From Leptospiraceae bacterium (GTDB lineage: Bacteria; Spirochaetota; Leptospiria; Leptospirales; Leptospiraceae): DNA of 34,204 bases. Both the position numbers and the translations under genes were made by a program. A model generated the notes under the pieces. The model saw only the letters and a list, made by a program, of their open reading frames with translations, was not told the origin of the DNA and did no database searches. Below are positions 1 through 34,204 of this stretch, one piece after another (position 1 is the first letter of the stretch; each line of letters begins with the position of its first letter). The stretch is from contig CANGZW010000032.1 in the NCBI GenBank assembly GCA_947458405.1, positions 1-34,204 on the forward strand, given 5' to 3'.

Positions 1-1340
1 GGTGGGGGTGTTCCGAAAACCTGCGTGGTAAGTCCTTCCTTACCAACAGGACTTGTCATAAATAACGCAACCTGTAGTATTTCGGGAACGCCTACTGCAG
101 TACAGACCGTTCAGACCTACACGATTACTGCCACCAATGCCGCTAATGCTGGTTCTCCTTTGAACAAATCGATTACAATCAAAGTCGATTGGTCGGTCTT
201 AAAACCTGCAGAAATGACCTATCCATCTTCTCCGTACTCCATTTCCGATGTGGCAAATGCAAGTATTACGCCCACTTTTGCGACTGGTGGGGGAATACCA
301 ACTTCGTGTACTTCAAATCCAGCACTCCCTGCAGGCTTAACATTAAATCAGGCCACTTGTGCGATTACAGGAACTCCGACTTCCGCTGGGGCTGTCGCTC
401 CGACTCTTTACACAATCACAGCTTCCAATATGGCTGGATCGGTGAATGATACTATCTCCTTAGAGTTGGTTTCCGCACCCACTTCTCTTGCTTACAGCTC
501 CAACACTACCGCGGATGTATTACTTTTAATCAAAGATCAGGTTCTCGCCAACGAAGGAAATGCTACTCTCGGTGGGGGTGTTCCGAAAACCTGCGTGGTA
601 AGTCCTTCCTTACCAACAGGACTTGTCATAAATAACGCAACCTGTAGTATTTCGGGAACGCCTACTGCAGTACAGACCGTTCAGACTTACACGATTACTG
701 CTACAAACGCGGCTAATGCTGGCTCTCCTTTGAATAAATCGATTACAATCAAAGTCGATTGGTCGGTCTTAAAACCTGCGGAAATGACATATCCATCTTC
801 TCCGTATTCCATTTCCGATGTGGCAAATGCAAGTATTACGCCCACTTTTGCGACTGGTGGGGGAATACCAACTTCGTGTACTTCAAATCCAGCACTCCCT
901 GCGGGCTTAACATTAAATCAGGCCACTTGTGCGATTACAGGAACTCCGACTTCCGCTGGGGCTGTCGCTCCAACTCTTCACACAATCACAGCTTCCAATA
1001 TGGCTGGATCGGTGAATGATACTATCTCCTTAGAGTTGGTTTCCGCACCCACTTCTCTTGCTTACAGCTCCAACACTACCGCGGATGTACTACTTTTAAT
1101 CAAAGATCAGGTTCTTGCCAACGAGGGAAATGCTACTCTCGGCGGGGGTGTTCCAAAAACCTGCGTGGTAAGTCCATCTCTCCCAACGGGACTTGTCATC
1201 AACAATGCAACCTGTAGTATTTCGGGAACGCCTACTGCAGTACAGACCGTTCAGACTTACACGATTACTGCTACAAACGCGGCTAATGCTGGCTCTCCTT
1301 TAACAAAATCCATCACTATCAAAGTCGATTGGTCGGTATT
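1..1340 (+). repeat. Near-identical 570-bp tandem repeat (two Ig modules per unit)
   Basis: Bases 1-570 and 571-1140 are almost identical, differing by scattered, mostly third-position changes. A third copy begins at 1141 and keeps high identity until about 1340, where the sequence diverges. The 570-bp period equals 190 codons, i.e. two Ig-like modules, so copy-number change keeps the reading frame. The left boundary lies outside the window, so more copies may exist. Further repeats downstream are related only at protein level. Confidence 0.93.
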
Positions 1341-4300
1341 GAAACCTGCTAATTTGACTTATCCGAATAGTCCTTATGTATTTGGAAAATCGCTGGCAAT
1401 TAGCACAATAACGCCTGCTTTAACGGGAGGGGGAGGTACACCTACTGCTTGTACATCTGCTCCTTCCTTGCCAGCAGGACTAAGTATAAATTCTGTAACT
1501 TGTGCAATTACTGGAACTCCCTCTGCAACTTCTAGTAAAACATCGTACACAGTTTCTGCTTCCAATATGGCAGGATCGGCTACCGATGTTATTGAAATCT
1601 CTGTGGTTGATACACCAACAGCTTTAACGTACAACAATGGTATTAATACAAACCCAAATGTATTATTACTCATCAAAGGTCATCCACTCACAAACGAAGG
1701 ATCTGCTAATTTAACCGGTGGTATATCAACTTGTACAACAAGTCCACAGCTACCTGCAGGATTATCTTTAAATTCAACAAATTGTAATATAACAGGAAAT
1801 CCTACTTTAGTACAAGATTCTGCTACTTATCGTATCACAGCTGAAAATGCTGGCGTAAGTATTTTTGTGGATATAAATATCAAAGTAGATTGGGCTACTC
1901 CAAAACCTGAAAACTTAGTATTCCCAACTTCTCCTTATGTTGTAGCAGATGGTAGTACGGTTAGTATTTTATCCAACTCCCTCTCTGGAGGAGCCCCCAG
2001 TTCTTGTTCAGTAACTCCTACCTTACCAACTGGATTGAGTGTAAGATATTCTTCTGGAAAATGTGAAATTTATGGAACACCTTCTGTAGCAAGTAATATT
2101 GCACCCGCCCTCTATACTATTGAGGCTTTGAATACCGCAGGCTCTGTTACGGATGTTATTTCTCTATCAGTGGTTAAGGTTCCAACTTCTTTGACTTACT
2201 CAGGATCTCCGTTTAGTTTTACAAAGGGAACCTCTGTTTCAGTGAGTGCCAATTTGGGAGGAGGAACTGCAACATCTTGTAGTATTACACCTACCCTTCC
2301 AGCTGGTTTGATTTTTGATACAATTACTTGTGATATTTCAGGAACCCCTTTAGATTATTCCGCCAATAAAACTTATACAGTGACGGCTACCAATCCGAAG
2401 GGTAATTCTACTGCAAGCATAAACATTCAAGTAAACTATACAGTTCAGGCTCCAACGGGGCTCACATTTAGTAGCAATTTCCTTACTTTGGTTAAAAATC
2501 AAGCAATGACGAATTTGACATCCTCTACTCTCACTGGTGGAGCTATAACAACTTGTACCACATCACCTTCCTTACCAACTGGATTGAGCATTCAAAAAGT
2601 ATCAAATACTTGTGATATCTCCGGAACTCCTACAACCAATCAATCTGCCACTCCTTATACGGTAATTGCTACAAATGAGGCGGGATATATTACAACTGCA
2701 GTTATTATTTCTGTGAGTGATGCCGTAGTGGCTCCTACAAGTTTATCTTATGGGACAGCACCAGTCAATAAATCCCTTATCAAAGGAATCGCTACAAGTA
2801 TAACAGCAACTATTTCAGGAGGAACACCGATTACTTCCTGTTCGGCTAGTCCTTACTTACCTGGCGGATTAAATATAGACTCTACAACTTGTAATATCAC
2901 AGGAACTCCTTTTGGAATACAGGCAAATACAATGTATACAATAACTGCCGCAAATTCAGCGGGAAATGTCACTGCCACTCTTTTTATAGAAGTAAATTAT
3001 TCGACAACAGCACCAACTTCTTTACTCTTTATGAATCCAGTTTACGGACTGACTATTAGTACATCTGCAAACTTAAGTCCAACAATAGATGGTGGAACTC
3101 CTACAACTTGTAGTATTACGCCTACCTTACCTGCAGGGCTATCTATTAATCCTAATACCTGTGTAGTTTCTGGAACTCCTACTGCCTTGAGTAGTAATGC
3201 AACATATACAATTACTGGGGCAAATGAAGCGGGTACTACAATTACTCGTTTTGATTTATCTGTGAATGCTCAAATAGTGGCTCCCTCTGCTTTTAGTTAT
3301 GCAGGGACTCCCTATAGTTTAACAATAGGCAATAGTGCGGGAATTACACCTACACTTTCTGGAGGGCAACCGACTTCCTGTACCGTAAAAATTGGTGCAA
3401 ATTCTACAACCCTTCCGGGAGGATTGAGTATTAATCCAAGTACCTGTGAAATATCGGGAACGCCTTATGCGGCACAATCGGCAACTACTTATACAATAAC
3501 TGCTAGTAATTCAGCAGGTAGTACGACCGCTTCAATAGTAATAGGTGTGTCTTACAGTGTTTCCGCTCCGACTTCTTTAATCTACAGTTCAAGTCCAATG
3601 ACTCTTGTGAAGGGAACTGCAATGACAAATGCTACACCTTCTATCTCGGGTGGTACACCCTCAACCTGTACGGCTTCTCCTACCCTGCCTACTGGTATAA
3701 GTATAAATTCAAGCTGTATTATCAGCGGCTCACCAGGAGCAGGACTAAGTAATCAAAACTTTACTGCCTATACGATCAAAGCTACAAATGACGCAGGTAA
3801 TACTTCCACATCTATATATATTGCACTCGTTGAGTCGGGATCTGAATCCGCTCCTAGTTCTCTTTACTATAGTTCAGCAAAGGTAATACTAAAAAATAGT
3901 GCCTCCATGACAACCCTCACTCCATCAAAATCAGGGGGAAATATTACATCTTGCTCGGTGAGTCCCGCATTACCCACGGGTTTGAGTATTAGCTCCACCA
4001 CCTGTGCGATTTCTGGAACACCTACAACTAATCAGAATTATACAACTTATACGGTAAGTGCTTCTAATTTTTCAGGATCGACCACAACTTCTATTTCTTT
4101 AGCAATAGCGAATGATAATGCAATTCCGTCATCTCTGTCGTTTAGTTCAAATCCTGTAGTATTGGTTAAAAATTCAGCCATGACCACCTTAACTCCTACA
4201 ATTGTAGGGGGCGTTCCTGAAACTTGCTCAATTTCCCCTACAATTCCCACTGGATTGAGTCTTGATTCTACTAGCTGTGCGATTTCGGGAACACCGAGTG

Positions 4301-6054
4301 TAAATCAATCATCTACTTTTTATACAATAACTGCTTCCAATATAGCGGGATCGACTTCTACTTCGATTTATATAGCTGTTGTGGATTCAGGTTTTGATAC
4401 TAAACCGCAAACATTGAGCTTTGCTTCCAACTCTGTAATACTAATGAATAATTCAGCCATGACTACACTGACTCCTAGTATTACGGGTGGAACTCCTTCA
4501 AGCTGTACTATTACTCCAAGTATTCCTACAGGTTTGAGTATAAATTCTTCTACGTGTGCGATTTCAGGAACCCCCACGGTAGAACAAAACTTTACAGTTT
4601 ATAGCATAGTGGCGACTAACTTTTCAGGAAATACATCTACCTCTATACAATTAGCGGTAAAGACATCTAATTCTCCACCAACATCCTTGATTTATGCCAC
4701 AACACCACTCTCCTTGGTTATAAACACTGCCATGAGTACTGTTACCCCTACCATCTCGGGTGGTACACCTACAAGTTGTACCATTTCTCCTGCAATTCCC
4801 GCAGGTTTAAGTTTAAATGCCACCACCTGTGCTATCACTGGTACACCCACATCACTTTCTTCTGCAACCAATTATACGGTAACTGCTACAAATCTAGCGG
4901 GTAGTACGACTGCTACTCTCAATATAGCAGTGGTGAATGCAGTTGTAGTACCCTCTGCATTGACTTACAGTGTTATCCCTACATTCACTGTGAATACTGC
5001 CATAACCACGATCACACCTTCGATCTCTGGGACAGCACCCACATTGTGTAATGCAACTCCAACTCTCCCCGGTGGGCTTTCACTCAATTCTACTACCTGT
5101 GCCATATCGGGAACTCCATACTCAGCACTGGAAGCTAAAACATTTACCATAGAAGCTTCCAATTCAGCAGGTAGTACTACAGCTAGTATTACGATCACTA
5201 TCTCTAGTGGCATCGTGGCACCTACATCTATCACCTATTCGGGCACATCCTTTTCTCTCACAAATGGTACAGCCATGAGTACAGCAACTCCTGTGATAGT
5301 GGGAGGAACACCCACCACCTGTATTGCGGTACCCCCTTTGCCCACTGGTCTATCCATCTCCTCTACCACCTGTGCGATATCGGGAACACCAACTGTAAAC
5401 CAAGTAACTACTAACTATCAGATAGTAGGTTACAATTCATCTGGATATGCATATGCCAGTATAAGTATCACGATTGGAGTGTATGCGTATTCCTGGGGAA
5501 CATTCACTGATAACTTCAATGGAACTGTAAGTTTTGTGAAGAATGCAAGCTATACTACCGCCAGAAATGTTCTATGGATGAAGTGCTCGTATGGGCAAAC
5601 CTATTCGGGTGGAACTTGCACGGGAACTGCATTTACAACAGTTTTTTGTGGTTCCAATGACGCAACCTGTGACGATGGTACGCTAGTAACCAGTACTACA
5701 TCTGGTGGATCTACTCACATCTATTCTGCATGTAATTCCTACAATGCTGGTGCCGGTACGTTTGGAAAAACTACCTGGAGAGCTCCCACAAAAGATGAAT
5801 TGACCTCTCTTTTGGTTTGCTCGAATGGGCCAGTTACTTCTTCCATTCCAGCGAATCCCTCTGGAGGATGTACGGCAGGGTCTAGCCAACCTGTGATCAA
5901 TCAGACTCTATTCCCAAATACAGTAAATTCTGACTATTGGACATCCTCTGTTTTCAGTTCATCCCAGAGTTATTCCATAGGATTTGCCAATGCAAGTACA
6001 TGGACTCCTAACAAGACAAGTGCATTGTACCTCCGATGTGTATCGGATCCATAG
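1..6054 (+). CDS. Giant Ig-like repeat protein with C-terminal DUF1566/Lcl domain (5' end outside window)
   Basis: The reading frame is open from base 1 and ends with TAG at 6052-6054, so only about 2,017 C-terminal residues are visible. The GTG at 25 lies inside a repeat and is not a start. The visible part holds about 20 tandem Ig-like modules of about 90-95 residues, with the pattern P-T-S-L-x-Y ... GGTPTSC ... LPxGLSxxxxTCxISGTP ... YTITAxNxAGS. This matches the putative Ig (He_PIG) family. Each module keeps two cysteines about 20 residues apart, suggesting one disulfide per domain and hence export. The last ~190 residues resemble DUF1566/Lcl: a WRAPTKDEL motif, FPNT, DYWTSS, and a terminal LRCVSDP. 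Likely a surface-exposed or secreted adhesin-like protein; its ligand is unknown. The first ~1.3 kb is visibly more GC-rich than most of the window. Confidence 0.85.
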   Translation, partial: GGGVPKTCVVSPSLPTGLVINNATCSISGTPTAVQTVQTYTITATNAANAGSPLNKSITIKVDWSVLKPAEMTYPSSPYSISDVANASITPTFATGGGIPTSCTSNPALPAGLTLNQATCAITGTPTSAGAVAPTLYTITASNMAGSVNDTISLELVSAPTSLAYSSNTTADVLLLIKDQVLANEGNATLGGGVPKTCVVSPSLPTGLVINNATCSISGTPTAVQTVQTYTITATNAANAGSPLNKSITIKVDWSVLKPAEMTYPSSPYSISDVANASITPTFATGGGIPTSCTSNPALPAGLTLNQATCAITGTPTSAGAVAPTLHTITASNMAGSVNDTISLELVSAPTSLAYSSNTTADVLLLIKDQVLANEGNATLGGGVPKTCVVSPSLPTGLVINNATCSISGTPTAVQTVQTYTITATNAANAGSPLTKSITIKVDWSVLKPANLTYPNSPYVFGKSLAISTITPALTGGGGTPTACTSAPSLPAGLSINSVTCAITGTPSATSSKTSYTVSASNMAGSATDVIEISVVDTPTALTYNNGINTNPNVLLLIKGHPLTNEGSANLTGGISTCTTSPQLPAGLSLNSTNCNITGNPTLVQDSATYRITAENAGVSIFVDINIKVDWATPKPENLVFPTSPYVVADGSTVSILSNSLSGGAPSSCSVTPTLPTGLSVRYSSGKCEIYGTPSVASNIAPALYTIEALNTAGSVTDVISLSVVKVPTSLTYSGSPFSFTKGTSVSVSANLGGGTATSCSITPTLPAGLIFDTITCDISGTPLDYSANKTYTVTATNPKGNSTASINIQVNYTVQAPTGLTFSSNFLTLVKNQAMTNLTSSTLTGGAITTCTTSPSLPTGLSIQKVSNTCDISGTPTTNQSATPYTVIATNEAGYITTAVIISVSDAVVAPTSLSYGTAPVNKSLIKGIATSITATISGGTPITSCSASPYLPGGLNIDSTTCNITGTPFGIQANTMYTITAANSAGNVTATLFIEVNYSTTAPTSLLFMNPVYGLTISTSANLSPTIDGGTPTTCSITPTLPAGLSINPNTCVVSGTPTALSSNATYTITGANEAGTTITRFDLSVNAQIVAPSAFSYAGTPYSLTIGNSAGITPTLSGGQPTSCTVKIGANSTTLPGGLSINPSTCEISGTPYAAQSATTYTITASNSAGSTTASIVIGVSYSVSAPTSLIYSSSPMTLVKGTAMTNATPSISGGTPSTCTASPTLPTGISINSSCIISGSPGAGLSNQNFTAYTIKATNDAGNTSTSIYIALVESGSESAPSSLYYSSAKVILKNSASMTTLTPSKSGGNITSCSVSPALPTGLSISSTTCAISGTPTTNQNYTTYTVSASNFSGSTTTSISLAIANDNAIPSSLSFSSNPVVLVKNSAMTTLTPTIVGGVPETCSISPTIPTGLSLDSTSCAISGTPSVNQSSTFYTITASNIAGSTSTSIYIAVVDSGFDTKPQTLSFASNSVILMNNSAMTTLTPSITGGTPSSCTITPSIPTGLSINSSTCAISGTPTVEQNFTVYSIVATNFSGNTSTSIQLAVKTSNSPPTSLIYATTPLSLVINTAMSTVTPTISGGTPTSCTISPAIPAGLSLNATTCAITGTPTSLSSATNYTVTATNLAGSTTATLNIAVVNAVVVPSALTYSVIPTFTVNTAITTITPSISGTAPTLCNATPTLPGGLSLNSTTCAISGTPYSALEAKTFTIEASNSAGSTTASITITISSGIVAPTSITYSGTSFSLTNGTAMSTATPVIVGGTPTTCIAVPPLPTGLSISSTTCAISGTPTVNQVTTNYQIVGYNSSGYAYASISITIGVYAYSWGTFTDNFNGTVSFVKNASYTTARNVLWMKCSYGQTYSGGTCTGTAFTTVFCGSNDATCDDGTLVTSTTSGGSTHIYSACNSYNAGAGTFGKTTWRAPTKDELTSLLVCSNGPVTSSIPANPSGGCTAGSSQPVINQTLFPNTVNSDYWTSSVFSSSQSYSIGFANASTWTPNKTSALYLRCVSDP

Positions 6055-6111
6055 AAAGTTGATTGATCCATTCCCATTTTTGTATTTGCATTTCCCAAAG
6101 GATATTTTTCT

Positions 6112-6597
6112 GTGAACTTGATGCACAAAATTCTATTATTCTATTTCCTGATTGGCGTATCCTTATTTTCCCAAGATTTTATTCCCAATTTTCCCCTGAC
6201 CCGACTCGACAACGGTAAAGTCTTTGCCATGCACAAAGAAGTGAGCTCCCTGGAAGACAGCAGTTTCATGGTTTTAAACTTCACACAATCCACCTGTAAG
6301 CCCTGCAAGAAAGAAATCCCGGAACTCCTTGCCCTCTCTAAATCTAACCCCAAAATGAAGCTGGTATTGGTTTTCATAGGGGACATTGACAAAGAAGTTG
6401 TCAAAACTCTCAAGGATCTGAATGTTCCCTCAGAAACACTTGTACTACTCGATCGATTAGAGACCTCTTTTGAAAAGCTAAGCATTAGAGGAGTCCCGCA
6501 CACATTTATCATCAGTAAAAATAAAACCATTCTCGCCCGACTTGAAGGGTACAATGATGATAATATGGGAAAACTCAAGTCATTGGTATCGAATTAA
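6112..6597 (+). CDS. Thioredoxin-like (TlpA/ResA-type) exported protein
   Basis: A 161-residue protein with an N-terminal hydrophobic signal segment (about residues 5-20, ending near SLFSQ) and a thioredoxin fold. The redox motif is TCKPC (Cys62, Cys65) after the strand FMVLNFTQS, and the cis-proline motif is RGVPHTF (Pro129). The Trp usual before the first Cys of TlpA/ResA proteins is Thr here. The GTG at 6112 is chosen as start because AAAGGA lies 9 bases upstream; an ATG at 6121 is the alternative. It probably acts outside the cytoplasm in thiol-disulfide exchange; the partner is unknown. It converges on the kinase gene and the two stop codons overlap in the shared TTAA at 6594-6597. Confidence 0.8.
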   Translation: MNLMHKILLFYFLIGVSLFSQDFIPNFPLTRLDNGKVFAMHKEVSSLEDSSFMVLNFTQSTCKPCKKEIPELLALSKSNPKMKLVLVFIGDIDKEVVKTLKDLNVPSETLVLLDRLETSFEKLSIRGVPHTFIISKNKTILARLEGYNDDNMGKLKSLVSN

Positions 6598-9173
6598 CCT
6601 TTTAACCTCATGGAAAGATCCTGCTCTAAGCTAGGAATATGTACCACAAACTGAGTCTTCCCCGCTTCACTGAAAAGATCTAATCCTCCTTTGTGTTTTT
6701 CTAAAATTTTTGATATTATGTGAAGACCGAGCCCACTTCCTTCCCCCATTGGTTTGGTCGTAAAAAAAGCTTCAAAAATTTTAGTTTGTATTTCAAGAGG
6801 AATTCCGGGTCCATTGTCCTCGATAATAATAGAAATATATTTACCATTGTAAGACGAATCCCTATAATCTATTTTCATATTATTAGGAATTGAACTAATT
6901 TGTTGTATTTCTATAATGACCCTACCATCTCCATTCATTGCCTGAATTGAGTTGTGAATTAAATTTGTCCAGATCTGATTTAGCTCATCTATATAGCAAT
7001 ATATCTGCGGAATCTCCCCATAATTTTTGATTACCTCAATACCCATCTTTAATTTACTATTTAAGATAATTAGGACGGATTCCATCCCACCAATTATATC
7101 AGAGAGTACCATTTCATCTTTTTCTGAAAAATGCATAAATGATTTGAGTGATCTGACAATTCGAGAAACATTTCCAGCCGAGTGTTCTATCACTTTTGCT
7201 TTTAATCTCAATCCATCTAAAATTGAAATAGTATCTAGTAGTACAGAGAACTTTGGACTTTGCAGTAATTTTTCTAAAACATCTAACCTTTCTCCAAACC
7301 CCAATTCAATAATTATATCAATTTCCCTATCTGATAGGGAATTACCTCTCTCTTGTATTACATTTACTAAAGACTTACGAATAGAACGGGCTTCTTTTGT
7401 GGAGAGCGCTTTTTGATTTAAGTAGGTCAAATCTAAGACTTCTAAAATATACTTTAATTCATCCTTTGTAAATAAGTTATTTTCAGGCTGAATTATCTCT
7501 AAATATTGAGAAATGGAAATCTGTATATTTTCGGAATTTGCCTTAATGGCTCCGAGTGGAGTGTTGATTTCATGGGCTATACCCGCTACCATTGTGCCCA
7601 ATGTAATCATTTTATCAGACTGAACGAGTTTTTTCTGTGAGGCTTCTAATTCTAAGTATGCCTTAGTTGCTCGATCCCTTGTACCCTGAAGATCTTTATT
7701 GATTTGGATTAAACTCTTGGACAATTCTTCCACATGAGAAAATGCTCTTGAAGATTTGGCTGAAAGGATGTAAGACTGTGAGAATAAATAAATCACTAAA
7801 CCATATGCGGCATAAAAAGAAGTCTTAATTAAAGAATTCATATAAAGTATGTCGTTTATAACTGTCAATATAAGAAGAATTCCACTATAAAATATAATTT
7901 TTGCATACTCTTTTTTATTCCGTATCGCACGTATAATAATATACTCAATATAAACTATATTTAATAATACATATATTTGAATAGGAACTAAAAGAATAGT
8001 AAAAATTCGAGTCTTAAATATCCCTATAAAAAGTATTAATAATAAAGTTGAAAATAGAAATAATTTATTTCCTTTGGAATTAGTCTCTTCAGGATAAAGA
8101 GAAATCATAAAAAGAATAAATAGTTGGACTCCTAATGGCATGGTGATATATTCTAATTTTACAGCTAAGGAAAAGTCAAGAGTAGGGATTATTTCTAATA
8201 GGTAATTTTCTCCTGTGAGAAGATTTCTTAAACACATATTCAAACAAAATAATCCAAACCAGAGAGAGGATTTATCTTTTCTACGAAGGGAATAAATTCC
8301 AAGATGATAAAATCCCATAATAAAAAGAATTCCTGTTATAGAGCTTTCAAAAAAAAGTTTATTCTCTCTAATTTTAATTATTCTTTTAGAGTCCCCAATT
8401 GTCAAAGAAGTCCAAATACCAGGATATTTTTGAGTATAGTTTGATATTTGTATTACAATTTCTATCTTCTTCCCATGATTGGGTATAAGCACGGTATTAA
8501 CTTTTCTTCCCGATTCACTTTCACTCTCAATTGTACCGACTTTTCCATCAGATATGAGAAGCATATCATCCACATATAAATTGTAGGCGGTATCTATAAA
8601 AGGAATCCTAAGAGCCAAATCTTTTTTATATTCAGTCAGTATTTGTAAGCGATATGTGGAATACCCCTCACTAGGAAGATTTCTTTTTTCGACTCCCTTA
8701 TCTGTCTGAATTTCTTCCGTTTCCTCTATCCACATTTTAGGTAAGTAAGAATAAACTTTGGATTTATCAGTCAGGGAAGAGCATCCTTCTTTTGGAGGAC
8801 TTTCCTGTTCACAGGTTTCCCTCATTTTAAATTCTTCAGGAGAAATTAATTTCTTCCAATAAAACTCCCACTCCCCGTCTAAATCAATCTCCCCCTCAAA
8901 ATGGTCTGGAATGGCTGTTCTTTTATCGGTTTGCATTGTATCTTCGTTTTTCTTTGTTCGCATGTCTCCAATTATATCTTTTTGTCCAGATTGAACAGTT
9001 TGCTCGGTTCCTGAGCCTGTTCGAGGAGTCGAAGGATCAAAGTTCCAATTTCTTAAATCTAGAACTCCCAATTTAGCCTTGGGTTTATTTTTGAATATTT
9101 CTTGGGTATGTATATTGATGGAGAGAAAGAAAGATAGGAAGGGAAAGATTGCTAAAAATTTAAAACGGTTCAT
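6594..9173 (-). CDS. Membrane sensor histidine kinase (7TMR-DISM-like)
   Basis: An 859-residue protein. A signal peptide (1-23) is followed by an extracytoplasmic domain (about 95-260) that resembles the jelly-roll 7TMR-DISM sensor and contains a DLDGEWEFYWKKL motif. About seven transmembrane helices follow (about 272-470), then a short coiled coil (480-520). The HisKA H-box is AGIAHEINTPLGA (His534), the N-box NLIHNSIQAM (Asn741), G1 EDNGPG (785-790) and G2 GSGLGL (812-817). The H-to-N distance is about 207 residues, roughly 100 more than in a plain HisKA/HATPase kinase; the helical insert contains STKEARSIRK. Such inserts occur in some spirochaete and cyanobacterial kinases. No response regulator is adjacent, so the pathway is unknown. 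The ATG start has GAGAGG upstream. Confidence 0.88.
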   Translation of the reverse strand: MNRFKFLAIFPFLSFFLSINIHTQEIFKNKPKAKLGVLDLRNWNFDPSTPRTGSGTEQTVQSGQKDIIGDMRTKKNEDTMQTDKRTAIPDHFEGEIDLDGEWEFYWKKLISPEEFKMRETCEQESPPKEGCSSLTDKSKVYSYLPKMWIEETEEIQTDKGVEKRNLPSEGYSTYRLQILTEYKKDLALRIPFIDTAYNLYVDDMLLISDGKVGTIESESESGRKVNTVLIPNHGKKIEIVIQISNYTQKYPGIWTSLTIGDSKRIIKIRENKLFFESSITGILFIMGFYHLGIYSLRRKDKSSLWFGLFCLNMCLRNLLTGENYLLEIIPTLDFSLAVKLEYITMPLGVQLFILFMISLYPEETNSKGNKLFLFSTLLLILFIGIFKTRIFTILLVPIQIYVLLNIVYIEYIIIRAIRNKKEYAKIIFYSGILLILTVINDILYMNSLIKTSFYAAYGLVIYLFSQSYILSAKSSRAFSHVEELSKSLIQINKDLQGTRDRATKAYLELEASQKKLVQSDKMITLGTMVAGIAHEINTPLGAIKANSENIQISISQYLEIIQPENNLFTKDELKYILEVLDLTYLNQKALSTKEARSIRKSLVNVIQERGNSLSDREIDIIIELGFGERLDVLEKLLQSPKFSVLLDTISILDGLRLKAKVIEHSAGNVSRIVRSLKSFMHFSEKDEMVLSDIIGGMESVLIILNSKLKMGIEVIKNYGEIPQIYCYIDELNQIWTNLIHNSIQAMNGDGRVIIEIQQISSIPNNMKIDYRDSSYNGKYISIIIEDNGPGIPLEIQTKIFEAFFTTKPMGEGSGLGLHIISKILEKHKGGLDLFSEAGKTQFVVHIPSLEQDLSMRLKG

Positions 9174-9201
9174 CTTTTTCCTCTCTTTGTCAAAGATAAT
9201 T

Positions 9202-9229
9202 CTTATCCAGAGAAAAAAGATGCTGTCAA
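9202..9229 (-). promoter_or_regulatory. Predicted sigma70-type promoter of the histidine kinase gene
   Basis: On the minus strand a perfect -35 TTGACA (9224-9229) is followed after 16 bases by GATAAG (9202-9207), about 29 bases before the kinase ATG. It lies between the htpG terminator hairpin and the kinase start, where a separate promoter is expected. Confidence 0.5.
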
Positions 9230-9252
9230 TAAAAATTTGAAACCATAAGATA

Positions 9253-9276
9253 AGCCTGAAGAAATTTCCTCAGGCT
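9253..9276 (-). terminator. Hairpin downstream of htpG, probable terminator
   Basis: A 24-base inverted repeat: AGCCTGA and TCAGGCT arms enclose GAAATTTC, which is itself nearly palindromic. It begins 8 bases after the htpG stop. On the minus strand the following tract (TATCTTATGG, then TTTCAAATTTTTATT) is only moderately T-rich, so efficiency is uncertain. Confidence 0.6.
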
Positions 9277-9283
9277 AAAATTC

Positions 9284-11104
9284 TTATTTTGTAAGCTCCT
9301 CCAAAATCTGGTAATTTTTCTTCACAAATGACCCAATCTCTGCTTCACCCATCACTCTTGAAGAAAGTAAGGCAAGATCATAAACTTGTTTACAGAGATC
9401 TTTTGCCTTCTCTGGATTGATAGGAGCAACTTTAATGATATTTTTCACAAGACCAGAGCCCGCATTCAGAAGAATGGTATGGTTTTTGAATAGATTGGCT
9501 TTGTCCTGATTCATACCCAAATTCATTTCTGAAATTCTTCTCATATACTCGGGTAAAATTATCACAGCGGGAACCTCATTTGATTTTAAGTTCTCTACTT
9601 TGATAGTTAAGCCCTCCCGACCTAAAGCATTTGTAAAAACTTCTGTAATACGATCTGTTTCAGTTTTATTTTCAGAATCTAAAATTTGAGACTTGGCTTC
9701 CTTATCTACAACCTGATCTACAATATCAGAATCCACTCTCTGAAATTTCATTTCCGAATTTTTGCCTTCTAAAAACTGCAAGAAATGAGTATCAATTCTA
9801 GAATCTACAAGCAAAGCTTCCAAATCCTGAGACTTAAAAAGATCCATGAGAGAAGTGTTGGATTCACTCTCGGGAGCATAGAAAACTTTATTGTCATTTT
9901 TTTCTTTGTTTTTATTCCAATAATCTTCAAGAGAAATATATCCCCCATTGGATGATTTGAAAAGCAATACATTTCTAGCAGAATCATAAAACTTCTCATC
10001 ATTCATCATTCCAAACTTCACGAATAAAGAAATATCATCCCAATTCTTTTCAAATGCTTCCTTATCTTTTTTGTGTTCTTCTACTAATTTATCTGCTACT
10101 TTTTTGACAATGTGAGAAGAGATCTTTTTGATTAAAGGATCTGTTTGTAAGTAAGAGCGAGATACATTTAAAGGTAAATCGGGGATATCTATGGTTCCTT
10201 TCAAAACAGTTAAAAACTGAGGTACAAGCTCATTGGACTCTTCACTAACAAATACATGATTACAATACAGCTTTATTCCATTTTTGCTGGCTTCCAACTC
10301 ATGAGTAAGTTTGGGGAAATACAAAATTCCCTGTAATCGAAACGGATAATCCACATTCAAATGAACCTGAAAATGAGGCTCCCCCGAGAAAGGAAATAAA
10401 TAATTGTAAAATTCTTTATAATCTTCAGGCTTTACGGAAGCAGGTTGCTCTGACCAAAGAGCTTTTTGTTTATTTGCCTGTTCACCATCTACGAAAATAG
10501 GAACCTGTAAAAAATCACAATATTTCTTCACTAGGTCTTTTAATTTCCATTTGTCTAAATATTCACCAGAATCGCTATCTAAATGCAGGGTTATTTTTGT
10601 ACCACGTGTTGACTTTTCGATGGTGGATATTTTAAAATCAACACCACCCTCACTCTCCCACATAACTGATCTAGAATTGCTTTGGTATGACTTAGTCTCA
10701 ATAACTACCTTAGTGGAAACCATAAAAGAAGAATAAAAACCCAAACCGAAGTGACCGATTATACCGGGTTTATTTTCTGCATTTTCGTATTTCTTGAGAA
10801 AATCCTCTGCACCACTAAACGCTATTTGATTGATATATTTACGAATTTCTTCGTCTGTCATACCAACACCATTGTCTTCGATAGAAAGAGTCCTGGCTTC
10901 TTTATCGAAGGTTAACTCTATTTTATAATCCGTACCGCCCTCAAATTCTTCTGAGAGAGATATTTTCTTCAACTTAGTGATGGCATCGACAGAATTGGAT
11001 ATCAACTCTCGTAAGAATATGTCCTTCTCTGAATATAGCCATTTTTTGATAATCGGAAATATATTCTCTGTTTGGACTGATATTTTCCCTGACTCAACGC
11101 TCAT
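9284..11104 (-). CDS. htpG: Chaperone HtpG (Hsp90 family)
   Basis: 606 residues, close to the usual 610-630 of bacterial Hsp90. The N-terminal GHKL ATPase domain shows [10 protein letters not shown] (Glu33 is the expected catalytic glutamate), EDNGVGM (Asp77), [13 protein letters not shown] (118-129) and [10 protein letters not shown]. The middle and C-terminal dimerisation domains follow to LEELTK. It is a cytoplasmic ATP-driven chaperone for late folding and stress protection of client proteins. The ATG overlaps the 3' end of batD by 11 bases, so it is probably translated as the last gene of the long minus-strand series; a terminator hairpin follows the stop. Confidence 0.98.
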
Positions 11105-12869
11105 TTCGTTCCTCCTGAATCAATTTACCTTTAATTTTTAGAATTTTTTGCCGGGTTTCGACACTTAGATCGGGAAGAATCTCTGTAAATTTTCGGTTTC
11201 CATTATTGCTTTTAACCTTCGACAGAAACTCTGCTTCCTCTTTACTTAGACCTTTTTGTAGGAGAAAGTTTTTCAGTAAAGTATCTTTTTTTTGACCTAA
11301 GAGGATGTCTATTTCTAATCCATCTTTATCCTGAAGGACCAAATTCAGTTTTTGCAATATTTTTTTCCGTTTTTCTTCCGGTATCAATTCATAAAATAAA
11401 TTTTTTAAAAGTTTGAATCCATTGTCTTTTAAATTATACAAGACACTAGGGATTATATCTCGAAATCTGTAGATGATAAACGTGATACTAATTCCTAGTA
11501 AAATAAATATATAGATAGATAAATAGTTAACATTTTTTTGCTCTTCTTCTTTTTTGGTGGGAGGTCTTTCTTTTGCAAAAAGTCTGGGGAATGGAATCGA
11601 GCGAGTTTCATAAGTTTCCCGAAATGGATTAAAAAATTGAATACTATACTCAGGAAAATTCAACTTACCCACTTCTTTCGGTAAAATAGAGTACTCGAAT
11701 TCTAACTCTGAAAAAAAGCCGTATCCACCTTCTTTTAGTTTTACAAATTTCCTGTTTCGATTTTCACCAATCATGGATATTTCAAAATTACATTTTGATT
11801 TAGTATCACATAATTTTTCTAAAGGATTACGAAAATATGTGCCCGAACCTTCCCCATAAACTTTTAGTTTGATACGATGGGGAATCATGGTATACACATC
11901 TTTTGAGGGTGTGATTAATTTGACCGAATAATCTCCCACTTCTCCCGTAAATCCTATGGGCTGGGGGGATGGAAAATCTTTAACAATTATTTTTTTCTTT
12001 TCAGATACAATAGGCCTTTGCGAAAAATAGGAAGTGGGAGAACCCTCTATAAAAAACTCAGCCTCACCGATCTCATAGACCCCTTTTTTTAAAGGTGTGA
12101 TGGCAAAAACTTCCCTCTGGTATGGCACAATCATGTACTCTTTTCCTGAAAGTTTGACTCTTTCTTTGGAAGTAATGGTCACTTCTCCTAAGGAATCTAA
12201 AGAGAAATAGGGAAAATTTAATACTTTTCCCTCGTTTCGTTCCATAAAAGGGGCAACTATATTTTTGTAATACAAGAGATAGTATCCTACTATTGGTTCT
12301 CCGAGATACACCGAATTTCGGGTGGTTTCAAATTTCACTAAAAGGTCATCTTCTTCTGGTTCAGTGAAAGCTCTCTTTGTAAAACCACCGAGTCTTCCCC
12401 CAAAAACATCCTCTCCAAAGTCAAACCAATTATTCTTAGGCACATACTTTTCTTTAGATACTGTAAAACTCTCCTCTCCAGAGTGAATTTCTTTTCCGTC
12501 AGATTCTACAATAATATCTGGGGTTTTTAGATTACCATCCTTAGAAGTTACTATTCTAAATTTTACTATTTTTTTACGTGTTACATTCATATTAATAATA
12601 GAAACAGATTCTTCAGTACCTATATATTCAGCTGTAACGTTATTTTGAGAGATAATATTTTTGGGAACTTTTATATCCGCACCTCCTTTAAATTCAAATT
12701 GTGCGGTGAGAGGCTCCCCTTTTAAAATTTCATTTTTAGATAAACGAAATACAGGCTCTGCATAAATAAAAAAAGGATATGTAAGTATATTTAATATACT
12801 TAAAATTATTATTATTTTTAAAATTTTTAAATTCACTTTTATATCTAAAAAACTACCAAAAAATCTCAT
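11094..12869 (-). CDS. batD: BatD-family protein
   Basis: A 591-residue membrane-anchored protein. It has an N-terminal hydrophobic segment (about 15-36, before YAEPVFRLS), a long beta-rich extracytoplasmic part with BatD features ([20 protein letters not shown]; later [28 protein letters not shown]), one transmembrane helix (about 448-468, [16 protein letters not shown]) and a charged cytoplasmic tail. BatD proteins belong to the Bacteroides aerotolerance (Bat) cluster, which usually also holds a MoxR ATPase and the vWA proteins BatA and BatB; none of those is in this window. The biochemical role is unresolved, proposed to be envelope homeostasis. It overlaps the BatC-like gene by 17 bases and htpG by 11. 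An AAAAGG RBS precedes the ATG. Confidence 0.85.
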
Positions 12870-13536
12870 TTCTATCAGACCTTTTACTCTGGGCTTTTCT
12901 TCTTTTTATTTTATCCTGTCTTGCACTTTCTAAAATTCTCTCAGCTTCCTCCCGTTTCATCTTTTCATTTTTAGGTAGGTCTGATTTATTTTTGGAATCC
13001 CCTTCTTCTTCTTTGCCAATTGATTTTTTTTGATCATTATTTTCTTCGTCTCGATCATTTCCCTTGCCCTGATTTTCCTCTTCCTTATTTTTTTTCTCCT
13101 CAACTCTCTGTAGTAAGTCGAGATTTTTTTTGGCGGGTTCATAGCCTGGATCAACAGTGATAGCATCGAGGTAAGATCGCATAGCGGAAACCTTATCCCC
13201 TAATTTTAAATGAGTATTTCCCATATTATAAAGAGATTTTGCTTTTAATTGGGGATCGTTTGTATTGCCCGCAGATTTTTCAAATTGATTGAGGGCTGAT
13301 TTATAATCTCCTAACTTGTAGTACGCTGTTCCCTTATTAAAAGAAATTCTTTTATCATCCGGAATCCCTGTCTCCGCTTTATTAAATTTCTCTAAAGAAT
13401 TAGAAAAATTCCCATCTTTAAAACTCTTTACACCATCTTTAACATTATTTCCAACTGGATCTACGTCAAAGGAATATATATTATTAGTTATTATAAAAAA
13501 AGGTATAATTAATAGTTTAAACATTTTTTTTCCCAT
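12853..13536 (-). CDS. batC: TPR-repeat protein, BatC-like
   Basis: A 227-residue protein with an N-terminal signal-like segment (residues 5-22), then two to three tetratricopeptide repeats (about 55-150: RISFNKGTAYYKLGDYKSAL, then AKSLYNMGNTHLKLGDKVSA), then a very charged Lys/Glu/Asp-rich tail. A TPR protein directly upstream of batD is the position of BatC/BatE in Bat clusters, where it is thought to scaffold the complex in the periplasm. There are two possible starts: ATG 13536 (AGGA about 12 bases upstream) or ATG 13524 (GGGA about 7 bases upstream). The stop overlaps batD. The symbol rests on context and TPR content, since TPRs alone are not specific. Confidence 0.7.
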   Translation of the reverse strand: MGKKMFKLLIIPFFIITNNIYSFDVDPVGNNVKDGVKSFKDGNFSNSLEKFNKAETGIPDDKRISFNKGTAYYKLGDYKSALNQFEKSAGNTNDPQLKAKSLYNMGNTHLKLGDKVSAMRSYLDAITVDPGYEPAKKNLDLLQRVEEKKNKEEENQGKGNDRDEENNDQKKSIGKEEEGDSKNKSDLPKNEKMKREEAERILESARQDKIKRRKAQSKRSDRNEIFW

Positions 13537-13543
13537 AAATAAA

Positions 13544-13822
13544 TTATTCCTGCTTTTGAGGAGACTCCGTCTGAGTGCTTAAATATTTATCCCTTTGAGC
13601 CATCCTTCTGGCAATATAATCCTCCCTGCACTCATTGTAGCTTCCAAATTTATTTTTTTTATCACACTTAAAATTATATCCATTCTCTATTGGAAGTTTA
13701 TTTTTAGACTCATGAATGGCAATTATACAAGCATTTAGATTTAAAAAAAATAAGAAGAGAAATAATCTTAAAAAGAAATCTTTTAGGATTTCATTGGAGA
13801 AAGCTTTGATTTTACTCCTCAT
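13544..13822 (-). CDS. Small predicted lipoprotein, unknown
   Basis: A 92-residue protein with a basic N-terminus, a hydrophobic stretch rich in Phe/Leu (about 15-29) and a lipobox-like NLNAC at residues 28-32, so a lipid-anchored product is plausible. The mature part has two further cysteines (FKCDKK, NECRED), possibly a disulfide. No family is recognised. The ATG at 13822 has GGAGAG 9 bases upstream and overlaps the preceding gene by 11 bases, supporting translation as part of the same operon. Confidence 0.6.
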   Translation of the reverse strand: MRSKIKAFSNEILKDFFLRLFLFLFFLNLNACIIAIHESKNKLPIENGYNFKCDKKNKFGSYNECREDYIARRMAQRDKYLSTQTESPQKQE

Positions 13823-14540
13823 ATTTTAGACTCTCCGTAAAAATAGAATAAGCAGAATCTACAATTGCCATTTCAATATCAGGAATTTGAATTTTATTAT
13901 TAAGAAATGTGCCCAATGACACTGATTTAGTCTGTTCTTCCACCCTAAACCATTTGGAAGTTTTTGGAAATAAGATAGTGTACGACAAATCATTTTTTAA
14001 ATACCAGGGTCCGAAAAAATCAACATACCACAAATCTAATAGTAAAAAAGGATAAATTATATTGAATAGTCCTATATTCGGAACCCTTGACATATAGTCG
14101 AGAGTTATCCTCTCCTGATTGATTGAAAAAACTGCATCAATCCCCATTGTAATAAACCAGGCTCTATTGAGATCTTCCTCCCCTTTTTCAGTCTGAATTA
14201 AATATAATTTATCGGGAGGTACATACTCAGGTTTTCCTAACCCCACAATACCATTTTGTAATGCAAGAGAGATTGCTTTTCCATAGAGAGCATTTAATTT
14301 TAACATTCCTTTTAAATTCTTATCTTCGTTAGAGAAGAAAAAACCAGCCCTATATTGCTCTAGTTGTATATTATCATTTCCAACTTTATCAACTATGATT
14401 ACAGTGAATTTTTTTATTTTTGAAAGTCTATTATAATCTTTTTTAGTAATTTTGTCAATTCTAGAAAAAGGGGTACAACTGAAATTTAAAATTATAATAC
14501 ATAGTAAAAGATTGATAGTTATTATAAAATATTTTCGCAT
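13812..14540 (-). CDS. Predicted lipoprotein, unknown function
   Basis: A 242-residue protein with an N-terminal hydrophobic segment and lipobox-like ILNFSC (Cys21-22 region), consistent with a lipoprotein. The mature part has a central aromatic hydrophobic region (IYPFLLLDLWYVDFFGPWY) that could sit at a membrane. No domain is recognised. I considered a GNA1162/DUF799-like assignment because a CsgG/FlgO-like gene precedes it, but no convincing motif match was seen. Only a weak RBS (AAAAGAAA) is visible. It lies 18 bases after the FlgO-like gene. Confidence 0.6.
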   Translation of the reverse strand: MRKYFIITINLLLCIIILNFSCTPFSRIDKITKKDYNRLSKIKKFTVIIVDKVGNDNIQLEQYRAGFFFSNEDKNLKGMLKLNALYGKAISLALQNGIVGLGKPEYVPPDKLYLIQTEKGEEDLNRAWFITMGIDAVFSINQERITLDYMSRVPNIGLFNIIYPFLLLDLWYVDFFGPWYLKNDLSYTILFPKTSKWFRVEEQTKSVSLGTFLNNKIQIPDIEMAIVDSAYSIFTESLKYEE

Positions 14541-14558
14541 TTTGTTTTTTTCTTTTAC

Positions 14559-15059
14559 TCAATCCACTTTTTCAGAATAGTAACCCTCTTCTGCCGCTAA
14601 AATTAGACCTGTTTTTACATCTATCAATCTACAATTTATATCATAACCCGTAGCGTATGGTGTTACAATTCCTATTACAACCGCATCAATATTTAAAATA
14701 TCCCCAATTTGTTTTACATAGGCTAAATCATAATTTCCACTTAATGTGATGGATTTTTCTTGTAATTTAGATTTAAACATCAATCTATCAAGAACCATCA
14801 CTTTATTTTGCTTTACAAGGTCGGTAGTTAATCTCTCTGCAAACATACCTCCCATCTTATGTTCTTTGCCTTCCCCGGTGATGAATGTTAATACGATAAC
14901 TCTTTTTACATTTTCTTTTAGGTTCTTTGTAATCGTATCCGCCACTGTTTCAAAAACAGGTTTTGGATATGACTCCATAAAAATGTTTTGTTTTTTATCA
15001 GACGAACAACTAATTAATATTATATTAAGTATAATTATGAAGTACAGTTTTACTTTCAT
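14559..15059 (-). CDS. FlgO/CsgG-like predicted lipoprotein
   Basis: A 166-residue protein with a signal peptide and lipobox ILISC (Cys18). The mature domain has the alternating pattern of FlgO/CsgG/LpoB-like proteins: VKRVIVLTF, MFAERLTTDLVKQNKVMVLD, LQEKSITLSGNYD, IGDILNIDAVVIGIV, and a final strand pair VDVKTG-like INCRLIDVKTGLILAAEE. Members are periplasmic or outer-membrane-linked accessory proteins, often in flagellar or secretion contexts; the role here is not evident. It is shorter than pore-forming CsgG (about 260 residues), so a pore is unlikely. The ATG overlaps the EpmA-like stop by 4 bases and has GGAG upstream. Confidence 0.65.
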   Translation of the reverse strand: MKVKLYFIIILNIILISCSSDKKQNIFMESYPKPVFETVADTITKNLKENVKRVIVLTFITGEGKEHKMGGMFAERLTTDLVKQNKVMVLDRLMFKSKLQEKSITLSGNYDLAYVKQIGDILNIDAVVIGIVTPYATGYDINCRLIDVKTGLILAAEEGYYSEKVD

Positions 15060-16009
15060 TGGAGACTCCCAAAATACGGACTCAAATATTTTAGATCAGA
15101 ATGGCCTGCGTATATCATAAATAATCTATCCAATCCAATGGCAATTCCTGAAGATTCTGGAATACCCTCTTCCAATGAATTCATAAAATTAGTATCCATT
15201 TCAAAAACTTCTTTGGAAAGTGATTTTCGGAGCAATTGTTCCTCTACAAACCTTTTTTTCATTACTTCCTGAGAAGTGCATTCATAAAAAGCATTTCCGA
15301 TTTCAGAGCCCTTCCAATAAATCTCAAAACGTCGGGCCCTTCCTTCAATAACCTTGGCGAGAGAAGCCAATTGTTCGGGATAATCGTATAAAAAAATGAG
15401 ATCTCCTTTTAGTGCAGGTTCGAGTTCATTCAAAAAGACTAAAAAAAATAATTCATCGTATCTCATATTTTCATACTTTTCGGAATTCCCTTTTCTGTTT
15501 TTGTTTAAAAAATCTAGCAGATCTTTTTTAGAATCTGTGATTCCAAGATGTTTTTGAAATAACTCAGGCATTGAAATCTTTTTAGGTACATTTTCAGAAA
15601 ATAATTTAATCCCAAGGGAATGATCCAAATGCTTAAATAATTCGATGCATACATTCATTAGACCAAATTCATCTATTCCTACTGAATAAAATTCCAACAT
15701 CAAAAATTCTGCTGTATGCAGACTTCCTTTTTCTCCAGAGCGATAAACCTGAGAAATTTCATAAATTTTCTCAAGTCCCTTCCCGAGTGCCTGTTTGAGA
15801 GAATATTCGGGAGAGGTGACCAAATACCCTTTCTCCTGAAAGTCAGGGGAACTCACCTGAAAAGGGGACAAATAGGGCTCCATTCCGGGAACTTTTTTCA
15901 ATTTGGGTGTATCTATTTCTAAATAGCCATTTTTATGGAAAAAATTCCGAATAGAATATAAGAACTTACTTCGGTATTGTAAAATTTCAAAGGAAAGATG
16001 TGGATTCAT
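15056..16009 (-). CDS. epmA: EF-P--lysine ligase EpmA-like (PoxA/GenX)
   Basis: 317 residues from the ATG at 16009. A class II lysyl-tRNA-synthetase-like catalytic core without the N-terminal anticodon-binding domain, as in EpmA (325 residues in E. coli). It starts with FLYSIRNFFHKNGYLEIDTP, has motif 2 (VYRSGEKGSLHTAEFLMLEF, Arg90 to Glu106), the ligand-binding EIGNAFYE and motif 3 (SSGIAIGLDRLFMIY). It would transfer lysine or beta-lysine to a conserved lysine of elongation factor P, a PGKG-type example of which is encoded at 28018-28584. EpmB is not in the window. An in-frame TTG at 16051 would add 14 residues, but neither start has a good RBS; homologous N-termini favour 16009. It heads the minus-strand series running to htpG. 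Confidence 0.88.
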   Translation of the reverse strand: MNPHLSFEILQYRSKFLYSIRNFFHKNGYLEIDTPKLKKVPGMEPYLSPFQVSSPDFQEKGYLVTSPEYSLKQALGKGLEKIYEISQVYRSGEKGSLHTAEFLMLEFYSVGIDEFGLMNVCIELFKHLDHSLGIKLFSENVPKKISMPELFQKHLGITDSKKDLLDFLNKNRKGNSEKYENMRYDELFFLVFLNELEPALKGDLIFLYDYPEQLASLAKVIEGRARRFEIYWKGSEIGNAFYECTSQEVMKKRFVEEQLLRKSLSKEVFEMDTNFMNSLEEGIPESSGIAIGLDRLFMIYAGHSDLKYLSPYFGSLQ

Positions 16010-16019
16010 AGGTGTGATT

Positions 16020-16337
16020 ATGGAAAAGAAATTTAAGCATTTTCTTATCAAAGAAAGTGAACATATGATTCAAATTCAATTTCTATTCTCAGTGGTTACT
16101 CCTGAAATAGAACAAGAAATTAACGGATTTTTGACAACACTTTACTTTGGAGTGCGGACAAATATAAGTCTAGATTTGAAAGAAGTTAGATATCTAGACT
16201 TAAAAACAACCTCTTATCTAATGGGACTAGGAAGGGAGCTCTCCCTCTCAAAAAGAAAACTAATCATCACAAATCCTCCCTTAAGTTTAACAAGGTTCCT
16301 AAAGACATTAGAAATAAATAAATTCGTAAGTTTGTAG
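16020..16337 (+). CDS. STAS-domain protein (anti-sigma factor antagonist-like)
   Basis: About 105 residues covering one STAS domain: ISLDLKEVRYLDLKTTSYLMGLGRELS, then KLIITNPP and LKTLEINKF. STAS proteins of the SpoIIAA/RsbV type bind anti-sigma kinases and are switched by phosphorylation of a Ser/Thr. Here the usual D-S-S-G loop reads DLKTTSY, so Thr or Ser is still available, but the Asp-Ser-Ser-Gly consensus is lost and regulation is uncertain. The ATG at 16020 (AGGTG 5 bases upstream) is preferred over the GTG at 16014. It is divergent from the EpmA-like gene with about 10 bases between starts, and converges on the TonB receptor gene. Confidence 0.72.
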   Translation: MEKKFKHFLIKESEHMIQIQFLFSVVTPEIEQEINGFLTTLYFGVRTNISLDLKEVRYLDLKTTSYLMGLGRELSLSKRKLIITNPPLSLTRFLKTLEINKFVSL

Positions 16338-16346
16338 GGCAAGAAT

Positions 16347-18815
16347 TTAAAGCTCTAAGCTAAATCCCAGATTCACCTGTCTTCTTAAACCCGGCTGAAT
16401 TCCCTCGGGCAGTCGTGTAGAAATATAAGAAGTATCCTGAAGATTTTTCCCATTGATAAAAATGGACCAGTTCTTTCCTGCGGGCTTGTATCCCACAGAA
16501 GCATTGACCAATCCAAATGATGGTATCACGCCATTGGTTCCGTCCGCGTCTGACTTAATATTGAGATAATCTAAGAGATTTTTAGAATCACTTGTTGCAG
16601 ATTCATACCAATAAACTGTTTTTGTATTACTCAAATCATGATATTGCTTAGAAAAATATTGATAGTCCGCCCTAGCATAAAAACCAGAGGGTAAACCTAG
16701 ATTCAATCCAACAATATGTACTTCACGCGATACGTATGGCAAAAATTTTCCATTGGTATCTTTTTGCTGTAAAATGTTTGTATCTCCATTTAATAATGCA
16801 GTAGAATTGTAGGTATATTGATTGGATTTAGCATTATTCAGAGAGGAATTAGTTTCTAGGGCAAGGCTATACTCTTTATTAAAAAACTTACCAAAATCGA
16901 ATGAGAGTGTAACCTCAGCACCCTTGTGCATGGACTTACCTGCATTGATGGGTCTCGAACCCTGATTTCCCCCTGCGGCTGATGAGTTTACAATTTGCTC
17001 TTGGAAGTCAAGTTGATATCCCACCAATTGGGTATAGAAATACCGGGTGAGATCTCCACGAACCCCTGATTCATAATTCCAGGATAATTCCGGCTTTAAA
17101 GAAAGATCCCCTGCGGATGGACTGATAGCAGACTCATACCTAGCCGGAGCAAATCCTCTGTGGGCACCCGCAAACCAAACAAAGTCTGTCATGACTTCAT
17201 ATGTCATACCAAAACCGGGTAGTACAATTTGGGTGCCGTTATTTCCCTGTTTATCTATTTGAAAGGATGTAGTGCCAGTATTTTCAAATGTAGTTTCATT
17301 GAATTGTCTTCCCCTCATGATTAATCGACTCTGGTGAATGGACTCGTACCGAACTCCGGGGATCACAGCAAATTTTTCAGTAAGTTTGATTCTATTTTGA
17401 ATCCAGATTGCCGCCGCTTTGGATTGACGGAGCTCATCGTCACGTAGAGTTCCTGACTTGGAAAGAGAATAAGGACTCGATTGGAGATAGTAAGCAGTGG
17501 CAGAAGTAGGAATGGCGAAATCGGGAGTGTCCACTCCGCTAAGAAGTTGAACATTTGCACGGTTGTACTCATATTTCATACCAAAATCGATTTCATTTTT
17601 GATTCCACCTAAGGAGTAATCTCCCTGAATCCGTGTTTCAATTCCACTCACCAAGTAGTTTCTATCCCTGTGAGCATTTGTATTTCTCATCCAGATTGTA
17701 TCACCAATTCTGTTAGTAAATGGTTCTGTGTCGTATCCTACAAGAGTGGTATTGGGTGGAGTCTGTCCTACAGTTGTATTTCTCGAATATTCCTGTCTTG
17801 CCCAATTTCTCTTGGTTCCATATCCATATACTTTAGTGACCAACTTCCATTTTTCCGCAAAATTCCATTCATGTCCCAAAGCAAATGACCATCTTTCTAT
17901 CACACGCTTATCCTGTTCGGCTGGATTGGAAAGTGCACCCCTGTACATATATGCTCCGGGGGCTGTGTTTGGGTTTTCTCCACGATCGACATTGGTTTTA
18001 TTGTAATATGATTTATAGGTAGGGTATCCATTGAACATCCCCGTAGTTAGACCCAAATAGGTAGCACTTACCTCTTGTTGATGCAGACCAAACTTCAGAG
18101 TAATATAGTTTGACTCATTTAGCTTAGTAGAAGTCTTGATATTAAATTCATTCACTTTAAATGAGTTGCTGTCTCTAAACCCATCACCCTGTTTTCGTAG
18201 TACGTTTACATCCACACCTGTATTTCCAAAAGTTCCTCCATATCCATTAAAGGTAGAAACAAATCCATTCGCTCCTCCCATTGTATGGGTATAAAAACGG
18301 GGAGTAGAACCGGGTCTCCGTGTAATTAAATTGACTACACCTCCAATGGTGGAAGGGCCATAAAGAATAGATCCCGAACCCTTTACGATTTCAATTTTTT
18401 CCATCCTCTCAATAGAGGGTGCGTAGTACATTTCCGGCTCTCCATAGGGATTGAGAGAAACGGGGAGTCCATCTTCTAAAACTAAAACTTTCCGGGAAAC
18501 CTCATTGGACACTCCCCGAAATCCGAGATTCATCGTGAGACCTGCAGGATCCTGGTAACGGATAGAGGCACCCGGAACCATCCGCAGAGCTTCCATACCA
18601 TCTGTAGGCCTTGTTTCTTCTAGAGTTTTCAACTGGATGACAGTGGCAGATCCAGGGATTCGTTTCATTCCATTCCCCTTTTCGCCTACCACATTGATTT
18701 GGGTTTTTTCCCAATTATTTTCCTTTTTGGTTGGAGGGGGATTTCCTGAGTCCTCTTGCGAAAAAATTGGAATTATCCCCAAAAAAAAGACCAGAATTGA
18801 AAATAAGTGAACCAT
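16347..18815 (-). CDS. TonB-dependent outer-membrane receptor, FecA-like
   Basis: 822 residues: a signal peptide (1-20, cut near FSQ/EDS), a plug domain (about 36-165: INVVGEKGNG, ALRMVPGASIRYQD, LGFRGVSNEVSRKVLVLEDG, ERMEKIEIVKGSGSILYGPS, GGVVNLITRR), then a 22-strand-type beta-barrel ending in VNLGFSLEL. This is the architecture of ligand-gated outer-membrane importers energised by TonB-ExbBD. The plug resembles ferric citrate/siderophore receptors, but the substrate cannot be read from sequence. No N-terminal signalling (STN) domain is visible, so no FecIR-type signalling is expected. AGGAG lies about 10 bases before the ATG, and a Fur-box-like dyad sits over the promoter. No TonB, ExbBD or ABC transporter genes are adjacent. 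Confidence 0.93.
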   Translation of the reverse strand: MVHLFSILVFFLGIIPIFSQEDSGNPPPTKKENNWEKTQINVVGEKGNGMKRIPGSATVIQLKTLEETRPTDGMEALRMVPGASIRYQDPAGLTMNLGFRGVSNEVSRKVLVLEDGLPVSLNPYGEPEMYYAPSIERMEKIEIVKGSGSILYGPSTIGGVVNLITRRPGSTPRFYTHTMGGANGFVSTFNGYGGTFGNTGVDVNVLRKQGDGFRDSNSFKVNEFNIKTSTKLNESNYITLKFGLHQQEVSATYLGLTTGMFNGYPTYKSYYNKTNVDRGENPNTAPGAYMYRGALSNPAEQDKRVIERWSFALGHEWNFAEKWKLVTKVYGYGTKRNWARQEYSRNTTVGQTPPNTTLVGYDTEPFTNRIGDTIWMRNTNAHRDRNYLVSGIETRIQGDYSLGGIKNEIDFGMKYEYNRANVQLLSGVDTPDFAIPTSATAYYLQSSPYSLSKSGTLRDDELRQSKAAAIWIQNRIKLTEKFAVIPGVRYESIHQSRLIMRGRQFNETTFENTGTTSFQIDKQGNNGTQIVLPGFGMTYEVMTDFVWFAGAHRGFAPARYESAISPSAGDLSLKPELSWNYESGVRGDLTRYFYTQLVGYQLDFQEQIVNSSAAGGNQGSRPINAGKSMHKGAEVTLSFDFGKFFNKEYSLALETNSSLNNAKSNQYTYNSTALLNGDTNILQQKDTNGKFLPYVSREVHIVGLNLGLPSGFYARADYQYFSKQYHDLSNTKTVYWYESATSDSKNLLDYLNIKSDADGTNGVIPSFGLVNASVGYKPAGKNWSIFINGKNLQDTSYISTRLPEGIQPGLRRQVNLGFSLEL

Positions 18816-18861
18816 TTAAAACAATCTCCTACGATAGGGACATTGTTTTTTAAGGATTTAT

Positions 18862-18897
18862 TTTGTAAATATGATTTTGAGAATGAGAATCATATTC
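18862..18897 (-). promoter_or_regulatory. Fur-box-like operator overlapping the TonB-receptor promoter
   Basis: A perfect inverted repeat, ATATGATT (18869-18876) and AATCATAT (18888-18895), with an 11-base centre. Within it, GAGAATGAGAATCATATTC (18879-18897) matches 15 of 19 positions of the classical Fur box GATAATGATAATCATTATC. A minus-strand -35-like TTCTCA (18884-18889) and -10-like TACAAA (18862-18867), spaced 16 bases, overlap the dyad, so a bound repressor would block transcription. The dyad starts about 54 bases upstream of the receptor ATG. Fur or a Fur-family protein is the inferred regulator. Confidence 0.75.
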
Positions 18898-18931
18898 AGA
18901 ATAAATCTAAAAACTGACTTTTCCTAAATTT

Positions 18932-19984
18932 TTATCTACCCGTAACTTCTTTAAAATACTCAGACATCACATAACGCAAAAATGGTCTATAGCAATCCTT
19001 TGCGATATGTCCACCATCTACAAACGTATTACATGCATATTCGTCCGTGTCGTCCATATCTCTCATTGTAAACCCATACTTAAAATTTAACTCTCCCACC
19101 CTACTCTTCCAATCTATAGTAAATTCAGCTGACTTTATCAACTTTTGCATAGGAGGAGAACTTTGAGGCCAAACAATGACAGTAGTAATTTTGTTTTCTT
19201 TGAGCTTTTGTAGAATTTTTTCATAGAATGTGTATTGCATTTCTGAAGGATTATATGCTACATATACCCAATCAAGCGTTCTTTGGCTCGTTGCAGTCAA
19301 CATGGCATAATTTTTTTCTACATAGAAATCTACTAAAGAAATGGCATTACCTTTGTTTTGGAGTAAAAAATCTTTGGTGAGATCCTGCATAGCTGAAATG
19401 CTAATAAAGTTTGGATCTTTGTATCGCTTAATAGCTGTATCTAAGTAGGGCTTATTTTTACCAATGGCAAAGAGTTTTTTTCCTAGATAAAAACTAACGT
19501 TATCTTTTCCAAAAACAAGAGCGTTTCGTAGTACAAATGATGTATCAAAACTATATGTTAGATTGGAGCCTTTAAATACTGGAGAATTTGCATTGAATTG
19601 ATTCGGATCTGATTCTAGCAATACATAATCGGGGTATATTCCATTATCTATTAACTTTTCTAGATAGTAGTAATAATAGGCTGGTGTTGTTACAGCAGAT
19701 GATAGGTTATATATAATCCAATCGGGATAAAAGTCCTTCATTTCTTGCATATCAAAATAGAGAAGTCGGGATGATCCTAGTATCACCATAAATTTTTTAT
19801 CCCTCTTTTTGATTTCGGGATCATTTACAATTAAATTAAAAACATCATCTCTAGATTCATAGTAAATATATGTAAAATCTGTTTTAATATATTTTTTTAC
19901 AGATTCCAGTAAAAATACTTTATCTAGAGTAAATAAAATACCCATCAAGATTATAGGATAAAATAAAAATTTATTTTTTAGCAT
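18932..19984 (-). CDS. SGNH/DUF1574-like protein of the acyltransferase cluster (second copy)
   Basis: 350 residues with one N-terminal transmembrane segment (about 5-26) and an extracytoplasmic domain. Near its start is VILGSSRLLYF, corresponding to the GDS(L) block of SGNH hydrolases; near its C-terminus is FVDGGHIA (about Asp323, His326), corresponding to the D-x-x-H block. It resembles the DUF1574 family of Leptospira and is functionally reminiscent of AlgJ/AlgX, partners of MBOAT acyltransferases. The usual Asp before Ser is Ser here (GSSR). The ATG at 19984 (GAGGA 6 bases upstream) is better than the TTG at 19996. It overlaps the preceding SGNH-like gene by 14 bases. Confidence 0.7.
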   Translation of the reverse strand: MLKNKFLFYPIILMGILFTLDKVFLLESVKKYIKTDFTYIYYESRDDVFNLIVNDPEIKKRDKKFMVILGSSRLLYFDMQEMKDFYPDWIIYNLSSAVTTPAYYYYYLEKLIDNGIYPDYVLLESDPNQFNANSPVFKGSNLTYSFDTSFVLRNALVFGKDNVSFYLGKKLFAIGKNKPYLDTAIKRYKDPNFISISAMQDLTKDFLLQNKGNAISLVDFYVEKNYAMLTATSQRTLDWVYVAYNPSEMQYTFYEKILQKLKENKITTVIVWPQSSPPMQKLIKSAEFTIDWKSRVGELNFKYGFTMRDMDDTDEYACNTFVDGGHIAKDCYRPFLRYVMSEYFKEVTGR

Positions 19985-21026
19985 TGATTTCCTCAACTAA
20001 TCTAGGATATATCTTTTCAAGAAATTCTTTATTTAATACCTCGGCACCCGAAGTGCTATAATGAATACTCTCTCCAAAATAGGATACGGGATAATCCATA
20101 GTATCAAATTCCACGTAAGTTACATTGTCATACTTTTTAGACATTTCCGTCATTATTTGTTTCCCTTTGGTATAATATGGAGTAGAATTGATCCCCTCTG
20201 CTTTGGGGAGATTTAACTCGACCACATGTAATTCATTTTCCTTACAAAATTCAATAAATTGTTCGAGAGGTTCGGGGTTTATTTCTCCCTCTTTATATAG
20301 TTCCAAATATCTTTTTGTCTCTGTCTCCGATGTCCCCTCGGGTGCAAAAAAGAAATCCCCGAGATTGATCTGTCCATTTGTCTTTTGCACAAGATTTGCA
20401 ACAGTTTTATTTCTAATGTACATGGCTGATTCTCCACTCATTAAGGTATTCAAACGAGCTCCGATAAAAGATTCAAAGACCTGTCTGTATCTCACTGAGT
20501 ATAATGAAAGAGCCAAATACTCTTTGGATATAAAGAATAGCTCTCTTCCCTCGTATTGTTCTAAAGTTTCAGAATAGGAAAAAAGATTGAGAAGTCTATG
20601 TTTAAATTCATTCCAAATTTCAGGATTCAGATTAAATTTTCCTGTCTTTTCTTTTTTTAAGACATACGAATCTGCAGACCAAACAATTAATTTCGGTTTT
20701 TTGTGAACCTTTAAATATTTTTTCAAAAGATATTTGTAATACCATGGACCAGCCGCAGGGAGACTTAAGTTATATAGGGAGGGATGATTTTCATCTCCCT
20801 TCACACCCATCAAAGACAAAGATCGACTATCCCCCAGTAACAGTATGTCAAAATCTTCATTTGAAGTTTCAACTAACTCTCTCTTTAAATAAACGAAGAA
20901 AGATCCTGTTCCATCATAGTAGTACAATTTAGGTATAAAATGCAAAGATACCTCAAAAACTACTACCAAAGTAATTGCCAAATAAAAGGCTGGTGATTTT
21001 TTAAAATACGAAATAAATGAATGCAT
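19971..21026 (-). CDS. SGNH/DUF1574-like protein of the acyltransferase cluster (first copy)
   Basis: 351 residues: one N-terminal transmembrane helix (about 13-31) and an extracytoplasmic domain with FDILLLGDSRSLSLM (Gly65-Asp66-Ser67) and a C-terminal GESIHYSTSGAEVL (Glu319, His322) in the position of the SGNH D-x-x-H block. The layout is the same as the downstream protein, suggesting old duplication, but the sequences have diverged widely. The probable role is acting outside the cytoplasm with the MBOAT protein to transfer acyl groups to a glycan. It overlaps the MBOAT 3' end by 26 bases and the next gene by 14, implying translational coupling. The exact substrate is unknown. Confidence 0.7.
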   Translation of the reverse strand: MHSFISYFKKSPAFYLAITLVVVFEVSLHFIPKLYYYDGTGSFFVYLKRELVETSNEDFDILLLGDSRSLSLMGVKGDENHPSLYNLSLPAAGPWYYKYLLKKYLKVHKKPKLIVWSADSYVLKKEKTGKFNLNPEIWNEFKHRLLNLFSYSETLEQYEGRELFFISKEYLALSLYSVRYRQVFESFIGARLNTLMSGESAMYIRNKTVANLVQKTNGQINLGDFFFAPEGTSETETKRYLELYKEGEINPEPLEQFIEFCKENELHVVELNLPKAEGINSTPYYTKGKQIMTEMSKKYDNVTYVEFDTMDYPVSYFGESIHYSTSGAEVLNKEFLEKIYPRLVEEINAKK

Positions 21027-22419
21027 TTTTATTAAAATTTCCTAGAATTAATATACCATAAAATAAACTAACATAAACAAAAGCACGGGGTATGATGGGA
21101 ATTGAGAAAAGAGAAAATTCATCCTTTTTAATATATTGGTGTATCTCAATTACTACTAAAAAGATTAGTATTTTAAATAACTTATCAACTATTTTCGGTT
21201 CCAAAACCCCAAAGCTAGTAAACAGAGAATGTAAATGAATAAAAGACATTTCAATAGAAGGCGATCTAAAGAATACTAACGGAAATGAAATGACTACAAT
21301 CGTAGCAATTGTTCCCAAGACATGTATTACAATATTATATACTATCCCCTTATTTTCATCCATCCCGGGCAAATAGGGATTTACGTATTTATATGCTAGA
21401 TTGGCGAGTCCACAAAATGATCCCCACAATACAAAAGTCCAATTCGCTCCATGCCAGAGTCCCGATAGAAAAAATACGATTAAGTTATTAATATTTTTCT
21501 TAAGTTCAGAAGAGTTCTTATCCCCTAAGTTGAAATATACATAATCCCGTAGCCAACTCATAAATGAAATATGCCACCTTCTCCAAAAATCCCCTACACT
21601 CCTCGATAAAATTGGATGATCAAAATTTCTCATAAGCTCAAAACCCATGAGTTTAGATAAGCCCCTGGCAATATCCGAATATCCTGCAAAATCTCCATAA
21701 AGCTGAAAAAAATGCCCTATACAGGCAAAAGCCACCATTGCTCCCGAGGCTGTCTTATCTACAAATATTGGATCGATTAAGATGGCGATATTGTCTGCCA
21801 CATATACTTTTTTAAAAAATCCTAAAAGAATTAAAAATGTACCACGCTCCACTTCTAAAAATGTGATAGTTCTTTCTTTTAAAACCTGTGGAAGCAAATT
21901 CGTTGCCCTCTCAATCGGACCAGCTACTAACTGGGGGAAAAAAGATACATAGAGTGCAAAATCAAAAAAGTTTTTAGCTGGCTTGAGTTGCCCTTTATAC
22001 ACATCAATAGTGTACGACATAGTTTGAAAAGTGTAGAACGAGATTCCCAATGGTAAGGCAAAATTCAAGAGAATTGGATTGATGCTCCAGCCCACAGAAT
22101 CAAGAGCAGACTTTGCACTCAAAGTAAAGAAATTGTAATACTTAAAAAATCCTAAAATAGAAAGATTTGAGAAAATACTCAATCCGAGGTATATCTTCTT
22201 TTTGTGGGTGTGAGTTGGATTATTTTCAATCCCTATACTGGCAATATAATCAACAACGGTGGAGATAAATAATAAGGAAAGGTAACGGTAATCCCAATAC
22301 CCATAGAAGAAATAACTCGCTATAAGTAAGAGGACATTTTGTTCTCTTTTTCGCAGTAGGACATAAATTATATATACTAAAGGAAAAAATAAAAAAAAGT
22401 CAATCGAATTGAAAATCAT
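21001..22419 (-). CDS. MBOAT-family O-acyltransferase (AlgI-like)
   Basis: 472 residues with about ten or more transmembrane helices. AlgI/DltB-type motifs are in order: FNSIDFFLFFPLVYIIYV (N-terminus), LPLGISFYTFQTMSYTIDVY, SFFPQLVAGPIER, GFFKKVYVADNIA, GDFAGYSDIARGL, DFWRRWHISFMSWLRDYVY, FFLSGLWHGANWTFVLWG. The His in WHGA is the expected catalytic histidine. It would move an acyl (commonly acetyl) group across the inner membrane for O-acylation of a surface or extracellular polysaccharide. It is followed by two overlapping SGNH-like genes, an arrangement seen for AlgI-AlgJ-type systems. No SD sequence is visible before the ATG, although the N-terminus aligns with the family. Confidence 0.93.
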   Translation of the reverse strand: MIFNSIDFFLFFPLVYIIYVLLRKREQNVLLLIASYFFYGYWDYRYLSLLFISTVVDYIASIGIENNPTHTHKKKIYLGLSIFSNLSILGFFKYYNFFTLSAKSALDSVGWSINPILLNFALPLGISFYTFQTMSYTIDVYKGQLKPAKNFFDFALYVSFFPQLVAGPIERATNLLPQVLKERTITFLEVERGTFLILLGFFKKVYVADNIAILIDPIFVDKTASGAMVAFACIGHFFQLYGDFAGYSDIARGLSKLMGFELMRNFDHPILSRSVGDFWRRWHISFMSWLRDYVYFNLGDKNSSELKKNINNLIVFFLSGLWHGANWTFVLWGSFCGLANLAYKYVNPYLPGMDENKGIVYNIVIHVLGTIATIVVISFPLVFFRSPSIEMSFIHLHSLFTSFGVLEPKIVDKLFKILIFLVVIEIHQYIKKDEFSLFSIPIIPRAFVYVSLFYGILILGNFNKNAFIYFVF

Positions 22420-22434
22420 TCATTAAAGAATGAA
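22419..22434. other. Short inverted repeat at the MBOAT start codon
   Basis: TTCATT and AATGAA arms with a 4-base AAAG loop overlap the MBOAT start codon region. A related dyad lies at 23008-23031. It could be an operator or an mRNA hairpin affecting initiation; it is short enough to be chance. Confidence 0.25.
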
Positions 22435-22479
22435 ATTAACTAAAAGCGGTGCAATCCTTTTTTTAGAAGCGTTTGGGCT

Positions 22480-22842
22480 TTAAGCGGCTACGCTTTTAGA
22501 TTTTCTCTTTTTTTTCAAATTTAAAAACCACTCATCCGCCACCTTTTTATAGTTAACCAATCTCTTTACATATTCTCTTTTTTCAGAATTCAAAATCTCT
22601 CGGGCTTCTCTAATGATTTCCTCAATAATTTTAACATGAAATGTGTAGTAACTAGTGAATAAATTGAAATAAGAAGGATCGGTTTTCTCCCATTCGAGGG
22701 ACTGAATGTCTGTAAAAATACCTTCTAGTACATCAAAATCTTTGTTATGATCAGCTTCATAGTGAGTATTGATAGCCGCCACATTATCGGTTGCATCGGT
22801 TAGTTTTTGAAAATAAGATTCTAATTCAGGAAACTTTTCCAT
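22480..22842 (-). CDS. Unknown small helical protein
   Basis: A 120-residue, mostly helical, charged protein without signal peptide or membrane segment, ending in a Lys/Arg-rich tail (LKKKRKSKSVAA). It contains scattered His and Glu (INTHYEADHNKD, YYTFHVKIIEEIIREA), but I do not see a full hemerythrin or other metal motif. No family is recognised. A strong RBS (GAGGAAGG) precedes the ATG, supporting a real gene. A short hairpin (AAGCG-GCTA-CGCTT) covers its last codons and stop. It lies alone between the MBOAT operon and a divergent GTPase gene. Confidence 0.7.
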   Translation of the reverse strand: MEKFPELESYFQKLTDATDNVAAINTHYEADHNKDFDVLEGIFTDIQSLEWEKTDPSYFNLFTSYYTFHVKIIEEIIREAREILNSEKREYVKRLVNYKKVADEWFLNLKKKRKSKSVAA

Positions 22843-23130
22843 TTTTTTTAACCTTCCTCATTATCTTTTGTACCATGATTTTTTAAGTCCTTGCAGGGTC
22901 AAACAATTTATTGTAGCTTTCAGAAGGTTTTGTTCCAAAATTGTAAAAAACATAGATAAAAATAATCCGATTTTAACATTTTTGTAACTACCCAGGATGT
23001 GAAAAATATTCATTTAAGTCTAAAAATGAATGTATATTATAATTAATTTTTTTGTCTTTTAGTTATTATACAGAAATTATATTCTAAGTTAATGGTATTT
23101 TAAAAGGATAAATTAAACCAAATATTTAAG
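22843..23130. other. Divergent intergenic region (288 bases)
   Basis: An AT-rich spacer between the divergent 22842 (minus) and 23131 (plus) starts; both promoters should lie here. The one clear structure is an inverted repeat, ATTCATTT (23008-23015) and AAATGAAT (23024-23031), with an 8-base centre. No convincing -35/-10 pair or RNA gene was found. Confidence 0.5.
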
Positions 23131-24087
23131 ATGAATAGTCATACTGAAATCGATTTACCCTCCCTGATAGAGAGAGCCCACTTAGGAGAAAAATTTTCGC
23201 TGGCGAGATTAATTTCCTTAATAGAAAAAAAAGACTCTCTTTTAATCAGAAAAGAAATTTTTGCCATATTGGATACTTATCCCAAAAAAAGTAATACAAC
23301 TATAGGTATCACAGGATCTCCTGGAGCAGGAAAATCATCCTTAATTGGAGAAATTTGCAAAGAATTCCTCGAAATTTCCTCCAAAGAGAGATTAGGAATT
23401 ATAGCCATAGATCCGACCAGTACTATCAGTGGTGGCTCCATACTTGGGGACAGAACTCGTGTTACAATTCCTGCCAGAGAAGACAGAATTTACTTTCGTT
23501 CTCAGGCAAGCCAATTGGAATTGGGAGGTGTAAACCCTTATACATATCATGTCTTGCGATTATTAAGATACTTTTTTGATTATATAATCATTGAAACAGT
23601 GGGAATTGGACAAAATGAAATAGAAGTTTCAAAGCTCTCCGACCATTCTCTTCTTGTATTACAACCATTGGGGGGAGATCAGGTTCAATTTATGAAAAGT
23701 GGAATCATGGAAGTCCCGGAATCATTTGTAATTAGCAAATGTGATGAAAAAGAACTGGCAAATTCCAGCTACCACCTCCTCTTAAACTCGCTTGAATTTT
23801 TAAAAGAAATCCTGGGTGAAAATAAGCCCTTTCCCAAGATATTTTTGACCAGTGTGAATAAGAAAATTGGTATCTCGGAATTGAGTAATTATTTATTTAC
23901 TCTTCCCAAAACATACTATCGTCCGGAAGAAAGCAATGCACAGATTAAGAAGTGGGCAAAAAATGAATATGGAAAACAGGGTTTATCTTATTTAGAAAAA
24001 ATCTTTCCCGAATCCAATCTTATGTCCTATGAAGAGCAAGAACTTCGTTACGTGGGGCAAATGGAATCAATTTTAAAGAGAAATTAG
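23131..24087 (+). CDS. MeaB/ArgK-family G-protein chaperone
   Basis: 318 residues, matching the family. G1/Walker A is GITGSPGAGKSSLIGEI (about 59-75), followed by IAIDPTSTISGGSILGDRTR (switch region) and ETVGIGQNE (155-163, G3-like). The base-specificity G4 motif normally NKxD reads SKCD (202-205). MeaB/ArgK GTPases load and protect adenosylcobalamin-dependent mutases such as methylmalonyl-CoA mutase, gating cofactor delivery in the cytoplasm. No mutase gene lies in the window, so the partner is not identified. The RBS is weak: AAAGGA lies more than 20 bases before the ATG. The Ser-for-Asn change could alter nucleotide preference. Confidence 0.87.
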   Translation: MNSHTEIDLPSLIERAHLGEKFSLARLISLIEKKDSLLIRKEIFAILDTYPKKSNTTIGITGSPGAGKSSLIGEICKEFLEISSKERLGIIAIDPTSTISGGSILGDRTRVTIPAREDRIYFRSQASQLELGGVNPYTYHVLRLLRYFFDYIIIETVGIGQNEIEVSKLSDHSLLVLQPLGGDQVQFMKSGIMEVPESFVISKCDEKELANSSYHLLLNSLEFLKEILGENKPFPKIFLTSVNKKIGISELSNYLFTLPKTYYRPEESNAQIKKWAKNEYGKQGLSYLEKIFPESNLMSYEEQELRYVGQMESILKRN

Positions 24088-24132
24088 ATTGCTATTTTAG
24101 ACCAGAATTCTATATTCACCTTAACAAACCCC

Positions 24133-24945
24133 ATGAAGATACGATTTATAAAGACTTTTACCATTGTGCTTTTGATTACCGTGGGTTTGGTATATTCTGA
24201 CACCAAGGATGTAAATCCAAAGGCAACGCCTACCAATTATTCTATTTCCCCCTCCAATCGGGGGTTGTATGAGGTGGTGTCATTTTTCCCTTTTCATTTT
24301 CCAATGGAAGTCACTTTTGCACCCGACTACAAGCCGGTTGTGCCAAGTCTCGGCACAGAGATTATTTTTAATAATTCAACTAGATTCTCTATGCAGATGC
24401 AAAATGCTGAATCTCCGATGAATTTACATTTTGATTCGGGCATAGGAACAGAGGTGGATCCGATTTTACGGGATAGGTCTCCACGCCCTTTTGGCTTGCC
24501 TTCCTTCTCGGCTTATCGTAGTCCGGGGGTTGTGTTTTTAGTGACTCGCAATAATTTTTCTATCCACTTTGATTTGAATTTTCGTATGACACTTGATTTG
24601 ACAGGACAGGCCGCCACTAATTTACTCCGCACGGGATTTGGTGTATCTTATCGAATTCCTTCCGAATACTTAGCTGCTCGTCAATATTCGGCTAAGGTAG
24701 ATTTAAGCCTACAGGCAATTGAATTTCAGCCATGGGAAGAAAGACGCAAAAATGATAGAAATATCAGTCGCCAATTTTATCTTTCACCTGGTATCACAAT
24801 TGGTAGCAGTAAAGGCTGGATGGTGGAAGGTTTGATTCGAATGCCCCTTCCTGGCAATATTCAAGAGATTACCGAAAGTACATATAAGCCCGAAGTACAG
24901 GGTAGATTAGGTCTTAAATGGTATCTACCCGAAGGGAAACCTTAA
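24133..24945 (+). CDS. Exported protein, possibly outer-membrane beta-rich, unknown
   Basis: 270 residues with a clear signal peptide (about 1-22, cut near VYS/DTK). The mature part alternates polar and hydrophobic residues in strand-like segments (RFSMQMQNA, FSIHFDLNFRMTLDL, AKVDLSLQAIEF, RQFYLSPGITIGS, GRLGLKWYL), suggesting an outer-membrane or periplasmic beta-structure. No known family is recognised. It lies 45 bases after the MeaB-like gene on the same strand, with no clear SD sequence. Its TAA directly abuts the TAA of the convergent SH3b gene. Confidence 0.7.
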   Translation: MKIRFIKTFTIVLLITVGLVYSDTKDVNPKATPTNYSISPSNRGLYEVVSFFPFHFPMEVTFAPDYKPVVPSLGTEIIFNNSTRFSMQMQNAESPMNLHFDSGIGTEVDPILRDRSPRPFGLPSFSAYRSPGVVFLVTRNNFSIHFDLNFRMTLDLTGQAATNLLRTGFGVSYRIPSEYLAARQYSAKVDLSLQAIEFQPWEERRKNDRNISRQFYLSPGITIGSSKGWMVEGLIRMPLPGNIQEITESTYKPEVQGRLGLKWYLPEGKP

Positions 24946-25251
24946 TTACTTGGGTTGTTCTTTAGAGAGATAGAGACTAAAAGCCCAACCGGTATATTTT
25001 TTGTATTTCACTTTAGCCCAAGGTGCTTTGTTTCCATCAATCTCTTCCTCTTCTTTGGAATATTCTAAAATTTCTATTTGAGCACCATGAGGCATCTTTA
25101 CAATCACAATGCTTCCCTTCCCCGGCTCAGGACGAATATTTAGCCCCTGTTTAGCTGTTACATAGAATTTCCCTGTTTCTCTATCCGCAGAAAAGACTGG
25201 CGTAATACAATATATCCCGAGAATTATTAAAAAAATTATTTTGTTAATCAT
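24946..25251 (-). CDS. Exported SH3b-domain protein
   Basis: About 101 residues from the ATG at 25251 (GGAG 5 bases upstream; an ATG at 25266 is less well placed). A signal peptide is followed by a single bacterial SH3 domain: GKFYVTAKQGLNIRPEPGKG, VIVKMPHGAQIEIL, WAKVKYKKYTGWAFSLYL. SH3b domains in exported proteins commonly bind peptidoglycan or mediate cell-wall contacts; there is no attached catalytic domain here. It is the last gene of the HU / unknown / NAD(P)-binding series, 24 bases after the preceding stop. Confidence 0.82.
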   Translation of the reverse strand: MINKIIFLIILGIYCITPVFSADRETGKFYVTAKQGLNIRPEPGKGSIVIVKMPHGAQIEILEYSKEEEEIDGNKAPWAKVKYKKYTGWAFSLYLSKEQPK

Positions 25252-25275
25252 GTACACTCCATACATAAAATTAAT

Positions 25276-25926
25276 TTACACTAAACTAGAAATTTCATCT
25301 GATTCAAAAATGTAAAGACCTGTTTTCTCTGAAAGAGAAGTTTTTATCATAGCTTTTGCAACAGTTTCAGCAGAGATTGGCTTGTATTTTTTGAGGCCCC
25401 CAATAAATGCAAAAGAAAATAGACCTGTCACCACCTCTCCTATTTTCTCACCGGGACGAAATTCATTTCGTTCCCCTAAAAGCAAGGAGGGTCTAAAAAT
25501 ACTAAAACTATTCAGTCCTAAGCTAGATGTATCACGCTCAACTTCTCCCTTTGTTCGTGAATAAAAAATAGTTGAGTTTGGATCTGCTCCCAAAGAGGAA
25601 ACCAATAGTACATTTTTAACATTGAGTTCATGTGCTATTTTTACAGAATTTAAAACATAAGTGTAATCAACTTCTCTGAACTTCTCTTCCGAGCCCGCTT
25701 TTTTTATGGTAGTCCCTAGTGCGATAAATAGACTATCACATATAAATTCATCTTTGAGATTTTGCAAATTGGAATAATCAGTCAACACCTCTTTTATTTT
25801 GGGAGGAAGTATATCTGATTTTCTACGAACCAAAGTTGTAATTTCAGTATACTCATGTGATACGTTTAGTAACTTCACCAAATGCGAACCAATTAAACCG
25901 GAACTTCCGAGAACGACTGCTTTCAT
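25276..25926 (-). CDS. NAD(P)-binding Rossmann-fold protein (atypical SDR)
   Basis: 216 residues. The N-terminal dinucleotide-binding motif GSSGLIGSHLVKLL (7-20) is followed by TTLVRRK (cofactor phosphate region), LFIALGTTIKKAGSEE and VLLVSSLGADPNSTIFYSRTKGEVER, where Ser/Tyr-x-x-x-Lys-like residues (YSRTKGE) occur. This is the pattern of the HTATIP2/NmrA-like atypical short-chain dehydrogenases. Substrate unknown; cytoplasmic. The ATG overlaps the preceding stop in the ATGA configuration, so it is translationally coupled to the unknown gene upstream. Confidence 0.85.
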   Translation of the reverse strand: MKAVVLGSSGLIGSHLVKLLNVSHEYTEITTLVRRKSDILPPKIKEVLTDYSNLQNLKDEFICDSLFIALGTTIKKAGSEEKFREVDYTYVLNSVKIAHELNVKNVLLVSSLGADPNSTIFYSRTKGEVERDTSSLGLNSFSIFRPSLLLGERNEFRPGEKIGEVVTGLFSFAFIGGLKKYKPISAETVAKAMIKTSLSEKTGLYIFESDEISSLV

Positions 25927-26369
25927 TTTTCTAAAGTTACCATTTTTTCGTAATTTTCTTTTATAAGATTAATAATTTCTAAATCGACTAAATCTGACCC
26001 CAGTAAAACTTGGAGTAGTTCTAGTGATACATTTTCTGAAGATAATCCCGTAATGACCCATTCTAATAGTTCCAAAATGACATCTAACTTGATTGATTTA
26101 TCCTCAGGATTCAAAAGTTCCTTGAATCGAACTTTCATGCCTTCGATATTATTCTCTGCATGCATTTTTCTGAACTGATCAGGCAGAACGGTTAAGAGGG
26201 TTGATTTATCTGTACGGGGGGTGAAATATAAAGAGGATTCACCCTCCTTCGTAAAAGACTGGAATCTATTTTTTAAATCAGTTAACTTTCCTTTTTCCGA
26301 ATAAATACCGCTGAGGATCTGACCCAAAAGATTATCCTCTAGCGGATAAAAGGGAAAAGGTTGTTTCAT
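25923..26369 (-). CDS. Unknown cytoplasmic protein coupled to HU gene
   Basis: 148 residues, acidic and helical, no signal or transmembrane segment. It contains LYFTPRTDKSTLLTVLPDQF and a Leu-rich C-terminal half (LELLEWVITGLSSENVSLELLQVLLGSDLVDLEIINLIKE). No family is recognised. Its ATG shares one base with the HU stop (TAATG) and its TGA overlaps the next ATG, so it sits inside a coupled operon although no SD sequence is visible. Confidence 0.72.
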   Translation of the reverse strand: MKQPFPFYPLEDNLLGQILSGIYSEKGKLTDLKNRFQSFTKEGESSLYFTPRTDKSTLLTVLPDQFRKMHAENNIEGMKVRFKELLNPEDKSIKLDVILELLEWVITGLSSENVSLELLQVLLGSDLVDLEIINLIKENYEKMVTLEK

Positions 26370-26680
26370 TATTTTTTAGGGGGAACGATAGCTTCCTTAC
26401 ATGCTTTAAATAGAGAAAACTTAACAACTGTTTTTGCAGGAATTTCAATTTCCTGGCCAGTTGCAGGGTTTCTACCTTTTCTTTTCTTTGTTCTTTTGAG
26501 TACTAGCTTACCAACTCCCGGAATGATAAATGCTCCGTTCTTTTTGGTTTCTTTGTACGCGAGGTCAACAAATGTCTCTAAAAATAAGTTTACATCTTTT
26601 TTTGATATTTCTAGTTTATTTGCAAGTTCAGATATGATTTGTGATTTTTTAATAGGAGTGGGTTTTGCTACAGCCGCCAT
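26369..26680 (-). CDS. HU-family DNA-binding protein
   Basis: 103 residues, slightly longer than HU (about 90) because of an N-terminal extension (MAAVAKPTPIKK). It shows the HU fold: SQIISELANKLEISKKDVNLFLETFVDLA (dimerisation helices), then GVGKLVLKRTKKRKGRNPATGQEIEIPAKTV, with the conserved RNPxTG (Pro of the DNA-intercalating arm). It is a nucleoid-associated DNA-bending protein. An AAGGAAGG sequence lies about 12 bases before the ATG. First gene of a coupled four-gene minus-strand series. Confidence 0.95.
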   Translation of the reverse strand: MAAVAKPTPIKKSQIISELANKLEISKKDVNLFLETFVDLAYKETKKNGAFIIPGVGKLVLKRTKKRKGRNPATGQEIEIPAKTVVKFSLFKACKEAIVPPKK

Positions 26681-26863
26681 AAAGTGTTGATCCTTCCTTG
26701 GTTATCAATTAATTTATTTTTACAATCGGTTTAAAAAGTATGAAAAAAGCAAGAATATTTTAATTAATTTCAGATTTAAATCAGTAAAATCAAGGATTTT
26801 AGAGGAATTTTCTTATTTTGCATCTATATTCCCTGGTGAAATCGAGAAAAAAGACCCTAAAAC

Positions 26864-27490
26864 CTACATTTTCCTCGATAACATTACTTGTAATACAAAT
26901 TCGCTGGCTTCTAAATTTTTATTAGCATCCCAAACATTCTTTCCCCAAACCGTAATACCATGATTTTCAATTAAGAAAAACGGAACATCCGAAACTTTCT
27001 TATTTAAAGCTAACTTAAAATCTTCACTTATTCTAGGAACATAGCCATGATTATGCACAACAAGGGCTTTTAAGTTGGGCTCTTCTAAAAAATTACCATA
27101 GGCTTTTATAATTTCTGTATTGGGAAGGGTGATAAAACGAAAAGGCTCATCCCTAGAGAGTCCGAACTCCAGAGCACAGGATGTTGGGGTATGAACATGG
27201 AGGATGCAAGTTGATCCCGGGAATTGAGAATAGATGGCTGTATGAATAGAAGTTTCCGCACTGGGACGTTTGCCGGGATCGTCTTCAATGGGCTCTCCAC
27301 TTCTCAGAGAGACTCCAATAAAATCATCCACACTTAGCCTACCCTTATCCCTTCCGGAGGCTGTTATCCAGATTACACCGCTTTCAGGGTCTAAAACAGA
27401 GAGATTTCCCGCTGTGGCAAACATCCACATACGGGAATAGTAAGTTCGGGAATACTCAACTAAAGAAGATAGCTCTTCTTTAATCTTCAA
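26864..27490 (-). CDS. mtnB: Methylthioribulose-1-phosphate dehydratase MtnB
   Basis: 208 residues, a class II aldolase/adducin-fold enzyme. Motifs: ATAGNLSV (26-32), [24 protein letters not shown] (Glu79), LHVHTPTS (His98, His100: zinc ligands) and ENHGITVWG (His177: third zinc ligand). It dehydrates 5-methylthioribulose-1-phosphate to a diketo-pentyl phosphate in the methionine salvage pathway, cytoplasmic. The start is a TTG; an in-frame TAG lies 6 codons upstream and AGAGGA lies about 11 bases before it, so it is the earliest possible start. It overlaps mtnD by 11 bases. mtnA and mtnC are not in the window. Confidence 0.9.
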
Positions 27491-28016
27491 TGGAGGCTTT
27501 TTCCTCTACATAATTAGGAACCCAACCCGCCATGTCTGTAAAATAACGAACAGCTTTGATTCTAAGGTTATCATCCAAAGCAAACCAATGTGTGGTATTG
27601 CGGGGGACAGAGATAAAATCTGATTTTTGAACATGAACTAAAAATTTTTCGTCTTTTGTGATAAATCCAAAATACCCCGATCCATCTAATATATAACGAA
27701 CTTCTTCGTCTGTGTGGTAATGAACTTTATCAAATTTAGCCAACATGTCTTTCAGTCCCGGAACATTTGAATGTAGTACAATTAGATCTCTTGTTTTGTA
27801 GCCTTGAGTGTTCTGAAGATATGTAAATCTTTCATTTACTGTTTGGAGTAGTTCTTCCTTTTCTTGATCATTCAAAGCCTCTTTACCAATTAAGTCTTTA
27901 GAACTCGCAGGAACTTCCCAATGATCGTAAGTTATATTATGATTTGCAAGGAAGCTCTTTACTTCACTATTATCAGTGATATTTCCCAGTGATTTTTTTC
28001 TAATTACAGTAGCCAT
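27480..28016 (-). CDS. mtnD: Acireductone dioxygenase MtnD
   Basis: 178 residues from the ATG at 28016 (MATVIRKKS...), close to the usual 179-181. A cupin fold with metal ligands in [12 protein letters not shown] (His99, His101, Glu105) and TTHWFAL (His143), the His3-Glu set that binds Fe(II) or Ni(II). It oxidises acireductone (dihydroxyketo-methylthiopentene); the iron form gives the methionine precursor. An ATG at 28040 would overlap the EF-P gene by 23 bases; 28016 is favoured because GAGAGGG lies 12 bases before it and the protein length fits the family. Its 3' end overlaps mtnB by 11 bases. Confidence 0.93.
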
Positions 28017-28017
28017 A

Positions 28018-28584
28018 TTATTTATTAACCCTCTCAACATAAGATAAATCGCGTAAATCTATTTTAATTGTATCACCTTGTTTTACGAAAATAGGAACAT
28101 TGACTTCGCCACCAGTTTCTACAGTTACTTTTTTGAGTGCAGTTCCAGCTGTATCACCCTTTAGTCCCTCTTCTGCATAAGTGATCTGCAGCACTGCAAA
28201 ATTAGGGGGGATCACTCCAATGGGGTTGCCTTCATAAAATGTAACTTCTACCTGTGTCTCTTCTTTCATAAAGGGGAGAATCTCTTCTACATACTCAACT
28301 GGTACAGGCAACTGCTCAAAATCATGGACATCCATAAAAATAATGCTGTCCCCATCAGAATAACAATAGGTCATAGAGCGTTTTTCGAGTTCTACACTTT
28401 CTAGTTTTTCTGCCGCCTTGAATGTTCTCTCAATTGAAGAGCCTTTCATTACGTTTTTGAGCTTTGTGCGGATAAATGCACTGCCTTTTCCGGGGTTCAC
28501 AAATTCCGATTTTATTACTGAATATAATTCATTCTCGACCTTGAGAACCATGCCTTTTTTTACTTCTGTGATTCCGAGTACCAT
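28018..28584 (-). CDS. efp: Elongation factor P
   Basis: 188 residues from the ATG at 28584 ([12 protein letters not shown]...), the same length as E. coli EF-P; the TTG at 28617 would add 11 unlikely residues. The tip of domain I is [17 protein letters not shown], with Lys33 in the PGKG position that EpmA modifies in E. coli (Lys34). Domains II and III follow ([60 protein letters not shown]). EF-P enters ribosomes stalled at proline runs and promotes peptide bond formation. A purine-rich GGGGGTAAGA precedes the ATG. mtnD starts just beyond its stop, so both are probably co-transcribed. Confidence 0.97.
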
Positions 28585-28632
28585 TCTTACCCCCGATGAT
28601 TTAGACAAATAAAACAAATATTCACCTAAAGG

Positions 28633-28662
28633 ATAGAATTTTTAGGGAATTTCAAGTGTCAA
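28633..28662 (-). promoter_or_regulatory. Predicted promoter of the efp-mtnD-mtnB operon
   Basis: A perfect minus-strand -35 TTGACA (28657-28662) is followed after 18 bases by TTCTAT (28633-28638), about 50 bases before the efp ATG. The -10 is weak (3 of 6), so the assignment rests mainly on the -35 and the position. Confidence 0.4.
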
Positions 28663-28772
28663 TGGGAAAAATACCTCTGATTGAATACGGAGGAAGAAAA
28701 AAAGGAAATATTTGTGATACTAAAAATAGAATTATAATTGTATTACAGTGAATTAAAAAATGCAGGTTTTTA

Positions 28773-29396
28773 TTATTTCCAGATTACCATTTTAAATTGC
28801 TCGGGCCCTATTCCAAAAAAATCACTTTTCCATTTACTCTGAGAAAAGAAATCGAGACCTGCCCATTCGTCTCTACGCTCTAACATTTTACCTGCCGCAA
28901 AATCCCAATCAGTTTGTAGTACAAGCTCTTCAATTTCTAACTTTTTTTGAGATACAATAGAATAATCAAAGTCATCCCATTCATAATGAAAGACTTCAAA
29001 TACATTCCCTGAAGTATCCACATAATCTATACTTACATCTATTCCCCATTTAGAGCGAATTTTGATTATTTTCCAAACTAGGGGATTTTTCTCTGTCCAA
29101 CTTAATAGCTCTTCCAGTGCCTCTCCTGAATAGGCCTTTCTTTCAAACAAAAGACAATGATTAAAATGAGAGAGTGTAGATTTTTCCCATGTCATCCAGG
29201 GGTATTTGAGGGCATATCGATAGCGATGGGCTTTTGCGGGTTCATTCACAAGGGAATATTCCTGCTCAAGGAGGGTTAGATCATACCCATTCTGGTCAAA
29301 CAATTGAATCCATTCCACAGGAGGAACATAGGACAACCCCAAAGGAATGCTCCAGTAAGGATTTTTTTGTAAAGTGTTCTGTGTTAAATGAATCAT
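28773..29396 (-). CDS. Unknown protein
   Basis: About 207 residues from the ATG at 29396; a TTG at 29411 would add 5. No signal peptide, transmembrane helix or recognisable domain. It is rich in Trp and acidic residues (PPVEWIQLFDQNGYDLTLLE, HYEWDDFDYSIVSQKKLE, TDWDFAAGKMLERRDEWAGLD). No clear SD sequence is visible. It stands between the efp operon and an unrelated membrane-protein gene on the same strand. Confidence 0.65.
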   Translation of the reverse strand: MIHLTQNTLQKNPYWSIPLGLSYVPPVEWIQLFDQNGYDLTLLEQEYSLVNEPAKAHRYRYALKYPWMTWEKSTLSHFNHCLLFERKAYSGEALEELLSWTEKNPLVWKIIKIRSKWGIDVSIDYVDTSGNVFEVFHYEWDDFDYSIVSQKKLEIEELVLQTDWDFAAGKMLERRDEWAGLDFFSQSKWKSDFFGIGPEQFKMVIWK

Positions 29397-29453
29397 AACA
29401 CAAAAGTACAATACGTATTTAGTTTGAAAATAATAAATTACTCCCCTCTATGA

Positions 29454-30014
29454 CTAATTTTCGCGAAACGATTGACCTGTGGCTGAATTATATAGAATTT
29501 TTTTGCCTACGGGAGGAGAAATTCGAATCCATTCCCTATCTCTTGTAATACCCATGCTTGCGGGATCGGCATCGTCAAGTGTTGCCAACTCCTTTGAAAA
29601 ATAGGGGAAGATGGGATCTTTGATTTTTACAGAAACTGCCCTTCCAAAAAAAGAAGCGTCATACAAATAAATGGAAGTGTCTATTTCGGGGAATTCTTCC
29701 GATCTCACAAACTTAGGCCCGAAAACTCCTCCTGCAAAAAGTAATCCTGCTATACATATAAATGCAGAAAAATATCCCCACAAAACCATATTTACAAGGG
29801 TAAATCGAAAAAATATTCCCGGATTTTTTGCCCTGATTTCTTTTTTTAAGTAATCAATTATAAATAAAAATATAAATAAAAATCCTACTCCAAATAGAGA
29901 ACATATGAGAACAAACATAGTGCTTTCAAGCGAAGGAATGTAAGGTGGGAACGATAAAAAAAGTCCAAAAACGGGTGGAAATATTCCAAGAAAAAATCGA
30001 TGCGTGGGTTTCAT
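29454..30014 (-). CDS. Small membrane protein, unknown
   Basis: 186 residues with three predicted transmembrane helices (about 6-24, 31-53 and 70-94: FFLGIFPPVFGLFLSFP, MFVLICSLFGVGFLFIFLF, FTLVNMVLWGYFSAFICIAG), then an extended extracytoplasmic or cytoplasmic C-terminal domain (IDTSIYLYDASFFGRAVSVK ... DREWIRISPPVGKKILY). No family is recognised. Its start faces the divergent 30244 gene across a 229-base spacer. Confidence 0.65.
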   Translation of the reverse strand: MKPTHRFFLGIFPPVFGLFLSFPPYIPSLESTMFVLICSLFGVGFLFIFLFIIDYLKKEIRAKNPGIFFRFTLVNMVLWGYFSAFICIAGLLFAGGVFGPKFVRSEEFPEIDTSIYLYDASFFGRAVSVKIKDPIFPYFSKELATLDDADPASMGITRDREWIRISPPVGKKILYNSATGQSFREN

Positions 30015-30148
30015 TGCTTACCTAACTCTAATTTGTATATCGGATTTGAACTGGGTAAAATATGAGGATTTGTATATAAGACATAAAATATTTTGTAATT
30101 ATTCAGCGAATCGCTTCGACCTCACTGAAAATTGACAGAGAAGCAAGG

Positions 30149-30166
30149 GGTATATTTTTATATACC
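30149..30166. promoter_or_regulatory. Inverted repeat in divergent spacer
   Basis: In the 229-base spacer between 30014 and 30244, GGTATAT (30149-30155) and ATATACC (30160-30166) form a 7-base-arm dyad with a TTTT centre, just downstream of a TTGACA (30132-30137). It could be an operator over a promoter, but no -10 at good spacing is seen. Confidence 0.3.
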
Positions 30167-30243
30167 TCCCAAATTTTCTCCAATAAAGATTTTACATCAT
30201 CCTATGAAAAGAGTCTAAGGTATTAGAATGGTGGAGAATTTAA

Positions 30244-30711
30244 ATGAACCCGAGTCTCAAAAGTAATCATCGTTTTAAAGCGATAGCAATTTTAATTATA
30301 TTCCTTCTAAATATACCTTTATTTTCTCTTCCCACTCCTCCGAGTTTGGAAGAATTAATCCGGGAGTCTGATTATATAGCAAAGGTTAAAATTTCCAAAA
30401 TTAAGGAAAAGAAAGTGTCTAAAACAGATATTTCTGTGACCTGCACAGGTGAAATATTAGAGGCCTACAAAACACCCGCTCCCATGCCCGCCAAGTTAGA
30501 TATTGCTTTTATGGTTTTACCGGATGTGTATGGAAAATGGTTAAAGGTAACTCCAAATGAAGGAGAATATATTTTGTTCTTCATCAATAAGGTTGTTAAG
30601 GATTCCAAAGGGAATCTAACAAACGTGATAGCACTCTATGAACCCCATCCATTTGCGATTCATGATTATACAAAAGAGTATGAAAATAAACTTAGAAAGG
30701 CTTTAAAGTAA
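30244..30711 (+). CDS. Small exported protein, unknown
   Basis: 155 residues with a signal peptide (about 12-30, cut near FSL/PTP) and a compact mature domain of alternating strands: LIRESDYIAKVKISKIKEKK, DISVTCTGEILEAYK, KLDIAFMVLPD, GEYILFFINKVV, NVIALYEPH. The order resembles small periplasmic beta-barrel proteins with a surface-exposed 'ESDYI.A.V' start, but no family is assigned. GGAG lies about 8 bases before the ATG. Twelve bases separate it from the downstream protease, so the two are probably an operon; it may be a partner or inhibitor, which is only inference. Confidence 0.72.
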   Translation: MNPSLKSNHRFKAIAILIIFLLNIPLFSLPTPPSLEELIRESDYIAKVKISKIKEKKVSKTDISVTCTGEILEAYKTPAPMPAKLDIAFMVLPDVYGKWLKVTPNEGEYILFFINKVVKDSKGNLTNVIALYEPHPFAIHDYTKEYENKLRKALK

Positions 30712-30723
30712 AAAGGACATACC

Positions 30724-33099
30724 ATGGTAAATTATTTATTAACCTTATTTTTATTTTTCTCGATTTCTCTGGGGGCACAGGATGTTCCGGGTAATTTCTC
30801 TACAGGATTAAAGGCGGATTCCTTTGAACTATTGAGTAGTATCAAAGAGGCAAATCCGAGGTATATAAAACACAGAGGACTCCCTTCGGAGGTTGATCTT
30901 TCTTCAAACATGCCCCCTATTGGAAATCAGGGAAGACAGGGTAGTTGTGTGGCATGGAGTACGGGCTATGCAAATAAATCGTATCACGAATATATTGAGA
31001 GAAAAGATAAAGAAAACTGGAAGTACATGATAAATGGACTCCCCAATTACAAAGTTTTATTCTCACCCGCATTTATATATAACCAGATAAATAATGGTAA
31101 GGATAATGGCTCTAGCATCAGTGATGCAATGTCCCTCATTGTATCGCGGGGAGCCCTTACCTTAGATCAGATGCCCTATGATGTAAATAATTTTACCCGC
31201 CAACCCACACCGGATCAATTTCAGGTAGCAAGTAAATTCAAAGCCAAAGAATTCCAAAAATTGAGATACAATGATCCCTCTGAAATAAAAGCCCAACTTT
31301 CTTCAGGGCGACCTGTTGTGGCAGGTATTTTAATAGATACTTCCTTTTATGAGTTAAAAGGAAAGACAATTTATAAAACCGCATCCGGACAAAGTCTCGG
31401 AGGACATGCGATTACTATTGTGGGTTACAATGATGATACGGGTGCCTTCAAGTTTCAAAATTCATGGGGAGTAGATTGGGGTGATAAGGGATTTGGCTAT
31501 ATAGATTACAAATACTTCAGTCGAGCCTGTAGATCCGCTTTTGTAATGGTTGATATCATTGATCCCAATATAGAGGTAACTAAAATAACTCCGAATGCGG
31601 AAAATACTCCCGAAGTAGCTACAATCGTAGATAATAGCATCAAACCCCCGCAGGAAGTCAATGCGAGCAAGGGGAATTATTCGGATAAGGTAGTATTGAG
31701 TTGGACTCCAGTACCAAATGCCATAGGGTATGAAGTTTACAGAGCCTATCCCGAAGAGGATGAATACGAACTCGTGGGACTCTCTGCCAACACGTATTTT
31801 GAGGATACGGGTATATTTCAGGATACAGCTTATAACTATAAAATCACTTCTGTTTCTGAGTTTGCCGTATCCGAGAAAAGCGAGGGAACCGCTACAGGTT
31901 TTGCTACAGTAACAAAGGTTTCCGTCCCTGTAAAGGTAAGTGGACTCAATGCCAGTGTGGGGCTTTACTCTGATAGAATTGTCCTGAATTGGCAGACAAT
32001 AGATAATGCAAACGGATATATAGTATATAAATATGACTCTAATGCTAGAACTTATCGTATTACAGGTAAAATACAAACTAATCAGTTTGAAGATAAAAAT
32101 GCAAGAAAAAATGGTATAGCAGAAATTTATACAATTTTAGCCTATAATAATGCAGGAAATGGAGATCCTTCCAATGCTACCATAGGACGTACATCTGTAG
32201 TACAAAAACCATCTGCTCCTAGAGATTTAGTAGCCAGTATGGGGCAGTTCAGAGATAAGGTTGACCTACAATGGAGAAAAGCTAATGGAGCTAATGAATA
32301 TGTAGTACTTAAATATGAAAAATTTGCATGGAATCCAATTGGTACTACGGATAAAGATAGTTTTACAGATACTAATGTATCCCGTGGTAGAAAATACTAC
32401 ACAGTAATTTCTAAAACTAAGGATAATATATATGGATCTTACTCTAATTATGCGATGGGTTATGTTGATACAAACTTAGCAAGGGGAAGTTCTAAATTAC
32501 CAACCCCTCAAAACTTAAGTGCAAAATTAGACTTAAATTCCAAGGAAGTATTACTCTCATGGGATAAAGTAAATGGTGCAGATGAGTATAATTTGTGGTA
32601 CAAAAAGCCAGGAGCAAACAAATGGAATTTTATGGACAAAGTCATAGGTGAAAAATCTTCCATGATGGTTAATCTACCCGAAAAAAATACTTTTTACCTA
32701 TTTTCAGTGACCAGTAAATCGCAGATGGGTGGCGACAGTGAATTTGCAAAGGCGGTATCCACAGTAGATTCCATCCCCCGAAAAGCCACTGCCAGAAGAT
32801 CTTTCTTAGCAGTCAATAAACTTGACCAAATTTCGGGAACATGGTCAGCTTTGCAGTGGGATGGTAATACAGGAGTTAAAAATATAGTGATGGAAATCGA
32901 AGCAGTAGATAGTTCTCATGTTACAATTAAGATAGACAATAAAAAAACCTACACCGCAAAATATATCCAACAATCCCCTGAAATTGATTTTGAGGGGAAA
33001 GTAAAAATTAAGCTAAATGCGGATGACTCTTTGATGGTAGAATTAAAAGACTCCTCTGTAATCAAAGAAAAAGCGGAATTGAGTTTTTTGAGAGATTAA
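30724..33099 (+). CDS. Exported papain-fold (C1A) cysteine protease with four Fn3 domains
   Basis: 791 residues: a signal peptide (1-19), then a C1A peptidase domain (about 55-280). PPIGNQGRQGSCVAWS carries the catalytic Cys75, GGHAITIVGYND the His228, and QNSWGVDWGDKGFGYI the Asn246, so the triad is complete. Four fibronectin type III modules follow (about 308-396, 397-492, 493-583, 590-690), each with a P-x-x-V/L...SDKVVLSW-type strand, then a C-terminal domain (about 691-791; SFLAVNKLDQISGTWSALQW) of unknown type. No obvious propeptide of C1A length is present between the signal and the catalytic domain. Likely secreted or surface-held; substrates are unknown. AAAGGA lies 7 bases before the ATG. 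Confidence 0.9.
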   Translation: MVNYLLTLFLFFSISLGAQDVPGNFSTGLKADSFELLSSIKEANPRYIKHRGLPSEVDLSSNMPPIGNQGRQGSCVAWSTGYANKSYHEYIERKDKENWKYMINGLPNYKVLFSPAFIYNQINNGKDNGSSISDAMSLIVSRGALTLDQMPYDVNNFTRQPTPDQFQVASKFKAKEFQKLRYNDPSEIKAQLSSGRPVVAGILIDTSFYELKGKTIYKTASGQSLGGHAITIVGYNDDTGAFKFQNSWGVDWGDKGFGYIDYKYFSRACRSAFVMVDIIDPNIEVTKITPNAENTPEVATIVDNSIKPPQEVNASKGNYSDKVVLSWTPVPNAIGYEVYRAYPEEDEYELVGLSANTYFEDTGIFQDTAYNYKITSVSEFAVSEKSEGTATGFATVTKVSVPVKVSGLNASVGLYSDRIVLNWQTIDNANGYIVYKYDSNARTYRITGKIQTNQFEDKNARKNGIAEIYTILAYNNAGNGDPSNATIGRTSVVQKPSAPRDLVASMGQFRDKVDLQWRKANGANEYVVLKYEKFAWNPIGTTDKDSFTDTNVSRGRKYYTVISKTKDNIYGSYSNYAMGYVDTNLARGSSKLPTPQNLSAKLDLNSKEVLLSWDKVNGADEYNLWYKKPGANKWNFMDKVIGEKSSMMVNLPEKNTFYLFSVTSKSQMGGDSEFAKAVSTVDSIPRKATARRSFLAVNKLDQISGTWSALQWDGNTGVKNIVMEIEAVDSSHVTIKIDNKKTYTAKYIQQSPEIDFEGKVKIKLNADDSLMVELKDSSVIKEKAELSFLRD

Positions 33100-33126
33100 A
33101 TTCATGAAGGCTTAAGGGGTTTAACA

Positions 33127-33774
33127 ATGCCCGACTACCATGATATTTTCTAGAAATTACTCTTTCTAAGAATAGACTGTGTTATAGAATTTTTTAGATT
33201 TCTTCTGAAAGAGAAATCGAAACTGCTGGAGTTAGAGTATATAGGTATCATTCAGGATATCTACTATCGAAAAAAGAAATTACTGTATGACATTCTCTAT
33301 GAAATTCCCATTCGGAATTCTGATGAGAAACTGTATTTTCTCTTAGAACACAAGTCAAGAAGAGCCATTGATTTTCAGATACAGATGATCAAGTACAAAC
33401 ACGCCATTCACAAGTGGCAAAAGAAAGAGTTTGGTAAGATGTCATCTATTATTCCCGTCTTGTTTTACCAGGGGCTCGACAATTGGGATCCTGAGAGTGA
33501 ACTAGATGAAATCAGAAGGCTCTCAAATCCGATTCTTTCGAGAAATAGGGAAGAGTTTTTGGTCTTTGATCTTCGAAAAATAGACCCAGTAAGGAATTTT
33601 GAGAGTCTTGAATTAAGGGCGGGAATCCTGCTCTTAAAAATCATTAGAGTTCCCTGGGATGAATTTATAGAAGGTTGGGGTAAAATCAAGGAAATCTTAA
33701 ATTCTATGGAAGAAGCAAAAAGAATTGTGGTTCGGCAGGCTCACCAACCGGGCTTGATAGTTTATAGGGTATAA
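33127..33774 (+). pseudogene. Rpn-family (transposase_31) PD-(D/E)XK nuclease gene with in-frame amber codon
   Basis: One continuous frame from the ATG at 33127 (AAGGGG 7 bases upstream) encodes MPDYHDIF, then TAG at 33151-33153 (codon 9), then a normal Rpn catalytic region: CVIEFFRFLL, DILYEIPIRNSDEKLYFLLE and EHKSRRAIDFQIQMIKYKHA, with Asp55 and Glu74-x-Lys76 in the nuclease motif. The only interruption is the amber codon; a single change from TAT/TAC would give HDIFYKLL. No ATG, GTG or TTG follows in frame until 33385 (after the nuclease motif). The C-terminus ends abnormally in RIVVRQAHQPGLIVYRV, where a repeat-derived segment has been added. Rpn proteins are DNA nucleases linked to recombination and anti-phage defence. 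Probably inactive unless the stop is read through. Confidence 0.75.
33728..33746. repeat. Short dispersed repeat, copy A
   Basis: TGGTTCGGCAGGCTCACCA, related to the copy at 34033-34052 (shared TGGTTCG, then GCTCAC). It gives the coding signature VVRQAHQP when read on the plus strand and VGEPAEP on the minus strand, typical of small palindromic repeats scattered in many genomes. A bulged hairpin (GGTT-GG with CC-AACC) can form. Confidence 0.55.
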
Positions 33775-33800
33775 ATTTATTTGGTGTTGAGGAGACGATT

Positions 33801-33971
33801 ATGGGAAAACAAAAAACTTTAACCTTGTATGAAAGGGCTTTGGAAGAAGGTGAATTTAAAAACAAGTTGGAAACTGCTCGAAAAATGCGGGATGAAGGAT
33901 TTAATCCAGTGCAAATTATCCGAATCACAGATCTTTCGGAAGTTCAGCTTAGAGAGAATGGGATTTTGTAG
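33801..33971 (+). CDS. Rpn C-terminal tail-like small protein (56 aa)
   Basis: A 56-codon ORF, MGKQKTLTLYERALEEGEF ... KLETARKMRDEGFNPVQIIR ... LSEVQLRENGIL, stop TAG at 33969-33971. GAGGAG lies 6 bases before the ATG, one of the best ribosome binding sites in the window. The (G)KLETARKM..EGF...I...T.LS pattern is the helical C-terminal tail common to Rpn nucleases. It lies in a different frame from the nuclease gene and 26 bases beyond its stop, so it cannot be translated as a continuous product. In E. coli, short C-terminal Rpn products made from internal starts act as antitoxins to the full nuclease; this could be a free-standing equivalent, or simply the severed end of a decayed gene. Confidence 0.6.
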   Translation: MGKQKTLTLYERALEEGEFKNKLETARKMRDEGFNPVQIIRITDLSEVQLRENGIL

Positions 33972-34009
33972 TGTAGTACCTCACCCCCACTATACAGAAT
34001 TGTACTACA
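33972..34009. other. Inverted repeat following the small Rpn tail ORF
   Basis: TGTAGTAC (33972-33979) and GTACTACA (34002-34009) form an 8-base-arm dyad with a 22-base loop directly after the stop of the small ORF. There is no following T-tract, so it is not a typical intrinsic terminator. It uses the heptamer that recurs across the window. Confidence 0.45.
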
Positions 34010-34032
34010 TTTCAGCATACACCGCCTCTCCA

Positions 34033-34052
34033 TGGTTCGTCTACGCTCACTA
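34033..34052. repeat. Short dispersed repeat, copy B
   Basis: TGGTTCGTCTACGCTCACTA, sharing TGGTTCG and GCTCAC with copy A at 33728-33746. It lies in the spacer between the small Rpn tail ORF and the gene start at 34187. The rest of the spacer (34053-34186) shows only a short GTATC-TGA-GATAC palindrome and no gene. Confidence 0.45.
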
Positions 34053-34186
34053 CAAGTCCCGTATCTGAGATACAAAAGAGAGGGGTTACTTTATAGTTAC
34101 CAGTATTTGTTTACCAACAATTAAACACTAAACATAAGTTTATTTATCTTGCCCTTTTTTCTCTAAAAAATAAAGCTATCCCTATT

Positions 34187-34204
34187 ATGCCATCTTCTCA
34201 CGAC
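34187..34204 (+). CDS. First codons of a possible second Rpn-family gene (cut by window edge)
   Basis: ATG at 34187 begins M-P-S-S-H-D up to the last base of the window. The Rpn pseudogene 1 kb upstream begins M-P-D-Y-H-D, and an M-P-x-x-H-D start is typical of this nuclease family. Only six codons are visible and no clear SD sequence precedes the ATG, so this is a prediction from pattern match alone. Confidence 0.4.

Follow-up and report, generated by a model that had tools for sequence, protein, structure and literature searches.

The closest described counterparts of the locus analyzed here are the Rpn systems (PF04754/TIGR01784), among them Escherichia coli RpnA. Genes of this type normally encode a full-length nuclease, RpnL, together with its C-terminal domain, RpnS, which is produced from an internal start (Zhong et al. 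2023, PMC10327210). In the portion of that study drawn on here, RpnS is described as an antitoxin that binds and blocks RpnL, with a specificity for its own RpnL that is set by the number of four-residue repeats; RpnL is toxic without RpnS, and stand-alone RpnS genes are present in some strains. Further literature on RpnS beyond this study was not found, which is no proof of its absence. The window, meaning the whole stretch of DNA that was analyzed, is 34,204 nucleotides long and constitutes contig C32 (CANGZW010000032.1) of a draft Leptospiraceae genome (GCA_947458405.1; 3.94 Mb, 198 contigs, estimated to be 96.5% complete). It likely carries an rpn toxin-antitoxin gene in decay, which would have been split by a REP-bearing block and then had its nuclease half killed at codon 9 (Table 1).

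The locus had been described in an earlier note as an Rpn nuclease gene intact except for this amber codon. Its account of the frame holds, with the TAG being the one internal stop, as does its claim that the nuclease motif is kept: Asp55, Glu74 and Lys76 are present and are invariant in six paralogues, and the window's nuclease half thus retains the PD-(D/E)xK residues. The sequence after the stop also matches PF04754 (E = 2.9e-18; 66.6 bits against a curated cut-off of 21). However, the gene is not otherwise intact: the family leader is absent, a 60-base block splits the gene and the C-terminal domain lies in another frame. Measured against unsplit paralogues from the same genome, leader loss and the REP-bearing block stand beside the TAG, contradicting the premise of a single lesion. 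An uninterrupted RpnL frame from nuclease to C-terminal domain is lacking, being broken by the TAG, by the TAA at 33772–33774 and by the change of frame. There is no in-frame ATG, GTG or TTG between codons 10 and 87, so re-initiation at such codons cannot give the Asp55–Lys76 core, and ordinary re-initiation was ruled out as a way of restoring it. The window gene is therefore a broken member of the Rpn nucleases, not a working one. In PADLOC, the nuclease part gave one weak match to Cas6b (E = 0.0015), taken as chance, and the other three proteins gave no match.

Table 1. Features of the split rpn locus (coordinates in the window).
Feature	Position	Strand	Basis or remark
Nuclease half of split rpn gene (PF04754)	33127..33774	+	TAG at codon 9; last codons from the REP-bearing block
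In-frame amber codon (codon 9)	33151..33153	+	Same column in paralogues is a conserved sense codon
60-base block replacing 61 coding bases of unsplit C12	33727..33786	+	Brings TAA 33772–33774; alignment, counted by eye
REP-like imperfect palindrome, 21 bases, GGTTCGGCAGGCTCACCAACC	33729..33749	+	Genome repeat count
Shine-Dalgarno-like GAGGAG	33789..33794	+	Spaced 6 bases from the small ORF; unsplit paralogues have it ahead of their internal ATG
Intact 56-codon ORF with RpnS (antitoxin) domain, ends in TAG	33801..33971	+	Sequence matches, predicted fold
Start of second rpn gene, six codons MPSSHD, cut by contig end	34187..34204	+	Gene order as in C41

The genome contains 22 PF04754 matches, which span every stage of decay. 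There are fragments such as C15, C60, C148 and C180, and a further rpn gene, C181, has a stop inside its RpnS region. Nine copies form a close subfamily (C12, C17, C41, C44, C70a, C70b, C115, C142 and the window copy, C32), with 48–88% amino acid identity to the window. Of these, C12 (285 aa), C70b (288 aa), C44 (292 aa) and C142 (290 aa, of which 288 follow the aligned start) are unsplit and full-length. The other five are split: C17 and C41 keep an intact nuclease frame of 215 codons each, and the nuclease is broken by the amber codon in C32, by a frameshift in C70a and by a missing 5' part in C115. The RpnS ORF is intact in all five split copies, which is compatible with selection for the antitoxin, though three broken cases prove nothing and the stop in C181 speaks against lesions sparing RpnS as a rule. 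C41 carries a second rpn gene in tandem (C41:9473-10036; L028:2584-3150; 188 aa), in which much of the nuclease domain is missing in frame and the C-terminal RpnS part is present. A search of this genome (G000) with the RpnS domain returned 50 rows with E ≤ 1, located on PF04754 genes, PDDEXK_2 genes and short ORFs; the lowest-ranked few of these rows are doubtful. Rpn-type genes are strongly expanded in this genome, where the rpn family is multiplying, recombining and decaying.

The split lies just before the C-terminal domain, between nuclease and RpnS. Replacement of 61 coding bases by 60 shifts the frame and brings the early end at the TAA. The same block is found in C17, C41, C70a and C115 besides the window, i.e. 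in five of the nine close paralogues, and in each case starts with the palindrome or a one-base variant of it. Across the genome, the palindrome occurs at 11 places with ≤3 mismatches against none for the reversed control; it is thus repeated beyond chance, though five places share the ancestry of one gene family. At ≤2 mismatches, eight of nine places are in or beside Rpn-type genes. It also adjoins PDDEXK_2-type nuclease genes at C85:2012-2032, C85:3244-3264 and C144:7609-7629 (L040, L041 and L042); the C85 nuclease gene matches PF12784 and has the palindrome on both sides in the same orientation, inside a longer shared flank. REP elements are short palindromes associated with RAYT proteins. 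A single weak match to Y1_Tnp in the genome (C83:5882-6046, L075; E = 9.9e-5; 24.1 bits versus 23) offers a candidate partner for these palindromes. At the split, RNA structure was unremarkable (z = 0.76), and promoter-like sites were near chance (five versus 3.7 expected). Two terminator-like sites were detected against 0.8 expected, one of them overlapping the palindrome.

Downstream of the block, the small ORF lies in a different frame from the nuclease half, and its product shares 70% identity with the C-terminal end of the unsplit C12 protein. It matches the end of the TIGR01784 model (positions 231–272 of 273; E = 4e-6). In a sequence search, the crystallized C-terminal chain of E. coli RpnA (7th0_A) appeared in the third row (E = 0.013), below two IcmE/DotG matches over 27 residues. 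Single-sequence AlphaFold2 predicted three helices, with a mean pLDDT of 84 for the best model and 82, 63, 58 and 55 for the others. The best fold match in the PDB by Foldseek was E. coli RpnA-S (7TH0), with a TM-score of 0.73 by query and 0.88 by target, an rmsd of 0.9 and a probability of 1.00; the Foldseek E of 0.15 is weak, in line with expectation for such a short protein. In sequence and predicted fold, the product matches RpnS, the antitoxin domain of Rpn nucleases. A PDB sequence search with the unsplit C12 protein gave no match.

RpnS in the window has its own predicted start and ribosome-binding site, and an internal ATG behind GAGGAG, GAGGAA or AGGAGG is present in all nine subfamily copies, split or unsplit. 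The length of RpnS varies among copies by multiples of four residues: relative to the shortest, there are no extra units in C32 and C70a, one in C12, C41 and C115, and two in C17, C142 and C70b. The dN/dS of RpnS pairs is below 0.5 in 26 of 28 comparisons, the exceptions being one undefined pair and C32–C12, at 1.16 over 56 codons. C12 is the nearest copy by silent changes, and this pair speaks against constraint on the window RpnS rather than for it.

The 5' end of the window copy departs from that of the family. A leader with ACATATA and TAGGAG(G) is common to the six copies with readable 5' ends (C17, C12, C41, C70a, C142 and C70b), and C44, the most distant copy, has a different one. The window copy is without the family leader and its start codon lies 27 bases beyond the end of an unrelated protease gene; its ribosome-binding site is consequently AAGGGG in place of TAGGAG(G), so the site called intact in the earlier note is not the family's. 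The gene directly upstream (30724–33099) encodes a protease of the papain family that also has fibronectin type III domains. The end of that gene is conserved in two other genomes of the family, G005 and G006, where no rpn gene comes next and no PF04754 match is present. Together with the missing leader, this gene order suggests that the window rpn gene is probably a newcomer to this site.

Relatives beyond this genome are distant. When a 1405-base region of the locus was compared with 41 genomes, four matched, including its own, and the others only in short pieces: two of the three lay in the upstream protease gene, and the third covered 44 bases of the rpn part. This search yielded no sister-strain locus, and the order of events is therefore read from the paralogues alone. 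The C17 protein had no relative among genome contigs, and a search of genome contigs with alignment A2 found eight distant relatives at 22–35% identity. No relative was found among viral contigs. Matches were obtained in 100 of 72,556 plasmid records, all Leptospira (the 20 listed being ~29–30% identical), and in two of 50,697 phage records, both Leptospira; the best named plasmid and phage relatives are ~28–30% identical.

PF04754 matches are present in 70 of 296 genomes surveyed across the phylum. Several of those listed carry a single in-frame stop (e.g. G002:C28 and G166:C94), which makes an isolated stop no rarity among rpn genes. In itself, the amber codon is of minor importance, being what a decaying rpn gene ordinarily looks like. 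Eight regions with short frames or stops were picked by eye from the listed matches; five were translated, and three ran into contig ends. In one, from a different genome of the same taxonomic order (G018:C4, L174), a stop and extra bases lie between nuclease and RpnS, and the small part, which stays in frame, has an ATG of its own; this may be an independent split at the same junction. In two further genomes (L168, G014:C1:2130200-2132200, and L171, G193:C88), a frameshift ends the nuclease close to the junction, and RpnS continues in another frame. The rpn gene of G214 has a different layout, and that of G166:C94 is interrupted by a TAG within the nuclease and keeps its C-terminus in frame.

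Among the explanations offered in the earlier note, recent inactivation finds support in a deficit of replacements relative to neutral expectation and in the absence of a second nuclease stop after codon 9. Beyond that codon, the window's own branch, resolved against C12 and C17, carries approximately 12 silent and 13 replacement changes (12/16 for the C12 branch and 31/19 for the C17 branch), figures blurred by gene conversion. Under a neutral model that gives transitions twice the weight, the chance of at most 13 replacements among 25 changes is P = 0.006, so much of the branch was constrained and the stop probably arose late on it; the missing second stop alone is a weak signal (P = 0.26). 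Pairwise dN/dS in the nuclease part after the stop is 0.26 against C12 and 0.13 against C17, again approximate owing to gene conversion.

The window copy is also a mosaic. It differs from C17 at 116 of 842 aligned bases, but at only one of the 169 bases at 33673–33841 that span the split, a near-identity reached in none of 5000 shuffles. Upstream of this segment, C12 is the closest copy over a large share of the nuclease part, and from 33960 onwards the sequence resembles C41, not C17 or C12 (51, 50, 51 and 45 of 60 bases in successive segments). Such a pattern is what gene conversion among paralogues would leave, with chimaeric assembly of repeats as the alternative. Several split copies have diverged widely in the nuclease part, where dS is close to 1 or higher.

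The assembly of short reads from similar paralogues could in principle produce this mosaic identity to C17 and C12, and even the TAG. The draft consists of many contigs and the window contig ends inside a repeated rpn gene, as would suit a sequencing or assembly artefact. Such an artefact is nevertheless very unlikely, given that the split block is found in five separate contigs with different flanks and that the nuclease part of the window differs by ~10% from its nearest copy. Read-through or recoding of the amber codon, yielding some full nuclease half, would be helped by a frame that is otherwise open for 206 codons past the stop. However, none of the 36 tRNA genes in this draft genome (96.5% complete), all of which were run through ARAGORN, has a CUA anticodon, and TAG is an ordinary stop that ends six of the 27 listed window genes, RpnS included. 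This earlier suggestion is thus not borne out and seems extremely improbable. Just as improbable is phase-variable, reversible silencing of the nuclease, for which the support is the earlier note's suggestion itself. The TAG amounts to a single substitution, inspection by eye showed neither a homopolymer nor a tandem repeat there, and a repeat scan of 33000–34204 found no switchable repeat or invertible segment at the codon, only a 12-base overlapping palindrome at 33151–33153. That there is selective pressure to silence a toxic nuclease is plausible, survival of the antitoxin half being compatible with such pressure and with chance.

The best reading is that the death of the nuclease half in a split rpn gene is ordinary, fairly recent decay in a family of fast turnover. 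The sequences show that a REP-bearing block replaced the nuclease–RpnS linker in the group of five paralogues, which ends the nuclease frame and leaves RpnS as a stand-alone ORF behind its native ribosome-binding site. In the window copy, a later substitution at codon 9 would then have made the nuclease unmakeable, given a stop that neither downstream starts nor a suppressor tRNA can bypass, and RpnS is probably still translated. Whether RpnS matters once the nuclease is lost can be read in several ways. Both halves may be functionless, with the small ORF surviving through little time and a small target; this is a serious contender, if somewhat short of probable. The range of decay among the 22 matches, from the fragments to the stop in C181, accords with it, and as RpnS is about one-fifth of the gene, three nuclease lesions with none in RpnS are unremarkable (rough estimate ~0.5). 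Less easily accommodated is the retention of the small ORF's ribosome-binding site and start in all five split copies, several of them far apart (dS ~1 or more). It is rather unlikely, but conceivable, that the split lets RpnS persist without its toxin and protect against other Rpn nucleases, resident or incoming. In C32, C70a and C115, the three split copies whose nuclease is broken, the small ORF is intact behind a strong ribosome-binding site, and both stand-alone RpnS genes and the toxicity of unaccompanied RpnL are on record in the sections of Zhong et al. (2023) considered here. The same sections, however, tie RpnS to its own RpnL through the repeat number, and the window RpnS has no extra unit against one in unsplit C12 and two in C142 and C70b, so no matching full-length partner is seen among these three. 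A distinctly improbable extension is that the REP-bearing split is an antitoxin-only allele spreading among rpn paralogues by gene conversion, with the nuclease dying and the orphan RpnS neutralizing incoming related Rpn nucleases. If true, such an allele would break the obligatory toxin-antitoxin co-evolution thought to be imposed by the overlapping gene, Rpn systems being known as genes within genes whose toxin and antitoxin cannot evolve apart. With five of nine close copies cut and the antitoxin kept in all five, the subfamily amounts to a natural experiment on the worth of RpnS alone. The cut between toxin and antitoxin, common to these five copies, is the part that deserves a second look; the stop is ordinary.

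In its components, the window locus resembles E. coli RpnA and other Rpn systems, having a PF04754 nuclease domain with the D and E-x-K residues and a C-terminal domain with an internal start, a ribosome-binding site and four-residue length steps in the first helix; the predicted fold of its RpnS is like that of E. coli RpnA-S (7TH0). It departs from them in encoding nuclease and RpnS as two ORFs, each in its own frame, with a REP-bearing block between, and in having an amber codon and no family leader in the nuclease half. The palindrome is like REP elements in being a 21-base, imperfect sequence present at several genome places, but unlike them in its low number (11 places at ≤3 mismatches), in the association of most places with Rpn-type genes and in the weakness of the one Y1 match. 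Having RpnS as its own gene beside an rpn gene recalls E. coli RpnE-S/ypaA and RpnC-S, which, in the part of the study drawn on here, are extra copies beside a full-length rpn gene (Zhong et al. 2023, PMC10327210). In the window, by contrast, the cut runs through the gene itself, leaving it without an RpnS-bearing nuclease.

Follow-up and report, generated by a model that had tools for sequence, protein, structure and literature searches.

An RpnS-like tail reading frame behind a broken, probably decaying Rpn nuclease gene in a Leptospiraceae genome

The 3' end of the window, by which we mean the whole 34,204-nt stretch of DNA analysed here, carries a short open reading frame (ORF) related to the antitoxin RpnS, directly behind a nuclease frame that is closed by a nonsense codon. 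We consider it probable that the two are what is left of one member of a multi-copy Rpn toxin-antitoxin gene (YhgA-like, PF04754), a copy that is decaying, lies in an Rpn array and has been split by a repeat-bearing replacement. The features concerned are the following:

33127 to 33774, + strand: Rpn nuclease region (PF04754), a pseudogene, with its ATG at 33127, a TAG as codon 9 (33151-33153) and a TAA at 33772-33774.
33385 to 33774, + strand: 129-aa ORF that remains 3' of the TAG and begins past the catalytic D/E/K region.
33726 to 33750, + strand: 25-nt core of a dispersed repeat, TGTGGTTCGGCAGGCTCACCAACCG, which recurs away from Rpn ORFs, twice at C85 and once at C144, as well as in further genomes of the phylum.
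33727 to 33786, + strand: linker of 60 nt, which stands where the fused gene has 61 other nt (DLEEEMLDYIFRSRLESREL) and is common to the copies C17, C41, C70a and, in part, C115.
33789 to 33794, + strand: GAGGAG, a Shine-Dalgarno-like (SD-like) site with a 6-nt spacer to the ATG at 33801, in a position identical to that of the internal start in fused Rpn genes.
33801 to 33971, + strand: stand-alone RpnS-like tail ORF of 56 aa, from the ATG at 33801 to the last base of the stop codon at 33971, modelled as three helices (residues 9-32, 36-43 and 47-52).
34187 to 34204, + strand: first six codons (MPSSHD) of the next Rpn gene, which runs off the end of the contig.

An earlier note on this DNA had described a 56-codon Rpn-tail ORF with its own GAGGAG outside the nuclease frame, and this description is correct: the tail is read in a different frame from the nuclease, and its ATG lies 26 nt past the nuclease TAA. 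The 56-residue peptide is a true Rpn tail, with dozens of matches in its own genome (48-51 in the tail searches, about 48 being Rpn tails), many of which are the in-frame ends of fused Rpn proteins of 288-345 aa; the best fused copy is matched with an E-value of 4e-17 and 75% identity. The peptide also matches TIGR01784, the Rpn model, at its C-terminal end (E 4e-6), and a profile made from twelve tails finds the sequence of the E. coli RpnA-S crystal structure (PDB 7TH0) with an E-value of 6.9e-7. Thus, the tail ORF is not a product of chance. Matches to IcmE and to CAP repeats, placed above 7TH0 in the profile ranking, were set aside as sums over many weak repeats. The AlphaFold2 model of the tail consists of three helices (pLDDT 80), and its top Foldseek match in the PDB is 7TH0, with a TM-score of 0.91 of the target, an rmsd of 0.7, 39% identity over 44 columns and a probability of 1.00, although with a chain of this length the E-value is no better than 0.16. 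Sequence and model together show the tail to be truly homologous to RpnA-S, the E. coli antitoxin. It therefore has the homology and the fold of an RpnS and, at the level of the sequence, an internal start with its own ribosome binding site (RBS), with the same SD-ATG as in its fused relatives; what it does not have is a location in frame inside its own RpnL gene. PADLOC gave no match. The second half of the tail (33870-33971) has a dN/dS near 1 against the fused copy C12 and 84% DNA identity to an orphan tail at C21, a mixed affinity that suggests tail shuffling by recombination.

The nuclease in front of this tail is dead. Its frame is homologous to residues 1-200 of the fused proteins and then runs into a foreign C-terminus, VVRQAHQPGLIVYRV, and the TAA. 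With a cut-off of 21 bits, the window ORF still matches PF04754 (Transposase_31) at 34 bits, and its counterpart in C17 does so at 81.6 bits. The PD-(D/E)XK active site residues D55, E74 and K76, intact in C17, C41 and C12, are encoded in the window but untranslatable, as they lie between the TAG at 33151 and the next start at 33385; the 129-aa ORF cannot be a nuclease because it starts beyond them. That a tail of the RpnS antitoxin kind stands apart from a nuclease which a stop codon has silenced, as the earlier note had proposed, is thus borne out by the TAG and by the match to RpnA-S in sequence and fold.

The strong RBS, which the earlier note had pointed out, has another origin than a newly made gene start of the tail: the same GAGGAG and ATG occur in frame inside the fused relatives. 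Indeed, (i) GAGG-N5-8-ATG is found at the same intragenic place in all 17 YhgA-like (PF04754) tail ORFs of the genome that were examined. (ii) The internal start carries the motif [IL]E..(.)M, whose first Glu is encoded by GAG in 17/17, while the share of GAG in the rest of these genes is 28% (p 4e-10, uncorrected for shared ancestry); at six other conserved Glu columns GAA is used in 52 of 60 cases. (iii) Another genus of the family has the same motif with GAGG in 3/3 Rpn genes. (iv) Among 73 Rpn ORFs from many phyla, an SD-like site precedes 36% of the Met codons in the last 35-95 codons and 7% of those elsewhere, an enrichment to which a Glu/Gly-rich composition may contribute. The conserved motif and the GAG bias make the strong RBS of the window an inherited internal antitoxin start, and the pattern agrees with the internal start published for RpnS (PMC10327210).

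The genome contains both fused and split forms of this gene. Fused in-frame homologues are C12 (288 aa), C142 (291 aa), C70b (291 aa) and C44 (296 aa), C12 being the closest, with 90% nuclease DNA identity to the window; split copies are the window, C17, C41, C70a and C115, all of which break at the same place, the match to the fused proteins running to residue 200 and resuming at ~221 in another frame. At this point, just 5' of the internal start, the split copies have the linker of ~60 nt, starting with GTGGTTCGGCAGGCTCACCAACCG, and C12 has 61 nt that look unrelated, a net change of -1 nt (counted by eye) that sets the frames of nuclease and tail apart. Fused homologues and a split by a small indel or repeat insertion are what the earlier note had named as evidence against its reading, and the in-frame homologues and the 61-to-60-nt repeat-bearing replacement are of just this kind. 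Its split antitoxin survives in part: a separate RpnS-like tail and a nuclease stop are there, a novel start and a new arrangement are not. The start shared with fused relatives, the linker common to four other copies and the Rpn gene start at 34187-34204 all go beyond what it had contained.

The linker was absent from 7 other genomes of the family, and among 393 genomes of the phylum only the bare repeat core was found, outside Rpn genes, in 2. With its short GC-rich core at dispersed sites, some of them in distant genomes of the phylum, the repeat resembles REP-like dispersed palindromic repeats; unlike these, it has just 25 nt in common between sites, no inverted repeat was detected within the linker of the window, and a search of the genome for Y1_Tnp gave a single, weak match, so that a REP-like origin is only a candidate. 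The 3' half of the linker shows no more than suggestive signs of homology to the lost middle of the fused gene. Other roles for the linker were considered and rejected: a sigma-70 scan placed no promoter in it, and site numbers in the region equalled those of shuffled sequences; RNA structure gave no signal (z-score +0.64); and programmed frameshifting to rejoin the frames found no basis in the stops and slippery-looking bases, which by eye are not conserved among the split copies.

As for the history of the split, monophyly of the split copies is rejected in a tree of their nucleases (AU p 1.9e-5). The linkers of the window and C17 differ at 1 of 60 nt, with a nuclease dS of 0.60, and those of C17 and C41 at about 5 of 60, with a nuclease dS of 1.04; the high identity runs past the linker into flanking coding DNA. 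By these figures the linker is far younger than the genes, although its identity could instead reflect function. Since the split copies are not one clade by their nucleases and the linker appears younger than the genes, the data fit a recent spread of the linker among copies by gene conversion or duplication. In the fused relatives, nuclease and tail share one frame, with the conserved SD-ATG inside the gene at the tail start. In the window, the 60-nt linker with its 25-nt repeat has taken the place of the 61 nt before this start, which closed the nuclease frame and put the tail into a different one; the nonsense codon at nuclease position 9 was gained after or before the split. The linker most likely had a single origin (repeat insertion plus loss of the middle) followed by gene conversion among paralogues. 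Since an internal start of its own has been there all along, the tail should still be translatable as an RpnS-like dimer despite the death of the nuclease.

Rpn genes and remnants are hugely expanded in this one genome, with about 48 loci, shuffled tails and tandem arrays, against 1-5 tail matches per genome in the rest of the family; in the order, tails lie mostly within long fused frames, and a first scan of named genomes with the C17 nuclease found no relatives. Positions 33976-34204 resemble the leader that other Rpn genes have. The order of split copy followed by Rpn gene recurs in the window, at C41 (L026) and at C70 (L046), which suggests that a two-gene unit has been duplicated. At C15 (L043) and C21 (L034), the first ~20-35 Rpn codons are joined almost directly to the tail by an internal deletion, and at C3 (L041) an Rpn tail contains more than 10 KLEG four-residue repeats in a long run.

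The locus shares with the RpnL-RpnS system (E. coli RpnA, PDB 7TH0, PMC10327210) the tail sequence and fold, fused relatives with an internal SD-ATG, variation of a 4-aa repeat in the first helix, and multi-copy arrays. It departs from that system in that nuclease and tail of the window are in different frames, with a repeat-bearing linker between them and a nonsense codon in the nuclease. Nor is a physically separate tail gene a new arrangement in kind, as the earlier note had supposed, because rpnES/ypaA and a second rpnCS have been reported as separate genes beside Rpn genes (Zhong et al. 2023, PMC10327210); DUF4351-annotated proteins also count among the separately encoded RpnS. Whereas the separate RpnS of E. 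coli is a second copy downstream of a full-length rpn, the broken copy in the window has no tail but this one, and it follows a dead, tail-less nuclease instead of an intact rpn with a matching tail.

Could the solo tail, in the manner of E. coli rpnES/ypaA, have been retained as an antitoxin that acts in trans on Rpn proteins encoded elsewhere in the genome? Its intact frame and SD-ATG beside a dead nuclease of its own, the Rpn gene that starts downstream at 34187, and the expression of separate RpnS genes in E. coli (PMC10327210) speak for this, but we regard it as unlikely. RpnS acts on its cognate RpnL with the matching number of 4-aa repeats (Zhong et al. 2023, PMC10327210), whereas an extra repeat unit is absent from the window tail, C12 as the closest intact RpnL carries one unit more, none of the intact relatives in the closest subfamily has the same repeat region, and the downstream Rpn type has a different tail start. 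The other solo tails of the genome mostly have no start and look like deletion remnants. Given the need for repeat matching and the lack of an intact partner of the same length in this assembly, a draft that is 96% complete and may thus miss one, the tail is most likely a relic and not a working antitoxin.

A second alternative concerns C17 and C41, in which the linker would have turned a gene-within-gene toxin-antitoxin into two adjacent genes, a tail-less nuclease and a separate, co-expressed RpnS functioning together or with new roles, the window copy having died recently. Both copies have intact nucleases that keep D55, E74 and K76, an intact tail about 26 nt away, the same linker and the same extension RQAHQPxLIVYR[VA], and their nuclease dN/dS is about 0.12. 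In fact, these intact nucleases and the five open split tails, all with start and SD intact, argue against pure decay, which does not require them. We nevertheless consider such a pair quite unlikely. The dN/dS is uninformative on function after the split, since the nucleases diverged long before the linker arose and selection would mostly have acted ahead of the split; the split copies form no clade, and the nuclease is broken in 3 of 5 (the stop in the window, a frameshift in C70a, a 5' truncation in C115) against 0 of the 4 closest fused relatives, a difference that is not significant. Moreover, RpnS complexes RpnL apparently via the tail domain common to both (PMC10327210), so we would not expect a tail to bind a tail-less nuclease. 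Finally, an assembly or sequencing error in one intact fused gene is very improbable, for although the assembly is a draft of 198 contigs and the feature lies near a contig end, the same linker occurs in five copies on different contigs, and a 60-nt replacement is no single-base error.

Taken as a decaying split copy, the locus bears on the Rpn family in two ways. Tests of the intragenic RpnS start have reportedly covered E. coli and one clostridial gene to date, and the codon choice seen here supports its conservation in a Leptospiraceae-related lineage. The co-occurrence of fused copies with split ones in a single genome, in turn, offers a natural set for the effects of detaching an intragenic antitoxin from its toxin.
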